A stretch of 41,689 nucleotides of DNA, taken from the NCBI RefSeq assembly GCF_000760035.1, contig NZ_JNAO01000007.1:1-41689 (forward strand), in the 5' to 3' direction. Made by a program: the position numbers and the translations under genes. The DNA comes from Prochlorococcus marinus str. MIT 9314 (GTDB lineage Bacteria; Cyanobacteriota; Cyanobacteriia; PCC-6307; Cyanobiaceae). Under the pieces are notes generated by a model. That model saw nothing but the letters and a program-made list of their open reading frames with translations. It had not been told where the DNA came from and searched no databases. This document shows, piece by piece, positions 1 to 41,689 of this stretch. The first letter of the stretch is position 1, and each line of letters opens with the position of its first letter.

Positions 1-802
1 TCCATTCTAGATATTTTCCTTTCCAAAAATTGACCTGATTATGGAGCAAAGGGCCATGACCAACAGCTATTGTTTTTAATTCAGGTAGTTTATCTATTCT
101 TTTAATTGCCTGCATAACGCTTCTAGCGTTTGGACCCATGAGGCAATCGTAATAAAAACGGAAATCATCGTATATTTCTTTTTGATCAGTGTCAAAAAAT
201 TCGTCAGAACAATAATGGAGTCCAAAAGCATCGCATGTATAGAGAACATTTGTGCTGTGATCATATGAAAATATGGTATCTGGCCAATGCAAATTTGGTG
301 CACTTATAAATTCAATATTATGTTCTAAACCACTATTAGGATTAGTTCCGAGATTTAAAAACTCTCCACTCTTAACCTCTAGACGTTTAAAGGGAATATG
401 TATTTGGTCTTCAATAAATTTAAGAGCTAATTTTGATCCAACTACTGTGATATTTTGGTTTAATTCTAAAAGATTACCTATTAAACCAGAATGATCAGGT
501 TCTGTATGGCTAGTAATTAGATAATCAACTTCTTGCGGATTTACCTTTTTCAGTAATTCTTCAAACCATAATTCTTCGAACTTTGCGTGACTAGTATCAA
601 TGATTGCTAGTTTCTCGCCTTTAATAATAAAACTATTGTATGTAGTTCCATTTCTTAAACCAAATTCAATATCAAATCTACTGCGATCCCAATCCAAAGA
701 TCTTATGGCACAAGAATCATCAGCAAAGTTTTGAGATTGAACCGTCAACTTGTTATTAGTTTGTGCCAATTTAGAATTACTTGTCTGGGCAGAGGCTATC
801 AT
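1..802 (-). CDS. Flavodiiron protein (Flv3-like), N-terminal part; gene runs off the left edge
   Basis: About 267 N-terminal residues are present from an ATG at 802. This is the metallo-beta-lactamase-like di-iron domain of a flavodiiron protein. The iron-ligand pattern is complete: H99, E101, D103 and H104 (HTEPDH), H172 (LHWPD), D191 (CDAFG) and H249 (GHGP). Cyanobacterial flavodiiron proteins of the Flv1-Flv4 class act as soluble NAD(P)H-dependent oxygen reductases that drain electrons after photosystem I. In that family Flv3 and Flv4 keep canonical ligands while Flv1 and Flv2 have lost some, so this copy is the Flv3-like partner by inference. The flavodoxin and flavin-reductase domains would lie beyond position 1. 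It is divergent from alaS, with 119 bases between them that must hold both promoters. The family call is secure; the subtype is inferred. Confidence 0.9.
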   Translation of the reverse strand, partial: MIASAQTSNSKLAQTNNKLTVQSQNFADDSCAIRSLDWDRSRFDIEFGLRNGTTYNSFIIKGEKLAIIDTSHAKFEELWFEELLKKVNPQEVDYLITSHTEPDHSGLIGNLLELNQNITVVGSKLALKFIEDQIHIPFKRLEVKSGEFLNLGTNPNSGLEHNIEFISAPNLHWPDTIFSYDHSTNVLYTCDAFGLHYCSDEFFDTDQKEIYDDFRFYYDCLMGPNARSVMQAIKRIDKLPELKTIAVGHGPLLHNQVNFWKGKYLEW

Positions 803-921
803 AGAATAATCAGCTTTATAAATTTACTTTAGTTATATAGAATATAAATTCGCGTGATTATCTTTGCGAAATAACCGAAATTACGCTTTTCTTTAATTTT
901 TAATCTTCTTATTCTGGATAA

Positions 922-3582
922 ATGACATCTCAATTAATTAAACAAATAGTTACTGGAGATGAGATAAGAAATGCTTTTTTAAAATTTTACAGTGAAAAAT
1001 TACATAAAATCATTCCAAGTGCATCTTTGATTCCAGATGACCCTACGGTTATGCTCACAATTGCTGGAATGCTACCTTTTAAACCAGTTTTTTTAGGTTT
1101 AAAAGAAAGACCATCAAAAAGGGCTACATCTAGCCAAAAGTGCATCAGAACAAACGATATAGAAAACGTTGGAGTTACAGCTAGACACCACACTTTTTTT
1201 GAAATGCTTGGTAATTTCTCTTTTGGAGATTATTTTAAACGAGAGGCTATTCAATGGGCTTGGGAATTAGTTACTAATATTTATCAACTTTCTGTTGAAA
1301 ATATAATTGTGAGTGTTTTTCACGAAGACGAAGAGTCTGTAAAAATTTGGAGAGATGAAATTGGTATCCATCCAGATAGGATAGTCAAACTAGGTGAGGA
1401 AGATAATTTTTGGTCATCTGGCAAAACAGGTCCATGTGGACCTTGTTCAGAACTTTATTATGATTTTCATCCTGAAAAGGGTCTGAAGAATATTGATTTA
1501 GAAGATGGAGATCGTTTTATTGAATTTTATAATCTTGTTTTTATGCAATATAATCGTGATCCTAATGGTAAATTGACAGATTTAAAATTTAAAAATATTG
1601 ATACAGGAATGGGTCTTGAAAGGATGGCTCAAATACTACAAAAAAAGCAAAATAATTATGAGACAGATTTAATTTTTCCTATTATTCAAAAAATTTGTGA
1701 GATTGCAAATATTGATTATTTTTCTTCAGATGATAAAAACAAAATTTCTTTAAAAATCATTGGTGATCATACAAGAGCTGTTATTCATTTAATTTCTGAT
1801 GGAGTATCAGCAAGTAATCTCGGTAGGGGATATATATTAAGAAGGCTTATTAGAAGAATGGTCAGACATGGCAGATTATTAGGTATAACAAATGAATTTT
1901 TACCTCATATTGCTACTGTCGGAATTAACTTAATGCAAAATAATTATCCTGATTTAAAAAATAATAATGATTTAATTTTGAATGAGATAAAAATTGAAGA
2001 AATAAGATTTAGGGAAACTCTTGAAAGAGGAGAGAAATTGCTAGATGAGTTAATTTCTTCAGGGCAGAAATTAATTTCTGGTTTTAAAGCTTTTGAACTT
2101 TATGATACTTATGGATTTCCTCTAGAACTTACTGTAGAAATTGCTGAAGAACATAGTATCAGTGTAGATGTAAAGGGTTTTGAAGAAGAAATGAATGTAC
2201 AAAAAGAGAGAGCTAAAGCTGCTTCAAGTAATATTGATTTGACATTGGAGGGATCATTAGAGCGAGAAATAGATCTTTTTAACAAAACTGTTTTTAATGG
2301 TTATAAGTCACTCCTTTCGGAAGCTGAAATAAAGGGTATATTCTTGGATTCAACATTAGTTAAGGAAGCAACTGAAGGTCAGAAAGTTTTAATTGTTCTT
2401 GATCAGACAACTTTTTATGGAGAATCTGGCGGGCAAGTTGGTGATATTGGAACGATATTTTCAAACGATGTTGAGGTCTTGGTTGATAATGTCATGCGAA
2501 AGAAAAATGTTTTTTTACATTATGGAACGATCAAAAAAGGAAAATTAACTATTGGACAAAAAGTTAAGACTAATGTTAGCTCCTCTAATAGAGCTAAGGC
2601 TGCTGCAAATCATACAGCTACTCATTTATTACAATCTGCACTTAAATCAGTTATTAATGAAAGTGTTGGACAGAAAGGTTCTTTAGTAGCCTTTAATAAA
2701 TTACGATTTGACTTTAATTCCTCTAATCCTATTTCTAAAGATCAAATTTCTAAGATTGAGACTTTAGTTAACTCTTGGATTATGGAAAATCATGCCCTAG
2801 AAATAAAAAATATGTCTAAGAGTGAGGCTCTTGAAAAGGGCGCAGTCGCCATGTTTGGAGAAAAATATGATGATGAAGTGCGCGTCGTTAATGTACCAGG
2901 AGTTTCAATGGAACTTTGTGGTGGCACACATGTTAAAACTACATCCGAATTAGGTTCTTTCAAAATAATTAGTGAGGAAGGAATCTCAGCTGGAGTCAGA
3001 AGAATCGAAGCATTATCAGGCCAATCAGCATTAGATTATTTCAGTGATAGAAATGCATTAGTAAACCAACTAAGTGATTTGTTAAAAGCAAATCCTAATC
3101 AACTTTTTGAAAGGGTTAATAATTTGCAAGCAGAGCTTATTAATAAGAATAAAGAGATACAAAAAATGAAAGATGAAATTGCATATTTTAAATACTCTTC
3201 TATAAAATCATCCGCAGAAATAGTAAATTCTTTTTCAATTTTAGTAAATCAGATTGATGGCTTAGATGGGAATTCTTTGCAATCTGCAGCACTTAATTTA
3301 ACTTCTCATTTAGGAAATAAAGCAATAGTGATTCTTGGGGGAATACCAAATCCAGAAAATAGAAAGTTGTTATTTGTAGTTTCTTTAGGTGATGATGTAG
3401 TAAAAATAGGATTGCATGCAGGTAAATTAATTAATGAGATTGCAAGAATTTGTTCAGGAGGTGGAGGAGGAAAGCCTAACTTTGCTCAAGCAGGTGCTAA
3501 AGATATTGATAAGTTAAGTGATGCTTTAGATTATGCTAAAAATTATTTGCAAAAAACATTAGCTAATCATTCTGATAAATAA
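922..3582 (+). CDS. alaS: Alanyl-tRNA synthetase
   Basis: An 886-residue class II aminoacyl-tRNA synthetase that charges tRNA-Ala, at the usual bacterial length. The order is an N-terminal catalytic domain (class II core with GMGLERM near residues 229-235), then the editing domain with the zinc-binding pattern HTATH (H564, H568) and CGGTH (C666, H670), a coiled-coil linker near 700-760, and the C-Ala domain with a glycine-rich stretch starting at C844. The editing domain removes wrongly attached serine or glycine. The ATG at 922 gives the standard N-terminus. The 3' end overlaps the convergent speA gene by 16 bases, so the two transcripts are complementary at their ends. No truncation is seen. 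Confidence 0.98.
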
Positions 3583-5513
3583 CTACTTTTTCTGAGACTA
3601 ATTTCGATTTGATCCATTAATTTCCTTGCTTCTTCAATAGTTAATTTTTTTTGATCAATTGCTGATTCAGTATTAATTCTTATAGATTCAACCAAAGAAG
3701 CTGAACTGTAATCTAATAATTGTAAAATTTCAGATTTACTGTCCTCTTTAATAATATTTCTGACTTTATATGAATTATCTTGATTTATGTCTATATGAAC
3801 TACGTTGGTATTGCCAAATAAATTGTGCAAGTTTCCTAATGCTTCTTGATAGGCTCCAGTCATAAAAATTCCAATTAGGTAATCTTTATCTTCTTCTGGC
3901 TTATGCAAATTTAGTAGTGATTTAATTTTTCCATTATCAATAAAATTATTTAGTTTCCCATCTGAATCACAAGTTAAATCTGCAAAGTTGCCTTTGCAGA
4001 ACGGCTCCTCTAAGTGCCTATGTATTGGTACTATTGGAAAAATCTGATTTATTGCCCAGCTATCAGGAATAGATTTAAAGATAGATAAATTTGCATAATA
4101 AGTTGATGCAAGAGTTTCTGTAATTTCAGATAAATCAGGGTGATTGATTTCATCATTATTCAGGTTATTAGAAATTTCTTTTGCACAAGCCCAAGTAAGT
4201 TCTTCGGCATAAGCTCTTTCTGCCAAACTTAAAAATCCTAATCTAAAAGCGACTAAGCAATCTTCTTTAAACTTTTTTGCATCATTCCATAGTTCAATTA
4301 TTTGAGATAAATTTATTTTTTTATTTTTAAGTTTTTTTAATTCATAGAAAGTATCAAGTAAATTTGAAATTATTAATTGTTGATTTTTTTTATCAAAAAT
4401 TTGTAGTTTGGAACTGACATGACTTGTTCCTAAGACATTAAAAATTAAAACTGAACAATGACTAATTATTGCTCTTCCACTTTCTGAGATTATGGTTGGA
4501 TGCTTGATATTATTTAATTCACATGAATCCTTAATAGTTGCAATTACATCGTTAGCATAATTTTGGAGCGAATAATTAGTAGAAGTGTTGGAGGAGGTTT
4601 TAGTTCCATCAAAATCTATTCCTAATCCACCCCCAACGTCGATATATTGCATTGGGGCTCCTAGTTTGCATAGTTCAACATATATTTGACTCGCTTCTTG
4701 TAATGCGTCTTTGATCACAGCAATATCACTTATTTGACTGCCTATATGAAAATGGAGCAATTTCATTTCATTGATAAGATTTGCTTCTTTTAGTTCTTTT
4801 ATTGTCAACATAATTTCTGGGATTGATAATCCAAATTTGGAATTATCTCCAATAGATTTACCCCACCTACCACTACTTTTACTTGATAACTTTGCTCTTA
4901 TTCCTATCAATGGAGTCGCGTTAAGTTCTTGAACTGCTTGGATAATTCTTTTTACCTCGTCTCGTTGTTCAATAACTATTATTGGATTTTTGCCGAGTTT
5001 TCTGGCCAAAGTAGCAATCTCAATATATTTTTTATCTTTATATCCGTTGCATATCAATAATGAATTTTGGTTTTCAAGAAGTGCAAGGCCAATTAATAGT
5101 TCTGATTTACTTCCTACTTCTAAACCAAAATTCCATTGGCTACCAAACTCTATTATCTTTTCTAGGACATTTTTCTGTTGATTACATTTGACAGGAAAAA
5201 CGCCTTGATAAATGTTCTTATATTTATAGGTTTTTATTGCTTTTAAAAAAGAGTCATGTAATGCATTAATTCGATCCTTCAAGATATCATTAAATCTTAT
5301 GATTAATGGAGGATTTATTTCTCTACTCTTAAGTTCTTTCACAAGCTTAAAAAGATCAATCTTATTTTCAGATTTTATATCTTTAGTTACTGATATATTT
5401 CCTTTGGAATTTATAGAAAAATATTTATCTCCCCATTTGTCTATGTTATAAGTCGCAATACTATCTTCAATAGTCCAAATATTCTTTAATTTTTTCGGCT
5501 CAAAATTGGTCAA
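3567..5513 (-). CDS. speA: Biosynthetic arginine decarboxylase
   Basis: A 648-residue PLP enzyme of the SpeA family (alanine-racemase-type barrel plus decarboxylase C-domain), typical length. It converts arginine to agmatine, the first step of polyamine synthesis. K109 in FPVKCNQQ is the expected PLP-binding lysine; [13 protein letters not shown] near residue 290 is the glycine-rich phosphate-binding segment. The start is a TTG at 5513: there is no ATG between it and the in-frame stop upstream, and the protein begins at the usual distance from the barrel. It is convergent with alaS (16-base overlap) and divergent from ndk, with about 120 bases between. Confidence 0.96.
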
Positions 5514-5635
5514 TTTATGTCTTAGTGATTAATAAATGTTTTTGAAAATAACTTAAAACAATATCTTTTATTTTAATGATTACTTGCCAAGTTACCACCC
5601 AAAAGTTGAATATACATAGAGTGATTATTAACTAA

Positions 5636-6094
5636 ATGACTAAAGAGAGAACCTTTATTGCAATTAAACCAGATGGAGTTCAAAGAGGATATGTTTCTGA
5701 GATTATTGGCAGATTTGAAAAAAAAGGATTTAAATTGGTTGGATTAAAGCAATTAATTCCTTCAAAAGAACTTGCTCAAAATCATTATGGAGTACATAGA
5801 GAAAGACCCTTTTTTGGTGATTTAGTAGACTTTATTTCAAGTGGTCCTGTTGTAGCAATGGTGTGGGAAGGCGAAGGAGTTATTTTGAGTGCAAGAAAAC
5901 TAATAGGTGCAACAAAACCTCTGGAAGCAGAGCCTGGAACAATTAGAGGTGATTTAGCTATTGATATTGGGAGGAATATTATTCATGGTTCTGATGGAGA
6001 AGATACAGCAAAATTTGAAATTGATCTATGGTTTAACGAAGAGGAATTATGTGAGTGGGAAACTTCTGATTCGAAATGGCGATCTGAAAATTAA
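5636..6094 (+). CDS. ndk: Nucleoside diphosphate kinase
   Basis: A 152-residue enzyme that moves the gamma phosphate from ATP to nucleoside diphosphates through a phosphohistidine. The active-site histidine is H117 in NIIHGSDG, and the N-terminal [14 protein letters not shown] block is the family signature. The length matches bacterial and chloroplast NDKs. ATG start at 5636. It ends only 3 bases before the stop of the convergent thiO gene, so no separate terminator can fit between them. Confidence 0.97.
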
Positions 6095-6097
6095 AAT

Positions 6098-7207
6098 TTA
6101 AATCGCAAATCTATCTAAACTAAATTTTTCTAAAAAGCTTTTCTCTATTTCTTTGAGATTTTTATTTTGAACTATTTTCAAAAGAAGATCACTTGTTATT
6201 GCAGAAAATAAAACTCCATTTCTGTAATGTCCTGTAGCTATATAAAGATTTTCAATTTTTGATTTTCCAATTATTGGTTTTAGATCTGGTGTGCAAGGTC
6301 TAAAGCCCCACCAATGTTCCATTTGTGGCCAATTAATAGCTTCTGGCAATAAAGAGCGAATGCCTTCTTGCAGTTGTTTTATTCCATTAGGAGTATTACC
6401 TTGATTAAATTTTGAATCTTTTTCAACTGTCGCTCCAACTATAATAAGTCCATCATCACGCGGAACTAGATAAGTTTTTGGACCAAAAATAACCCTTTTC
6501 AAAAAATTTGTTGGACCTTGTATTGATAGCATTTGTCCCTTTACAGGAAAGACTGGAATCTTATTAAAAATTTTTTTGCTCCACGCACCGCTGCATATAA
6601 TTGCTTTTTCGCAGTTAATTTTTTTTATTTCCCCAGTGGCACATAAAACTGTTGCACCTGTAATTTTGTTTTTTTCGAATGTCAAATCCTCTACTTCTGA
6701 TCCCTCTTGAAATTCGACTCCATTCAAGGAGCATGCTCTCTCAAGAGCACGCATCAGTTTTCTTCGGTTATCTATTTGACCATCTTGTTCAAAAAGTAAA
6801 CCATGTTTCCAAATAGAATTCATTCCATTGATTTCTGTTTGAAGATCTTTGTGATTTAAATATTTTCCATATTTATAAGTGGGAAACTCTTCAAGATCTT
6901 CTTTGTTTTTAAAAGGAACTACTATGCCACATTTTTTTAAACCGCATTTAATATTACTATCTTGTTCAATACTTCGTATCCACTTTGGAATTAGATTTTG
7001 ACTTTCTTGGCCAAATTTTAGTAATTCATCTTCGAGCCCTTCGGCATGAGTAGCTAACATTCCTGCAGCAACAAATCCAGCTGATTCATTTCTGTTTTTG
7101 CTTAAAACTAAAACTTTGAAGTTATTTCTAGAAAATTCATAAGCAATGGATAAACCTAAAAGTCCACCTCCAATTATTAATATTGAATTTTTGGTTTCTT
7201 GTGCCAT
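6098..7207 (-). CDS. thiO: FAD-dependent glycine oxidase-like enzyme
   Basis: A 369-residue DAO-family flavoenzyme. A dinucleotide-binding GGGLLGLSIAYE block lies at residues 13-24, and the C-terminal RPCTPDLKPIIG and YIATGHYRNGVLF segments are typical of ThiO/DadA-like FAD oxidases. ThiO oxidises glycine to the imine needed for the thiazole half of thiamine. This role fits the cyanobacterial family but cannot be separated from other amino-acid oxidases by sequence reading alone. It is divergent from gatB with a 79-base gap. No thiamine-pyrophosphate riboswitch is visible upstream. An island gene at 12769 encodes a possible thiamine-binding protein, a thematic but not physical link. Confidence 0.85.
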   Translation of the reverse strand: MAQETKNSILIIGGGLLGLSIAYEFSRNNFKVLVLSKNRNESAGFVAAGMLATHAEGLEDELLKFGQESQNLIPKWIRSIEQDSNIKCGLKKCGIVVPFKNKEDLEEFPTYKYGKYLNHKDLQTEINGMNSIWKHGLLFEQDGQIDNRRKLMRALERACSLNGVEFQEGSEVEDLTFEKNKITGATVLCATGEIKKINCEKAIICSGAWSKKIFNKIPVFPVKGQMLSIQGPTNFLKRVIFGPKTYLVPRDDGLIIVGATVEKDSKFNQGNTPNGIKQLQEGIRSLLPEAINWPQMEHWWGFRPCTPDLKPIIGKSKIENLYIATGHYRNGVLFSAITSDLLLKIVQNKNLKEIEKSFLEKFSLDRFAI

Positions 7208-7286
7208 TTAAAAATTAATATTTTTATTTGTGTTTTGGTCCTCTTTTCCTTTATATCCAATAATATTAATAAAGAGACTTTTAATA

Positions 7287-8759
7287 ATGAACAATTTGGA
7301 ATCTTGGGAAGCTGTGATTGGTTTGGAAACTCATGTACAGCTTAATACGAAAAGCAAAATATTCACATCTGCGTCAACAGCTTTTGGTGATGCACCTAAT
7401 ACCCATATAGATCCTGTAGTTTGTGGGTTGCCAGGAACTCTTCCAGTTCTGAATGAGACTGTTCTTGAGTATGCTGTAAAAACTTCGTTAGCATTAAATT
7501 TAAACGTTGCAGAACATTGTAAATTTGATAGAAAACAATATTTTTATCCTGATCTTCCTAAAAATTATCAAATTTCACAATTTGATGAGCCACTAGCTGA
7601 AAATGGTTGGTTAGAAGTTGAAATAATTGAAAAGGACAAAGAACCTTATATCAAAAAAATTGGTATAGAAAGGCTACATATGGAAGAAGACGCCGGAAAA
7701 CTAGTTCATTCAGGAAGTGATAGATTAGCCGGCTCTAAGTATTCTTTAGTTGATTATAATCGTGCCGGAATAGCACTTTGTGAGATTGTAAGTAAACCAG
7801 ACATTAGATCAGGTAAAGAGGCATCTGAATATGCTTCAGAGATTAGAAGAACAGTTAGATATCTGGGGGTATCAGACGGAAATATGCAAGAGGGTTCATT
7901 ACGCTGCGATGTCAATATTTCAGTTAGAAAAGGACCCAATGCTCCTTTTGGCACCAAAGTGGAAATAAAAAATATGAATTCATTTTCTGCAATTCAAAAG
8001 GCTTGTGATTATGAAATAGCAAGACAAATAGAAGTTTATGAAAATGGAGGAAAAATTTTCCAAGAAACTAGGTTATGGGATGAAGCTAAGCAATTAACGA
8101 AAAGTATGAGATTAAAAGAAGGTAGCAGTGACTATAGATATTTTCCTGATCCTGACTTAGGTCCAATTGAAATAACAAAAGCCCAACAAGAAATATGGTT
8201 TAAAGAACTACCAGAATTACCTTCAAAGAAAAGATATAAATACGTAAGTCAATTTGGGTTGTCTGCATATGATGCCAGGGTAATTTCTGATGAAATAAGC
8301 ATGGCAAACTTTTTTGAACAAACAGTAGCAAATGGTGCTGAGGCTAAATTAGCTTCAAATTGGGTAACAAGTGATATTGTGGGCTATTTAAAATCAAACA
8401 AACTAAGTTTTAGTGAATTAAAGCTTAGTCCTGAAAATCTTGCTGAAATGATTAACATGATTTCAAAAAATATAATTAGTGGAAAAATTGCAAAAGAAAT
8501 TTTACCTGAACTTATTCAAAAAAATATTTCCCCAAAAAAATTAGTTGAAGAAAAAGGGTTGGCAATGATATCTGATTCTTCAAGTATTTCACCAATAATT
8601 GATGAACTTATAAATGAACATCCAAATGAAGTTCAAGCATTTAAAAATGGCAAAACTAAGTTACTTGGTTTTTTTGTTGGGCAACTTATGAAAAGAACAA
8701 AAGGTAAAGCTGACCCTAAACTTGCAAATAAACTTCTTATGGAAAAATTAAATAGCTAA
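7287..8759 (+). CDS. gatB: Aspartyl/glutamyl-tRNA amidotransferase subunit B
   Basis: GatB of the GatCAB complex, which converts misacylated Glu-tRNA-Gln (and Asp-tRNA-Asn) to the amide form. The WEAVIGLETHVQL N-terminus, the LHMEEDAGK motif and the YRYFPDPDL motif are family hallmarks; the C-terminal YqeY-like tail domain is present. The reading frame is open from 7230, but the ATG at 7287 is preferred because it gives MNNLESWEAVIGLE and 490 residues, the normal length, while the extra 19 residues upstream are hydrophobic and unlike GatB. It ends 3 bases before the stop of the convergent coaE gene. Confidence 0.97.
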   Translation: MNNLESWEAVIGLETHVQLNTKSKIFTSASTAFGDAPNTHIDPVVCGLPGTLPVLNETVLEYAVKTSLALNLNVAEHCKFDRKQYFYPDLPKNYQISQFDEPLAENGWLEVEIIEKDKEPYIKKIGIERLHMEEDAGKLVHSGSDRLAGSKYSLVDYNRAGIALCEIVSKPDIRSGKEASEYASEIRRTVRYLGVSDGNMQEGSLRCDVNISVRKGPNAPFGTKVEIKNMNSFSAIQKACDYEIARQIEVYENGGKIFQETRLWDEAKQLTKSMRLKEGSSDYRYFPDPDLGPIEITKAQQEIWFKELPELPSKKRYKYVSQFGLSAYDARVISDEISMANFFEQTVANGAEAKLASNWVTSDIVGYLKSNKLSFSELKLSPENLAEMINMISKNIISGKIAKEILPELIQKNISPKKLVEEKGLAMISDSSSISPIIDELINEHPNEVQAFKNGKTKLLGFFVGQLMKRTKGKADPKLANKLLMEKLNS

Positions 8760-8762
8760 AGC

Positions 8763-9380
8763 TTAAAGAAGCTCTTTTATCGTATTGATCCATTTATTTT
8801 GATCATCTGAATTCTCTAAAATAATATCTGAGAATTTTCTTTTTTCTTCAAAACTTAATTGAAAATTTATCAATTCATATGCTTCTTTTTCACTAATTTT
8901 ATCTCTTGTTATAAGTCTGTTTTTTTGTATTTCTTTAGGACATTTAACTAACCATATTTCAGTGCAAATATCTTCAAATTTTGCTTCAAACAATAATGGA
9001 ATAGCCAATACTATAGTTTGATTATTTTTGTATTGACTGCATTCTTCTATCATTCTTTCTTTAATTAAGGGGTGAAGTAGTTTTTCAATCCATTCCTTGC
9101 TTGCTGAATGTTTAAAAATAATGTTCCTTAAAAGTTTTCTGTTTATTTCCCTTTCTGAATTGCTTTTATTATCAATAATTTTATTTCCAAAATAATCTAA
9201 AATTTTCTTATATCCATATGTGTTTGGTTTGATTAATTCTCTTGAAAAATGATCTGCATCTAATATTGGTATGTTTTTATGTTTTCTTATGTAATTAGTT
9301 ATGGTTGTCTTACCACTTGCAATACCTCCTGTTAAACCAATCCTTCTTTGGTTGTTTTTTAATTTTTGAAGAATATCCAT
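8763..9380 (-). CDS. coaE: Dephospho-CoA kinase
   Basis: A 205-residue P-loop kinase that performs the last step of coenzyme A synthesis, phosphorylating the ribose 3'-hydroxyl of dephospho-CoA. The Walker A motif GLTGGIASGKTT lies at residues 15-26 with K24; ILDADHFSRELI is the conserved CoaE acidic segment; IPLLFEAKFEDIC matches the LID/substrate region. ATG start at 9380. It is convergent with gatB and divergent from argJ (76-base gap). Confidence 0.95.
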   Translation of the reverse strand: MDILQKLKNNQRRIGLTGGIASGKTTITNYIRKHKNIPILDADHFSRELIKPNTYGYKKILDYFGNKIIDNKSNSEREINRKLLRNIIFKHSASKEWIEKLLHPLIKERMIEECSQYKNNQTIVLAIPLLFEAKFEDICTEIWLVKCPKEIQKNRLITRDKISEKEAYELINFQLSFEEKRKFSDIILENSDDQNKWINTIKELL

Positions 9381-9456
9381 ATAATTAATAATAATCTAAT
9401 TACTTAGTTTCTTTAGTATTAAAGAGTAGTTAGTATGAATTAAAATACCAAAAAGC

Positions 9457-10695
9457 TTGAGCCAGTTAGATTCCAATTGGTCGTTTGTTGATGACAGTAA
9501 GGTGACACCCAAGGGGTTTCTTTTCGCTGGGATATCTGCTGGTTTAAAAGCTTCTAATAAAAAAGATTTAGCACTAATACTCGCTCCTGAAGGAAGTATT
9601 TTTAGTGGGATGTTTACCCAATCAATAGTTCGAGCTTCTTGTGTGGATATTTGTGAGGAAAGGATTAAAACAACTTCAGGTTTTGTAAGAGCAATACTAA
9701 TTAATTCTGGTCAAGCAAATGCATGTACAGGAAATCTTGGTATTCAACATTTTCAAATTGCTACAGGAAAGATTGCGGAACTTTTAGGAATAAAAGAAGA
9801 AGAAGTTTTAATGTGCTCAACTGGTGTAATTGGTGTTCCAATAAAAATAAATGATTTAGTAAAAAATTTACCGAATTTAGTTAGTGATTTAAAGGGTAAT
9901 AATTTTGAAAATGCAGCAGAAGCAATTTTAACTACTGATTTGACTTTGAAAAAAGTGTCAATAGAGACGATTATTCAAGGTAGAAAAATAAAAATAGCAG
10001 GATTTGCAAAAGGTTCAGGAATGATTTACCCCAACATGGCTACAATGCTTGCTTTCCTAACCTGTGATACGGGCATTCAAAAAGAAGAATGGGACAAAAT
10101 GATTGCTATTGCGGTTCAAAAATCTTTTAATGCAATATCAGTTGATGGAGAGACAAGCACAAATGATTCTTTTGTTGGAATAAATGCAGGAGAGAAAATT
10201 GAAAAAAGGTTTTTTCCAATTATCCAACAAGGGATTGATATTGTATGTCAGAACTTGGCAAAAAATATTGCAAGGGATGGAGAGGGAGCAAATTGTTTAT
10301 TAGAAGTTTTGGTTCAAGGAGCAAAAAATACAGATGATGCAATTATGCTCGCGAAATCTATTTGTAATTCTGCCTTGGTAAAAACTGCGATACATGGTTG
10401 TGATCCAAATTGGGGACGAATCATTTCTGCTGCAGGTAATTCTGGAGTTAAATTTAATTTAGATGACGTTGACTTGTATATAGGAAACGCTCACATTTTG
10501 GAAAAAGGCCAGTTAAATAAATATGATCCACAAAGAGTCACAGACTATATTAAGTCCAGAATGAAAGGTAGATATTTGGTAGATGATATTGTAAAAATTA
10601 TGCTTAATCTAAATTCTGGCGAATCGAAAGGCACAGCTTGGGGATGCGATCTTTCTAAAAAATATGTTGAAATCAATAGCGAATACACTACCTAA
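9457..10695 (+). CDS. argJ: Bifunctional glutamate N-acetyltransferase / amino-acid acetyltransferase
   Basis: A 412-residue ArgJ of the Ntn-like ornithine acetyltransferase family, which recycles the acetyl group in arginine synthesis. The autocleavage nucleophile is T196 in MATMLAF, cutting the chain into alpha and beta parts. The C-terminus ENDs in a strongly conserved HGxDPNWGRI block followed by a short tail. The start is TTG at 9457 (protein MSQLDSNWSF); the nearest upstream ATG runs into a stop within three codons, so no ATG start is available. The last nine codons and stop are repeated about 1.27 kb downstream at 11931-11960 beyond an inserted methyltransferase gene, marking the argJ 3' end as the left border of the accessory island. 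Confidence 0.96.
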   Translation: MSQLDSNWSFVDDSKVTPKGFLFAGISAGLKASNKKDLALILAPEGSIFSGMFTQSIVRASCVDICEERIKTTSGFVRAILINSGQANACTGNLGIQHFQIATGKIAELLGIKEEEVLMCSTGVIGVPIKINDLVKNLPNLVSDLKGNNFENAAEAILTTDLTLKKVSIETIIQGRKIKIAGFAKGSGMIYPNMATMLAFLTCDTGIQKEEWDKMIAIAVQKSFNAISVDGETSTNDSFVGINAGEKIEKRFFPIIQQGIDIVCQNLAKNIARDGEGANCLLEVLVQGAKNTDDAIMLAKSICNSALVKTAIHGCDPNWGRIISAAGNSGVKFNLDDVDLYIGNAHILEKGQLNKYDPQRVTDYIKSRMKGRYLVDDIVKIMLNLNSGESKGTAWGCDLSKKYVEINSEYTT

Positions 10696-10730
10696 CCCCA
10701 AACTGTAGTCATAGCAATAGATTACAAGGA
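10666..10730 (+). repeat. argJ 3'-end repeat, left copy
   Basis: Last nine codons and stop of argJ plus about 35 downstream bases. A second, diverged copy lies at 11931-11995. Seventeen bases are identical (10669-10685 against 11934-11950). The rest is imperfect but aligns without gaps for most of its length, by eye about three quarters identical. The two copies enclose the methyltransferase gene. Confidence 0.8.
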
Positions 10731-10744
10731 TACTAAAAACCATA

Positions 10745-10763
10745 TAACACCAATATAACACTA
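10745..10763 (+). repeat. 19-base box, left copy, inside the argJ-flanked insert
   Basis: TAACACCAATATAACACTA, matching 17 of 19 bases with the box at 11867-11885 in the same orientation. The shorter core TATAACACTA also occurs at 11814-11823. The boxes sit just inside the two argJ-end repeats. Confidence 0.6.
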
Positions 10764-10844
10764 GATTTCTATTTGAAATATTCGTAAAGATTACGATTTA
10801 GTAGACTGCAAATTATAATGAAAATTTTTTATTAAACAATTTAT

Positions 10845-11675
10845 ATGAAAGAAGATTCATCTATTTTTTTAAGGAAAATACGCTCTTTAAATTTAAAAAT
10901 GTGTGATATGTGGGTAAATGAAGCATTATTTGGTTTTTTTCATATAAAAGAATATTGTAAAAAACTTAAAAAAAATGATAATGTTTTAGAAATTGGTTGC
11001 GGTAGTGGCATACTGCTAAATTTATTATTAGAAAATTTTAAAGATATAAATTTTGAAGGGATAGAACCCTTTGGAGATGGATTCAGTTCTCTAACTAAAT
11101 TGAATTCATTATCAAAAAAAAATGGAGTATCAATTAAAAATATTGGATATAAAGAATTATCCTATAGTCGTAAATATGATCTAATTTTTTGCGTCAATGT
11201 TTTTGAACATCTTTATGATTGGCGGAACTTTTTAGACAAGATTAGTTGTCTTTTAACACAAGATGGAAAAATTATAGTCCTATGCCCAAATTATGGTTTT
11301 CCATATGAAAGTCATTTTAAAGTTCCTATTTTATTTAATAAAGGAATAACATCCTTCATTTTTCAAAAATATATTAGAAGTTATGAAAAGAAAAACGAAT
11401 GTATTGGCTTATGGAAATCACTTAATTTTGTAAAAAAAAGAGAGGTTATTAATCATATTAAAGATTCAATTCATACCAAAAATCTAAAAATTTATGATAA
11501 TTTATCAATCTTAGATTTTTTGGTTGAAAGAATCATGAATGATCGAGAATTCAGAAAAAGACAAAAAATAGTAGGTGCAGTTGCAATTTTCCTTAAAGGT
11601 TTAGGGATATTGAATATTTTTAAACTTTTTCCAAATTTTATACCTTATATGAAATTGGAATTTTCTAAGAAATAA
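10845..11675 (+). CDS. Class I SAM-dependent methyltransferase, substrate unknown
   Basis: A 276-residue protein with a class I methyltransferase fold. Motif I is NVLEIGCGSG at residues 46-55. The acidic motif II is FEGIEPFGDGF near 70-80, and YDLIFCVNVFEHLYDW at 111-126 is the motif IV/post-I region typical of Methyltransf_11/12/23 families. The N- and C-terminal extensions are rich in lysine, phenylalanine and asparagine. In cyanobacteria such proteins commonly modify surface polysaccharide sugars, lipids or quinones, but no partner gene is adjacent, so the substrate is not assigned. The gene is very AT-rich and stands alone between two copies of the argJ tail, which suggests acquisition as a unit. 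ATG start at 10845. Confidence 0.8.
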   Translation: MKEDSSIFLRKIRSLNLKMCDMWVNEALFGFFHIKEYCKKLKKNDNVLEIGCGSGILLNLLLENFKDINFEGIEPFGDGFSSLTKLNSLSKKNGVSIKNIGYKELSYSRKYDLIFCVNVFEHLYDWRNFLDKISCLLTQDGKIIVLCPNYGFPYESHFKVPILFNKGITSFIFQKYIRSYEKKNECIGLWKSLNFVKKREVINHIKDSIHTKNLKIYDNLSILDFLVERIMNDREFRKRQKIVGAVAIFLKGLGILNIFKLFPNFIPYMKLEFSKK

Positions 11676-11866
11676 TTCTTGGTTTAATTATAAGTTGTGT
11701 TGACTCCTGCTTGGCCTTTTTCGGTGTATAACTTCCGCATAATTCTTTATATCTTCTTCCGTTTGATTTATCTCTCTAAATGTAACTAACTCAAGAGGTC
11801 TTTATAACTTTTTTATAACACTACTCTAGTCATATCAGTGTGTTTTGTTAGTTGACTGAAACTTTG

Positions 11867-11885
11867 TAACACCTGTATAACACTA
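11867..11885 (+). repeat. 19-base box, right copy, inside the argJ-flanked insert
   Basis: TAACACCTGTATAACACTA, 17 of 19 bases identical to 10745-10763, same orientation. Confidence 0.6.
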
Positions 11886-11930
11886 ATTTTGTAGTAGTGA
11901 TGCTAGTCATACCAATTGTTTTCAAGGTCA

Positions 11931-11995
11931 GTGGAAATCAATAGCGAATATACAACTTAACCCTAAAACGTAGTTATATTAATTGATTTGAAGAT
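11931..11995 (+). repeat. argJ 3'-end repeat, right (detached) copy
   Basis: Begins GTG GAA ATC AAT AGC GAA and ends in TAA at 11958-11960, encoding VEINSEYTT-stop exactly like the real argJ end. It differs in four codons, all synonymous (GTT/GTG, TAC/TAT, ACT/ACA, ACC/ACT). Similarity continues past the stop for about 35 bases. The sequence before 11931 is not argJ, so this is a severed tail. Confidence 0.8.
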
Positions 11996-12070
11996 TATTA
12001 ATATGTTGTTTACGGTCTGCTTACATTAAATTAGGACTTATTATTACTAATTTAATTTAGTCGCACTAGG

Positions 12071-12238
12071 TTAAACATATCCATTAACTATGGTTGGATG
12101 TTCTTTGTTTTTGAACATTTTTCTATAGTCATCATGCAATCTTTCAGTTGCCAATTTTCTTTTCTTCATTACATCTCTGATTAAATCTATCTCATTGAAT
12201 GTACGATTGAGAATTGTGAATGGAGTAGTTAGTTTCAT
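12071..12238 (-). CDS. Small hypothetical protein (55 aa) with strong Shine-Dalgarno
   Basis: ATG at 12238 encodes a 55-residue basic protein starting MKLTTPFTILNRTFNEIDLI and ending KEHPTIVNGYV. An AGGAGG site lies 4 bases before the ATG (12243-12248), a strong site compared with most genes in this window, and supports translation. I do not recognise the family. The block from AGGAGG to the fourth codon is 18 of 19 bases identical to the gene at 12277-12459, and the 3' end is also alike, while the bodies differ. There is no signal peptide, membrane segment or cysteine. Confidence 0.6.
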   Translation of the reverse strand: MKLTTPFTILNRTFNEIDLIRDVMKKRKLATERLHDDYRKMFKNKEHPTIVNGYV

Positions 12239-12276
12239 AAAACCTCCTTTTTTAATAAAGACTAAAAATTAATAAC

Positions 12277-12459
12277 TCAGTCGCAGTAAATTAAACAATT
12301 TTGATTTGTTGGATGTTCTCTACATTCTTTCTCCCAAAAGTTTTGAAACTCAGGGGTGCATTTCTCAAGTTCTTTTGGAGTTTCGTTTAGATTTAATCCT
12401 GCATAATTAAATGCAGTTAAGTATCTTGGAAGAATGTTAAATTGATTGAATAGTTTCAT
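12277..12459 (-). CDS. Small hypothetical protein (60 aa), tandem relative of the 12071-12238 gene
   Basis: ATG at 12459 encodes 60 residues, beginning MKLFNQFNILPRYLTAFNYA and ending in REHPTNQNCLIYCD. AGGAGG lies 4 bases upstream (12464-12469). It shares the MKL start, an F-x-I-L-x-R pattern and an EHPT motif with its neighbour. It has four cysteines (in KCTP, KECRE, QNCL and IYCD); two of them are in the last seven residues, a feature absent from the neighbour. The 24 bases around the stop (12273-12296) match 19 of 24 with 12053-12076, where a frame difference gives the neighbour an earlier stop. Function unknown. It is divergent from the small-RNA promoter at 12496. Confidence 0.6.
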   Translation of the reverse strand: MKLFNQFNILPRYLTAFNYAGLNLNETPKELEKCTPEFQNFWEKECREHPTNQNCLIYCD

Positions 12460-12495
12460 AAGACCTCCTAGATCTATATCTATATTGTCCTCCTA

Positions 12496-12524
12496 TTGAC
12501 TTGAAATTCATAGAGTATTATTAC
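12496..12524 (+). promoter_or_regulatory. Predicted promoter of the 12531-12680 small RNA
   Basis: TTGACT at 12496-12501 and TATTAC at 12519-12524, spaced 17 bases, a good sigma-70-type match. Transcription would begin near 12531, exactly where a 10-base helix starts. Confidence 0.5.
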
Positions 12525-12530
12525 CCGATT

Positions 12531-12680
12531 AGAAGTGCTTTGTGGTTGTCACGACTATCTTTTCTCGTTCAGTAGGAGTAGAAATAATTCAGGAGTCAAA
12601 AGCACTTCATCGACTTTGTGGACAGCGAGGTGCATACGACTCGAAGAGGGCAAACAAATGCCCTCTTATTTTATTTTTAG
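12531..12680 (+). ncRNA. Probable structured small RNA, about 145 nt, family unknown
   Basis: A well-placed promoter is followed at once by GAAGTGCTTT (12532-12541), which is perfectly complementary to AAAGCACTTC (12599-12608), closing a large hairpin domain. About 40 bases later comes an intrinsic terminator: AGAGGGCA / TGCCCTCT (12645-12652 / 12659-12666) with a 6-base loop and a T-rich tail. CTTTGTGG occurs twice (12539-12546 and 12614-12621), the first just past the 5' arm. Two short open frames cross this stretch but have no ribosome-binding site. It matches neither tmRNA, the SRP RNA conserved loop nor a TPP riboswitch as I know them. Marine Prochlorococcus carry many lineage-specific Yfr RNAs; this could be one. 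Confidence 0.6.
12645..12680 (+). terminator. Intrinsic terminator of the small RNA
   Basis: Perfect 8-base stem AGAGGGCA / TGCCCTCT, loop AACAAA, then TATTTTATTTTTAG. It is one of the clearest rho-independent terminators in the window; no protein gene ends just upstream on this strand. Confidence 0.8.
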
Positions 12681-12768
12681 TAAACTTTTACTCATTCTTT
12701 TTGCTACATTTTATCGACATTAGTATTTAGGATATGAATGGTTAGATTTATCAAAATAGGAAGTAATT

Positions 12769-13062
12769 ATGTTTGTAAGTATTGATTTATGTTTAGTCCC
12801 TATTGGAGTTGGAACTTCCCTATCTCCTTATATAAAAGAGTGTATTGAAGTTATCAAAAATGAAGGCCTTAACTATGAATTAGGAGCGAATGGAACTGCA
12901 ATAGAGGGAGATTGGGATAAAGTATTTGAATGTGTTAAAAAATGCCATAAAAAAATTCATTCAAAAGGTGCGCCTAGAATTTATACAACAATGAAAGTAA
13001 ATACTAGAACTGATAAAGAACAAAAATTCTCAGATAAAGTAAAAAGTGTATTAGATAAATAA
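12769..13062 (+). CDS. MTH1187/UPF0045-family thiamine-binding-like protein
   Basis: A 97-residue protein with the pattern of the MTH1187 (DUF77, UPF0045) family: VSIDLCLVPIGVGTSLSPYI at the N-terminus, then NYELGANGTAIEGDWDKVFE in the middle. Members form ferredoxin-like tetramers, and some bind thiamine or hydroxymethylpyrimidine. Length and motif order agree with the family. The AGGAAGT about 7 bases before the ATG is a plausible ribosome-binding site. It lies in the accessory island between a small RNA and a membrane-anchored protein, 24 bases before the latter, so the two may be co-transcribed. Thiamine binding is a family inference. Confidence 0.8.
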   Translation: MFVSIDLCLVPIGVGTSLSPYIKECIEVIKNEGLNYELGANGTAIEGDWDKVFECVKKCHKKIHSKGAPRIYTTMKVNTRTDKEQKFSDKVKSVLDK

Positions 13063-13086
13063 TGGAAAAAGAGCGAAATTAATATA

Positions 13087-13515
13087 ATGATGGATAAAAC
13101 TAACACTTGGTTAATAAGAGCATTTGCTGTTGTTCTTATTTGTGTTTGCCTTTTTGCATATCTAAATGCACAAGCGAACCAATCCTTACTCCGTTCAAAA
13201 CCTAGCATTGAGAATTTGGAATATAAAGCATTCTTACTCCGTCCAAAACCTAGTATTGAGGATTTGGAATATAAAGCATTAGATAAGTTAAGGGGAAATG
13301 CTGAATTTGCTGCGAATAGAGATTATGCGGACTATGAAAAATTTGGAAGTATAATTTTTTGCAATACTTCAATCAATAGTCGAATTGAATCAGCAAACTA
13401 TTCGAAACAAATGGAATTATATATTTCTGGGAAAGAAGCAGATTTATCAGAATGGGATACTGCTATAAAAAATTATGAAAACGAAAGGTCAAAATGTAGA
13501 GACTTTAATCCTTGA
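13087..13515 (+). CDS. Membrane-anchored or secreted hypothetical protein with internal 16-residue repeat
   Basis: A 142-residue protein. Residues about 6-26 (LIRAFAVVLICVCLFAYLNA) form one hydrophobic helix, either an anchor or a signal peptide with a possible A-x-A cleavage site. The rest is soluble and acidic. Residues from about 34 contain two copies of a 16-residue unit of the type LLRxKPSIExLEYKAF/L, encoded by a 48-base tandem duplication. ATG at 13087 or the adjacent one at 13090. It lies 24 bases after the thiamine-binding-like gene on the same strand. Two cysteines in the C-terminal part (FCNTS and KCRD) could form a disulfide outside the cytoplasm. Family not recognised. Confidence 0.65.
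   Translation: MMDKTNTWLIRAFAVVLICVCLFAYLNAQANQSLLRSKPSIENLEYKAFLLRPKPSIEDLEYKALDKLRGNAEFAANRDYADYEKFGSIIFCNTSINSRIESANYSKQMELYISGKEADLSEWDTAIKNYENERSKCRDFNP
13185..13280 (+). repeat. Two 48-base tandem units in frame inside the membrane-anchored gene
   Basis: Units 13185-13232 and 13233-13280 differ at three bases only (changing S to P, one silent change, and N to D). A length that is a multiple of three keeps the reading frame. The small divergence points to a recent duplication. Confidence 0.9.
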
Positions 13516-13591
13516 AACGTTGAAACTGCGCGTAATTTAAGTGTTTCAAGAACCTTAAGTTACAAGAAACAAAATATACTGATAAGAAATC

Positions 13592-13684
13592 ATGTCAATA
13601 TTTCACTTTTTAATTACCACTTACACTTTGCTTACAATCGTATTGACTTATAAAAAGTCAGTTGTTGCAGTCAATTTTGAGTGA
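13592..13684 (+). CDS. Possible 30-residue hydrophobic micropeptide
   Basis: ATG to TGA encoding MSIFHFLITTYTLLTIVLTY and ten more residues, with one likely membrane helix. There is no clear ribosome-binding site and no known relative that I recognise; it may be chance in AT-rich DNA. Confidence 0.2.
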   Translation: MSIFHFLITTYTLLTIVLTYKKSVVAVNFE

Positions 13685-13714
13685 TTATCTTTGTATAGCA
13701 ATGAATAGCTAATA

Positions 13715-13957
13715 CTACTTAAGTTTTAGTAAATCTAATGGTAGATATTCATTAATATATAGAAACAGTATTGTTAAAGTTCCAATTACAGAGCCTATAA
13801 AACCTCCAAAAAAATTAACTAATAATCCAGATTGTCTAATTATAGCTTCTTCTTTTTTTTCTTCTTCAAAATTAGGAGAATCAACTACTTTTAAGCGCTG
13901 ATTGGTTGTTGGTTGTTTAAGTTGTTGGTGTCGGATGAGGGCTTCGAAATCAGGCAT
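13715..13957 (-). CDS. Small membrane protein overlapping the end of parA
   Basis: An 80-residue protein from the first ATG in frame (13957), overlapping the last 67 bases of the parA-like gene in another frame. The second half has one strong membrane helix (LLVNFFGGFIGSVIGTLTIL) preceded by a charged segment (FEEEKKEEAIIRQ). A TTG at 13981 could extend it by 8 residues. No start codon lies after the overlap, so if the gene is real it must begin inside parA, implying translational coupling, or else it is the displaced C-terminal part of a frameshifted longer ParA. No ParB-like helix-turn-helix is visible. Function unknown. Confidence 0.5.
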   Translation of the reverse strand: MPDFEALIRHQQLKQPTTNQRLKVVDSPNFEEEKKEEAIIRQSGLLVNFFGGFIGSVIGTLTILFLYINEYLPLDLLKLK

Positions 13958-14562
13958 GGAATTTGTGAGGCAATTGAACAATAAGCAGACCAGCCCGTCA
14001 TTCGACGAGGATCTGATCTACCTAAATCGTCTACAGCTTCAAATACAGCATTGCCCGAGGCTTCTGCTTTATCAAATGCTGAAAGTAAGGGTATAAACTT
14101 ATCAAAAACATACAAACCAAAATTTTCTAGAGCCGCTTTGGCTTGTTGCGCTGCTTTTTGCTGTCTGAAATCAACTTTTACAATTACTACTGCATGGTTA
14201 ACTTTTAAGTTGCTTAATAAATTTGCTAGTTCAACAGTTAATTCTACTGATCTTGCTTTTGCAGTTGTAGGTAAGATAACTAAATCTGAACCATACGCTA
14301 AGTGTTTAAGTTCTTCTTGATCACTGCTAGCCTGTCCATCAGTTATTACAATTTCTGATGATCTTGATGCTTTAGCAGCAGAACTCACGGGGAAAACTGG
14401 AAATGGAAGATTGCCTCTTGATGCGTATGCTAAAGCAGATCTATTCTTGTCAGCATCGACTATGCAAACTTTTTTACCTTCAGAATGCCAAACGCTTGCA
14501 AGGTGAATACTTGTACAGGTCTTGGCCACCCCTCCTTTTTGTCCGCAAACGGTAATGAACAA
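13891..14562 (-). CDS. Orphan ParA/MinD-type ATPase
   Basis: A 223-residue P-loop ATPase of the ParA family. The deviant Walker A motif QKGGVAKT lies at residues 8-15 with the signature lysine K9 and K14; VDADKNRSAL (D36, D38) follows the first strand, and IVITDGQ (D75) is the Walker B region. The chain is shorter than chromosomal ParA and lacks an N-terminal DNA-binding domain, like the small ParA proteins of plasmids and of cellular cargo positioning. The start is TTG at 14562, directly before FITVCGQKGG, with no alternative ATG. No parB or parS cluster is adjacent; the only partner is the overlapping membrane protein. Its cargo is unknown. Confidence 0.85.
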   Translation of the reverse strand: MFITVCGQKGGVAKTCTSIHLASVWHSEGKKVCIVDADKNRSALAYASRGNLPFPVFPVSSAAKASRSSEIVITDGQASSDQEELKHLAYGSDLVILPTTAKARSVELTVELANLLSNLKVNHAVVIVKVDFRQQKAAQQAKAALENFGLYVFDKFIPLLSAFDKAEASGNAVFEAVDDLGRSDPRRMTGWSAYCSIASQIPCLISKPSSDTNNLNNQQPISA

Positions 14563-14712
14563 TTTTTTATTTTTATTTCTCTTACTTTGGAGAATAATTT
14601 CTTAATGTCAAGAGAAATTGATTTTTAATGCTTTAAAACTTATTTTTTGAAATATTTTAAAGAAGTTAATATTTTTAGATAACCTTATAAAGTTCCTTAT
14701 TTAAATTGGCTA

Positions 14713-15675
14713 GTGAAGAAAAGAATTGGATTAGGTACGTGGTCTTGGGGGAATAAGCTTTTCTGGAATTACCAATCTACAAATGACGATGATTTACGTG
14801 AGACATATGATGAAGCGTTACGAAGAGGTTTCGATCTAATTGATACTGCAGATTCTTACGGTACTGGGAATCTTCAGGGCAGAAGTGAATTGTTGATAGG
14901 AAAATTTTTACTAAATACTCCTTCAGCAAAGAAAAAAAGAATTCAAATAGCAACCAAACTTGCACCTTATCCCTGGAGAATAGGTAACAGAGGCTTCAAT
15001 AAACCTTTTTTGAAAAGTTTAGAGAGACTTAATAATAAATTAGATATAGTGCAATTACATTGGTCAACTGCAAAATACAATCCTTGGCAGGAATTAGGGC
15101 TGTTGAATAATCTTTGCGATTTAAAAGATGAAGGCTTTGATTTTCAAATAGGTTTATCAAATATAGGCCCTAAAAGATTGATGCAATTAATTAATTTTTT
15201 AGCAAAAAGAGATCAGCACCTAAAGAGTGTTCAAATACAGTTTTCTTTGCTTGCTCCCGATTTAGGAAAACAATATCAGGTAAAAAAAATTTGCGACGAA
15301 AATAATATTGATTTCTTTGCTTATAGTCCTTTGTCCTTTGGAATACTTTGTATTGATCCGGATAAAGAAGAAAATAAAGAAAAAAGTTTTATTCGTAATT
15401 CCTTATTTGAAAACTATAAAAAACCAACATATGAATTGCGGAGGTGTCTAAAAAGAATTGCGCATCAAAGATCAGTTTCCCAAGCGCAAGTAGCAATTAA
15501 TTGGTGTTGTTATCAAGGAACTATTCCGCTAGTTGGAATGCGAAAAAAATCTCAAGTTATAGATGTATCTAATGTATTTAATTGGAATTTAAAAAAAAAT
15601 GAATTTAAAGTACTTCAGGAAGTTTCAAAAAAATGTTTAAAAAAAATGCCGAAAAATCCTTTTTCGAGTAATTAA
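14713..15675 (+). CDS. Aldo/keto reductase
   Basis: A 320-residue NAD(P)H-dependent oxidoreductase of the AKR superfamily, TIM-barrel fold. The catalytic tetrad is visible: D44 and Y49 in LIDTADSYG, K82 in IATKLAPYP and H116 in VQLHWS. The C-terminal VAINWCCYQGTIPLVGMRKKSQ segment is the cofactor-binding region. It resembles the cyanobacterial and plant-chloroplast group related to pyridoxal reductase. The exact substrate cannot be read. The start is GTG at 14713, giving KKRIGLGTWSWGNK, the usual family beginning. It is divergent from parA with about 150 bases between; core gene order appears to resume here. Confidence 0.9.
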   Translation: MKKRIGLGTWSWGNKLFWNYQSTNDDDLRETYDEALRRGFDLIDTADSYGTGNLQGRSELLIGKFLLNTPSAKKKRIQIATKLAPYPWRIGNRGFNKPFLKSLERLNNKLDIVQLHWSTAKYNPWQELGLLNNLCDLKDEGFDFQIGLSNIGPKRLMQLINFLAKRDQHLKSVQIQFSLLAPDLGKQYQVKKICDENNIDFFAYSPLSFGILCIDPDKEENKEKSFIRNSLFENYKKPTYELRRCLKRIAHQRSVSQAQVAINWCCYQGTIPLVGMRKKSQVIDVSNVFNWNLKKNEFKVLQEVSKKCLKKMPKNPFSSN

Positions 15676-15683
15676 TTAAATTT

Positions 15684-15821
15684 TTACCTAGATATGTTCT
15701 TATTTTTTTTGATTTGACAACCACTATTCCATAGTTCATTGGGAAATTTTTCACCAGTGAATCTAATAACTTTTGGTTTGAGATTTATTATGAAGTCATT
15801 TAGTTTTTTATGTGATTCCAT
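15684..15821 (-). CDS. Small hypothetical protein (45 aa)
   Basis: ATG at 15821 encodes a 45-residue basic peptide (MESHKKLNDFIINLKPKVIR and onward, with the segment FTGEKFPNELWNSGC). It is convergent with the aldo/keto reductase (9-base gap). There is no clear Shine-Dalgarno and no domain I recognise. The non-repetitive composition with tryptophan and cysteine makes it more protein-like than random AT-rich sequence. Confidence 0.4.
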   Translation of the reverse strand: MESHKKLNDFIINLKPKVIRFTGEKFPNELWNSGCQIKKNKNISR

Positions 15822-15973
15822 TTTGCAAGATTGGATTTCTTAATAAGATAAATTAATTTAAAACTTATCTTCTCAGTATTTATACCTATAAAATGAAAAA
15901 AATTCTTTTTAATACAAGTAATTGCAGCAATATTTACATACTCATAAATTATCTACTACAACTTCTTAGTTAT

Positions 15974-16001
15974 TTAAAAAAGTGGAGTCCTTCCAGACTC
16001 C
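15974..16001 (-). terminator. Terminator at the end of ssrA
   Basis: On the minus strand GGAGTC (16001-15996) and GACTCC (15989-15984) form a 6-base stem with loop TGGAAG, followed by A, C and a run of six T. Confidence 0.75.
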
Positions 16002-16265
16002 TCGTATCATTTGGTTGATAAGGCTGATATAACCCCATCTCCTTTAGGGTCAAGCAGCAACTGGTGCTGTTTGACGGGAGAAACTAACGATTTTGTTAGC
16101 ATTTGTGTTTTTGCTCTAACCGAGCCGGCTTCAGTCACCTTCCTTATGCCCCGTCGAAACCATTACAACCCCAAATAGTGGAGTTGAGCGGAATCGAACC
16201 GCTGTCCGAAACATCGGTTGAGATCACCTAGTCCAATTGGACATTTATATTCTGACAGGCAAAAT
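15978..16265 (-). ncRNA. ssrA: tmRNA, circularly permuted two-piece form
   Basis: Read on the minus strand, the acceptor piece comes first, ending ...GGTTCGATTCCGCTCAACTCC (16200-16180; the T-arm and 3' acceptor strand). After a spacer of about 7 bases (16173-16179) the coding piece begins GGGGTTGTAATGGTTTCGAC at 16172. GGGGTTG pairs with CAACTCC to form the acceptor stem between the two pieces. The tag reading frame (16100-16050) begins with GCT and encodes ANKIVSFSRQTAPVAA-stop, ending in the AA degron tail. tmRNA with SmpB frees stalled ribosomes. The permuted two-piece layout is known from marine Prochlorococcus and Synechococcus. The 5' boundary is approximate. Confidence 0.95.
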
Positions 16266-16302
16266 GGTTATTGAATAGTTTTTTTACTAAGTTTTATCGT
16301 AT

Positions 16303-17427
16303 ATGAATGTAGTGGCATCATCTCCGGAGGGACTAGAGAAATCTTTAGCAGAAGAAATTTCAAATTTAGGCGGCTTTAATATTAATACTTATAAAAGATT
16401 TATTAATTTTGAATGTGATTTTGAAACTTTTTATAGAGTTCATTTCTATTCCAGATTAGCTTTTCGTTTTTATAGAGAAATTGCAAGTTTTAATTGCTAT
16501 GACAAGCAATCTTTATATGCGGGAGTTAGAGATTCATTTGATTGGTTAAATTGGTTGCACTTTGATAAAACGTTTAATGTTCAAGTATCTGGGAGAACAT
16601 CTTCTTTAAGTCATACTCATTTCACTGCTCTTGAAGTAAAAAATTCTATAACTGATTTGCAACAGGCAGTTTGGAATAAAAGATCAAATATTTCTCTAGA
16701 TAATCCTGATTTTATAATTCATCTGCATTTAAATAATAATAAAGCAATTCTCAGTCTTCAAAGCAGTGTAGAAAGTTTACACAAAAGAGGCTATAGACCC
16801 GCAATTGGAAATGCTCCATTAAAAGAAAATTTAGCTTCTGGATTGATAAATATGACTCAATGGAATGGCAAAGTTCCATTAATAGATTTTATGTGTGGCT
16901 CGGGAACTTTTTTAATTGAGGCAGTCAACCAATTCCTTGGAGTTCCCATAAATATTGATCAAGTATATCTTTTTGAGAATTGGTTGGACTTTAGGAAAGA
17001 TGTTTATCTTAATGAAAAAAATAAGGCAAAAAATAAAATTATAAATTATGAAAAATTACCAACAATAATAGGGTGTGAAATTAATAAAAAGGTTTTTGAG
17101 CAGGCGAATGTAAACATATCATTAGCTGGATTAGAAAATTATATTGAGCTTATAAATAATGATTTTTTAGCACTCCAATTAACTTGCACACCTGGGATAA
17201 TCATATGTAATCCTCCATATGGCAAAAAATTAGGCGATGAAAATGAATTGATTTATTTATATGAGCAAATGGGAATCTTCCTAAAGAATAATTTTTCAGG
17301 TTGGGAATTTTGGCTGCTAAGTGGAAATCCAAAACTAACAAAATATTTGAAAATGAAATCTTCATTGAAAATTCCTGTTAGTAATGGGGGAATTGATTGT
17401 AGATGGATAAAGTATTTAATAAGGTAA
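16303..17427 (+). CDS. THUMP-domain N2-guanosine rRNA methyltransferase, RlmL-like
   Basis: A 374-residue protein with an N-terminal THUMP RNA-binding region (about residues 40-155) and a C-terminal Rossmann methyltransferase domain of the UPF0020 family. The SAM-binding motif is LIDFMCGSGTFLIEA (about 193-207) and the catalytic motif is NPPY at 303-306. The family includes E. coli RlmL, which makes m2G2445 in 23S rRNA; cyanobacterial members are shorter and lack the second RlmK domain, as here. ATG at 16303, divergent from ssrA with about 38 bases between. Old annotations as N6-adenine DNA methylase should not be trusted, since the motif is shared. Confidence 0.85.
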   Translation: MNVVASSPEGLEKSLAEEISNLGGFNINTYKRFINFECDFETFYRVHFYSRLAFRFYREIASFNCYDKQSLYAGVRDSFDWLNWLHFDKTFNVQVSGRTSSLSHTHFTALEVKNSITDLQQAVWNKRSNISLDNPDFIIHLHLNNNKAILSLQSSVESLHKRGYRPAIGNAPLKENLASGLINMTQWNGKVPLIDFMCGSGTFLIEAVNQFLGVPINIDQVYLFENWLDFRKDVYLNEKNKAKNKIINYEKLPTIIGCEINKKVFEQANVNISLAGLENYIELINNDFLALQLTCTPGIIICNPPYGKKLGDENELIYLYEQMGIFLKNNFSGWEFWLLSGNPKLTKYLKMKSSLKIPVSNGGIDCRWIKYLIR

Positions 17428-17428
17428 T

Positions 17429-17815
17429 TTATTTTTTGCCTAAAACGGCTTTTGTTGTCTTGCCTAAACCCTCTAATGTTTGAGGAAGATATGGTCCTTT
17501 GGCTAATTTTCCTCCAAGTTTTAAACTTAAGCCTGCAAGAACTAAATCGATAAATATTATGAGTAATAAATTATATTCAATATTCCAGTTATTATATTTT
17601 GTTAGAAAAAGGTAGAAAATAATATGGATGCAAATTAGTACTAATAATAATAATGTGCTGCCAATTGCCAAAAATATTCCACCACTAATTAATCTTCTTT
17701 TTTCTCTATCTACTTCTTGAAGAGCTATTCTTACATGCAAATCCATAACTGAACTTGCAATCGCTGAAATTCTTGAAGCGGTATTTGTAAAGTTTTTATT
17801 TTTTGGTTTTTCCAT
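17429..17815 (-). CDS. DUF1469 / phage-holin-superfamily (YqjE-like) membrane protein
   Basis: About 128 residues from the ATG at 17815, just after the stop of the upstream gene; an alternative ATG at 17830 would overlap it by 14 bases. A short charged N-terminus is followed by a helix-rich region (ASRISAIASSVMDLHVRIAL), then two membrane helices (LISGGIFLAIGSTLLLLVLI... and LLLIIFIDLVLAGLSLKLGG). This is the layout of the Phage_holin_3_6/DUF1469 family (E. coli YqjE). Despite the name these are housekeeping inner-membrane proteins, not lysis genes. The gene pair with the DUF883-like protein upstream mirrors yqjD-yqjE. Confidence 0.75.
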   Translation of the reverse strand: MEKPKNKNFTNTASRISAIASSVMDLHVRIALQEVDREKRRLISGGIFLAIGSTLLLLVLICIHIIFYLFLTKYNNWNIEYNLLLIIFIDLVLAGLSLKLGGKLAKGPYLPQTLEGLGKTTKAVLGKK

Positions 17816-17816
17816 A

Positions 17817-18278
17817 TTATTTTCTACCACTGTTTAGGAGCGTTCCTATTAGTAAACCAATACCAGCCGCAATAGCAATAGATAATAATGGTTTTTTTCT
17901 TATAGGACTTTCTATTTTTGGTCTAAGTGTATCATTAAGTTCTTCTAATAATTCTTCTAATTGACTTTCTATAGGCTCAATTTTTTCTGATATTTCCCAA
18001 TTGTTTTCTCTTATTGAATCAATTATTTCAAATAGTTGGCTTTTTATTCTAATTGCTGAGGTTCCACTATGGCTTGCTATTACTTCAACTAAATCGTCAA
18101 TACTCCCTTTTGTGGCTTCAAGGGTTTGTTGTGCAATGTTAGGCCATTTTTCTTTTATTAAAGGTATTAAACTGTCAATTTTTTCGAGTAACCATTTTTC
18201 CGAGAGAACCTCTCTTTCAGGAAGATCAGAGTTATTTTCTTTTTCTTCTACTTCTTTGGGAGGATGGTAAGTCTCCAT
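17817..18278 (-). CDS. YqjD/DUF883-like protein with C-terminal glycine-zipper anchor
   Basis: A 153-residue protein with an acidic, helical soluble part (residues 1-125, likely coiled coil near 85-118) and one C-terminal membrane helix (LLSIAIAAGIGLLIGTLLNS) with glycines spaced as in a glycine zipper, ending GRK. E. coli YqjD, of this design, is a tail-anchored protein that can bind ribosomes; whether the cyanobacterial protein does is unknown. ATG at 18278. It is the first gene of a two-gene unit with the DUF1469 protein. Confidence 0.65.
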   Translation of the reverse strand: METYHPPKEVEEKENNSDLPEREVLSEKWLLEKIDSLIPLIKEKWPNIAQQTLEATKGSIDDLVEVIASHSGTSAIRIKSQLFEIIDSIRENNWEISEKIEPIESQLEELLEELNDTLRPKIESPIRKKPLLSIAIAAGIGLLIGTLLNSGRK

Positions 18279-18448
18279 TATTTAAACTTATTTATTTTAA
18301 GATTAGACCCTATTTTCTTAATTTGGAACCCTTATCTAAAGAATTGTTCTATTTATATAAAATAAAAACATATAAAAGTTTATTTACATTTTATTTATCT
18401 ACTCTGTTCTGCAAGAAGGTTTTGTTAAGCTATTACTGAATTTATTAA

Positions 18449-18604
18449 ATGAGTTTAAATTTCATCATGGCTATTACATTTGCATCATTAATTTTTGCAT
18501 CTCGCACAATCCCTACAGATTTTGGATTAGTTGCTGCAGCTATCGCTGGAGCTGGAAGTTTGCTTTTCATTGCTTTAAGATTTGTACCTGATGCAAGTAA
18601 TTAA
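18449..18604 (+). CDS. Small membrane protein (51 aa)
   Basis: ATG at 18449 encodes 51 residues with two short hydrophobic helices (MAITFASLIFAS and FGLVAAAIAGAGSLLFIALR) separated by RTIPTD. The second ATG (18467) could be the start. The low-charge, alanine/glycine-rich composition differs from random AT-rich sequence and suggests a real membrane peptide. It may be one of the many unnamed small thylakoid or plasma-membrane proteins of picocyanobacteria. Function unknown. Confidence 0.6.
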   Translation: MSLNFIMAITFASLIFASRTIPTDFGLVAAAIAGAGSLLFIALRFVPDASN

Positions 18605-18687
18605 ATAACAGGAACTATCTTTAATAAAATATATCTTTATCTCAACTTTGTTTTGAAAATAGATTCAGTTTATTTATTAATTAGGTA

Positions 18688-19050
18688 ATGAATAATTGGG
18701 TTTTGCTTGAACATAAAGTTTATTCTGCTAACTCGTTCGATATTCATTATGATTTTCTTGTTGAAAATGGTATAGATTGTTTAACTTGGAAATTTTTAAA
18801 ACTACCTTTATTAAATCAAGCTTCTATAGAAATTATCAAGCAGCCAAATCATAGACTTGTATGGTTATCTAGGATAGAACATGAACTTTCTAATAATAGA
18901 GGGTTTGTAAAAAGAATTGATCATGGAATATTTAAAAGAGTTTCTGATAACTTGGACTCTGAACATTATAGATTCATCTTGGATGGTGAACTTCTTTATG
19001 GCTTGTTTGAAATTTCGGGTAATTTTTGCAGATTGAGCAAAAGTTTTTAA
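18688..19050 (+). CDS. LigD 3'-phosphoesterase-domain-like small protein
   Basis: A 120-residue protein with the arrangement of the LigD-type 3'-phosphoesterase (PE) domain: H20-Y-D in SFDIHYDFLVENG, an L-T-W segment (DCLTWKFLKLP) in the place of the PE family's SWAVPKGP, PNHRLVWLSRIE, then NNRGFVKRIDHG and a final GELLYGLFEI strand. The arginine that follows HYDF in active PE domains is leucine here, so catalytic activity is doubtful. Known PE domains trim 3' ends at DNA breaks. It stands alone without ligase or polymerase domains, about 76 bases before smc on the same strand. The family assignment is by pattern only. Confidence 0.5.
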   Translation: MNNWVLLEHKVYSANSFDIHYDFLVENGIDCLTWKFLKLPLLNQASIEIIKQPNHRLVWLSRIEHELSNNRGFVKRIDHGIFKRVSDNLDSEHYRFILDGELLYGLFEISGNFCRLSKSF

Positions 19051-19126
19051 TACTTATTTATAAATAAACGTAATATTCCTATTGAGAATTTTTGCAAATT
19101 AGTTATTCTTATTTAGCTATTGAGAC

Positions 19127-22100
19127 TTGAGATTGGTACATATCAATCAGGTCGAGTTTGAGAATTTTAAATCTTTTGGGGGAAATGTAAAAATACCTCT
19201 TGAAGAAGGTTTTACTGTGGTTACGGGTCCTAACGGTTCTGGGAAAAGTAATATTTTAGATGGAATTTTATTTTGTTTAGGTCTAGCTAATAGTAGAGGT
19301 ATGAGGGCTGAAAGATTACCAGATCTAATAAATAACTCAAAAGTTAAAGAGGGCAAGTCATCAGAAACATCTGTATCAGTAAAATTTAATATTCAAGATT
19401 GGTCTCCCAGAGAGGACCTTCCGCCTTTGGAACTAGAAGAAGATGAAATTGCCCTTAATAAAGGTCAAAAAGAATGGGTAGTTTCTAGAAAATTAAGGCT
19501 TATGCCAGGTGGTTCTTATGCTTCTACTTATACTTCCGATGGCAAACAATGTACCTTGCAACAAATACAGAGAATATTAAGAGATATTAGTGTTGATCCT
19601 GAAGGCAGCAATGTTGTTATGCAGGGTGATGTTACAAGAATAGTATCAATGAATAATAAGGAGAGGAGAAATCTTATTGACGAATTAGCAGGAGTCGCAC
19701 TTTTTGATACAAGAATAGAACAAACTAATGCAAAATTAAATGACGTTTTCGAAAGACAAGAAAGATGTGAAATTTTAGAAAATGAATTGCAATCTAGTAA
19801 AAATAAGCTTGAAAAAGAATGTGAAAAAGCAAAGCGATATAAAGAGTTAAAGGCAAAACTATTACAAATAATGGAATTAGAGAAAGTTCTTATTTTTGAA
19901 AAACAAGTTAAACATGTTGAATCTATTGAAAAAAAAGAAAGTGAAATTGAAAAAAATAAAATTTTATTTAATAAACAAAAAGAATCTATTAGTAAAGAAA
20001 TATTAGTCTTAGAAGATGCTTTGAAAATACTTGTTGATGAGCTTAAGGAGAAAGGCGAGGATAAATTGATTAAAGTGAATTCTGATATTGGAAGTATTAA
20101 TTCTAGCTTGAGAGAACTTGATAGGATATCAAGTCTGAATAAAGAAGAAGGTATTAAATTACAAAAACAGAGAGATGAAATTGCAATTTCTAAAAGAAAT
20201 ATTGAGTCAGAAAAGATGAGAAAAGAAAATTTCGATGATAATTTTTTAAATCAATTGAACTTGCAAATTGATGATCTCACTCTAAAACACAAACTATCCA
20301 GGAAAAAACTTTCTGATGCGGCTGGAGAATCTGGAGAATTTTCAAAACAAAGTATCAAATTAAATGCTGAGCTTGAAAGTATAAAAAATCAAATTAATCC
20401 TTTGGAAATAAAAAAAAGGAAAATTGAAGAAGAAACTATTCAAAATAATATTCAAAAAGATGAGATATTGTCACAGATCGAATCCTTAGACTTAGAAAAG
20501 CAGAAACTTTTTCAGGTAAACCAAAGCAAAAAAGAGACATCCGATACAAAGAATAAAAATTTGAAAAGTAACAGCGCAGAAATTAATTCTCTAAAAAATG
20601 AAATTGATTTATTAATTAAAACTAAATCCAGGCTAAATAACGAGCAATTAAGGCTTGAAAAGGATTTATCTAGATTCGAAAGTAGAAAGGAAGCTTTAAA
20701 TGAATCTAGAGGTTCATATGCTCTCAGAATTCTCTTAGAGGCAGGGTTAGAGGGTATACATGGTTATGTAGCTCAACTTGGAGAGGTCAGTGAGAAAAAT
20801 AGATATGCATTAGAAATTGCTGCTGGAAATAGGTTAGGACAAATTGTTGTTGATAATGATCATATTGCTGCTAAAGCAATTGAAATTCTTAAAAAGAAGA
20901 AAGCGGGAAGATTAACTTTTTTACCTTTAAATAGAATTAAAAGTCAAAAAAAGAATTATGCAATTTCAAGATTTGAAAATAACAGGGAGAATGGATTTAT
21001 TGATAAAGCTATTAATCTAATTACTTTTGATGAAGTCTATTCAGACGTTTTTCGATATGTTTTTGGAGATACTTTGGTTTTTTCAGACTTATCCTCAGCT
21101 AGGTTATCCACGCAAAAAAATAGGTTGGTTACCTTAAGTGGTGAATTATTAGAAGCAAGTGGAGCTATTACAGGAGGTAGTAAATTAAATAAAGATTTGG
21201 CTTATAGGTTTGGAATTAATAATGATATTGATGAATCCAGCCCTATAAAAGAAAGATTATTAGTTATCGAAGAAGCTTTAAAAGAGTCAAATAATGATTT
21301 GATAATAAAAAATAATAGACTTAGTAAATTAAATTCTAACCGCAGTCAAATTATTGAGGATTGTGCTTCATTTAATAAAGAAATTGAAGTAAATCAAGAT
21401 TCTCTTAAAGTTGTCTCGCAAAGAATTGAAGATTGTAAATCTAGATTAAATAAACTTGATACTGCTAATAATTTATTAGTTAACGAGTTAGGTCATTTAA
21501 AAGATGAATTGAAGCCTTATCACGATAAGTTTAATCAATTACAAACCATTCAAAAGGCAAATTATGAAAAAAATCAAAAATCATCATTAATAGCTTTTAA
21601 TGACGATTTTAATAATCTTGATAAAAAACTTGAATTACTTATTGAGGAGAGAAATACATTACTAGATAAAAAGAATCAATTTGCTTTAGATAAAGAGCGT
21701 ATTAATAATTCATTAAAAATTATTTTACTACAAGAAAAAAACTTGCAGGAATCTATTAAACAACTCGCAATTGCTCATAGTGAATGGATAGAAAAAAGAG
21801 ATGAATTTAAAAAAGAGCTTTTAGATCTCGATAATCAAAAAAATTCTCTAGAGAGGGATTTAGGTTTATTGAGAAGGAAAAGAGATGAATTAAACTCTTC
21901 AATTTCAAATAAAAGGCAAGAATATAATAACTATCTCTTAAAGCTTGAATATCTTGAGAGGGATATGCATTCTCTTAAAGAAGAAATGAGGAGCGAGAAA
22001 ATAAAATTAGAAAATTATAAAAAAGATCTACCTAATCCATCCCCTCAGTTTGGAGAATATGAAGGGAAAAGTCTTGAATCTTTGCAATCAGAAATTTCGA

Positions 22101-22717
22101 TCATCAATGCAAAACTGCAAAGCTTAGAACCTGTTAATATGTTGGCTCTTGATGAACTAGAAGAATTAATTGAGAGATTAAATGGTTTGCGAGAAAAATT
22201 AGAAATTCTTTCTAATGAAAGATCCGAATTATTACTGAGAATAGAAACCGTATCTACGATGCGTCAGGAGGCTTTTATGCAAGCATTTACAGAAGTTGAT
22301 AAACATTTTAGAGAAATTTTTGCAAATTTATCTGATGGAGATGGATTTCTTCAACTTGAAAACCCTAATTCTCCTTTAGAAGGAGGATTAACTTTAGTGG
22401 CTCATCCTAAGGGGAAAAATGTCAGAAGATTAGCATCTATGTCAGGTGGTGAAAAATCGTTAACTGCTTTAAGCTTTTTATTTGCTTTGCAAAAGTATAA
22501 ACCTTCTCCTTTTTATGCATTAGATGAGGTTGATAGTTTTTTAGATGGCATTAATGTTGAAAGGCTGTCAAAACTAATATCGAATCAGTCATCAAATGCT
22601 CAATTTATAGTCGTCAGTCATAGAAGGCCTATGATTAGTGCGTCTGAACGAACAATTGGGGTTGCGCAAGCAAGAGGTGCTAATACTCAAGTTCTTGGGT
22701 TACCAAATGCTGCATAA
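19127..22717 (+). CDS. smc: Chromosome segregation protein SMC
   Basis: A 1196-residue SMC ATPase, full length. Walker A GPNGSGKS lies at residues 34-41; a long coiled coil is followed by a hinge (about 530-680, beginning GIHGYVAQLGEV); a second coiled coil leads to the ABC signature SMSGGEKS near 1104-1111 and Walker B ALDEVDSF with D1133 and E1134. SMC with kleisin partners compacts and separates the chromosome. Two TTG codons are possible starts, 19127 and 19133; the second gives MVHINQVEFENFKSFGG, the common cyanobacterial N-terminus, so the true start may be 19133. There is no ATG. The PRC-barrel gene follows by 45 bases. Confidence 0.97.
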   Translation: MRLVHINQVEFENFKSFGGNVKIPLEEGFTVVTGPNGSGKSNILDGILFCLGLANSRGMRAERLPDLINNSKVKEGKSSETSVSVKFNIQDWSPREDLPPLELEEDEIALNKGQKEWVVSRKLRLMPGGSYASTYTSDGKQCTLQQIQRILRDISVDPEGSNVVMQGDVTRIVSMNNKERRNLIDELAGVALFDTRIEQTNAKLNDVFERQERCEILENELQSSKNKLEKECEKAKRYKELKAKLLQIMELEKVLIFEKQVKHVESIEKKESEIEKNKILFNKQKESISKEILVLEDALKILVDELKEKGEDKLIKVNSDIGSINSSLRELDRISSLNKEEGIKLQKQRDEIAISKRNIESEKMRKENFDDNFLNQLNLQIDDLTLKHKLSRKKLSDAAGESGEFSKQSIKLNAELESIKNQINPLEIKKRKIEEETIQNNIQKDEILSQIESLDLEKQKLFQVNQSKKETSDTKNKNLKSNSAEINSLKNEIDLLIKTKSRLNNEQLRLEKDLSRFESRKEALNESRGSYALRILLEAGLEGIHGYVAQLGEVSEKNRYALEIAAGNRLGQIVVDNDHIAAKAIEILKKKKAGRLTFLPLNRIKSQKKNYAISRFENNRENGFIDKAINLITFDEVYSDVFRYVFGDTLVFSDLSSARLSTQKNRLVTLSGELLEASGAITGGSKLNKDLAYRFGINNDIDESSPIKERLLVIEEALKESNNDLIIKNNRLSKLNSNRSQIIEDCASFNKEIEVNQDSLKVVSQRIEDCKSRLNKLDTANNLLVNELGHLKDELKPYHDKFNQLQTIQKANYEKNQKSSLIAFNDDFNNLDKKLELLIEERNTLLDKKNQFALDKERINNSLKIILLQEKNLQESIKQLAIAHSEWIEKRDEFKKELLDLDNQKNSLERDLGLLRRKRDELNSSISNKRQEYNNYLLKLEYLERDMHSLKEEMRSEKIKLENYKKDLPNPSPQFGEYEGKSLESLQSEISIINAKLQSLEPVNMLALDELEELIERLNGLREKLEILSNERSELLLRIETVSTMRQEAFMQAFTEVDKHFREIFANLSDGDGFLQLENPNSPLEGGLTLVAHPKGKNVRRLASMSGGEKSLTALSFLFALQKYKPSPFYALDEVDSFLDGINVERLSKLISNQSSNAQFIVVSHRRPMISASERTIGVAQARGANTQVLGLPNAA

Positions 22718-22762
22718 ACACACTTTTTTAAATTTATACGTCAGAATGATAAAAAGAAATTT

Positions 22763-23818
22763 ATGAGCTTGTCTAACACATCTGCTAATAAGAATCTCCC
22801 TAACTCGGTTCCTAGCGAACGTTTGTGGTTAAGGTCAGAATTAATGGGAACTCAAGTGATAACTACTGATACTGGGAGGCGGTTAGGTGTAGTTGGCGAA
22901 GTTGTTGTTGATATCGATAGAAGAGAGGTGGTCGCTTTGGGACTAAGAGATAATCCACTTACAAGATTTCTACCAGGTTTGCCAAAATGGATGCCTTTAG
23001 AAAGTATAAAGCAAGTTGGAGATGTCATATTAGTTGACTCTCTTGATTCTTTGAGTGAGAGTTTTTCTCCAGAAAGATATGGAAAAGTAATTAATTGTCA
23101 GGTTATTACAGAATCTGGACAACTTTTAGGAAGAGTTCTTGGCTTTTCTTTTGATATTGAGACTGGGGATTTGATATCTCTTGTTATGGGTGCAGTTGGT
23201 GTTCCGCTTTTAGGTGAGGGAGTTTTAAGTACTTGGGAAATACCTGTTGAGGAAATTGTAAGTAGTGGTACCGATAGGATTATTGTTTATGAAGGTGCTG
23301 AAGAGAAATTAAAGCAACTAAGTAGTGGTCTACTTGAGAAACTTGGAGTCGGTGGTTCTGCATGGGATGAAAGGGAAGCAAATGGATACACAGCAAATCT
23401 TGTACCTGTTGAGAATCAGTTACTTTCAGGTTCTGAATCAGAACAGCAAAACAATTTGATCGAGGAATATGAAGAAGTTGTTGAACAAGATGATTATGAA
23501 GATGATTATGAAGATGATTATGAAGATGAACTTGAATATGTTGAAATAAAGGGTTCTTCAGGGGAAACAAATAACACAAAAAAGCTATATATGGATAATG
23601 ATTATTCTGAACGGATTGAGAATCAAAATAGTATTAATCAAATAGATGAAAAAAACAATATTGATTCTAAGCAAAAGAAACAATCAGCTACCAATTTAGC
23701 TTCGAAAAGACCAATTCAAAATGCAACTGAAACTTTAGATATTGAACCACTAGATGAACAAAATTTAGTTCAAGATAATAAAAAATCAGAAAAGTTTGAA
23801 ATTGATGACCCCTGGTAA
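22763..23818 (+). CDS. PRC-barrel domain protein with long acidic tail
   Basis: A 351-residue protein. Two PRC-barrel domains (about residues 22-95 and 102-180; first strand GTQVITTDTGRRLGVVGEVV, second NCQVITESGQLLGRVLGFSF) are followed by a low-complexity acidic tail. In the tail a 12-base unit GATGATTATGAA is repeated three times (23489-23524), giving DDYE repeats. PRC barrels occur in RimM, photosystem reaction centre H subunits and many stress or RNA-related proteins. The role here is unknown; position after smc on the same strand suggests co-transcription. The tail is expected to be disordered and to vary in length between strains. Confidence 0.85.
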   Translation: MSLSNTSANKNLPNSVPSERLWLRSELMGTQVITTDTGRRLGVVGEVVVDIDRREVVALGLRDNPLTRFLPGLPKWMPLESIKQVGDVILVDSLDSLSESFSPERYGKVINCQVITESGQLLGRVLGFSFDIETGDLISLVMGAVGVPLLGEGVLSTWEIPVEEIVSSGTDRIIVYEGAEEKLKQLSSGLLEKLGVGGSAWDEREANGYTANLVPVENQLLSGSESEQQNNLIEEYEEVVEQDDYEDDYEDDYEDELEYVEIKGSSGETNNTKKLYMDNDYSERIENQNSINQIDEKNNIDSKQKKQSATNLASKRPIQNATETLDIEPLDEQNLVQDNKKSEKFEIDDPW

Positions 23819-23821
23819 TTG

Positions 23822-25087
23822 TTAAAGTTTTTTTACTGAATTAAGAATTATAGAAGCAAGTTTTTTTGCAGCACCTTTATCGCCTCTTTCTTTATTTAGA
23901 TTTTCCCTAATAATTTTTAATTGATCTCTATTTTTAATAAGAAATAATACTTCTCTTGCAATTTTTATTGGTGAAATATTACCTATCCTTTCAGGGACAA
24001 TCATTTTTTTAGCTTTAATATTTGGCCAAGCAAAAAATTTCTTTTTTTTAAAATAGAAATTTTTGATTATAAAGGTTAGGAATCTATTTATGAATGAAAT
24101 TTTTCCAATTACTCCAAAAATACCATCCCAGGCATTCATCATATTTAAATGTTGAGTTGGCAGAACAACTAACATTGGAAGACTAATTGCTGCTAATTCT
24201 GCAGTATTTGCTCCAACAGTTGTAATTGCGAGATCACATTCTTTTAATATTTCATAGCAAGGATGTTTCTTGATTAGATAAATCTTTGTATTTTTTGATG
24301 TTTCAATTACATAATCAAAACGAGAGTCTTTGAAGTTTTTTATTGTTTTGATGTTTGATGAGTAATATTTAGCAATTGGATTTTTGTTGCTTTGAAAAAA
24401 TAAATATTCACTTTTATCAGTTGTTGGGGCAATGGGAATTATAAAATTTATATTTTGATTTTCTTCAGCAATATGATCTGCAACTTCTAAGAAGAAAGGA
24501 ATTCCAACAGAAAGCTTTGCTTTCTTAGAACCAGGCAACAATGCAATATGATGTTTTTCTTTATTTCTTAATGATATTGCGCTATTAAGTTTGATATCTG
24601 CCATCAAATCGCCAATGACCTTACATTTATATTTATATCTTTTAGGTATTGACTCTTTTACTTTTACATTCATAGCAGCAATTGCGTCGGTCCATTTAGG
24701 CCATCGCGAAACCCATTCAGCATATGTAATATTTAAATAACCTAATCTTTTAGCTAATAAAATACTCCAAAATTGATCCCCACCAAGAAAAATAACCACC
24801 CCTTTTTTTGGCCAATATGCAAAAGAATGTGGCTTTATTAATAATTTCCAAAAACTTTTGGATTTTGTAATTAATTCGAATTTATTCCATGAATTTGCAA
24901 CTAAAAATTCTTTCCCAGTGGCATTTGGGCAAGGGACAAGAACTAACCTAAGAGTGAAATCGTTTTTATCGGCATCACTTAGTGATTTATTTACTTTGTT
25001 AAGCTCATCTATTACAGGATTTACCCATGTAGTTAATTCACCAGGACCATTGGAAATTATAACTACTGCAACTGATTTTTTTTTCAT
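23822..25087 (-). CDS. LpxB-like glycosyltransferase
   Basis: 421 residues from the ATG at 25087 (MKKKSVAVVIISNGPGELTT); an upstream ATG at 25108 would add 7 residues almost touching tRNA-Leu, so 25087 is preferred. The GPGE motif near the N-terminus and the later GSKKAKL and TVGANTAELAAISLPMLVVL segments follow the order of lipid-A-disaccharide synthase (GT19), but the whole chain is divergent. Cyanobacteria of this group carry such LpxB-related proteins of unknown acceptor. It is convergent with the PRC-barrel gene (3-base gap). The assignment is to the fold, not the reaction. Confidence 0.7.
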   Translation of the reverse strand: MKKKSVAVVIISNGPGELTTWVNPVIDELNKVNKSLSDADKNDFTLRLVLVPCPNATGKEFLVANSWNKFELITKSKSFWKLLIKPHSFAYWPKKGVVIFLGGDQFWSILLAKRLGYLNITYAEWVSRWPKWTDAIAAMNVKVKESIPKRYKYKCKVIGDLMADIKLNSAISLRNKEKHHIALLPGSKKAKLSVGIPFFLEVADHIAEENQNINFIIPIAPTTDKSEYLFFQSNKNPIAKYYSSNIKTIKNFKDSRFDYVIETSKNTKIYLIKKHPCYEILKECDLAITTVGANTAELAAISLPMLVVLPTQHLNMMNAWDGIFGVIGKISFINRFLTFIIKNFYFKKKKFFAWPNIKAKKMIVPERIGNISPIKIAREVLFLIKNRDQLKIIRENLNKERGDKGAAKKLASIILNSVKKL

Positions 25088-25113
25088 TGCAGTCAAACCA
25101 GAATACATTAAAA

Positions 25114-25195
25114 TGCGGACGGCGAGACTTGAACTCGCAAGGCCGAAGCCACACGCTCCTTAGACGTGCGCGTCTACCAATTCCGCCACGTCCGC
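25114..25195 (-). tRNA. tRNA-Leu, anticodon read as AAG
   Basis: 82 bases on the minus strand without encoded CCA. The acceptor stem is GCGGACG / CGTCCGC with discriminator A; the D-arm is followed by anticodon stem CACGT / GCGTG (last pair U-G) around the loop CTAAGGA, so U33 is followed by A34 A35 G36. A long variable arm (GGCTTCGGCC region) and the T-loop GTTCAAGTC mark a class II leucine tRNA. AAG decodes CUU, and CUC/CUA/CUG only if A34 is converted to inosine. Confidence 0.93.
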
Positions 25196-25456
25196 AAAGG
25201 GTTTTCAGCAACCGAGGGGATACCTAAACCTTAAAAATATAATACATTATTGGCTGAAATAAGCATGTAGTTAGAAAAGAGTATTTTGGAATATCATTAA
25301 TAATTTTTCTATTGCATAAAACAAATATTTATACATATATAACGTTTTAGGTTGTATTGTAAAAAATGTCCTCTGATTACTAAAAAAATTTGTTGAATAC
25401 TTTGGCAAATAATTTTTTATTTTAAGTCATTTCATTTCTTCAATTTTATTTTCATA

Positions 25457-26806
25457 ATGGTTGAAAAAGTTTTAATTGCTAATCGTGGAGAAATAGCTTT
25501 ACGAATTGTCAGAAGTTGCAGAGAACTAGGCATTGCAACAGTTGCAGTTTTTAGCACTGTAGATAAAAAAGCATTGCATGTTCAGCTTGCTGATGAGGCG
25601 GTTTGCGTCGGAGATTCATTAAGTAATAAGAGTTATTTAAATATTCCAAATATACTTGCGGCTGCTACATCAAGAGGAGTTGATGCTATTCATCCTGGTT
25701 ATGGATTTCTTGCGGAAAATGATAAATTTGCTGAGATGTGCAATGATCACGGCATAGTTTTTATTGGCCCATCTCCTAAAGCTATTAGATCTATGGGAGA
25801 TAAATCTACAGCTAAAGAAACTATGGAAGCAGTTGGAGTCCCAACAGTACCAGGTAGTAAAGGCTTGTTATCAAATGTTGATGAGGCTTATAAATTGGCA
25901 GATGATATTGGCTATCCGGTAATTATTAAAGCGACTGCTGGAGGAGGTGGAAGAGGTATGAGGTTGGTTGAAAACTCTAATAATCTCGAAAAAATGTTTA
26001 AAGCAGCTCAAGGCGAAGCAGAAGCAGCTTTTGGTAATGATGGTTTATATATGGAGAAATTTATAAAGAAGCCAAGACATGTAGAAATTCAAATTTTGGC
26101 CGACAGGTCGGGGAATGTTGTTCACTTAGGAGAGCGAGATTGTTCAGTTCAAAGAAGACATCAGAAATTACTAGAGGAGTCTCCCAGTCCTGCAATTAAC
26201 CCTGAACTAAGAAAAAAAATGGGGAACGCAGCTATTGCTGCAGCAAAAAGTATCGGCTACGAAGGAGCGGGAACAGTTGAATTTTTAGTTGATGATGATG
26301 ATAATTTTTATTTTATGGAAATGAATACTAGGATTCAGGTTGAACATCCTGTTACTGAAATGGTTACAGGGGTAGATTTAATAGCTGAGCAAATTAAAAT
26401 CGCAAGCGGAGCAAACTTGGAATTTAATCAAGATGATATCCATTTAAACGGTCATGCCATTGAATGTAGAATCAATGCTGAAGATCCTTCTCACAATTTC
26501 CGACCATCACCTGGAAAAATAACCGGGTGGCTTCCTCCTGGTGGCCCTGGTGTAAGGGTGGATAGTCATGTCTATACAGGCTATGAAATACCTCCTTTCT
26601 ATGACTCATTAATTGGCAAATTAATAGTATGGGGAAAAGATCGTAATACTGCAATTAAACGTATGAATAGAGCTTTAAATGAATGTGCGGTCACTGGTAT
26701 TCCTACAACAATTAACTTTCATCTAACTTTACTGAATAAATCTAAATTTAAGCAGGGTAAGATACACACTAAATATGTAGAAGAAGAATTATTGCCAAAT
26801 TACTGA
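25457..26806 (+). CDS. accC: Acetyl-CoA carboxylase, biotin carboxylase subunit
   Basis: A 449-residue ATP-grasp enzyme that carboxylates biotin on AccB, the first step of fatty acid synthesis. The biotin-carboxylase N-domain begins [13 protein letters not shown]; the glycine-rich ATP loop AGGGGRGMR is at residues 161-169; [14 protein letters not shown] (288-301) holds the metal-binding glutamate E288 and catalytic R292. Length is standard. The 260 bases upstream hold no gene and presumably its promoter. It is convergent with the YggT gene (17-base gap). Confidence 0.98.
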
Positions 26807-26823
26807 GAAATAGTTAATTATTG

Positions 26824-27129
26824 CTATGAAATATGTGTATGTAATGCAAGTTTTATAAGCCCTTGTTGACCGACTAAAATTTCTCTTAAAAAGCTTATAA
26901 CTCCGATCCAAATTACGGGTCCAACATCAACACCTCCAATAGGAGGAATTAGCTTTCTTGTTAAATTAAGAATTGAACTTGATGGTATTGAAATTAATAA
27001 CCATAAACCTTTACTTAAATCAATTTTTGGGTACCAAGTAAGTATTAATCTTATTAAAAAAACTATAGTTAGATATGAAAGAGAAATTCCTAAACTAATA
27101 TCTAAAATTTTAAGAGAGTTAACAAGCAA
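26824..27129 (-). CDS. YggT/Ycf19 family membrane protein
   Basis: A 101-residue protein with two membrane helices (residues about 8-30 and 70-90) and the family pattern LILTWYPKID... followed by LNLTRKLIPPIGGVDVGPVI. In chloroplasts the related CCB3/YCF19 protein helps attach heme to cytochrome b6; bacterial YggT has an uncertain envelope role. The start is TTG at 27129; no ATG is available in frame at that end. It is divergent from psbX with 89 bases between, in a neighbourhood of photosynthetic membrane genes. Confidence 0.85.
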   Translation of the reverse strand: MLVNSLKILDISLGISLSYLTIVFLIRLILTWYPKIDLSKGLWLLISIPSSSILNLTRKLIPPIGGVDVGPVIWIGVISFLREILVGQQGLIKLALHTHIS

Positions 27130-27218
27130 GAAATCACAATTATTTAATTCATCTTAATAAATAACCCATTGAAACGTATTTAATTCGTATTATAAATTGA
27201 GAATTTAATATTTAAAAA

Positions 27219-27404
27219 GTGTTTCAAATCTCAAATTTATTAATAGCCGCAGATTTTTCTGCTGAAGTTGCAAATAATTCCGCAGTGGGAATGATAGGTA
27301 GTTTTATTGCTGCTGCCTTACTTATCGTTATTCCAGCCACTGCATTTTTGATATTTGTCAGCCAGAAAGATTCCCTCGATCGTACTTCTACTGGAAGACG
27401 CTAG
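27219..27404 (+). CDS. psbX: Photosystem II protein PsbX
   Basis: A 61-residue one-helix protein. The segment [20 protein letters not shown] is the PsbX membrane helix and the tail is [16 protein letters not shown]. PsbX is a small photosystem II subunit near the QB site. The start is GTG at 27219 ([10 protein letters not shown]...); no ATG lies before the helix. It is followed after 79 bases by ycf66 on the same strand, probably in one transcript. Confidence 0.93.
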
Positions 27405-27483
27405 TTTTTGTAGAAGTTTTAAGTACACTATATATATAGGGGATATAAGTAACCCTTAAAAAATAAATTTTTGGAGAAAGAAT

Positions 27484-28413
27484 GTGGTCAATGCTAGTCT
27501 CAATTGGGCCAGTATTGTTGGTATAGTTCTCGCCGTATGTGGAGGAGGCCTTTATTTCTTGAGGTCCTTTAAGCCTGCCTTGGCAAGGGATTATGATGTT
27601 TTCTTCGCAGCAATTGGACTTTTGTGTGGAGGAATATTATTTTTTCAAGGCTGGAGGTTAGATCCTATCCTTCAGTTTGGTCAGTTTTTACTTGCAGGAA
27701 CTACAGTTTTTTTCGCATATGAAAGTGTGCGATTGAGGGGAGTTGCTACTGATCAAGCTAGAAGATCATCTTATTTTGATGATGATCCTATTTCTGATGG
27801 TCCCAGAAATTCTAGAGGCCGATTTAATGATGATTATGATAGCTTTGAAGAATCTGAAAGACCATCCAGAAGATTTAAACCTCAAGAAGATGAATTTGAA
27901 GCAGACTATATGGAGGGGAGATCTCGTAGGAGGAATGTTTCAAGAGCGATACCCTCTGCTGCAGCAAGTAGAAGTAGGCCATCTACAAGGGAAATAAGTC
28001 AGTTTGAAAATGACGAACCTATGAGAAGGAGAAGACAGACTTCTGAAAATAGAAATAGTAAACAACCAGAAACAAATAACTTTGGTGAAAGAAGAAATTT
28101 ATCTCGCGATGAAGTTAAAACAGGGTCTAGACCCAGAATGAATCGTACAGTTTCTAGACAAGATAATATCTCTGCTCCTAGTGATTCTTCTCCATTAAGA
28201 AAGAAACCTACTAGATCCTCTATTAGGCAGCAAACTTCAACAACTCAAGTAGAAGATGCTTCATTTAAAGATGCTAATCAAGCTAAAAAACCGCGTGAGA
28301 CTGGTAGAGTAAGCTCTTCAGCTAGATCAAGTTCAAAAAATCAAAATAGTAGATATAGCGTTGGAACAAATAAGAAGAAACCAAGAGATAACAGTTCTAG
28401 ATTTGATGATTAA
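27484..28413 (+). CDS. ycf66: Ycf66 family protein with long charged tail
   Basis: A 309-residue protein. Residues 1-85 form the Ycf66 domain with helices near 8-26 (WASIVGIVLAVCGGGLYFLR), 39-57 (VFFAAIGLLCGGILFFQGWR) and about 60-80. From residue 95 onward the tail is disordered, rich in arginine, serine, proline and asparagine. Ycf66 is a conserved plastid/cyanobacterial membrane protein of unknown role. The start is GTG at 27484, preceded by GGAGAAAG, a plausible ribosome-binding site. The stop abuts the stop of the convergent hli gene. Confidence 0.9.
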   Translation: MVNASLNWASIVGIVLAVCGGGLYFLRSFKPALARDYDVFFAAIGLLCGGILFFQGWRLDPILQFGQFLLAGTTVFFAYESVRLRGVATDQARRSSYFDDDPISDGPRNSRGRFNDDYDSFEESERPSRRFKPQEDEFEADYMEGRSRRRNVSRAIPSAAASRSRPSTREISQFENDEPMRRRRQTSENRNSKQPETNNFGERRNLSRDEVKTGSRPRMNRTVSRQDNISAPSDSSPLRKKPTRSSIRQQTSTTQVEDASFKDANQAKKPRETGRVSSSARSSSKNQNSRYSVGTNKKKPRDNSSRFDD

Positions 28414-28689
28414 TTATAGAATTCCTGCCCATGTTAAAAACGATTGTTTACTAAATAATTCAATCAATACTATTGCTAGGAAGCCAATCATGGCAAACCT
28501 TCCATTAGTTATTTCAGAATAACTACTCCATCCAAATTTATATTCATCTTTAATTTCTATAGATTTTTCTTCTAATTTATTGTCTTCAATTTGTTCATTG
28601 ATCTGATTCGGATCTTTTTGCTCTTCTATAAAACTCTCATTCTCTAAATTAGTGACTTCTGAGTTAGTTTGTTCTTCTTTAGAATTCAT
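28414..28689 (-). CDS. High-light-inducible protein with acidic N-terminal extension
   Basis: A 91-residue single-helix chlorophyll-binding protein (Hli/Scp/ELIP family). The chlorophyll motif SEITNGRFAMIGFLAIVLIE lies at residues 58-77 with E59, N62 and R64. Most Prochlorococcus Hli proteins are 40-70 residues long; this one carries about 45 extra residues at the N-terminus that are very rich in E, N, D and Q. Hli proteins shield and help assemble photosystem II under excess light. ATG at 28689, 8 bases after the ABC-transporter stop on the same strand, so it is likely the second gene of that operon. Confidence 0.92.
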   Translation of the reverse strand: MNSKEEQTNSEVTNLENESFIEEQKDPNQINEQIEDNKLEEKSIEIKDEYKFGWSSYSEITNGRFAMIGFLAIVLIELFSKQSFLTWAGIL

Positions 28690-28697
28690 TTTTTTTG

Positions 28698-30680
28698 TTA
28701 ATCCTTAAAATTATACTTATCAGAAGTCAATAATTTCCAGTCTCCTTGTCCATTTAATTCTAAAATATTTTCGTGAAAATCTTTTAAGCTAGGTCTATGT
28801 CCAACACTTATTAGAGAAAGTTCTCGTTCCTTTAGTAAACAATATAGTTTTTTTTCAGTGTTAATATCTAAAGCACTTGTTGCTTCATCAAGTACTGCAA
28901 ATCTTGGAGAATTTAGTAAGAGTCTTGCAAAAGCTAATCTTTGTTGCTCCCCTAGGGAAAGAATTCGTGGCCAATCTTGTTTGATATCAAGATTAGGATA
29001 CCGATCCACTAAAGTTTTTAAATTTACTTCATGTAGTACAGAAGTAAGATGTTCATCACTAAATTTCTTAACTTCTGTGGGATAACATAATTGTTCCCTT
29101 AAAGAACCAAGTAACATATATGGTTTTTGAGGTATGAATAATAATTCCCCAATTTTTGGTTTTTTAATTACTCCCTGATTGGGTTCCCATAAACCACTAA
29201 TCATTCTTAGTAAAGATGTTTTTCCGCACCCAGATGGTCCTACAACCAAAAGTGATTGATTATTTTCGATGCTTAAATTTAAATTTTTAATTATTGTTTT
29301 ATTTGATCCTGGTGGGCAAAGGTCAGCATTATTAATAAGAATTGAGGGGTAATCTGAAATAACGTTTTGATTACTTGTTGGGTTGGTTTGACTAATGGAT
29401 TCAACTTTAGATTGGAATCCTTCTAATCTGCCAATACCAGCAGTAAATTTTGCAAGTTCTTCGATTTGATTAACAATGAAAAATAACGAACCTTCAACCA
29501 TTCCAAATGCAAAGCTTGCCTGAATAAAGCGTCCATAATCAATTTCACCTTTAAAGTAAGGGATTGCCATTATTAAATATGGAAAGAAATTGCCAGCATA
29601 ATTAATGGATCTTCTCATGACGTCAATTATTACTCTCCATATAATTAGTAAATTAAAGTTTCTCACCACTTCTCCTAAGCGTCTTTCAGTTTCAGTTCGT
29701 TCAGGATTCTCTCCAGAGTAAAAGGCTATTGATTCAGCATTATCTCTAATATGTACTAAGCCGTATCGAAAATCTGCTTCATATCTGAGTTGATCAAAAT
29801 CAATCTTTACAAGATTTTTTCCAGCGATTAAAAGGATAGAAGTTGCAAATGCAGCATAACCAAATAAAGAAAAAGTAAGAGTTGTGCTAATACTCCACAA
29901 AATAAGAATATTAAGTGAAAATGTTAGTAGGGCATCAAAAATACCTAATGTGAAAGAGAGACTTTGCCCGGTAAAAGCTCGGGTATCATCTGTGATTCTT
30001 TGATCAGGATTATCTACATCGGTTTGTTCTTCATCATTGGGATTTAATTGGTAATAAGCTTTATTAGTCATGTAATCTTTGACTAAACTTTTTGAAAGCC
30101 ATTCTCTCCAAATTATTCCTAACTTATATGTAAAAAATATTTGGGAAACACGTATTGGTAAAGCCACAGCAAAACAACAAGCGTAAATCCCTAATATCCT
30201 GTAAAATCCATCTTCTTGTTTTTCTACCAAAGCATTCGTTAAATCTCTTGCAATGAATCCAATACCTGCGTTTATTCCGTTTACCGCTAAAAGCATTAAT
30301 ACAATTATCGCAAGGAATAACCAATGTAACCATCTACGGTTTTTTAATTGACGTCTTAAGCTAAAAAAGCTCCCTGATCCAATTAAAAATAAAGCAGAGA
30401 AAAGTAATCCCCAGCTACCGGCCCATATTGAATTGACAGTACTTACTACACCTCCGAAATATTTTTCAAGAAAAATTGGTTGAAAGCTTTCAAAAAAACT
30501 GATTATTCCTGTAAGACCAACAAGTACTACTCCACCAACACAAAATAAAAGAGAAACCAAAAGCCATATGAATTGAAATCCATTACATTGATCTATTGGA
30601 AGAAAAAACGGCTGAGATAGCTTCCTTAATTTTTGTAATTGGTACAGTATTTTGGATTTATTATTAACAGCTTTATTCAT
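28698..30680 (-). CDS. BacA/SbmA-type ABC transporter (permease fused to ATPase)
   Basis: A 660-residue half-transporter: about six membrane helices in residues 30-420 of the ABC_membrane_2 (SbmA/BacA, ABCD) type, with PDQRITDDTRAFT as the family's EAA-like loop, then an ATPase domain with Walker A GPSGCGKTS near 482-489, signature LSLGEQQRLAF near 570 and Walker B FAVLDEATSALD near 590. Relatives move peptides, cobalamin or fatty acyl-CoA; the substrate here cannot be read. The linked downstream Hli protein is a curious neighbour. ATG at 30680. Confidence 0.88.
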   Translation of the reverse strand: MNKAVNNKSKILYQLQKLRKLSQPFFLPIDQCNGFQFIWLLVSLLFCVGGVVLVGLTGIISFFESFQPIFLEKYFGGVVSTVNSIWAGSWGLLFSALFLIGSGSFFSLRRQLKNRRWLHWLFLAIIVLMLLAVNGINAGIGFIARDLTNALVEKQEDGFYRILGIYACCFAVALPIRVSQIFFTYKLGIIWREWLSKSLVKDYMTNKAYYQLNPNDEEQTDVDNPDQRITDDTRAFTGQSLSFTLGIFDALLTFSLNILILWSISTTLTFSLFGYAAFATSILLIAGKNLVKIDFDQLRYEADFRYGLVHIRDNAESIAFYSGENPERTETERRLGEVVRNFNLLIIWRVIIDVMRRSINYAGNFFPYLIMAIPYFKGEIDYGRFIQASFAFGMVEGSLFFIVNQIEELAKFTAGIGRLEGFQSKVESISQTNPTSNQNVISDYPSILINNADLCPPGSNKTIIKNLNLSIENNQSLLVVGPSGCGKTSLLRMISGLWEPNQGVIKKPKIGELLFIPQKPYMLLGSLREQLCYPTEVKKFSDEHLTSVLHEVNLKTLVDRYPNLDIKQDWPRILSLGEQQRLAFARLLLNSPRFAVLDEATSALDINTEKKLYCLLKERELSLISVGHRPSLKDFHENILELNGQGDWKLLTSDKYNFKD

Positions 30681-30722
30681 TACTCGACTAGTGTTATGAA
30701 ATAAATTATAACTTTTAGCAGT

Positions 30723-31001
30723 CTATTGACCAAAGCCAATAAATGAAAGTGCCCAGTCAGGTAAATTCAAGTAATTCAAGATTGTTGCATCAAATTCATG
30801 AACTTTTGGAAAAGATTTATCTAATGCCCACCATAGTAGGAAAGGTAAATTAAATAAAATTTGGAATTGCCATTTATAAGTTAAAACGTTCCAAATTTTT
30901 ATTAACTTAGTTTTGAGTGAATCATCTAGCTCTTCCCAATTTTTTAAAATTAAATTGAATAAATTTCTAGATTCTGTATTTAAGGACTCTGGAGTATTCA
31001 T
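30723..31001 (-). CDS. Conserved-looking hypothetical protein (92 aa)
   Basis: A 92-residue protein with an amphipathic N-terminal half (NLILKNWEELDDSLKTKLIK) and an aromatic segment (WQFQILFNLPFLLWWALDKS) that may be one membrane or membrane-surface helix. The C-terminus FIGFGQ is unusual. I do not recognise the family. It sits between a HIT protein and the ABC transporter, all on the minus strand with gaps of about 42-46 bases, so a shared transcript is plausible. ATG at 31001. Confidence 0.65.
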   Translation of the reverse strand: MNTPESLNTESRNLFNLILKNWEELDDSLKTKLIKIWNVLTYKWQFQILFNLPFLLWWALDKSFPKVHEFDATILNYLNLPDWALSFIGFGQ

Positions 31002-31047
31002 TTTGTTTTTATTTATTTATAACCCATTAATATTTCTTTCGAGAGTT

Positions 31048-31389
31048 TTAACCTGGAGGCCAATTCATTTTTCTTCCAGATAAAAAATGAATATGTAAAT
31101 GAAAAACTGTTTGTCCAGATTCTGCTCCAGTGTTAATTACTGTTCTCCAGTTAGTTAAATTTTTTGATTTAGCTATTTTGCTACCAACAAAAAGTAAATG
31201 CCCTAATAAATTTGCATCTTGCTCAATACACTCTAATAAACTGATTATTGGCTTTTTAGGAATCACTAAAAAATGTACTGGAGCTTGTGCCTGGATATCA
31301 TTAAACGCAATACAAAACTTATCTTCGTAAAGCTTATCGCAGGGTATTTCTTCATTAATGATTTTTTGAAATATTGTTGTTTCAGTCAT
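31048..31389 (-). CDS. HIT-family (HINT-like) nucleotide hydrolase
   Basis: A 113-residue histidine-triad protein. The triad HLHIH (H97, H99, H101) follows the GAESGQTVFHLHIHFLSGRK block, and the N-terminus TIFQKIINEEIPCDKLYED is the HINT signature. HINT proteins hydrolyse adenosine phosphoramidates and AMP-lysine. Length and motif order match bacterial HinT. It begins 5 bases after the def stop, so it is co-directional and probably co-transcribed with it. Confidence 0.93.
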   Translation of the reverse strand: MTETTIFQKIINEEIPCDKLYEDKFCIAFNDIQAQAPVHFLVIPKKPIISLLECIEQDANLLGHLLFVGSKIAKSKNLTNWRTVINTGAESGQTVFHLHIHFLSGRKMNWPPG

Positions 31390-31393
31390 TAAA

Positions 31394-31999
31394 TTAATTA
31401 ATTGAGATAACGTCTTTTTCGTTAAACCCTTCTTTTAAAAGTTCTTTGTTCAAATCATCTTTTGATGTAACTCTATCTACAAATAATATTCCATTTAAGT
31501 GATCCATTTCGTGTTGAATACACCTCGCTAGAAGTCCATCTGCTTTCATTTTACGTGGTCGTCCCATTTCATCTCTAAATTTTAATTTTATAGTTGATGG
31601 TCTTACTACATTCAAATAGACGCCAGGTATACTCAAGCAGCCTTCTTCGTATGAATTAAGGGTTGTTCCAAAGTCTGTAATTTCTGGATTGATTAATATT
31701 AAAGGTTCTGCTGCTGAATCTTCAAAATTTACGTCTATGACAAGAAGCTCTTTGTTGATTCCAATTTGAGGTGCAGCAAGTCCAATTCCTTTAGCTGCAT
31801 ACATGCTTTGAAGCATTTCTCTAGCAAGTTTTCTAATCGATTCGTCAACTTTAGTTATTCTTTTGGAATTTTGTCTTAATACATCATCACCAAGTTTATA
31901 AATGCCTAGAGATGGCTTATCTGTTTGTTCTTTTGCAATTTTTTCTGCGTTTCCATTTGTTCTTGACTTTTTTGCAAGTTGTGAAAAATGGTTTGCCAC
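31394..31999 (-). CDS. def: Peptide deformylase
   Basis: A 201-residue metalloenzyme that removes the formyl group from new proteins. All three motifs are present: GIGLAAPQ (71-78), EEGCLS (118-123, metal ligand C121) and HEMDH (163-167, ligands H163 and H167 with catalytic E164). The start is GTG at 31999 (MANHFSQLAK); no earlier ATG is in frame and the first internal methionine is well inside the domain. It is divergent from the S9 peptidase gene (79-base gap). Confidence 0.96.
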   Translation of the reverse strand: MANHFSQLAKKSRTNGNAEKIAKEQTDKPSLGIYKLGDDVLRQNSKRITKVDESIRKLAREMLQSMYAAKGIGLAAPQIGINKELLVIDVNFEDSAAEPLILINPEITDFGTTLNSYEEGCLSIPGVYLNVVRPSTIKLKFRDEMGRPRKMKADGLLARCIQHEMDHLNGILFVDRVTSKDDLNKELLKEGFNEKDVISIN

Positions 32000-32078
32000 G
32001 TTAAAAAAAGGTTTTTACTTAAGAGTTTAGCTATAAAAATACTAGCACTTTAATTTGTATTCTTTATAGTTTTTTTAC

Positions 32079-34004
32079 ATGAGTAATGGTGATAAGTTAA
32101 AAGTTAAGCAAACTGTATCTAAAAAAAAATCTTTTAAGGAATTAACTATTGTTAGAGATATCATTTTTTGGATTGATTTTGTTGGTGAAGGTCAAAATAA
32201 AAATGCTATTTTTGCAAGGCCATTTAATGAAAAAGAGGCGTTTCCTCAGAAATTAACAAGTAAAAAATATAATATTAAAAATAACTTTCATGGATATGGT
32301 GGTAAATCTTATAAATGTATCTATTTAAAAAATAATTTTTATTTGATATGGATAGATCAGATTACCAAAGCAGTGTGGTTTCAAATTTTTAAAGAGGTAG
32401 CATCAAATTATAGAAGTCAAAAAAGTTATCTCGATTCAGTTCAAGAACCGAGACAACTATCTAAATCAATTGATGGAAATTTCGATTCTTCATTTGTTAT
32501 ATCTCAAAAAAATTTTTTATATGGTATCTGTGAAATTAATAATAGAGATTACTTATTTTCTTTAAACTTAAAAAAAACTAAACAAGATATTTACCGAATA
32601 AAAAAATTTAAAAATTTCGCTGGAGAATTATCTTCTAATACTTCTGTTAGCTTACTTTCTTGGCTCGAGTGGGATTATCCATACATGCCCTGGGAGAAAA
32701 ATGATCTTTGTTTTGCGCAAATTGAATTAGATGGAGAGATAACAAAAATAAAAAAATTTTCAGATAAGCTGATTAATGCCAAAAAAAACGTTTCTTTTTT
32801 TCAACCTTATTGGATAAGTGAAACTCTTTTAGTATGTTCTGAAGATAGTTCTGGATGGTGGAACTTATTGTTTTTAGATGCTAGTAAAATTGAGAATATT
32901 TTTATTAAAAAAAGAGTAGAGAGAAATTTTGTTGAATATGGAGTACCTCAGTGGGTCTCAGGAATAACATTTTTTTCAGGTGATATAAAAGATTTATTTT
33001 GTTTAGCAAAAAAAGAAAATAATTTAGTATTTGAACAATATAAAGATCTTCAATTCGTTAAAGAATTTTCTACTCCTTTTTCCTCAATTAGTGATTTTAG
33101 TGTTTTTGAGAAGAAAGTAGTTTTGAAAGGTCATGGATCTGATTTTCTTGGAAATTTACTTGAAATTGATTGTAAAAACGAAGTTTTATTAAATGTTTTT
33201 GAGGAAATAAATGCTGAATATTTAAAAGATTGTTCAAAACCTGAATCTTTTTGGTTTAAAGGTTTTGAAGATAAATCTACTCATTCTTTTTTATATAGGC
33301 CGCTTGTTGAAAAATTTAGAAAACCACCCCTTTTTGTTAGAGCTCATAGTGGACCAACTTCATTTTTTGATGGATCATATAATTCTGAAGTTCAATATTG
33401 GACGTCGAAGGGTTTTTTTGTTGCTGAAGTCAATTATGGAGGATCATCAGGATTTGGCAAAGCATATAGAGAGAGGTTGAATTGTAAATGGGGTATTGTT
33501 GATTCTTATGATTGCAAAGCACTAGCTCTTGAATTGATTAAATCAAATCAAGTTGATAGTGAAAAAGTAGTAATTTTTGGGAATAGTGCTGGTGGGTTAA
33601 CTGCCTTGAATTGCTTATTATATGGGTCTATTTTTACAGCAGCAATTTGTAAATATCCTGTTATTGATTTGAAGGATATGCATTACAACACTCATAGGTT
33701 TGAAAAAGATTATTTAAATTCTTTGGTAGGAAATTATGCAAAAGACCATGCTGACTATATCAATAGATCACCGATAAATCATATTCACAAAATAAAAAAA
33801 CCTGTCTTATTGTTTCATGGAAAAAAAGATACAGTTATTTCTTATAAACAAACTTTAAAAATTCAAGAAATTTTGATTCAGAATAATAAATATTCAGAAG
33901 TTATTTTTTTTGATAATGAAGGGCATGGTTTTAGAAATATTGAAAATAAAGAAGTAGTAATGCAAAAATCTCAGGAATTTTTAAAAAATGCTTTGAATAT
34001 TTAA
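32079..34004 (+). CDS. S9-family (prolyl oligopeptidase-like) serine peptidase
   Basis: A 641-residue protein with an N-terminal beta-propeller-like region (about 1-390) and a C-terminal alpha/beta hydrolase domain. Catalytic residues are visible: S503 in GNSAGG, D584 in HGKKDTV and H616 in EGHGF. This is the dipeptidyl/acylaminoacyl peptidase group. There is no signal peptide, so it is likely cytoplasmic. The propeller region is low in conserved blade motifs. Its stop overlaps the sufS stop by 4 bases in convergent orientation. Confidence 0.9.
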   Translation: MSNGDKLKVKQTVSKKKSFKELTIVRDIIFWIDFVGEGQNKNAIFARPFNEKEAFPQKLTSKKYNIKNNFHGYGGKSYKCIYLKNNFYLIWIDQITKAVWFQIFKEVASNYRSQKSYLDSVQEPRQLSKSIDGNFDSSFVISQKNFLYGICEINNRDYLFSLNLKKTKQDIYRIKKFKNFAGELSSNTSVSLLSWLEWDYPYMPWEKNDLCFAQIELDGEITKIKKFSDKLINAKKNVSFFQPYWISETLLVCSEDSSGWWNLLFLDASKIENIFIKKRVERNFVEYGVPQWVSGITFFSGDIKDLFCLAKKENNLVFEQYKDLQFVKEFSTPFSSISDFSVFEKKVVLKGHGSDFLGNLLEIDCKNEVLLNVFEEINAEYLKDCSKPESFWFKGFEDKSTHSFLYRPLVEKFRKPPLFVRAHSGPTSFFDGSYNSEVQYWTSKGFFVAEVNYGGSSGFGKAYRERLNCKWGIVDSYDCKALALELIKSNQVDSEKVVIFGNSAGGLTALNCLLYGSIFTAAICKYPVIDLKDMHYNTHRFEKDYLNSLVGNYAKDHADYINRSPINHIHKIKKPVLLFHGKKDTVISYKQTLKIQEILIQNNKYSEVIFFDNEGHGFRNIENKEVVMQKSQEFLKNALNI

Positions 34005-35254
34005 GAATTGATGTTTAGAAAATCAATAGTATCTTTTAATTTTTCTATAAACATATCAATTTCTTCCTTATTTGTTGTGAAATTCATGCTGATTCTAGCT
34101 GTTGATTTAATTCCAATGTATCTGTGAAGAGGTTGACAGCAATGGTGGCCGCTTCTGATGCAAATCCCTTTTGAATCAAGAATTTCGGCAATATCGTTTG
34201 AATGTATATTTTTAATATAAAAGGTGGCAAGTGAGGCTCTATCAGGATCTATCTCCGGCGATGGACCTATGATTTCAATATTTTCTATTTGATTTAATTT
34301 TTCAAATAAATATTTAGTAATAGTCTTTTCATATTCATGAATTTCATTCAATCCAATATTTTTAATATAATTAATTGCTTCTGCAAGACCTATCGCTTCT
34401 GCAATGGCTGGAGTTCCAGCTTCAAATTTGTGTGGTAACTCTGCCCAAGTACTTGTCTCTTCAAAAACATCTTGAATCATTTCGCCACCTCCAAAGAGAG
34501 GAGGAATTTTTTCTAGAATTTCTTGTCTTGACCAGAGGAAACCAATACCCGTAGGACCGCATAGTTTATGTCCTGATCCAGCTAAAAAATCTATGTTAAG
34601 ATCAATCACATCTAGTTTTTGATGAGCCAAACTTTGGCATGCATCTATTAACACTAAAGAACCTTTTTGTTTGGCTAATTTAGTTATTTCTTTGATTGGA
34701 TTACAGCAACCTAGAGTATTACTAACATGGACTAGGCTAACAAGTTTAGTTCTAGTTGTTAGTTTTGATTTAAAGTCGTCTATATCTAATTTCCCATTTT
34801 TATCTAAACCTATAAATTTTAATTTGCATTTATTTTTTGCTGCAACCATTTGCCATGGAACGATATTGCTATGATGCTCCATTATTGATAAGAGAATTTC
34901 ATCGTTTTCTTTTAATGAATATTCGCCCCATGATCTAGCTACTAGATTGATTGCCTCAGTAGCATTTCTTGTGAAAATAATTTCTTTTGCTGAATTCGCT
35001 TTTATATATTTGCTAATTAAATATCGTGCATTTTCAAATTCTTCTGTTGCTTTAGCACTTAATTGATGTGCCCCTCTATGTACATTGGCATTAAAGTTTT
35101 TGTAATATTCATCAATTTTTTTTAAGACTTGTATTGGTTTTTGTGTGGTTGCAGCATGGTCTAAATAAATAATTTGCTCGTTACTTTTTAAGTTCTTATT
35201 TAAAAGAGGAAAGTCTTTCTTCGTTTTTTCAGGAAAATTTTGAGTCGTTTCCAT
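34001..35254 (-). CDS. sufS: Cysteine desulfurase SufS
   Basis: A 417-residue group II PLP-dependent cysteine desulfurase, the sulfur source for the SUF system. K230 in GSGHKLCGPTG binds PLP, and C372 in RSGHHC is the persulfide-forming cysteine. The sequence ARSWGEYSLKENDEILLSIM is typical of SufS rather than NifS/IscS. Its ATG overlaps the sufD stop (TAATG), indicating translational coupling. It is the last gene of sufB-C-D-S. Confidence 0.97.
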   Translation of the reverse strand: METTQNFPEKTKKDFPLLNKNLKSNEQIIYLDHAATTQKPIQVLKKIDEYYKNFNANVHRGAHQLSAKATEEFENARYLISKYIKANSAKEIIFTRNATEAINLVARSWGEYSLKENDEILLSIMEHHSNIVPWQMVAAKNKCKLKFIGLDKNGKLDIDDFKSKLTTRTKLVSLVHVSNTLGCCNPIKEITKLAKQKGSLVLIDACQSLAHQKLDVIDLNIDFLAGSGHKLCGPTGIGFLWSRQEILEKIPPLFGGGEMIQDVFEETSTWAELPHKFEAGTPAIAEAIGLAEAINYIKNIGLNEIHEYEKTITKYLFEKLNQIENIEIIGPSPEIDPDRASLATFYIKNIHSNDIAEILDSKGICIRSGHHCCQPLHRYIGIKSTARISMNFTTNKEEIDMFIEKLKDTIDFLNINS

Positions 35255-36471
35255 TAATTCTCATTTAAAAGTTTATCAAGCAAATCCCATTTATCTTTTG
35301 AAATGGGAATAAAAGAAATTATTTCTTGAAAGTAAGAACTCAATTGTAGTTTACTTGCTTCTGTTAATGTGATCCCTCTTGTTCTCATATAAAAAAGTTC
35401 TTCCTCATTTAGTTGCGAAATTGTTGCTCCATGTTTGCATTTGACATCATCAGCAATTATTTCTAATTGAGGTTTGGTATCTATTTGTGCGAGATTTGAT
35501 AAAAGTAAATTTCTGCTTAATTGGGAAGCATCAGTTCTCTGGGCAATTTTCGGAACTATTATTGAACCTTCAAATATTGCATGTGATTTATCATCAGCAA
35601 GTGATTTATTAATTTGATCTAGAAATCCATTTGGTCCATTAAATTCTATTTTTGTATAGGTTGAAATTTGCTCATCTTTTTTTGTTATTTGCATACCTTT
35701 GATATTTGTTTTAGCGTTTCCTGAAGATTGTTTAATACTAATTTCAAATCTCGCGTAATTGAATTTGAAATGTAAAGATCCTAAGTTGTATGCACTATTT
35801 TTTTGTTGAATTACATTGAGAGAATTTAATAGATTGGATCTGTTTTCACCGTAAGAGACAACACCATGATTTACGGAACTATTTTCTTTCAAGCAAAAGA
35901 AAGTTGATTGAGATAATGAAGAGTTTTCTTTACCAAGATTCACTTGTAATAATTCAACATCACAATTCTTTTCTAAAAATATTACGAGGGTTTTTGCGTT
36001 TAAAGAATTACTTGATGCATGACTAAAAATTTCAATAGGAGGAATTTTGGATCCATTTATTTTTAATCCCAAAATATTATTTTTACAACTTAAAGACAGA
36101 TTTAGTAGGTCACTCCAATTTTCGTTTTGCTTAAAAAAAGATATCTGTTCCTTGATATATTTTTGTATTTCATCCTCACTTAATTGCTGTATTGAATAAT
36201 TTTTTTCAATTAATTTAATTTGGCAATTCTCACCAATTATTAATCTAATAGTACTTGCAGAATTTTTCGGATATGGCATATCAAATTGTGAATCTTTCTC
36301 ATTAATTGAGTAATCTAAAAAGTTTGACAATTTTGATTTATTTGAAAGTCTCCATAGTTCACTTTTAGGATTAGGGAGAGGGCTTGATTGTAATTTATGA
36401 AGACAGATTTTTTGTATTTCTGTTTGATTATCAATCGATTTATTAGTTTTTATTTTTTCAATTATTTCCAT
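35254..36471 (-). CDS. sufD: Fe-S cluster assembly protein SufD
   Basis: A 405-residue SufD, partner of SufB in the SufBC2D scaffold. The C-terminal core with DDVKCKHGATISQLNEEELF is the SufB/SufD family hallmark and aligns with [15 protein letters not shown] in SufB. The N-terminal half is divergent, as usual for SufD. It starts 4 bases after sufC ends and overlaps sufS by one base. Confidence 0.95.
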   Translation of the reverse strand: MEIIEKIKTNKSIDNQTEIQKICLHKLQSSPLPNPKSELWRLSNKSKLSNFLDYSINEKDSQFDMPYPKNSASTIRLIIGENCQIKLIEKNYSIQQLSEDEIQKYIKEQISFFKQNENWSDLLNLSLSCKNNILGLKINGSKIPPIEIFSHASSNSLNAKTLVIFLEKNCDVELLQVNLGKENSSLSQSTFFCLKENSSVNHGVVSYGENRSNLLNSLNVIQQKNSAYNLGSLHFKFNYARFEISIKQSSGNAKTNIKGMQITKKDEQISTYTKIEFNGPNGFLDQINKSLADDKSHAIFEGSIIVPKIAQRTDASQLSRNLLLSNLAQIDTKPQLEIIADDVKCKHGATISQLNEEELFYMRTRGITLTEASKLQLSSYFQEIISFIPISKDKWDLLDKLLNEN

Positions 36472-36475
36472 TTGT

Positions 36476-37261
36476 TTAGGTCTCTTTTATAAAGTTATCA
36501 GTCCATTCATAACCTTTTTCCTCAAGCTCTAGAGCAAGATCACTCTCACCAGTTTTTATGATTTGTCCGTCTGACATAACATGGACATAATCTGGTTTAA
36601 TTTCATCTAATAATCTTTGATAATGGGTAATAAGTATAATTCCAGTTTGTGCATTAGATATTTTTTTAATTCCTGATGCCACTATTCTTAGAGCATCGAT
36701 ATCTAGACCAGAATCGGTCTCATCTAATATTGCTATCTTAGGTTCAAGCAAAGCCATTTGTAGAATCTCATTTCTTTTTTTTTCACCTCCGGAAAAGCCT
36801 TGGTTTACACTCCTTGATAAGAATGCGTGATCCATTTTCACAATTTCTAACTTTTCTTTAACTAATTCTTCAAAATCAAAAGTATCCAATTCTTCTTTGT
36901 TGAGGAATTTCCTTCTAGCATTAGTTGAAACTCTAAGAAACTCAAGATTACTTACACCTGGAATTTCAATTGGATATTGAAAACCAAGAAAAATTCCTGA
37001 TTGAGATCTCTCTTCAGGTTCTAGAGAGTTGATGTTTTCACCTAAAAATTTTATGTCGCCATTTGTAATATTATACGAGGGATGTCCCGCAATGATTTTC
37101 GAAAGAGTACTTTTGCCACATCCATTTCTTCCCATAATGGCATGGATTTCTCCAGGATAGACAGTTAGTGAAACCCCTTTTAATATTGGAAGATTATCAG
37201 TAGATGCAGAGAGATTGTCAACTTCTAAAATTGGATCTGATTCTTTCATTTTACTTTGCAT
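36476..37261 (-). CDS. sufC: Fe-S cluster assembly ATPase SufC
   Basis: A 261-residue ABC-type ATPase of the SUF scaffold. Walker [10 protein letters not shown] is at residues 44-52, signature [11 protein letters not shown] near 156-166, Walker [11 protein letters not shown] near 175. SufC drives conformational change in SufB-SufD during cluster assembly. The ATG at 37261 is used; a second ATG four codons on is possible. It lies 21 bases after sufB. Confidence 0.97.
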
Positions 37262-37282
37262 TTCAGTTCAGAAATTGATTAA

Positions 37283-38725
37283 TTAACCTACTGATCCCTC
37301 TAGTTTAAGTGCCAGTAACTTATCTGCTTCAGCAGCAAATTCCATAGGTAATTGATTAAATACATCTCTGCAAAAACCGCTGACCATCATAGATACTGCC
37401 TCCTCAAATTCTATACCTCTGCTCTGGAGATAAAAAAGTTGGTCTTCTGAGATTCTACATGTGCTTGCTTCATGCTCAATTTCAGAATTGGGTTGTTGAG
37501 ATTTGATGTAAGGGAATGTATTTGCAGAAGCTTGATCCCCTATTAACATTGAATCACATTGACTGTAATTTCTTGATCCTGTAGCTTTTGTTCCCATTTT
37601 GACAAGACCTCTGTAGCTATTTTTTGAGTTACCTGCACTAATACCCTTGCTAACAATAGTTGATTTGGTCTTAGGGCCAATATGGATCATTTTTGTGCCG
37701 GTATCTGCTTGCTGAAGATTATTGGTGAGAGCAACTGAATAAAATTCTCCTACAGATTCTTCCCCTAAAAGAAGACAGCTAGGATATTTCCATGTAATTG
37801 CAGACCCTGTTTCAACTTGAGACCAGCTAATTTTACTTCTCTTTCCTAAGCATTTTCCTCTCTTGGTGACAAAATTAAAAATTCCGCCAATACCTTCTTC
37901 ATCACCAGCATACCAATTTTGCACTGTTGAATATTTTATTGAGGCGTCGTCTAATGCTACAAGCTCTACAACTGCTGCATGTAGGGTATTTGTATCAAAC
38001 ATTGGAGCTGTACAACCTTCTAGATAACTTACAGAACTTGATTCTTCAGCAATGATTAGTGTTCTTTCGAATTGTCCTGAATCTCCACTATTAATTCTGA
38101 AGTAGGAAGATAGATCCATAGGGCAGGTAACACCTTTTGGGATATAAACAAAAGAACCATCACTAAAAACTGCAGAATTTAGTGCTGCAAAATAATTATC
38201 ATTAGCTGGGACCACTGTACCTAAATATTTTTCAATCAAATCCGCGTGATTTTTTACAGCTTCACTAATTGAGCAAAATATAACTCCATGTTCAGCAAGT
38301 TCTTCTCTAAAAGTTGTGGCTATAGAAACACTATCAAAGACAGCATCTACTGCTACATTTGTGAGTTTTTTTTGCTCCGTGAGGGGTATTCCTAATTTGT
38401 CAAAAGTCTCAAGAAGTTTGGGATCAACTTCATCTAAGCTAGAAATTTTCTCTTTTTGCTTGGGAGCAGAGTAATAAATAATATCTTGATAATCAATATT
38501 TTTATATCCTAATGCTGCCCAATCAGGCTCTTTCATTTTTTGCCATTTTTTAAAGGCTTTTAATCTAAAATCAAGAAGAAATTTTGGCTCTTCTTTTTTC
38601 TGTGAAATTAATTTTATGATATCTTCATTTAATCCCTTTTCTATTTTTTCAGTTTCAATATCAGTAACGAAACCATATTTGTAAGGCTCTTTTACTACAT
38701 CTTTAACTAAATTTTCGTTGACCAT
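37283..38725 (-). CDS. sufB: Fe-S cluster assembly protein SufB
   Basis: A 480-residue SufB, the main scaffold on which SUF clusters form. Family motifs include [35 protein letters not shown] and the C-terminal [24 protein letters not shown] is the main Fe-S system of cyanobacteria, supplying photosystem I. It is the first gene of sufBCDS. The 95-base gap before the divergent 118-residue gene must hold the operon promoter. The sufR repressor found beside suf in other cyanobacteria is not in this position. Confidence 0.97.
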
Positions 38726-38820
38726 GTTATCAAAAATAACCTATTACAATTAGCTTTATATACTTTAACGAAAGATACCCCCAATATTGAGTTTTTTTCC
38801 TTTATTAAAACTAAAAATTA

Positions 38821-39177
38821 ATGTCTAATCATTTTGATCCCTTGTCTAACCCATTAAACATAGAAACTATACAAGAAATTGATAATCTTGATCTACCCAT
38901 AATGCAAAAACATCATTTAAGAATACTCGCTCATTGTCTTCAGATTTTAAAAATTATCAATGTAGATAATAGTTTGGAATATCAAAATAAAAATCCCTTG
39001 AGAGAATGGTGTGATAAACAATCCAAAAAATTTGATGATAAAAAATTTAGTGATCTTTTTTATGAGCAGTTAGAATCCACCTCGAAAAAATTAAGTACTT
39101 TTTCAAAAAAAATAGGTAAAAGTATTGAGGATTTAGAGATAGATGATTTATTACTTCTGGTTGAACAACAACGATGA
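38821..39177 (+). CDS. Hypothetical protein (118 aa) divergent from sufB
   Basis: A 118-residue, mostly helical, charged protein (lysine, aspartate and glutamate rich) with a segment LPIMQKHHLRILAHCLQILK. There are no membrane helices. It holds the place that sufR takes in Synechocystis, but it is about half the length and I see neither the winged helix nor the cysteine cluster of SufR. It may be a picocyanobacterial protein of its own family. ATG at 38821. Confidence 0.65.
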   Translation: MSNHFDPLSNPLNIETIQEIDNLDLPIMQKHHLRILAHCLQILKIINVDNSLEYQNKNPLREWCDKQSKKFDDKKFSDLFYEQLESTSKKLSTFSKKIGKSIEDLEIDDLLLLVEQQR

Positions 39178-39450
39178 ATTCTCTTTTATCTAAATGATCC
39201 CGAAGAAAAAATATATTTTTGTTGAGTCGTTAACAAATTTAGGTAATAAAATTTAAAAAAAAAGAAAATTAATTTACATTGCAAAAGGATCTGAAAATTA
39301 ATTAATTTCTGTGATACCAACTGTTTTGAAGAGAAATATCAATTTTGAAAATTTTTTAGTAGTCAGAGGATCCTGACGACAGGTCAAAAAGACACACAAT
39401 TCCTAAAAAAAAAGAACATACTGATCCCAAGCAAAAACGGAGAATTTAAA
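39178..39450. other. Intergenic stretch before the DUF4912 gene
   Basis: No ORF is supported. It holds several A- or T-rich runs and one short dyad, GTCAG (39362-39366) with CTGAC (39373-39377), around AGGATC. This could be an operator or the base of a leader hairpin; there is no T tract, so it is not a terminator. Confidence 0.35.
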
Positions 39451-40554
39451 GTGGCTGACGGGATCATTAATAAAGATCAATTACTCTCACTAACCCTCAG
39501 ACAATTACGTCAAGAAGCAAGTAAACTATCGGTTCCGTTGTACAGTCGCAAAACAAAAGCTGTTTTAGTTGATTTAATAATTAAATATCAAGAAAAATCT
39601 ACAAAAAAAACATATATTTCACCTCCTGAGCCAAAATCTGAAGAAACTTCTAAGCCTAATGCTTTCAACAGTAGTGAAGAAGTTAAAACAAATGTAGTTT
39701 TCCTACCCCGAGACCCAGATTGGGCTTATGTTTTTTGGCAAATTTCTGATGCAGATAGAGAAAAAGCACAATCTTTGGGAGCCAATAAATTATGTTTACG
39801 ATTATTTGATGCATCTGGTTCTGAAGGAAGCAATTTAAATCAAGGTACCCTAAGGGAGATAGCAGTTGATAGTTATAGCACTGAGTGGTACTTGCCAATT
39901 CCACTTGCAGATAGAGACTATAAAGTTGAATTAGGTTACAAATATGGTTTTAACTGGATGTCATTGGCATTTTCTTCGATAAGCCATGTTCCTGGGTCCC
40001 ATCCTTCTGAGCAAATTCTTGATAAATTTGTACCTTTTAATCTAGATTCTACTTCTGAGTCAATCCCAGATATTTCTAATCCTGTTGTTTCAGAACAAAA
40101 TGGCATTCATGAAAGGTTATACCAAGCAGCAACTAATATTCCTCTCAGAAGAAAAGTTGGTTCTGAAGAATTTATGGAAAATGTAAATTCAACAAACCTC
40201 AATGATAATCTTACAGATTCAGGTGCTGGTAAATGGTCATCAGGTTTAAATGATTCTGGAAGCGGAATTGTTAAAAATAGATCTTTTTGGCTAGTTGCTG
40301 ATGCTGAATTAATTGTTTATGGAGCTACAGAGCCTTCTGCAAAATTGACAATAGGTGGAGAAGATGTACCACTTGCTGCAGATGGTACTTTTAGAATTCA
40401 AGTTCCATTTAGAGACGGGACTCAAAAATATGATATTAAAGCTGTTGATGTATCCGGTGAGCAAGAAAAAAGTATTTCAATGAATTTTGATAGAACTACA
40501 CCACTTGACGATACTAATGAAAAAGATAATGCTGAGACTGAATGGTTTCAATAA
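39451..40554 (+). CDS. DUF4912 protein with N-terminal SAP/Rho-N-like motif
   Basis: A 367-residue protein. Residues 9-47 (LLSLTLRQLRQEASKLSVPL... KAVLVDLI) form a SAP or Rho-N-like helix-loop-helix, often nucleic-acid binding. Residues about 83-200 (LPRDPDWAYVFWQISDADRE... WYLPIPLADRDYKVELGY) match DUF4912. The C-terminal part (SFWLVADAELIVYGATEPSAK...) resembles a beta-rich carbohydrate- or Ig-like module. The function is unknown. The start is GTG at 39451, preceded by GGAGAATTTAAA with a GGAG site. Confidence 0.8.
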   Translation: MADGIINKDQLLSLTLRQLRQEASKLSVPLYSRKTKAVLVDLIIKYQEKSTKKTYISPPEPKSEETSKPNAFNSSEEVKTNVVFLPRDPDWAYVFWQISDADREKAQSLGANKLCLRLFDASGSEGSNLNQGTLREIAVDSYSTEWYLPIPLADRDYKVELGYKYGFNWMSLAFSSISHVPGSHPSEQILDKFVPFNLDSTSESIPDISNPVVSEQNGIHERLYQAATNIPLRRKVGSEEFMENVNSTNLNDNLTDSGAGKWSSGLNDSGSGIVKNRSFWLVADAELIVYGATEPSAKLTIGGEDVPLAADGTFRIQVPFRDGTQKYDIKAVDVSGEQEKSISMNFDRTTPLDDTNEKDNAETEWFQ

Positions 40555-40563
40555 ATTAAATTA

Positions 40564-40734
40564 ATGCTGAAAAAAATTGTAGCTTTTACTCCAATGTTTG
40601 GGGCATTAACGTTTCCACTAATAGTTCCAATTACAATTTCTAAATTTGGTGTTAACTATGGAATTCTTTGTGCATTATTAATTTCTTCAATATGGTTTAT
40701 CGCTATGTTAAGAACATCCGAAATGCCTCATTAA
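40564..40734 (+). CDS. Small membrane protein (56 aa)
   Basis: ATG at 40564 encodes 56 residues with two hydrophobic helices (FGALTFPLIVPITIS and YGILCALLISSIWFIAML). The basic N-terminus (MLKK) and a short polar C-terminus suggest an inside-facing start. It lies 9 bases after the DUF4912 stop and 32 before pgm, on the same strand, so co-transcription is likely. No family recognised. Confidence 0.6.
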   Translation: MLKKIVAFTPMFGALTFPLIVPITISKFGVNYGILCALLISSIWFIAMLRTSEMPH

Positions 40735-40766
40735 TTTAGTTAGATTTTTGGAAGTTTCTTAAAAAT

Positions 40767-41689
40767 ATGAATAAAGTTAGTGTAATTAATATTAATTCTC
40801 CTTTTCTAGATCAAAAACCAGGTACCTCTGGATTAAGAAAAAGTACTTTAAAGTTTCAGGAAGAACATTATCTAGAAGTTTTTATTGAAGCAATCTTACA
40901 ATCATTAGAAGATTTAAAAGGTTCAACATTAGTAGTTGGTGGTGATGGGAGATATGGCAATATTGAAGCAATAGAAAAAATTGTTCAAATATGTATTGCT
41001 CATAAAGTTCAAAAGGTTATTGTTCCAAAATATGGTTTATTATCTACTCCTGCTACATCACATTTAATTAGAAAAGAAAATGCGATTGGTGGAATTATTC
41101 TTTCTGCAAGCCATAATCCTGGTGGGATTAATGGCGACTTTGGAGTGAAATTGAATATCTCTAATGGTGGCCCAGCTCCTGAGATAATTACCAATAAGAT
41201 TTTCAAGGCTTCACAATTACTTACAAGTTATAAAATTTGTAAAATTAAATTACCTGATTTTAGTGAATATGGAACTTATCCTTACGACGAAACTACCTTA
41301 GAAATTATTGATGGATTAACAGATTATTCTAATTTGATGGAGAAAATTTTTGACTTTGATCAAATTAGTGATTTTTTAAAAAAAGACTTCTCGTTAATCT
41401 TTGATGCAATGAATGCGGTTACAGGCCCATATGCAAAAAATATTTTTGTTGAAAAAATGGGTCTTGCTCCTGATTGTGTAATGAATGGTAACCCGTTAAA
41501 AGATTTTGGAGGTTTACATCCTGATCCTAATCTTACTTACGCATCCCACTTGGCTGATTTAATATTAAATAAAAAATCTTATAATTTTGGTGCTGCATGC
41601 GATGGAGATGGAGATAGGAATATGATTTTAGGAAGTGGATGTTTTGTAAATCCTAGTGATAGTCTTGCAGTTATCACTGCTAACACAAA
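40767..41689 (+). CDS. pgm: Phosphoglucomutase (alpha-D-glucose), N-terminal part; runs off the right edge
   Basis: About 307 residues are present. PGTSGLRKST near the N-terminus is the substrate-binding start; SASHNPGG contains the phosphoserine of the active site; DGDGDR is the magnesium-binding loop. These are the motifs of the long alpha-phosphoglucomutase group (full length about 545 residues), which interconverts glucose 1- and 6-phosphate for glycogen metabolism. ATG at 40767. The remaining C-terminal domains lie outside the window. Confidence 0.95.
   Translation, partial: MNKVSVININSPFLDQKPGTSGLRKSTLKFQEEHYLEVFIEAILQSLEDLKGSTLVVGGDGRYGNIEAIEKIVQICIAHKVQKVIVPKYGLLSTPATSHLIRKENAIGGIILSASHNPGGINGDFGVKLNISNGGPAPEIITNKIFKASQLLTSYKICKIKLPDFSEYGTYPYDETTLEIIDGLTDYSNLMEKIFDFDQISDFLKKDFSLIFDAMNAVTGPYAKNIFVEKMGLAPDCVMNGNPLKDFGGLHPDPNLTYASHLADLILNKKSYNFGAACDGDGDRNMILGSGCFVNPSDSLAVITANT

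Follow-up and report, generated by a model that had tools for sequence, protein, structure and literature searches.

A family of tyrosine-recombinase elements very probably uses the 3' end of argJ as its chromosomal attachment site (attB), and two of these elements appear to be stacked behind the gene in Prochlorococcus marinus str. MIT 9314. The window analyzed here is the whole 41,689-nt stretch of contig NZ_JNAO01000007.1 (genome G000), and the features of the argJ locus are collected in Table 1, where el1 denotes the outer element next to argJ and el2 the inner one. As an earlier note on this DNA had recognized, two copies of the argJ 3' end differ in four codons, all four silently: the terminus reads GTT GAA ATC AAT AGC GAA TAC ACT ACC TAA (10666–10695) and the second copy GTG GAA ATC AAT AGC GAA TAT ACA ACT TAA (11931–11960). 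This pair belongs to the longest direct repeat in 9300–14000 (71 nt, 77% identical, spacing 1265), which continues for 41 nt beyond the stop, slightly further than the roughly 35 bases first noted. Both copies contain a 21-nt core, AATAGCGAATATACnACnTAR, corresponding to the last argJ codons. A 20-nt core pattern was found in 72/101 genomes of the genus, and in G000 only in the copies at 10675 and 11940. Since the reversed pattern, used as a control, had no match in the same 101 genomes, a chance origin of the repeat is excluded.

Table 1 Features of the argJ locus (coordinates refer to the window).
Feature	Position	Strand	Basis
argJ, target gene, intact, 412 aa	9457..10695	+	Pfam PF01960, E 2e-128
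Core copy 1, predicted left attachment site of el1, AATAGCGAATACACTACCTAA	10675..10695	+	Repeat and core-pattern search
el1, putative non-autonomous element, 1265 bp core to core	10696..11939	+	Unit delimited by core search
el1 left arm-type tandem repeat, ATATAACACCAATATAACAC, 11-bp period, 46 nt after argJ stop	10742..10761	+	Arm-repeat script
el1 cargo, SAM-dependent methyltransferase domain protein, 276 aa (Methyltransf_23/12)	10845..11675	+	ORF, Pfam
el1 right distal arm repeat, CTTTATAACTTTTTTATAAC, 140 nt before core	11800..11819	+	Arm-repeat script
el1 right proximal arm repeat, TGTAACACC..TATAACACT, 7/9 alike, ~76 nt before core	11864..11884	+	By eye
Core copy 2, predicted site at which the right end of el1 joins the left end of el2, AATAGCGAATATACAACTTAA	11940..11960	+	Repeat and core-pattern search
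el2, putative non-autonomous element, about 1.76 kb	11961..13703	+	Same-place copies in L161, L162
el2 left arm repeat, GTTGTTTACGGTCTGCTTACA, 11-bp period	12005..12025	+	By eye
el2 small ORF, 55 aa, no family match; also in other el2-type elements	12071..12238	-	ORF, Pfam
el2 small ORF, 60 aa, no family match; also in other el2-type elements	12277..12459	-	ORF, Pfam
el2 cargo, thiamine-binding-protein domain, 97 aa	12769..13062	+	Pfam PF01910, E 6e-35
el2 ORF, 142 aa, no family match; 4/48 loci	13087..13515	+	ORF, Pfam, locus comparison
el2 right arm repeat, CTTACACTTTGCTTACAATC, motif class of el2 left arm	13620..13639	+	By eye
Core copy 3, predicted right attachment site of el2, AATAGCTAATACTACTTAA, 2 bases short	13704..13722	+	Sequence; empty-site TACTTAA end
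Convergent chromosomal gene, 88 aa, far-side marker	13715..13981	-	ORF, locus comparison
Conserved ParA/CbiA-like flank gene, 223 aa	13891..14562	-	Pfam, locus comparison

A third, damaged core copy, overlooked at first, adjoins the convergent 88-aa gene; at its position, L161 and L162 carry the intact 21-nt form, AATAGCGAATATACTACTTAA. The single insert at 10666–11995 proposed in the earlier note is therefore confirmed as an insertion but not in its extent: the foreign stretch spans 10675–13722 and comprises two stacked elements. As in a site-specific element, a short target repeat lies at both ends and the argJ ORF is restored at 412 aa. No tRNA lies at the site; the only RNA families in the window at gathering scores are tmRNA and tRNA, with the tmRNA, at a distance of 2.2 kb, as the closest RNA gene.

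Strains with a single argJ end, for which the earlier note had suggested looking, turned out to be common. Among named Prochlorococcus loci, the best 80 of 455, representing close relatives (94–99% ArgJ), were fetched and seven were set aside as not readable to the far gene; the remaining 73 divide into 37 empty sites, at which the end of the convergent 88-aa gene overlaps the argJ end, and 36 filled sites with inserts of 138–6764 bp. Far-side core copies were scored in 34/36 filled loci (at least 17 of 21 positions), the far core being unrecognizable in the other two. A second set comprised 52 loci, fetched from 54 genomes of the same genus in which argJ was matched (G000 apart; G011 and G051, with fragmented argJ, were omitted); it overlaps with the set of 80, and counts are kept separate. 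Many of the genomes surveyed are single-cell assemblies. The single-contig genomes G041 (150 bp) and G050 (1774 bp) have filled sites too. An array of several units is seen in G148, with four further stretches resembling its argJ tail at 18–20 of 24 positions. Cargo groups at argJ differ in orientation, and no conjugation genes were recognized among the insert proteins scanned, which represent part of the insert ORFs.

The earlier note had named the same two copies in all relatives as a condition that would refute its reading, but the relatives do not all carry them: el2 is present at the same place in L161 (97.9% identity) and L162 (98.3%), whose outer elements are different ones, of 2974 bp and 1613 bp, respectively. 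Over its length el1 has no match in these two el2 carriers, and 137 nt of its right end are matched in L161 at 76%. Given its inner place in the stack, el2 appears to be older than el1, and the two bases lost from the third core suggest that its far end is frozen. Homologues of the el1 methyltransferase were found in G020 (75% identity), G037 (57%) and G008 (54%), in each case on a contig other than that of argJ. DNA similarity to these homologues covers the gene only, without element ends, and a source cassette of el1 was not found among them. In G020, the homologue lies beside glycosyltransferase-like and lexA-like ORFs, as seen by eye.

The variants of the core indicate which part of each copy may have come with an element. 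The core end TACTTAA is present in 36/37 empty sites, in 1/36 argJ-side copies of filled sites and in 28/34 far-side copies, and G at core base 9 occurs in 8/36 argJ-side copies and in none of the 37 empty sites. Because the core 3' halves are unlike those of empty sites, the last 13–15 bases of argJ in the window are probably element-borne. In L169, L192 and L225 the argJ-side copy has the host variant AACTCG and the far-side copy AATAGC, whereas the order is reversed in L189, L207, L227 and L235 (AACTC far side, AATAG at argJ). Elements thus carry the AACTC variant too, and the left limit of the switch rests on three loci. Altogether, the left core bases appear to follow the host argJ and the right bases to come with the element, and the strand switch would fall somewhere between core bases 6 and 9.

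These data also qualify the argument that purely silent differences mean that both copies once belonged to a working argJ. For the 3' half of copy 2 the argument stands: el2-type left ends follow directly after argJ in L173, L178, L208 and L225, so that this half probably arrived with el2 and formed the working argJ end before el1 came. It does not stand for the 5' half, which would have come with the right end of el1. Of the 12 positions that precede the core, 11.9 agree with the argJ reference on the argJ side but 7.2 at the far junction (34 loci), and coding is therefore not required of the 5' half.

In addition, 11-bp tandem repeats recur near the ends of the elements, at set distances. 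Units were counted only if the further core matched 19 or more of the 21 positions (which left out, among others, the el2 copy of the window and the L180 and L203 inserts; the L235 core at 513 is doubtful); the resulting 52 units were reduced to 51 by removing one near-duplicate and to 48 by dropping three shorter than 300 bp. Such repeats were detected on the left in 20/48 and on the right in 34/48 elements, leaving 28/48 and 14/48, respectively, with no arm pair of 8/9 by script. Control periods of 9, 10, 12 and 13 gave at most 3 among the 48 elements, the remaining periods of 7–17 at most 3/51, and the host background is 0.001–0.003. Within an element, the left arm resembles the right arm more closely than in re-dealt pairs (15.3/20 vs 12.6/20; 0/20000 permutations; 39 elements whose left arm reached 7 of 9 or more). 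The ends are unlike in L176, L185 and the second unit of L208. Arm-to-end distances cluster, but the left arms of the G106 and L219 elements, 131 nt and 89–90 nt from the stop, respectively, depart from the 66–70 nt of cassettes with GTGATTAT arms. With one pair on the left and two on the right, el1 shows the layout of integrase-bearing argJ elements; its proximal right arm was selected by the script in L161, while another pair was chosen in the window. The left-arm motif of el2 was recovered by script in the L161 copy of el2 and in L173, L178, L208 and L225. Presumably, the 11-bp repeats bind the integrase.

Within the genus, integrase-bearing elements at argJ were found in G047, G106 and L219. 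In other genera of the family, an integrase-like ORF (G226, G190, G271, G187) or a tblastn integrase match (G155) lies just inside the second argJ tail, and all five have the el1 arm layout. The argJ integrases of the three Prochlorococcus genomes group in the tree (97/95), with that of G047 on a long branch, and a 98/97 branch splits the argJ integrases from all five recombinases with a tRNA gene in their stretch. Integrases related to the argJ type also sit at guaA in the same genus. Searches of ORFs, Pfam families and PF00589 revealed no integrase gene in el1 or el2, and none at argJ in G000, whose two PF00589 matches are on other contigs (a 395-aa frame, and a 504-aa frame under the cut-off at another gene end); el1 and el2 were therefore filed as non-autonomous. 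Among 266 genus genomes, the L219 integrase query exceeded 50% identity only in G333 and G106, with eight more genomes, including G047, at 21–35%. These few matches indicate that the donor integrase may be rare or unsampled. Relatives of the G106 and G047 integrases were absent from the viral contigs searched, as were relatives of the G106 integrase from phages. Carriage by phage was considered and rejected; the two core matches in viral contigs (L083, L084) are both attributed to chance, since the core there codes for MNSEYTTYN within a phage ORF.

Based on these sequence comparisons, we propose that a recombinase would exchange strands inside the core, so that the right half of the element's core provides the new last codons of argJ and restores the gene. 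The original argJ end would be displaced to the far side, beside the convergent gene. As each integration would recreate the site at argJ, a newcomer would enter between argJ and the previous element and the stack would grow at argJ; in the window, el2 would have come first and el1 with its methyltransferase later. El1 lacks a recombinase, yet both its ends have the arm layout of integrase-bearing elements; its insertion was therefore probably the work of an integrase provided in trans. Excision and present mobility of el1 may likewise be presumed.

Of the two routes considered in the earlier note, integration of an element at a gene end, with restoration of the gene, is favored over plain homologous recombination by the core-sized repeat, the 11-bp arms at set distances and the integrases in other elements of the same site. 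Entry of cassettes through conserved flanks, with the repeats as by-products and no site-specific enzyme involved, appears very unlikely as the origin of the inserts. It gains plausibility from Prochlorococcus flanks that are often 94–99% alike, which makes flank-driven exchange of whole arrays between strains likely as well, but it leaves unexplained the repeated cores within inserts, the matched arms at set distances and the occurrence of integrases in same-site elements of several genera. If the tail were a decayed remnant of argJ or the product of local tandem duplication, the common orientation of both copies would be accounted for. However, mainly the core is shared, the far-side upstream bases diverge as described above, inserts vary among genomes and empty sites are common, so that we give this origin hardly any credence; duplication of the tail by drift was rejected on account of the empty sites.

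An integron-like array, in which few-gene units with palindromic ends gather at one place, would fit the many 1–2 kb units, the multi-unit arrays, for example in G148, and an imperfect palindrome of about 25 nt, seen by eye after the core at many left ends. The units are, however, inserted at the end of a coding gene and not at an attI beside intI, they have arm repeats at both ends, some carry integrase genes inside, and orientations differ among cargo groups, all of which makes this reading improbable to a high degree. Tycheposons at another site, a slightly less remote but still very improbable alternative, overlap with the proposed integration at argJ, as the mechanism would be the same and only the family would differ. 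Tycheposons occur in the same hosts and likewise integrate, carry cargo and have tyrosine recombinases, but they target tRNA genes and are larger (4–200 kb, according to PMC10872708, compared with 1.3 and 1.8 kb for the units of the window). The argJ site has no tRNA, its core lies in the coding end of the gene, and recombinases with a tRNA gene nearby fall across the 98/97 branch from the argJ integrases.

In the literature accessible to us, whose coverage lacks most subscription journals and cannot prove absence, we found no publication on argJ as an integrase target or attB site, and by title none on Prochlorococcus argJ dealt with integration. Integrase-bearing elements that insert into the 3' terminus of a protein-coding gene are familiar from guaA, the target of GIsul2 and streptococcal ICEs; the elements described here differ in using argJ and in comprising many small cargo units without an integrase. 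In Dehalococcoides, PMC3146451 describes islands at ssrA, 15 of them without an integration module, with 20-bp direct repeats. These resemble the argJ stacks in their tandem arrangement at the 3' end of one gene and in their direct repeats, but they target a tmRNA gene and their recombinase DsiB is likened to CcrB, not to tyrosine integrases. Comparable, too, are cis-mobilizable elements (CIMEs) and their accretion at the 3' ends of genes; PMC7563491 reports decayed ICEs related to ICESt3 in the 3' end of fda. In CIMEs as at argJ, units flanked by att sites and devoid of a recombinase stand in tandem at the 3' end of a single gene, next to elements with an integrase. Like a CIME, el1 keeps its att sites and has no recombination genes, whereas the far core of el2 lacks two bases. 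Unlike CIMEs, the argJ inserts measure 0.1–7 kb and showed no conjugation gene among the proteins scanned, and descent of the argJ units from ICEs or IMEs would be only putative. Elements flanked by att sites are already known to accrete at the 3' ends of genes, and the argJ cassettes are a new form of such accretion.

More tentatively, and with slightly more doubt than confidence, we envisage argJ as a hub of cassette exchange throughout the Prochlorococcus/Synechococcus family. Several integrases would read one core, and each would know its cassettes by an 11-bp arm address. Though rare per genome, they would handle in trans a large stock of small cargo cassettes (putative surface proteins, methyltransferases and many unknowns) and do integron-like work without IntI or attC, with sister hubs possibly at guaA and at the end of a flavodiiron gene.

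Prochlorococcus ranks with the most abundant phototrophs, and islands ascribed to tRNA-based elements hold much of its flexible genome. Here, in one clade, about half of the loci that could be read have swappable cargo of 0.1–7 kb at a core biosynthetic gene. At argJ, the sequence in which elements arrived is visible, the crossover point is narrow and candidate integrases are rare, and the arm repeats may reveal which integrase pairs with which cassette. With core, arms and candidate enzymes named, the site would offer a testable entry to the movement of small cargo between streamlined genomes.

The last nine argJ codons and stop had been described in the earlier note as occurring twice, with silent differences only, and the detached tail is real: the two copies differ at four positions, all silent, and a repeat search of the region returned no direct repeat longer than this pair (71 nt, 77% identity, spacing 1265). 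A third tail copy overlaps the 3' end of the convergent 88-aa gene, so that the foreign stretch holds two units: an outer, argJ-adjacent element (el1) and an inner one next to the convergent gene (el2), both without an integrase gene. A pattern for the core, the 21-nt end of argJ, was found in the genome of the window (G000) only at 10675 and 11940, where core copies 1 and 2 start. The 142-aa ORF of el2 contains an in-frame tandem duplication.

Locations and contents of argJ-end copies, elements, integrases and other gene-end sites
Feature	Location	Size	Remarks
argJ tail and detached repeat	window 10666-10695; 11931-11960		
Core copy 1	window 10675-10695	21 nt	
Core copy 2	window 11940-11960	21 nt	
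Core copy 3	window 13704-13722		two bases short
Foreign stretch	window 10675-13722		
el1		1265 bp	one methyltransferase-domain protein
el2		~1.76 kb	two small ORFs, thiamine-binding-domain protein, 142-aa ORF
Duplication in 142-aa ORF	window 13182-13277	48 nt	92% identical
argJ integrase, G047		527 aa	28.6 bits on Phage_integrase, passing the cut-off of 27.1
argJ integrase, G106		457 aa	Pfam: integrase SAM-like domain only; Phage_integrase 19.1; serine resolvase in same element
argJ integrase, L219		468 aa	ParB-N/DNA-methylase protein and, by eye, resolvase-like ORF in same element
guaA integrase	L266:7190-8665		
guaA-like tails	L270:6867-6912; 15194-15239		
Integrase ORF, L261 (G000:C3:1-14000)	1506-3014	502 aa	
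trmD/ispF integrase locus	L267 (7449-8966, 11148-11651)		
argJ insert with guaA (L149 / L073)	G042:C1 around 33500-43320 and 63187		

Reading onward from the argJ stop in 52 loci, extracted from the 54 genomes of the genus that gave an argJ match, we counted by hand 24 empty loci, with the convergent gene at the argJ end, and 28 with an insert. Among the best 80 of 455 named Prochlorococcus loci, seven were unreadable as far as the far side and were left out of the count; 37 of the 73 readable loci are empty, which are the sites the earlier note had proposed to look for, and 36 are filled, with inserts of 138 to 6764 bp (median 1780). The core pattern occurs in 72 of 101 genomes of the genus, and a control pattern read backward gave no match.

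The elements are stacked at the argJ end. In the closest relatives among the named loci, L161 (argJ DNA 99.3%) and L162 (98.9%), el2 occupies the same position (97.9% and 98.3% identical), and the outer elements, of 2974 and 1613 bp respectively, are both different from el1, whose match in L161 is confined to 137 nt of its right end (76%). Left ends of the el2 type also directly follow argJ in L173, L178, L208 and L225. Since el2 is shared under differing outer elements and its type of end can sit directly at argJ, we infer from the nesting that el2 arrived in the window before el1. The silent differences had been read as the mark of a working argJ in each copy. For the 3' half of copy 2 this holds, because the core half of el2 probably once served as the working argJ end; for the upstream part it does not. 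The 12 nt upstream of the core match argJ at 11.9/12 on the argJ side and 7.2/12 on the far side (34 loci), and this part of a detached copy is free of coding constraint.

The last seven core bases read TACTTAA in 36/37 empty sites and 28/34 far-side copies, versus 1/36 argJ-side copies of filled sites; the latter show 21 different terminal 7-mers, which by eye track element kind. Base 9 is G in 8/36 argJ-side copies and in 0/37 empty sites, and is therefore element-borne. Bases 1-6 of the argJ-side copies are empty-site variants (AATAGC, AATAGT, AACTCG). Three loci (L169, L192, L225) have AACTCG in the argJ-side and AATAGC in the far copy; L189, L207, L227 and L235 show the reverse arrangement of the AACTC variant, so that some elements carry AACTC themselves and the left limit of the switch is supported by three loci. 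From these sequences, the strands most likely switch between core bases 6 and 9. By eye, the core resembles an inverted repeat with imperfect halves (TAAATAG - CGAATATA - CTACTTA), a form to be expected of a site for a tyrosine recombinase.

The units bear arms, tandem repeats of 11-bp period, at the left end in 22 and at the right end in 36 of 51; none of the other periods between 7 and 17 occurs in more than 3. Without units below 300 bp the counts are 20/48 and 34/48; host flanks gave 0.001 to 0.003 per stretch. Because of its damaged far core, the window's el2 was left out of these counts. Left and right arms of the same unit are more alike than re-dealt pairs (15.3 vs 12.6 of 20; 0/20000 permutations, 39 units). 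The 20 left arms start in clusters after the argJ stop, at 42-48 nt (n=9), 66-70 nt (n=10) and 89 nt (n=1). Arms of the 42-48-nt group resemble TATAACACC, and most of the right ones lie 73-78 and 136-140 nt ahead of the far core; those of the 66-70-nt group resemble GTGATTAT, with the right arm at 93-94 nt. The former group includes el1 (arm 46 nt left, 140 nt right, and a weaker pair at ~76 nt recognised by eye). Some units whose two ends are dissimilar (L176, L185, the second one of L208) are perhaps recombinants. An imperfect palindrome, also seen by eye, opens many left ends, with a reverse-complement echo before the far core; in L036, L043, L068 and L072 one like AAATCCATTGCAGGGCAATGGATTT lies within the first 30 nt after argJ. 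It might be a terminator or an accessory protein site.

Enzymes are found at the same site: three argJ-inserted elements of the genus, in G047, G106 and L219, carry a tyrosine recombinase. The G047 and G106 proteins both match PHROG integrases, and in an alignment with four relatives Y-S-x-R-H and a tyrosine are invariant columns. The L219 query matches integrases downstream of argJ in other genera of the family (tblastn). Five genomes of these other genera (G226, G190, G271, G155, G187) have a second argJ tail (19-22/24 bases) 3.6 to 11.1 kb past the stop, an integrase just inside it on the opposite strand (ORF test in four, tblastn match in G155) and arms (e.g. GGTAACACCTCGGTAACACC) at nearly the distances of el1. 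The elements of G106 and L219 fit this layout less well, as 131 and 89-90 nt separate their left arms from the stop. In G148 four additional stretches match its own argJ tail at 18-20/24, and the G168 stretch searched yielded no second tail. Two PF00589 matches turned up in a profile search of G000, both away from argJ.

In a tree of 20 recombinases, the three argJ integrases form one branch (97/95), with a long G047 row. Four recombinases group at 99/100, among them those of L266 and L270 at guaA, and the flavodiiron and ispF recombinases group at 98/99. All five recombinases with a tRNA gene in the stretch, from next door to >6 kb away, lie across a 98/97 branch from the argJ integrases.

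Cargo was surveyed at 48 loci (112 ORFs of at least 75 aa, single linkage, E 1e-5), and the majority of groups are confined to one locus. The commonest group occurs at 20 loci, and all 22 of its 22 ORFs run opposite to argJ. Judged by eye its members look secreted, and one protein of this type reached 22.3 bits on YadA_anchor, just below the cut-off of 22.7. Past the argJ end in L228 and L247, from two different genera, inspection by eye showed an ORF that has KLNLGCGERKFPG close to its start, which suggests cross-genus cargo exchange.

Other gene ends show related arrangements. Related integrases lie at the guaA 3' end in L266 and L270. L270 has two copies of a guaA-like tail (G T I E W E stop) that again differ at silent sites, and 11-bp repeats resembling GTTTCCCGTGA are found close to both ends. 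The guaA end may be another hub built on the same plan. In G000 an integrase ORF (L261) lies between two flavodiiron-like genes, just past the end of the first; L265 is similar. In L267 an integrase lies between trmD-like and ispF-like ORFs, and the FRIGNGYD found close to the start of ispF has an echo where the trmD ORF ends; the target may therefore be a gene start. In G042 an argJ insert is followed by convergent guaA, with another core 20 kb away; an inversion whose ends lie at two attachment sites is a possible cause.

Elements integrated at the 3' end of a gene, their accretion, and CIMEs that lack a recombinase are already known, as described in PMC3146451 and PMC7563491. A literature search for argJ as an integration site, with most subscription journals outside its coverage, found no paper. 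The argJ elements differ from tycheposons, as these are described in PMC10872708, in target and apparently, in the tree of 20 recombinases, in the branch of their recombinases. Searches of viral and phage collections with the core pattern and integrase queries found no carrier, and some vehicle presumably brings the elements, which may still be mobile. A rare integrase-bearing element would make a recombinase that acts in trans on a circle bearing the core and fitting arms, which it would bind. The circle would be joined into argJ and the gene thereby restored; the next arrival would repeat the insertion, and the stack at argJ would grow.
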